From Verrucomicrobiota bacterium (GTDB lineage Bacteria; Verrucomicrobiota; Verrucomicrobiia; Verrucomicrobiales; DEV007), in the NCBI GenBank assembly GCA_027618625.1, contig JAQCER010000260.1, forward strand, positions 1 through 5,850: a DNA stretch of 5,850 bases, given 5' to 3'. Within the stretch, counting starts at the first letter, position 1, and every line of letters starts with the position of its first letter. Positions 1 to 5,850 of the stretch are shown in pieces. The position numbers were made by a program, and so were the translations under genes. The notes under the pieces are model-generated. The model was not told where the DNA came from and did not search any database. It was given only the letters and a program-made list of their open reading frames with translations.

Positions 1-816
1 TTCAGGTTTGGGTAGCGAGTGATCCAGTGGTTCGCCCCGTGGCGCAGCTGCTGTTGGTAGCAAGGCAACGCGCCGATCAGCGACTCGGTGGCATCGACCA
101 GCAACGGCTCGCCGTTGATCATCTCCAACTGAACCTCTTCGAGTTTTTCCAGACGCAGCCACCGCAGCCGCGGCGCGCGATCTTCCTCGGGAACGTATTC
201 CCATCCGCACGACCAAGTGGCCGTCTGCTGAACACCGGCCTGCGCGCCCTGCGGCCCGACAAGAGACCTGCGAGACGATCTCATCACCGCTTGGTTCGAT
301 CCGAAACTGCTTGAGCTCGACACGGGGTTCCGCAGCGTCCGGCGGCCACGACGACCGCACTTGACCGAGCGCCTGCCGCAGCCCGGCCACGCCCGCGCGA
401 GTGGCTTGAGCTTTACGATCCGGCTCCCAATGGAGGACCCGAGCACCGTTCTGATCGTAGGCGGTCTCGGCTTGGTCGGCCGGTGGGCGCAGTTCGGTGG
501 TCGTAAACCCGCTGTCCAGCATGGTCGTCAGATCCTCCGGCGTCGCCCGAGTGAGGTCCGCGACTATCCTGTAGAGCTGTTGCGCTGTTCGATCCTGATA
601 GGCTTCTGAATCCCACTGGTCGTCCGGGATTGCGTCTGCCGGGGCGGACAGACTGGCAACGGGCGTTGAACCCTGGCCCTCCTTGGTCTCCTGCGACGAC
701 TCGCAACCACTGATTAGCACGACGCCGATACACGCCAAACAAAGGCCAACGCCACTCAGCCAATCCAAAAGCCGGTCGATCAGCCGTATGGAGAACGGGG
801 TCCCAAGCCCGTTCAT
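1..816 (-). CDS. FG-GAP/ASPIC-family lipoprotein, N-terminal part, off left edge, with apparent frameshift
   Basis: This gene reads leftward from an ATG at 816-814 and leaves the window before any stop. The start gives a basic and hydrophobic N-terminus ending in a lipobox, LISGC with the cysteine at residue 38, so export and lipid anchoring are expected. What follows resembles the N-terminal domain of the large plus-strand protein at 1691: WDSEAY matches WDTEAM, the stretch around LDSGFTTTE matches FDDGVTTID, and near the edge PLLVDATESLIG matches PLFADCTEAVLG, followed by NHWITR against NHWLER. To keep this similarity the frame must change between about 260 and 225; removing one base there, for example from the CCC run at 247-249, restores one continuous frame. 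So it is a frameshifted gene, a pseudogene or a sequencing error. The propeller and later domains would lie outside the window. The function of the visible domain is unknown. No clear ribosome binding site precedes the start; a GTG at 870-868 is a less likely alternative. Confidence 0.82.
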   Translation of the reverse strand, partial: MNGLGTPFSIRLIDRLLDWLSGVGLCLACIGVVLISGCESSQETKEGQGSTPVASLSAPADAIPDDQWDSEAYQDRTAQQLYRIVADLTRATPEDLTTMLDSGFTTTELRPPADQAETAYDQNGARVLHWEPDRKAQATRAGVAGLRQALGQVRSSWPPDAAEPRVELKQFRIEPSGDEIVSQVSCRAAGRAGRCSADGHLVVRMGIRSRGRSRAAAAVAASGKTRRGSVGDDQRRAVAGRCHRVADRRVALLPTAAAPRGEPLDHSLPKPE

Positions 817-833
817 CGGGGTCAAATCGAAAA

Positions 834-848
834 GGAATCGCAGATTCC
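834..848. repeat. short inverted repeat in the PEP-CTERM/lipoprotein gap
   Basis: GGAATC (834-839) and GATTCC (843-848) form a perfect six-base inverted repeat around a three-base GCA loop. It lies between the PEP-CTERM stop and the downstream lipoprotein start on the minus strand. A further GATTCCG copy follows at 855-861. There is no U-tract, so it is not a classical terminator; it might be a weak attenuator or chance. Confidence 0.3.
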
Positions 849-890
849 GAAGCCGGATTCCGGATTTCACTAGGGGAAAGCCTCAAGCTC

Positions 891-1622
891 TCAAGCTCTC
901 CGACGGCGCCGGAGGAACGCGAACGACAGACAGCCGAGAAGCGCAAGCACCGCGGCCGATGGCTCGGGAACCGCAGTTACCTCGATCTCATCGATCGCCG
1001 TCCCGGCCCCAGGAGTCACGATGCGAATTCCCGTTGCCGATGCGGGGGCATTCAGGGTAAATGAATGCCGGTAGGTGTCGCCGAAATCACTCGATGAAAT
1101 ATTGATCCCTCCGATCGTCGCCCAGTCGCTATCCGGTGTACTGACATTTGGATCTGCTAACGTGGTGAGCTGAACGAAGTAGTCTCCAGAAGTGCGGTCA
1201 GCGAACTCGTCGCCCCGGTTACTACGGCCGAACGCGAACGAAGTGATGAGGTGCGGCGACGCGCCGACCAAGTCGAGAGCGGCAAAGGTCGAGGTAACGT
1301 CCGTGGATCCATTGTTATCCAGATCGATGGCCCGGGTGGTCACACCAATCCAGCTATTGGCATTACCATAAACGCCATCATTGAGGCCCGGGATCGAGTG
1401 GGGTGGGTTATGTCCGACGTCGATGGCAAATGGCGTGGCCGATAACCCCAGATTGGGAGGGACGGCTCCCGATTCAACTAGCGGGCCGTTAACCCCATCA
1501 AAAGTGAAGGAAGAGCCTGGTGCTACAGTGACTGCGGCACTGGCAACACCAGCACTGATGAAAACTGTGCAAACTAACGTCAGGAGAGACAGTTGCGTCG
1601 AAATTTGCAATCTTAGCTTCAT
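891..1622 (-). CDS. PEP-CTERM sorting domain-containing exported protein
   Basis: A complete gene of 243 residues. Residues 1-29 form a classical Sec signal peptide: KLR, then a hydrophobic stretch, with likely cleavage after GVASA. Residues 218-243 are a textbook PEP-CTERM tail: VPEPS, a hydrophobic segment (AAVLALLGCLSFAFL), then five arginines. Such tails direct exported proteins to an exosortase-type sorting and anchoring system. The middle is rich in Gly, Ser, Thr, Asp and Asn and looks like an all-beta secreted domain; the segment NDGVYGNANSWIGV and the later SFAFGRSNRGDE are reminiscent of discoidin or carbohydrate-binding-like sandwich folds, but that is a weak impression. Its ligand is unknown. 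It lies 74 bp upstream of the minus-strand lipoprotein gene in the same direction, so the two could be co-transcribed. It is divergent from the large plus-strand gene. No Shine-Dalgarno sequence is visible before the ATG at 1622-1620. Confidence 0.9.
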   Translation of the reverse strand: MKLRLQISTQLSLLTLVCTVFISAGVASAAVTVAPGSSFTFDGVNGPLVESGAVPPNLGLSATPFAIDVGHNPPHSIPGLNDGVYGNANSWIGVTTRAIDLDNNGSTDVTSTFAALDLVGASPHLITSFAFGRSNRGDEFADRTSGDYFVQLTTLADPNVSTPDSDWATIGGINISSSDFGDTYRHSFTLNAPASATGIRIVTPGAGTAIDEIEVTAVPEPSAAVLALLGCLSFAFLRRRRRA

Positions 1623-1648
1623 AAGATTTAAGTTGGATTGGACTTGTC

Positions 1649-1675
1649 ATTACACATTCTTCAACGTGTTGGCAA
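1649..1675 (-). promoter_or_regulatory. possible sigma70-like promoter for the PEP-CTERM gene
   Basis: Within the 68-bp divergent intergenic region the minus strand reads TTGCCA (1675-1670), a 15-nt spacer, then TGTAAT (1654-1649). Each hexamer matches five of six bases of the TTGACA/TATAAT consensus. This would give a leader of roughly 20 nt before the ATG at 1622. The spacer is shorter than the usual 17 nt and planctomycete promoters are poorly characterised, so this is only a candidate. I saw no convincing promoter for the plus-strand gene, although it must start from this same region or inside the PEP-CTERM gene. Confidence 0.25.
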
Positions 1676-1690
1676 GAATTTTCTCTCAAA

Positions 1691-3700
1691 ATGACGCATT
1701 TCGCCCATCAACCAACCCGCCGTCCCGCCGTCGCGCCTGAAGCGACGGTTTCTGGATCGAGCACGAGACAAGAATCTTCCGAGACGCGCCGCGGGATTGG
1801 GCCTACTGTTTACCTGATCGTGGCGGCCATCCTCATGGGCTCCTGCTCGGAGCGTGGAAACGAGGAAAGCGAGTCGGCAGGAATCGCCCCGTCGCCAGAT
1901 GACGTAGTGATTCCGGCGATCAAATCCGCCGAGGTTCCCCTGCCCCTGTCGGCTGACTGGAAGGAGCGAATCGACGATCCATCGACGGATGGCTGGGATA
2001 CCGAGGCAATGGCATCCATAGCCCTGAAACAGCTGAACCAGCTGGGGGGATTCCTCACCGGTCCCAACCGCGATCTTGCAGCGAGTTCGATCCGGGAACT
2101 CGTAACGGAGGAAGCGTCCATCTCCCCTCTCGTGCCCGCGCAGTTGGAGCGGGTATTCGACGACGGTGTCACGACGATCGACCGATTCGAGAATCCGCCG
2201 GCTTGGTCCGAGGCGGCCGGCGGATTGGCTGGAGCGATCGACGGGGCGATGCCTGGCAAAGGCGAAGCGGAGGGGGCACGGTTCGAGTTCAAAATCACTC
2301 GCGTCCTTCCGCAGGCGGAGGATCGTTTTTTGACCCACCAGTATTTTTCGGTCAACTGGCGGACCGGCGAGGCTGTCGTCGAGCAGCACTCGACCTGGAT
2401 CGCCGAATGGCAACGGCGTGGCGGCGATCTCGCGCCACTGATACATCGCGTCCAGGTTGGAGAATTCGAGCTGGCCCGGACCACTCTGGTTGCCGGGAGA
2501 CCGCTCTTTGCCGACTGCACCGAAGCAGTCCTCGGCAAAAACGACTGTTACCGGGATCAATTGCTCTTCGGCCTCAACCACTGGCTGGAAAGGATTCCCT
2601 ATCGAGTCGCGATGAATTTTTCCGGAACGCCCGGGATTGCTCTCGGCGACGTGAACGGCGACGGGCTGGACGATTTGTATCTGTGTCAGGAACCCGGCCT
2701 GCCGAACCGGCTCTTTTTGCAGAATCCCGATGGCAGCCTCGAAGACGTCTCGGAGGATTGGCAGGTCAACTGGCTGGAAGATTCCCGCGGGACGCTGCTG
2801 GTCGATTTCGACAACGACGGCGACCAGGACCTCGCGGTGAGCGTGTATGGCAGTGTCGTGCTGGCATCGAACGAAGAGAACGCCGGTTTTCGCATCCAGG
2901 CCGTCCTGCCGGTGAGCGCATCGACGACATCAATGTCAGCAGCTGATTTCGACCGGGATGGCCTGCTCGACTTGTATATCTGCAGCTATGCTCCGGATTC
3001 TTCCCTCACGGAATCGGCGCGGGTAGGGATCGACGGAATGACCGACCGGCTCGTCTACCACGACTCGAATTCCGGCGCGGAGAACGCGTTGTTCCACAAT
3101 CGATCGGTGGCTGGCCGCTGGGAGTTTGCCAACGTGACCAACGAGGCGGGCCTCGGCGTCAACAACCACCGATGGAGCCTCGCGTCCGCCTGGGAAGATT
3201 TCGACAATGATGGAGATCAGGATCTCTATGTGGCGAATGACTTCGGAAGGAACAATTTGTACCGCAACGACACCGAAGGACCTGCCCTGAAGCTCGTCGA
3301 CGTGGCGGCAGTCACCGGCACCGAAGATAGCGCATCGGGAATGTCTGCTGCTTGGGGCGACTACGATCGCGACGGCTGGATGGACCTTTACGTTTCCAAT
3401 ATGTTTTCGTCTGCGGGGAGCCGAATTACGGTGCAACCGAAGTTCAAGCCGGAGTTGCCAGATACGGTGCGGCGGCGCTTCTCGCGATTTGCGAGAGGAA
3501 ATTCCCTATTCAAGAACGGAGGTCGGACAGTGGCGGATAACGGGCCGGTTTTTACCGATGTGAGCGAGTCCGCCCGCGTGACAATGGGGCGCTGGGCGTG
3601 GGGTTCGAATTTCGCGGATTTTAACAACGACGGTTGGGAAGATCTCGTGGTCGCAAACGGAAATGTCACCGGCCTGGATGAGACCAGTGGTGACTTGTGA
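1691..3700 (+). CDS. N-terminal segment up to the internal TGA: signal, unknown domain, six propeller motifs
   Basis: This is the 669-residue part that would be made if UGA terminates. A charged N-terminus of about 36 residues precedes a hydrophobic stretch (TVYLIVAAILMGSC, residues 39-52) ending in a near-lipobox, MGSC, so lipid anchoring at Cys52 is likely but not a perfect consensus. Residues about 85-305 align with the paralogous minus-strand gene and have no function I recognise. Six FG-GAP/VCBS-type calcium-binding motifs follow: DVNGDGLDD (320), DFDNDGDQD (372), DFDRDGLLD (419), DFDNDGDQD (503), DYDRDGWMD (557) and DFNNDGWED (643). These are typical of integrin-alpha-like or CRTAC1-like propellers, usually exported. 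The segment stops at TSGDL, 19 residues after the sixth motif, without completing the propeller. As a stand-alone protein it would therefore lack a blade and the ASPIC domain that normally follows. Confidence 0.85.
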   Translation: MTHFAHQPTRRPAVAPEATVSGSSTRQESSETRRGIGPTVYLIVAAILMGSCSERGNEESESAGIAPSPDDVVIPAIKSAEVPLPLSADWKERIDDPSTDGWDTEAMASIALKQLNQLGGFLTGPNRDLAASSIRELVTEEASISPLVPAQLERVFDDGVTTIDRFENPPAWSEAAGGLAGAIDGAMPGKGEAEGARFEFKITRVLPQAEDRFLTHQYFSVNWRTGEAVVEQHSTWIAEWQRRGGDLAPLIHRVQVGEFELARTTLVAGRPLFADCTEAVLGKNDCYRDQLLFGLNHWLERIPYRVAMNFSGTPGIALGDVNGDGLDDLYLCQEPGLPNRLFLQNPDGSLEDVSEDWQVNWLEDSRGTLLVDFDNDGDQDLAVSVYGSVVLASNEENAGFRIQAVLPVSASTTSMSAADFDRDGLLDLYICSYAPDSSLTESARVGIDGMTDRLVYHDSNSGAENALFHNRSVAGRWEFANVTNEAGLGVNNHRWSLASAWEDFDNDGDQDLYVANDFGRNNLYRNDTEGPALKLVDVAAVTGTEDSASGMSAAWGDYDRDGWMDLYVSNMFSSAGSRITVQPKFKPELPDTVRRRFSRFARGNSLFKNGGRTVADNGPVFTDVSESARVTMGRWAWGSNFADFNNDGWEDLVVANGNVTGLDETSGDL

Positions 3701-5689
3701 AGTTTTTTCTGGCGGCAGGTCGTGTCGCAAACCCCGAACTCAGACGCAGACCGGACGGGCAGAGCCGACGCCAATGAACAGTTCCGAACGCTGATGAGCC
3801 GTGGAGGTTCCCTGAGCGGCAACGAGCGCAATTGTTGCTTCCTCAATCTGGGGGCCAGGCCGGGCGAAGCGCCCCAGTTTGCAAATATTTCTGCCGGGAG
3901 TGGCTTGGATCTTGATGATGATGGCCGAGCCCTGACATTTGCTGAGCCGGAAGATGATGGTGATCTGGACCTTTGGATTTCCAATCGCAACGCCCCGAGG
4001 CTGCGCTTCATGCGCAACGACACGCCTCGGCGGAACCATTACGTTACCCTCCGCCTCGTGGGAAACGGGACCGCCACGAACCGCGACGCCATCGGGGCCC
4101 GGGTCCAGGTTATACACAAGGAAAACGTGATATCCGTCCGCACGCTCCGGGCTGGCGAAGGCTACCTCGCGCAATCAAGCAAGTGGCTTCACTTCGGCTT
4201 GGGCAACTCTGGTCAGATCGAGAAAGTCATTGTCCACTGGCCCGACCGTGACGGGACGGTCGAAGAATTCACGGGGCTCTCGGTCAACCAGCGTTATTCC
4301 CTCGTGCAAGGTCAGGGCAAGGCCCTCCCTGGAGAGGCCGAACGGGTGGTGCCGACGTTGAGACCTTCGACTCCGGTGCTGCCAGCCTCCAGCCGCTCCG
4401 CCAGAATTCCACTGGTGACATTGCTGCCGTTTCCGGGCTTGACCCTGAAGGGAGCGGCGGGCGAGACGGTCCAGTTAGGGGCCGGAAAACCGGTTCTCCT
4501 CAACCTTTGGGCGAGCTGGTGCGCGCCCTGCCTCGAGGAACTCGGGGAGATCAGGGATCGCGAAGCCGAAATCCGTGCAGCCGGAATTGAAGTGATAGCC
4601 CTCTCGGTCGACGGATTGGGTGACGACCGTTCGGATCCGGCAGACACAAACGCAATCATCGAGAAGCTCGGATTCCCGTTTGTCAGCGCGCTGGCCGATC
4701 AAGATCTCGTGGGATTGCTCCAGTGGCACCACGACGCATCGGTCGGCCTCCATCGCGCCCTCCCATTGCCATCGAGTTTCCTCATCGACGGAGTCGGCCG
4801 GGTATCCGTGATCTACAAAGGGGCCTTATCTATCGACGCGCTGCTCAGCGATGTCGGACACTCAGGGGGGAATCGCGCCCAACGATGGGAGCGCTCAGCC
4901 ATGATCGCCGGGCGATCGATTCAACACCAAGTCATCACCAACACCGCCGACGACTTCGAGGCGACCCTGCACTTTCAACATGGTATCCAGAGAGAGACTC
5001 TGGGTGACATGACCAGGGCAATCGGTCATTATCAGGAATCCCTGCGCATTCGCACCGGGTTCGCCCTGGCACATCGTAACTTGGGGCGGCTGCTCGCAAA
5101 GCGAGGAGACTGGAGCGATGCCTTGCCGCACTTCGAGAATTACGCGCGCATCAGCCCGCAAGATGCCGCCGGTCAACATGCGCTGGCGATCTGCCATCAA
5201 CAACTGGGCAACAATGAAATCGCCCGGACCCAATTTGAAAAAACAATCCGTATCGATCCCGGCCACGTTCAGTCTCTCGATGCGCTTGGCTCCATCCATC
5301 TGCTGGCAGGCGATGCGGCGGAAGCGGTCAGGTATTTCCAATCCGTTCTCGAACTTGCCCCCGATCGATCCTTCGCGAGGAACAATCTCGCCTGGATACT
5401 TGCCACCTGCCCGAACCCCGAGATCCGCGACGGAGAGAAGGCGCTTCTACTGGCAACTCAGCTCGTCGAGAACGAGGGAGGAGAAAAACCCGCGTTTCTC
5501 GACACGCTTTCCGCCGCTCAAGCGGAATGCGGCCACTTCAAAGAAGCGATCGCCACCGCCCGGCGAGGTGCCCAACTTGCGCGGAACGCCGAACAAGCTG
5601 CACTCGCATCGCAGATGGAGCAGAGGATCACCCTTTACCAACGCGGTGAAGCCTATCGAGACAGTTCCGCGAGAAGTGGAGACGAATGA
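1691..5689 (+). CDS. candidate selenoprotein: FG-GAP propeller-ASPIC/UnbV-thioredoxin-TPR lipoprotein, read through UGA
   Basis: One frame runs from ATG 1691 to TGA 5687-5689 with a single internal stop, TGA at 3698-3700 (codon 670). Read through, it gives 1,332 residues: lipoprotein-type signal (to about 52), an unknown domain (about 85-305), a propeller with seven DxDxDG-like motifs (320-760), ASPIC/UnbV (about 798-874), a TlpA-like thioredoxin domain (about 912-1052, WCAPC at 943-947) and six TPR-like repeats (about 1090-1297). The codons just after the TGA (SFFWRQVVSQ) are coding-like and no other stop occurs, so the two halves are one gene. A SECIS-like hairpin follows the TGA, which makes selenocysteine the best explanation. 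Alternatives are a recent nonsense mutation, a sequencing error, or two separate genes. The ATG at 1691 is the only reasonable start because the next ATG (codon 49) falls at the end of the signal segment. No clear Shine-Dalgarno sequence is seen. The gene is divergent from a PEP-CTERM gene and paralogous to the gene at 1-816. Confidence 0.75.
3698..3700 (+). other. in-frame TGA, candidate selenocysteine codon (residue 670)
   Basis: The TGA sits between GDL and SFFWRQVV in an otherwise uninterrupted frame. No other stop codon occurs in 1,332 codons, and it is TGA rather than TAA or TAG. Decoding as selenocysteine requires SelA, SelB, SelC (tRNA-Sec) and SelD elsewhere in the genome; none of them is in this window. 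The residue would lie between the sixth and seventh propeller motifs. Confidence 0.7.
3702..3732 (+). promoter_or_regulatory. candidate bacterial SECIS hairpin
   Basis: Directly after the TGA the RNA can form a five-pair stem, GCGGC (3712-3716) with GUCGC (3724-3728), including one G-U pair. It closes a seven-nucleotide loop AGGUCGU (3717-3723). A lower helix GUUU (3702-3705) with AAAC (3729-3732) can stack below it across a six-nucleotide bulge. The loop begins 16 nt after the UGA and has G at its second position. That fits the known bacterial SECIS pattern, and the AGGUC core is the same as in the E. coli fdhF loop (AGGUCU, 17 nt after its UGA), where SelB binds. The hairpin lies inside coding sequence, as bacterial SECIS elements do. 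Folding was done by eye, and the loop bases are also constrained by the encoded Gln-Val. Confidence 0.65.
3722..5689 (+). CDS. C-terminal segment after the TGA: last propeller motif, ASPIC/UnbV, TlpA thioredoxin, TPR
   Basis: If called alone, this starts at GTG 3722 and gives 655 residues, but that GTG lies in the SECIS-like loop, has no clear ribosome binding site and gives no signal peptide, so I regard it as the C-terminal part of the gene starting at 1691. Numbered within this segment, the domains are: a seventh, degenerate propeller motif EPEDDGDLD (75-83); ASPIC/UnbV (about 121-197: RDAIGARV, then the AGEGYLAQSSKWLHFGLG core, then VHWPDRDGTVEEF); a linker rich in Pro and Ser; a TlpA/ResA-like thioredoxin fold (about 235-375) with LWASWCAPC (active Cys 267 and 270) and a likely cis-Pro at LPLPSSFLID; then six TPR-like repeats (about 413-620) for protein-protein contacts. 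A vicinal Cys pair, NCCF (38-39), lies soon after the TGA. TlpA-type domains on exported proteins usually act as periplasmic thiol-disulfide oxidoreductases. Adjacent domains suggest an envelope redox or assembly role, but the substrate is unknown. Confidence 0.85.
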   Translation: MSQTPNSDADRTGRADANEQFRTLMSRGGSLSGNERNCCFLNLGARPGEAPQFANISAGSGLDLDDDGRALTFAEPEDDGDLDLWISNRNAPRLRFMRNDTPRRNHYVTLRLVGNGTATNRDAIGARVQVIHKENVISVRTLRAGEGYLAQSSKWLHFGLGNSGQIEKVIVHWPDRDGTVEEFTGLSVNQRYSLVQGQGKALPGEAERVVPTLRPSTPVLPASSRSARIPLVTLLPFPGLTLKGAAGETVQLGAGKPVLLNLWASWCAPCLEELGEIRDREAEIRAAGIEVIALSVDGLGDDRSDPADTNAIIEKLGFPFVSALADQDLVGLLQWHHDASVGLHRALPLPSSFLIDGVGRVSVIYKGALSIDALLSDVGHSGGNRAQRWERSAMIAGRSIQHQVITNTADDFEATLHFQHGIQRETLGDMTRAIGHYQESLRIRTGFALAHRNLGRLLAKRGDWSDALPHFENYARISPQDAAGQHALAICHQQLGNNEIARTQFEKTIRIDPGHVQSLDALGSIHLLAGDAAEAVRYFQSVLELAPDRSFARNNLAWILATCPNPEIRDGEKALLLATQLVENEGGEKPAFLDTLSAAQAECGHFKEAIATARRGAQLARNAEQAALASQMEQRITLYQRGEAYRDSSARSGDE

Positions 5690-5828
5690 AGCCAACTCTA
5701 CGTCTTATGATGTTTCATTTCACTGGAGGTTCGGCTTCTATTCTATTGCGTGGTGCTTGTGTCCGATGGGTGTGACCGCCACCTGATGTGATGATTTTGA
5801 GAGGCCGGGAGGGGTTTGTTCGAAAGCC

Positions 5829-5843
5829 GAGCCCAACGGGCTC
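5829..5843. terminator. possible terminator hairpin downstream of the selenoprotein candidate
   Basis: GAGCCC (5829-5834) and GGGCTC (5838-5843) form a perfect six-pair GC-rich stem around an AAC loop, 140 bp after the stop of the large gene. The following CTATCATC is not a proper U-tract, and the window ends at 5850, so factor-independent termination is not certain. The rest of 5690-5850 contains nothing I can support as a gene. Confidence 0.35.
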
Positions 5844-5850
5844 TATCATC

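What the first reader, a model, noticed from the sequence alone, without database searches (positions are those of the whole stretch)
3698..3732. Probable new selenoprotein: in-frame TGA followed by an fdhF-like SECIS hairpin in an FG-GAP/ASPIC protein
Seen: a 1,332-codon frame is interrupted once, by TGA at codon 670, with coding-quality sequence on both sides. The RNA just after it forms a GCGGC/GUCGC stem with loop AGGUCGU starting 16 nt after the UGA. Known: bacterial SECIS elements are short hairpins just 3' of the UGA, with a G in the first two loop positions and the loop roughly 16-37 nt away; the E. coli fdhF loop is AGGUCU. Inference: UGA is read as selenocysteine. I do not recall FG-GAP/ASPIC/UnbV proteins among the standard bacterial selenoprotein families, so this could be an undescribed one.
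Basis: partly seen in the sequence, partly recalled or inferred. Interest (0 to 1): 0.93.

Follow-up and report, generated by a model that had tools for sequence, protein, structure and literature searches.

The report
Selenocysteine CRTAC1-like proteins, many copies
An uncultured bacterium carries at least 16 related genes that all have a UGA "stop" at the same internal position, and these very likely make a selenium-containing (selenocysteine) protein family that is not in the published catalogues read here and is predicted to be shaped like the animal protein CRTAC1.

Summary
The 1,332-codon frame (1691-5689, +) has one in-frame TGA (3698-3700) and a hairpin at 3712-3728 with loop GGUCG. 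Among 57 related genomes, all 115 listed homologs at 165 bits or more carry TGA at exactly this column; 16 members are in the window's own 71%-complete genome. Across the family the hairpin is a real RNA element: 100 of 118 TGA loci form it against about 4 expected from peptides and codon usage, three stem pairs covary on the tree, and 0 of 32 sense-codon homologs form the main stem (4 a shifted one). selA is in 20 of 20 tested genomes behind named TGA loci; TGA members were seen in 19 of 27 relatives with Sec genes and in none of 30 without. The own genome has tRNA-Sec and selA; selB was not found. Sense-codon homologs vary here (Ser, Glu, Asp, Cys, others), unusual for a selenoprotein. Sec members mostly keep a CxxC thioredoxin-like domain in the same chain, so Sec is probably a redox centre served by it. 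The family is absent from two published catalogues. Nothing is tested experimentally.

The parts
1691..5689 (+). Whole coding frame, 1,332 codons read with TGA=Sec, ending at TGA 5687-5689
1805..1846 (+). N-terminal hydrophobic stretch ending in ...ILMGSC, lipobox-like; predicted export/lipoprotein signal (read by eye, not tested with a predictor)
   Evidence: sequence; inference
3695..3697 (+). TTG codon before the UGA: 105 of 118 TGA loci against 1 of 32 sense-codon homologs; Leu background 15% TTG
3698..3700 (+). In-frame UGA, codon 670, predicted selenocysteine codon
3712..3728 (+). bSECIS-like hairpin: stem 3712-3717 / 3723-3728, loop GGUCG 3718-3722, 17 nt between UGA and loop
2498..4945 (+). 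Region modelled by AlphaFold2 (residues 270-1085; mean pLDDT 91.3): CRTAC1-like part plus thioredoxin-like domain; codon 670 is model residue 401, first residue of helix 401-409
3815..3817 (+). Ser709, kept in 147 of 148 Sec homologs, variable in the others
4088..4297 (+). UnbV_ASPIC domain (residues 800-869)
4430..4807 (+). AhpC-TSA/ResA-TlpA-like thioredoxin domain (residues 914-1039) with C944-A-P-C947 at 4520-4531
5063..5371 (+). TPR repeats (residues 1125-1227)

Best explanation
The frame at 1691-5689 is one of at least 16 paralogous genes in this genome that share an in-frame UGA at one column, and this UGA is very likely read as selenocysteine, directed by the hairpin that starts 11 nt after it. 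Inferred: SelB with Sec-tRNA binds the GGUCG loop and inserts Sec, so that ribosomes pass from the CRTAC1-like propeller half into the ASPIC, thioredoxin-like and TPR half. Inferred: the protein is exported (lipoprotein-like N-terminus). Predicted by the model: Sec670 sits at the N-terminal end of a helix in the CRTAC1-like part. Inferred from coupling on the tree: Sec is a redox centre, and the CxxC of the ResA/TlpA-like domain in the same chain reduces or reoxidises it; the substrate is unknown.
Against: No selB over its cut-off in the own genome (71% complete). Of the 19 relatives with TGA members, 3 lack selB over cut-off (G000, G014, G024), 2 have only selA fragments (G008, G024) and 3 show no tRNA-Sec match of 50 bits (G020, G030, G034). 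Sense-codon homologs vary at the column: of 105 with Trp at +4, Ser 27, Glu 21, Cys 15, Asp 13 and others, so no conserved Cys stands behind the Sec. In the Acidobacteriales-class sample 27 of 33 genomes have selA, most of them with a sense-codon homolog, so Sec capacity alone does not bring the UGA. 18 of 118 TGA loci do not form the five-pair stem in either register. Stem pair 4-12 shows no covariation (78 of 300 simulations as high), 2-14 cannot (one side invariant), and two pairs outside the main stem (3-14, 1-13) also score high. AGY serine after the UGA is also usual in sense-codon homologs (26 of 32), so it is not evidence. Single-sequence folding is weak. Export and the redox role are inferred; no coordinates were available, so the distance from Sec to CxxC was not measured.
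Confidence: 0.85

Rival explanations
1. Selenium-gated switch: UGA is decoded as Sec, but the residue itself does not matter; the UGA serves to make the ASPIC-thioredoxin-TPR half only when selenium is available.
For: The residue is variable in non-Sec homologs; nine non-TGA members (4 Ser, 2 Glu, 1 Ala, 1 Arg, 1 Cys) are nested in TGA-rich clades of the tree.
Against: Sec is coupled to CxxC in the same chain and to Ser709 (147 of 148); all 115 top-scoring listed relatives keep it, which a mere switch would hardly require in every paralog.
Confidence: 0.12
2. Sec670 is read as Sec but acts as a metal ligand or structural residue of the propeller, not as a redox centre.
For: FG-GAP repeats are of calcium-binding type (recalled); several substitutes at the column (Asp, Glu, His, Cys, Ser) can bind metals.
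Against: Ala, Gly and Leu also occur there; coupling with the thioredoxin CxxC.
Confidence: 0.2
3. Genuine stop, pseudogene or sequencing error.
For: Draft MAG in 941 contigs.
Against: 118 different loci in 19 genomes have TGA at the same column with coding sequence on both sides; further cases in records of other phyla.
Confidence: 0.01
4. UGA is a sense codon genome-wide (reassigned code), or is read through without Sec.
For: None seen.
Against: Nearly all of the 118 TGA loci have just one UGA inside the aligned frame; tRNA-Sec with anticodon UCA; the family follows Sec genes among relatives.
Confidence: 0.02

Closest known systems
Bacterial selenoproteins with bSECIS (E. coli fdhF type)
   Same: In-frame UGA, short hairpin with G at the loop start 16-37 nt downstream, SelA and tRNA-Sec in the genome (model quoted from PMC13188914). 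The AGGUCU loop of fdhF is recalled.
   Different: Protein family not in the lists read; no conserved Cys in non-Sec homologs; at least 16 paralogs in one genome.
CRTAC1 (murine structure 9etn) and bacterial FG-GAP/ASPIC/UnbV proteins
   Different: Extra N-terminal part, fused ResA/TlpA-like domain and TPR, and the Sec codon.
Prx-like / UGC-containing TlpA / Redoxin family selenoproteins (tabulated in PMC13188914)
   Same: A thioredoxin-like domain is part of the protein.
   Different: There the tabulated Sec motifs are UxxC or UGC; here the thioredoxin motif is CAPC and Sec lies 274 residues upstream in the CRTAC1-like part.
UshA-like, cytochrome and outer-membrane selenoproteins (tabulated in PMC13188914)
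   Same: Further selenoproteins outside the thioredoxin fold; that they are exported is recalled.
   Different: Other domains by their listed names and accessions.

Membership tests
Bacterial selenoprotein | In-frame UGA at a conserved column with coding sequence after it | tested here: met
   118 of 130 loci
Bacterial selenoprotein | bSECIS: loop 3-9 nt, stem of 4 bp or more, G in first two loop positions, 16-37 nt from UGA, MFE of -7.5 or lower | tested here: met
   Window: 6 bp, loop GGUCG, 17 nt, -8.7 kcal/mol in 40 nt; 109 of 118 TGA loci; model
Bacterial selenoprotein | selA and tRNA-Sec in the genome | tested here: met
Bacterial selenoprotein | selB in the genome | tested here: inconclusive
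   Not over cut-off in the 71%-complete own genome; present in same-genus G001 and in 16 of 19 relatives with TGA members
Bacterial selenoprotein | Cys homologs at the Sec column | tested here: inconclusive
   Cys in 15 of 105 non-Sec rows with Trp at +4; Ser and Glu are more frequent
Bacterial selenoprotein | Selenium shown in the protein | not testable with these tools
   needs mass spectrometry or 75Se
CRTAC1-like FG-GAP/ASPIC protein | FG-GAP repeats and UnbV_ASPIC domain | tested here: met
CRTAC1-like FG-GAP/ASPIC protein | CRTAC1 fold | tested here: met
   predicted model only:
A catalogued selenoprotein family (119 families/subfamilies of PMC13188914) | Matches a listed family with Sec in that family's motif | tested here: not met
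   Names, domain accessions and motifs read; no FG-GAP, UnbV/ASPIC or VCBS entry; the 25 of 30 NCBIfam rows shown are all below their cut-offs

The most novel reading that the evidence does not exclude
Verrucomicrobiota and relatives in three more phyla carry an uncatalogued, heavily duplicated class of exported selenoproteins in which a CRTAC1-type propeller bears the Sec and a thioredoxin domain in the same chain serves it; Sec has been gained or lost at this position about 15 times without a conserved cysteine behind it, so one genome spends 16 or more genes on one selenium-dependent surface redox system.
Probability: 0.5. Interest if true: 0.92.

Novelty: new variant of a known kind. Interest (0 to 1): 0.86.

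Why it matters
It would add a selenoprotein family with a fold (CRTAC1-type propeller) absent from the catalogues read, and a very expanded one: 16 copies in one incomplete genome, where the review gives 57 and 63 genes for the largest whole bacterial selenoproteomes. Gene callers end such proteins at the UGA, so they are probably misannotated in many genomes. The column has no conserved Cys in non-Sec relatives, against the usual picture of Sec replacing a catalytic Cys, and 15 changes between Sec and other residues on the tree make the question of what Sec buys testable by comparison. It would also make selenium a large item in the nutrition of these bacteria. CRTAC1 itself, an animal protein of unclear function (recalled), gains bacterial relatives with a suggested redox role.

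Tried and rejected
Single-sequence folding as evidence: weak, and in the longest stretch the hairpin is not in the minimum-energy structure. AGY serine after UGA as an RNA signal: looked striking (108 of 108 Ser) but the same codons are usual in sense-codon homologs (26 of 32), so dropped. Cys715 (ERNC) as a Sec partner: Cys in 69 of 148 Sec members only, too patchy. tRNA-Sec hits as a label: the model rings over cut-off in 34 of 57 relatives and 5 of 14 control genomes, so selA/selB were used and tRNA-Sec only helped for G024. Pattern counts per genome: hits also occur in genomes without Sec genes, so only hits checked by translation were counted. Left-hand gene: its N-terminal frame shows no clear match, its second frame does. 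Rfam on the window: no match. PDB sequence search with the N-terminal half: none. Literature: the searches listed nothing on FG-GAP, ASPIC, UnbV, VCBS or CRTAC1 selenoproteins in bacteria; some lists were capped (20 of 78 papers, 10 of 14, 4 of 5). For these papers only listings were seen, except PMC13188914 (abstract; sections 5, 10 and 7 parts 1-2 of 3; term searches), PMC9312934 (section 13, passages), PMC4807772 (passages; its supplementary table of planctomycete selenoprotein candidates was not seen and could hold members) and PMC12013277 (term search, no hit). Two papers by Haft and colleagues are not held; the table of PMC13188914 cites them as sources. Bias to tell: of the 130 loci I fetched mainly rows flagged TGA; the unbiased statement is that all 115 listed rows at 165 bits or more are TGA, and one search scored only about 11 candidates per genome, so sense-codon paralogs could have been missed. 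The database proteins are the best 120 of 6,825 and cannot show TGA forms.

Full report
What is in the window. The window is a whole contig (C244, 5,850 bases) of a draft genome of 4.82 Mb in 941 contigs, 70.84% complete, 2.49% contamination. The frame 1691-5689 (+) is 1,332 codons long with one in-frame TGA at codon 670, 3698-3700. Read through, it has FG-GAP repeats, a UnbV_ASPIC domain (residues 800-869), an AhpC-TSA/Redoxin domain with CAPC (914-1039) and TPR repeats. Its energy alone is weak evidence: 65 of 200 shuffles of 3698-3740 fold as well, and in 3690-3760 the minimum-energy structure does not contain it.

Organism. G034 is in the same family as the window's genome. G034 and G063 show the same selA hit at the same coordinates, and G063 holds L164, a record titled Verrucomicrobiales bacterium PL25a_bin.108. 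So the window most likely comes from a Verrucomicrobiales family.

The column. With the read-through protein as query, 26 of 57 genomes (own included) have matches at E 1e-20 or better. All 115 listed rows at 165 bits or more contain TGA, and in all of them it is at the column of codon 670. Of the 15 lower-scoring loci that I also took, 3 have TGA, 5 Cys and 7 another residue or a gap: 118 TGA of 130 loci, in 19 genomes. The usual motif is D-L-U-S-(F/V)-(F/Y)-W-R-(Q/R)-V-V. About 11 candidates per genome were scored. In the own genome 11 members were seen and 5 more after a pattern search, 16 in all, three of them on one contig (C775).

Beyond the order. The record titles name Akkermansiaceae, Roseibacillus and other Verrucomicrobiales, Pirellulaceae and other Planctomycetota, Acidobacteria, Gemmatimonadetes and the BD2-11 clade. 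Twenty of the genomes behind these loci were tested and 20 of 20 have selA over its cut-off; so do 3 of 4 tested genomes behind sense-codon loci.

Machinery. The own genome has tRNA-Sec with anticodon TCA (62.3 bits) and selA (482 bits). No selB passes the cut-off. The same-genus genome G001 has all three. Counting a genome as Sec-positive if selA or selB passes its cut-off (26 genomes), or for G024 if a contig-end selA fragment goes with a strong tRNA-Sec, TGA members were seen in 19 of 27 positive and 0 of 30 negative genomes (Fisher p = 3.5e-9; related genomes are not independent). Eight positive genomes showed none. Of the 30 negative genomes 25 have no match at all; G021, G028 and G032 have weak matches without stops (161 bits at most), and G013 and G035 have weaker ones whose rows were not listed and were not examined. 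Among the 19, selB passes in 16 and selA in 17, and G020, G030 and G034 show no tRNA-Sec match of 50 bits; these are drafts.

The hairpin as an RNA element. In 118 TGA loci the codons +5 to +9 after UGA read mostly CGG CAG GTC GTG TCG; the loop GGTCG is kept in 96. All five pairs form in 94, a shifted register in 6, neither in 18; 9 of these 18 belong to the shorter TAP...DLUS subfamily. Given the same peptides and the family's codon usage, 4.1 of 118 would form a stem; 100 do. Over all column pairs at least four apart, the two strongest covarying pairs are stem pairs 3-13 and 5-11; stem pair 1-15 is eighth, with non-stem pairs between. With columns simulated along a tree made without the motif, pairs 3-13 and 1-15 exceed all 300 simulations and 5-11 exceeds 298. 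Pair 4-12 shows nothing (78 of 300 as high) and 2-14 cannot, one side being invariant. Of seven comparison pairs, 3-14 (a pair of the shifted register) and 1-13 also score high (2 and 3 of 300), the other five do not (21 to 143 of 300). Double changes on one branch kept pairing in 5 of 6 (3-13), 5 of 5 (5-11) and 1 of 3 (1-15) cases. Amino acids often follow the RNA: Gln at +6 goes with Val at +8 (A-U), Arg with Ala, Ser or Thr (G-C). The published bSECIS model is met by 109 of 118 TGA loci and by 6 of 28 sense-codon homologs (model read).

Control with sense-codon homologs. A sample of 121 genomes of the class of an Acidobacteriales record gave 33 with matches and 39 listed rows, of which I read 33. 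Most have Ser, Glu, Asn, Ala, Gly or Met at the column, usually with the same SFFWRQVV-like peptide. Of 32 sense-codon homologs with Trp at +4, pooled from this sample, none forms the main stem and 4 the shifted one; TTG before the column is in 1 of 32, against 105 of 118 TGA loci. AGY serine after the column is in 26 of 32, so that feature is not Sec-specific. 27 of the 33 genomes have selA, so Sec capacity does not by itself bring the UGA. G126 has two TGA members, G157 and G170 one each.

Evolution. In full-length database proteins, where TGA forms cannot appear because their frames are split, the column is variable. On a tree of 253 sequences (148 TGA, 105 not) there are 15 changes between TGA and other residues, against about 81 for shuffled labels; nine non-TGA members (4 Ser, 2 Glu, 1 Ala, 1 Arg, 1 Cys) are nested in TGA-rich clades. 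Direction of change was not resolved. Sec here is therefore not simply a replaced catalytic Cys.

Comparison with what is known. The 2026 review PMC13188914 lists 119 prokaryotic selenoprotein families or subfamilies; I read its table and the 87-family table of PMC9312934. Neither has an FG-GAP, ASPIC/UnbV or VCBS family. The 25 of 30 NCBIfam rows shown for this protein are all below their cut-offs. Not-in-print is limited to these tables and the searches; a planctomycete candidate table (PMC4807772, supplementary) could not be read.

Verdict. I put UGA decoding as Sec at about 95% and the redox role with the fused domain at about 60%. It works like other bacterial selenoproteins; the protein family, its copy number and the lack of a conserved Cys counterpart are what is new.

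Noticed in passing
window 1-870, strand -: A second, divergently placed gene runs off the contig's left end. Its frame 3-446 matches residues 227-303 of the window protein (35% identity over 78 residues, E 5e-14), so it is probably another family member; its N-terminal part lies in a different frame with no clear match, so the gene looks frame-shifted or misassembled.
   Followed up: partly
window 891-1622, strand -: A 243-aa protein ending in a PEP-CTERM sorting signal (TIGR02595 over its cut-off) sits next to the Sec gene.
   Followed up: no
G000 contig C775 (L058, L273, L274): Three family members with in-frame TGA lie on one 17.9-kb contig, two of them of a shorter subfamily with motifs DLUSDLWR and DLUSCFWS.
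   Followed up: partly
L016 (G000:C693), tRNA-Sec at 1498-1590 strand -: The tRNA-Sec gene has an ORF (881-1573, -) overlapping it and, beyond that, a frame (3-884, -) that looks like a tyrosine recombinase by eye; possible integration site.
   Followed up: no
L240, L281 (G126), L282 (G157), L283 (G170): In a class where most homologs read have sense codons, three genomes have TGA members, one of them two copies: recent gain, transfer or old retention.
   Followed up: partly
L041, L043, L140-L152, L178, L270, L271, L273, L274, L280: A shorter subfamily ((T/S)(A/P)P...DLUSxxW) uses a hairpin shifted by one position or lacks the five-pair stem in both registers tested, so a second SECIS form may exist in this family.
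   Followed up: partly
L186 (Planctomycetaceae RS395): TGA at the column but with motif DGURCVW instead of DLUSFFW; may be a separate origin of Sec or a chance alignment.
   Followed up: no
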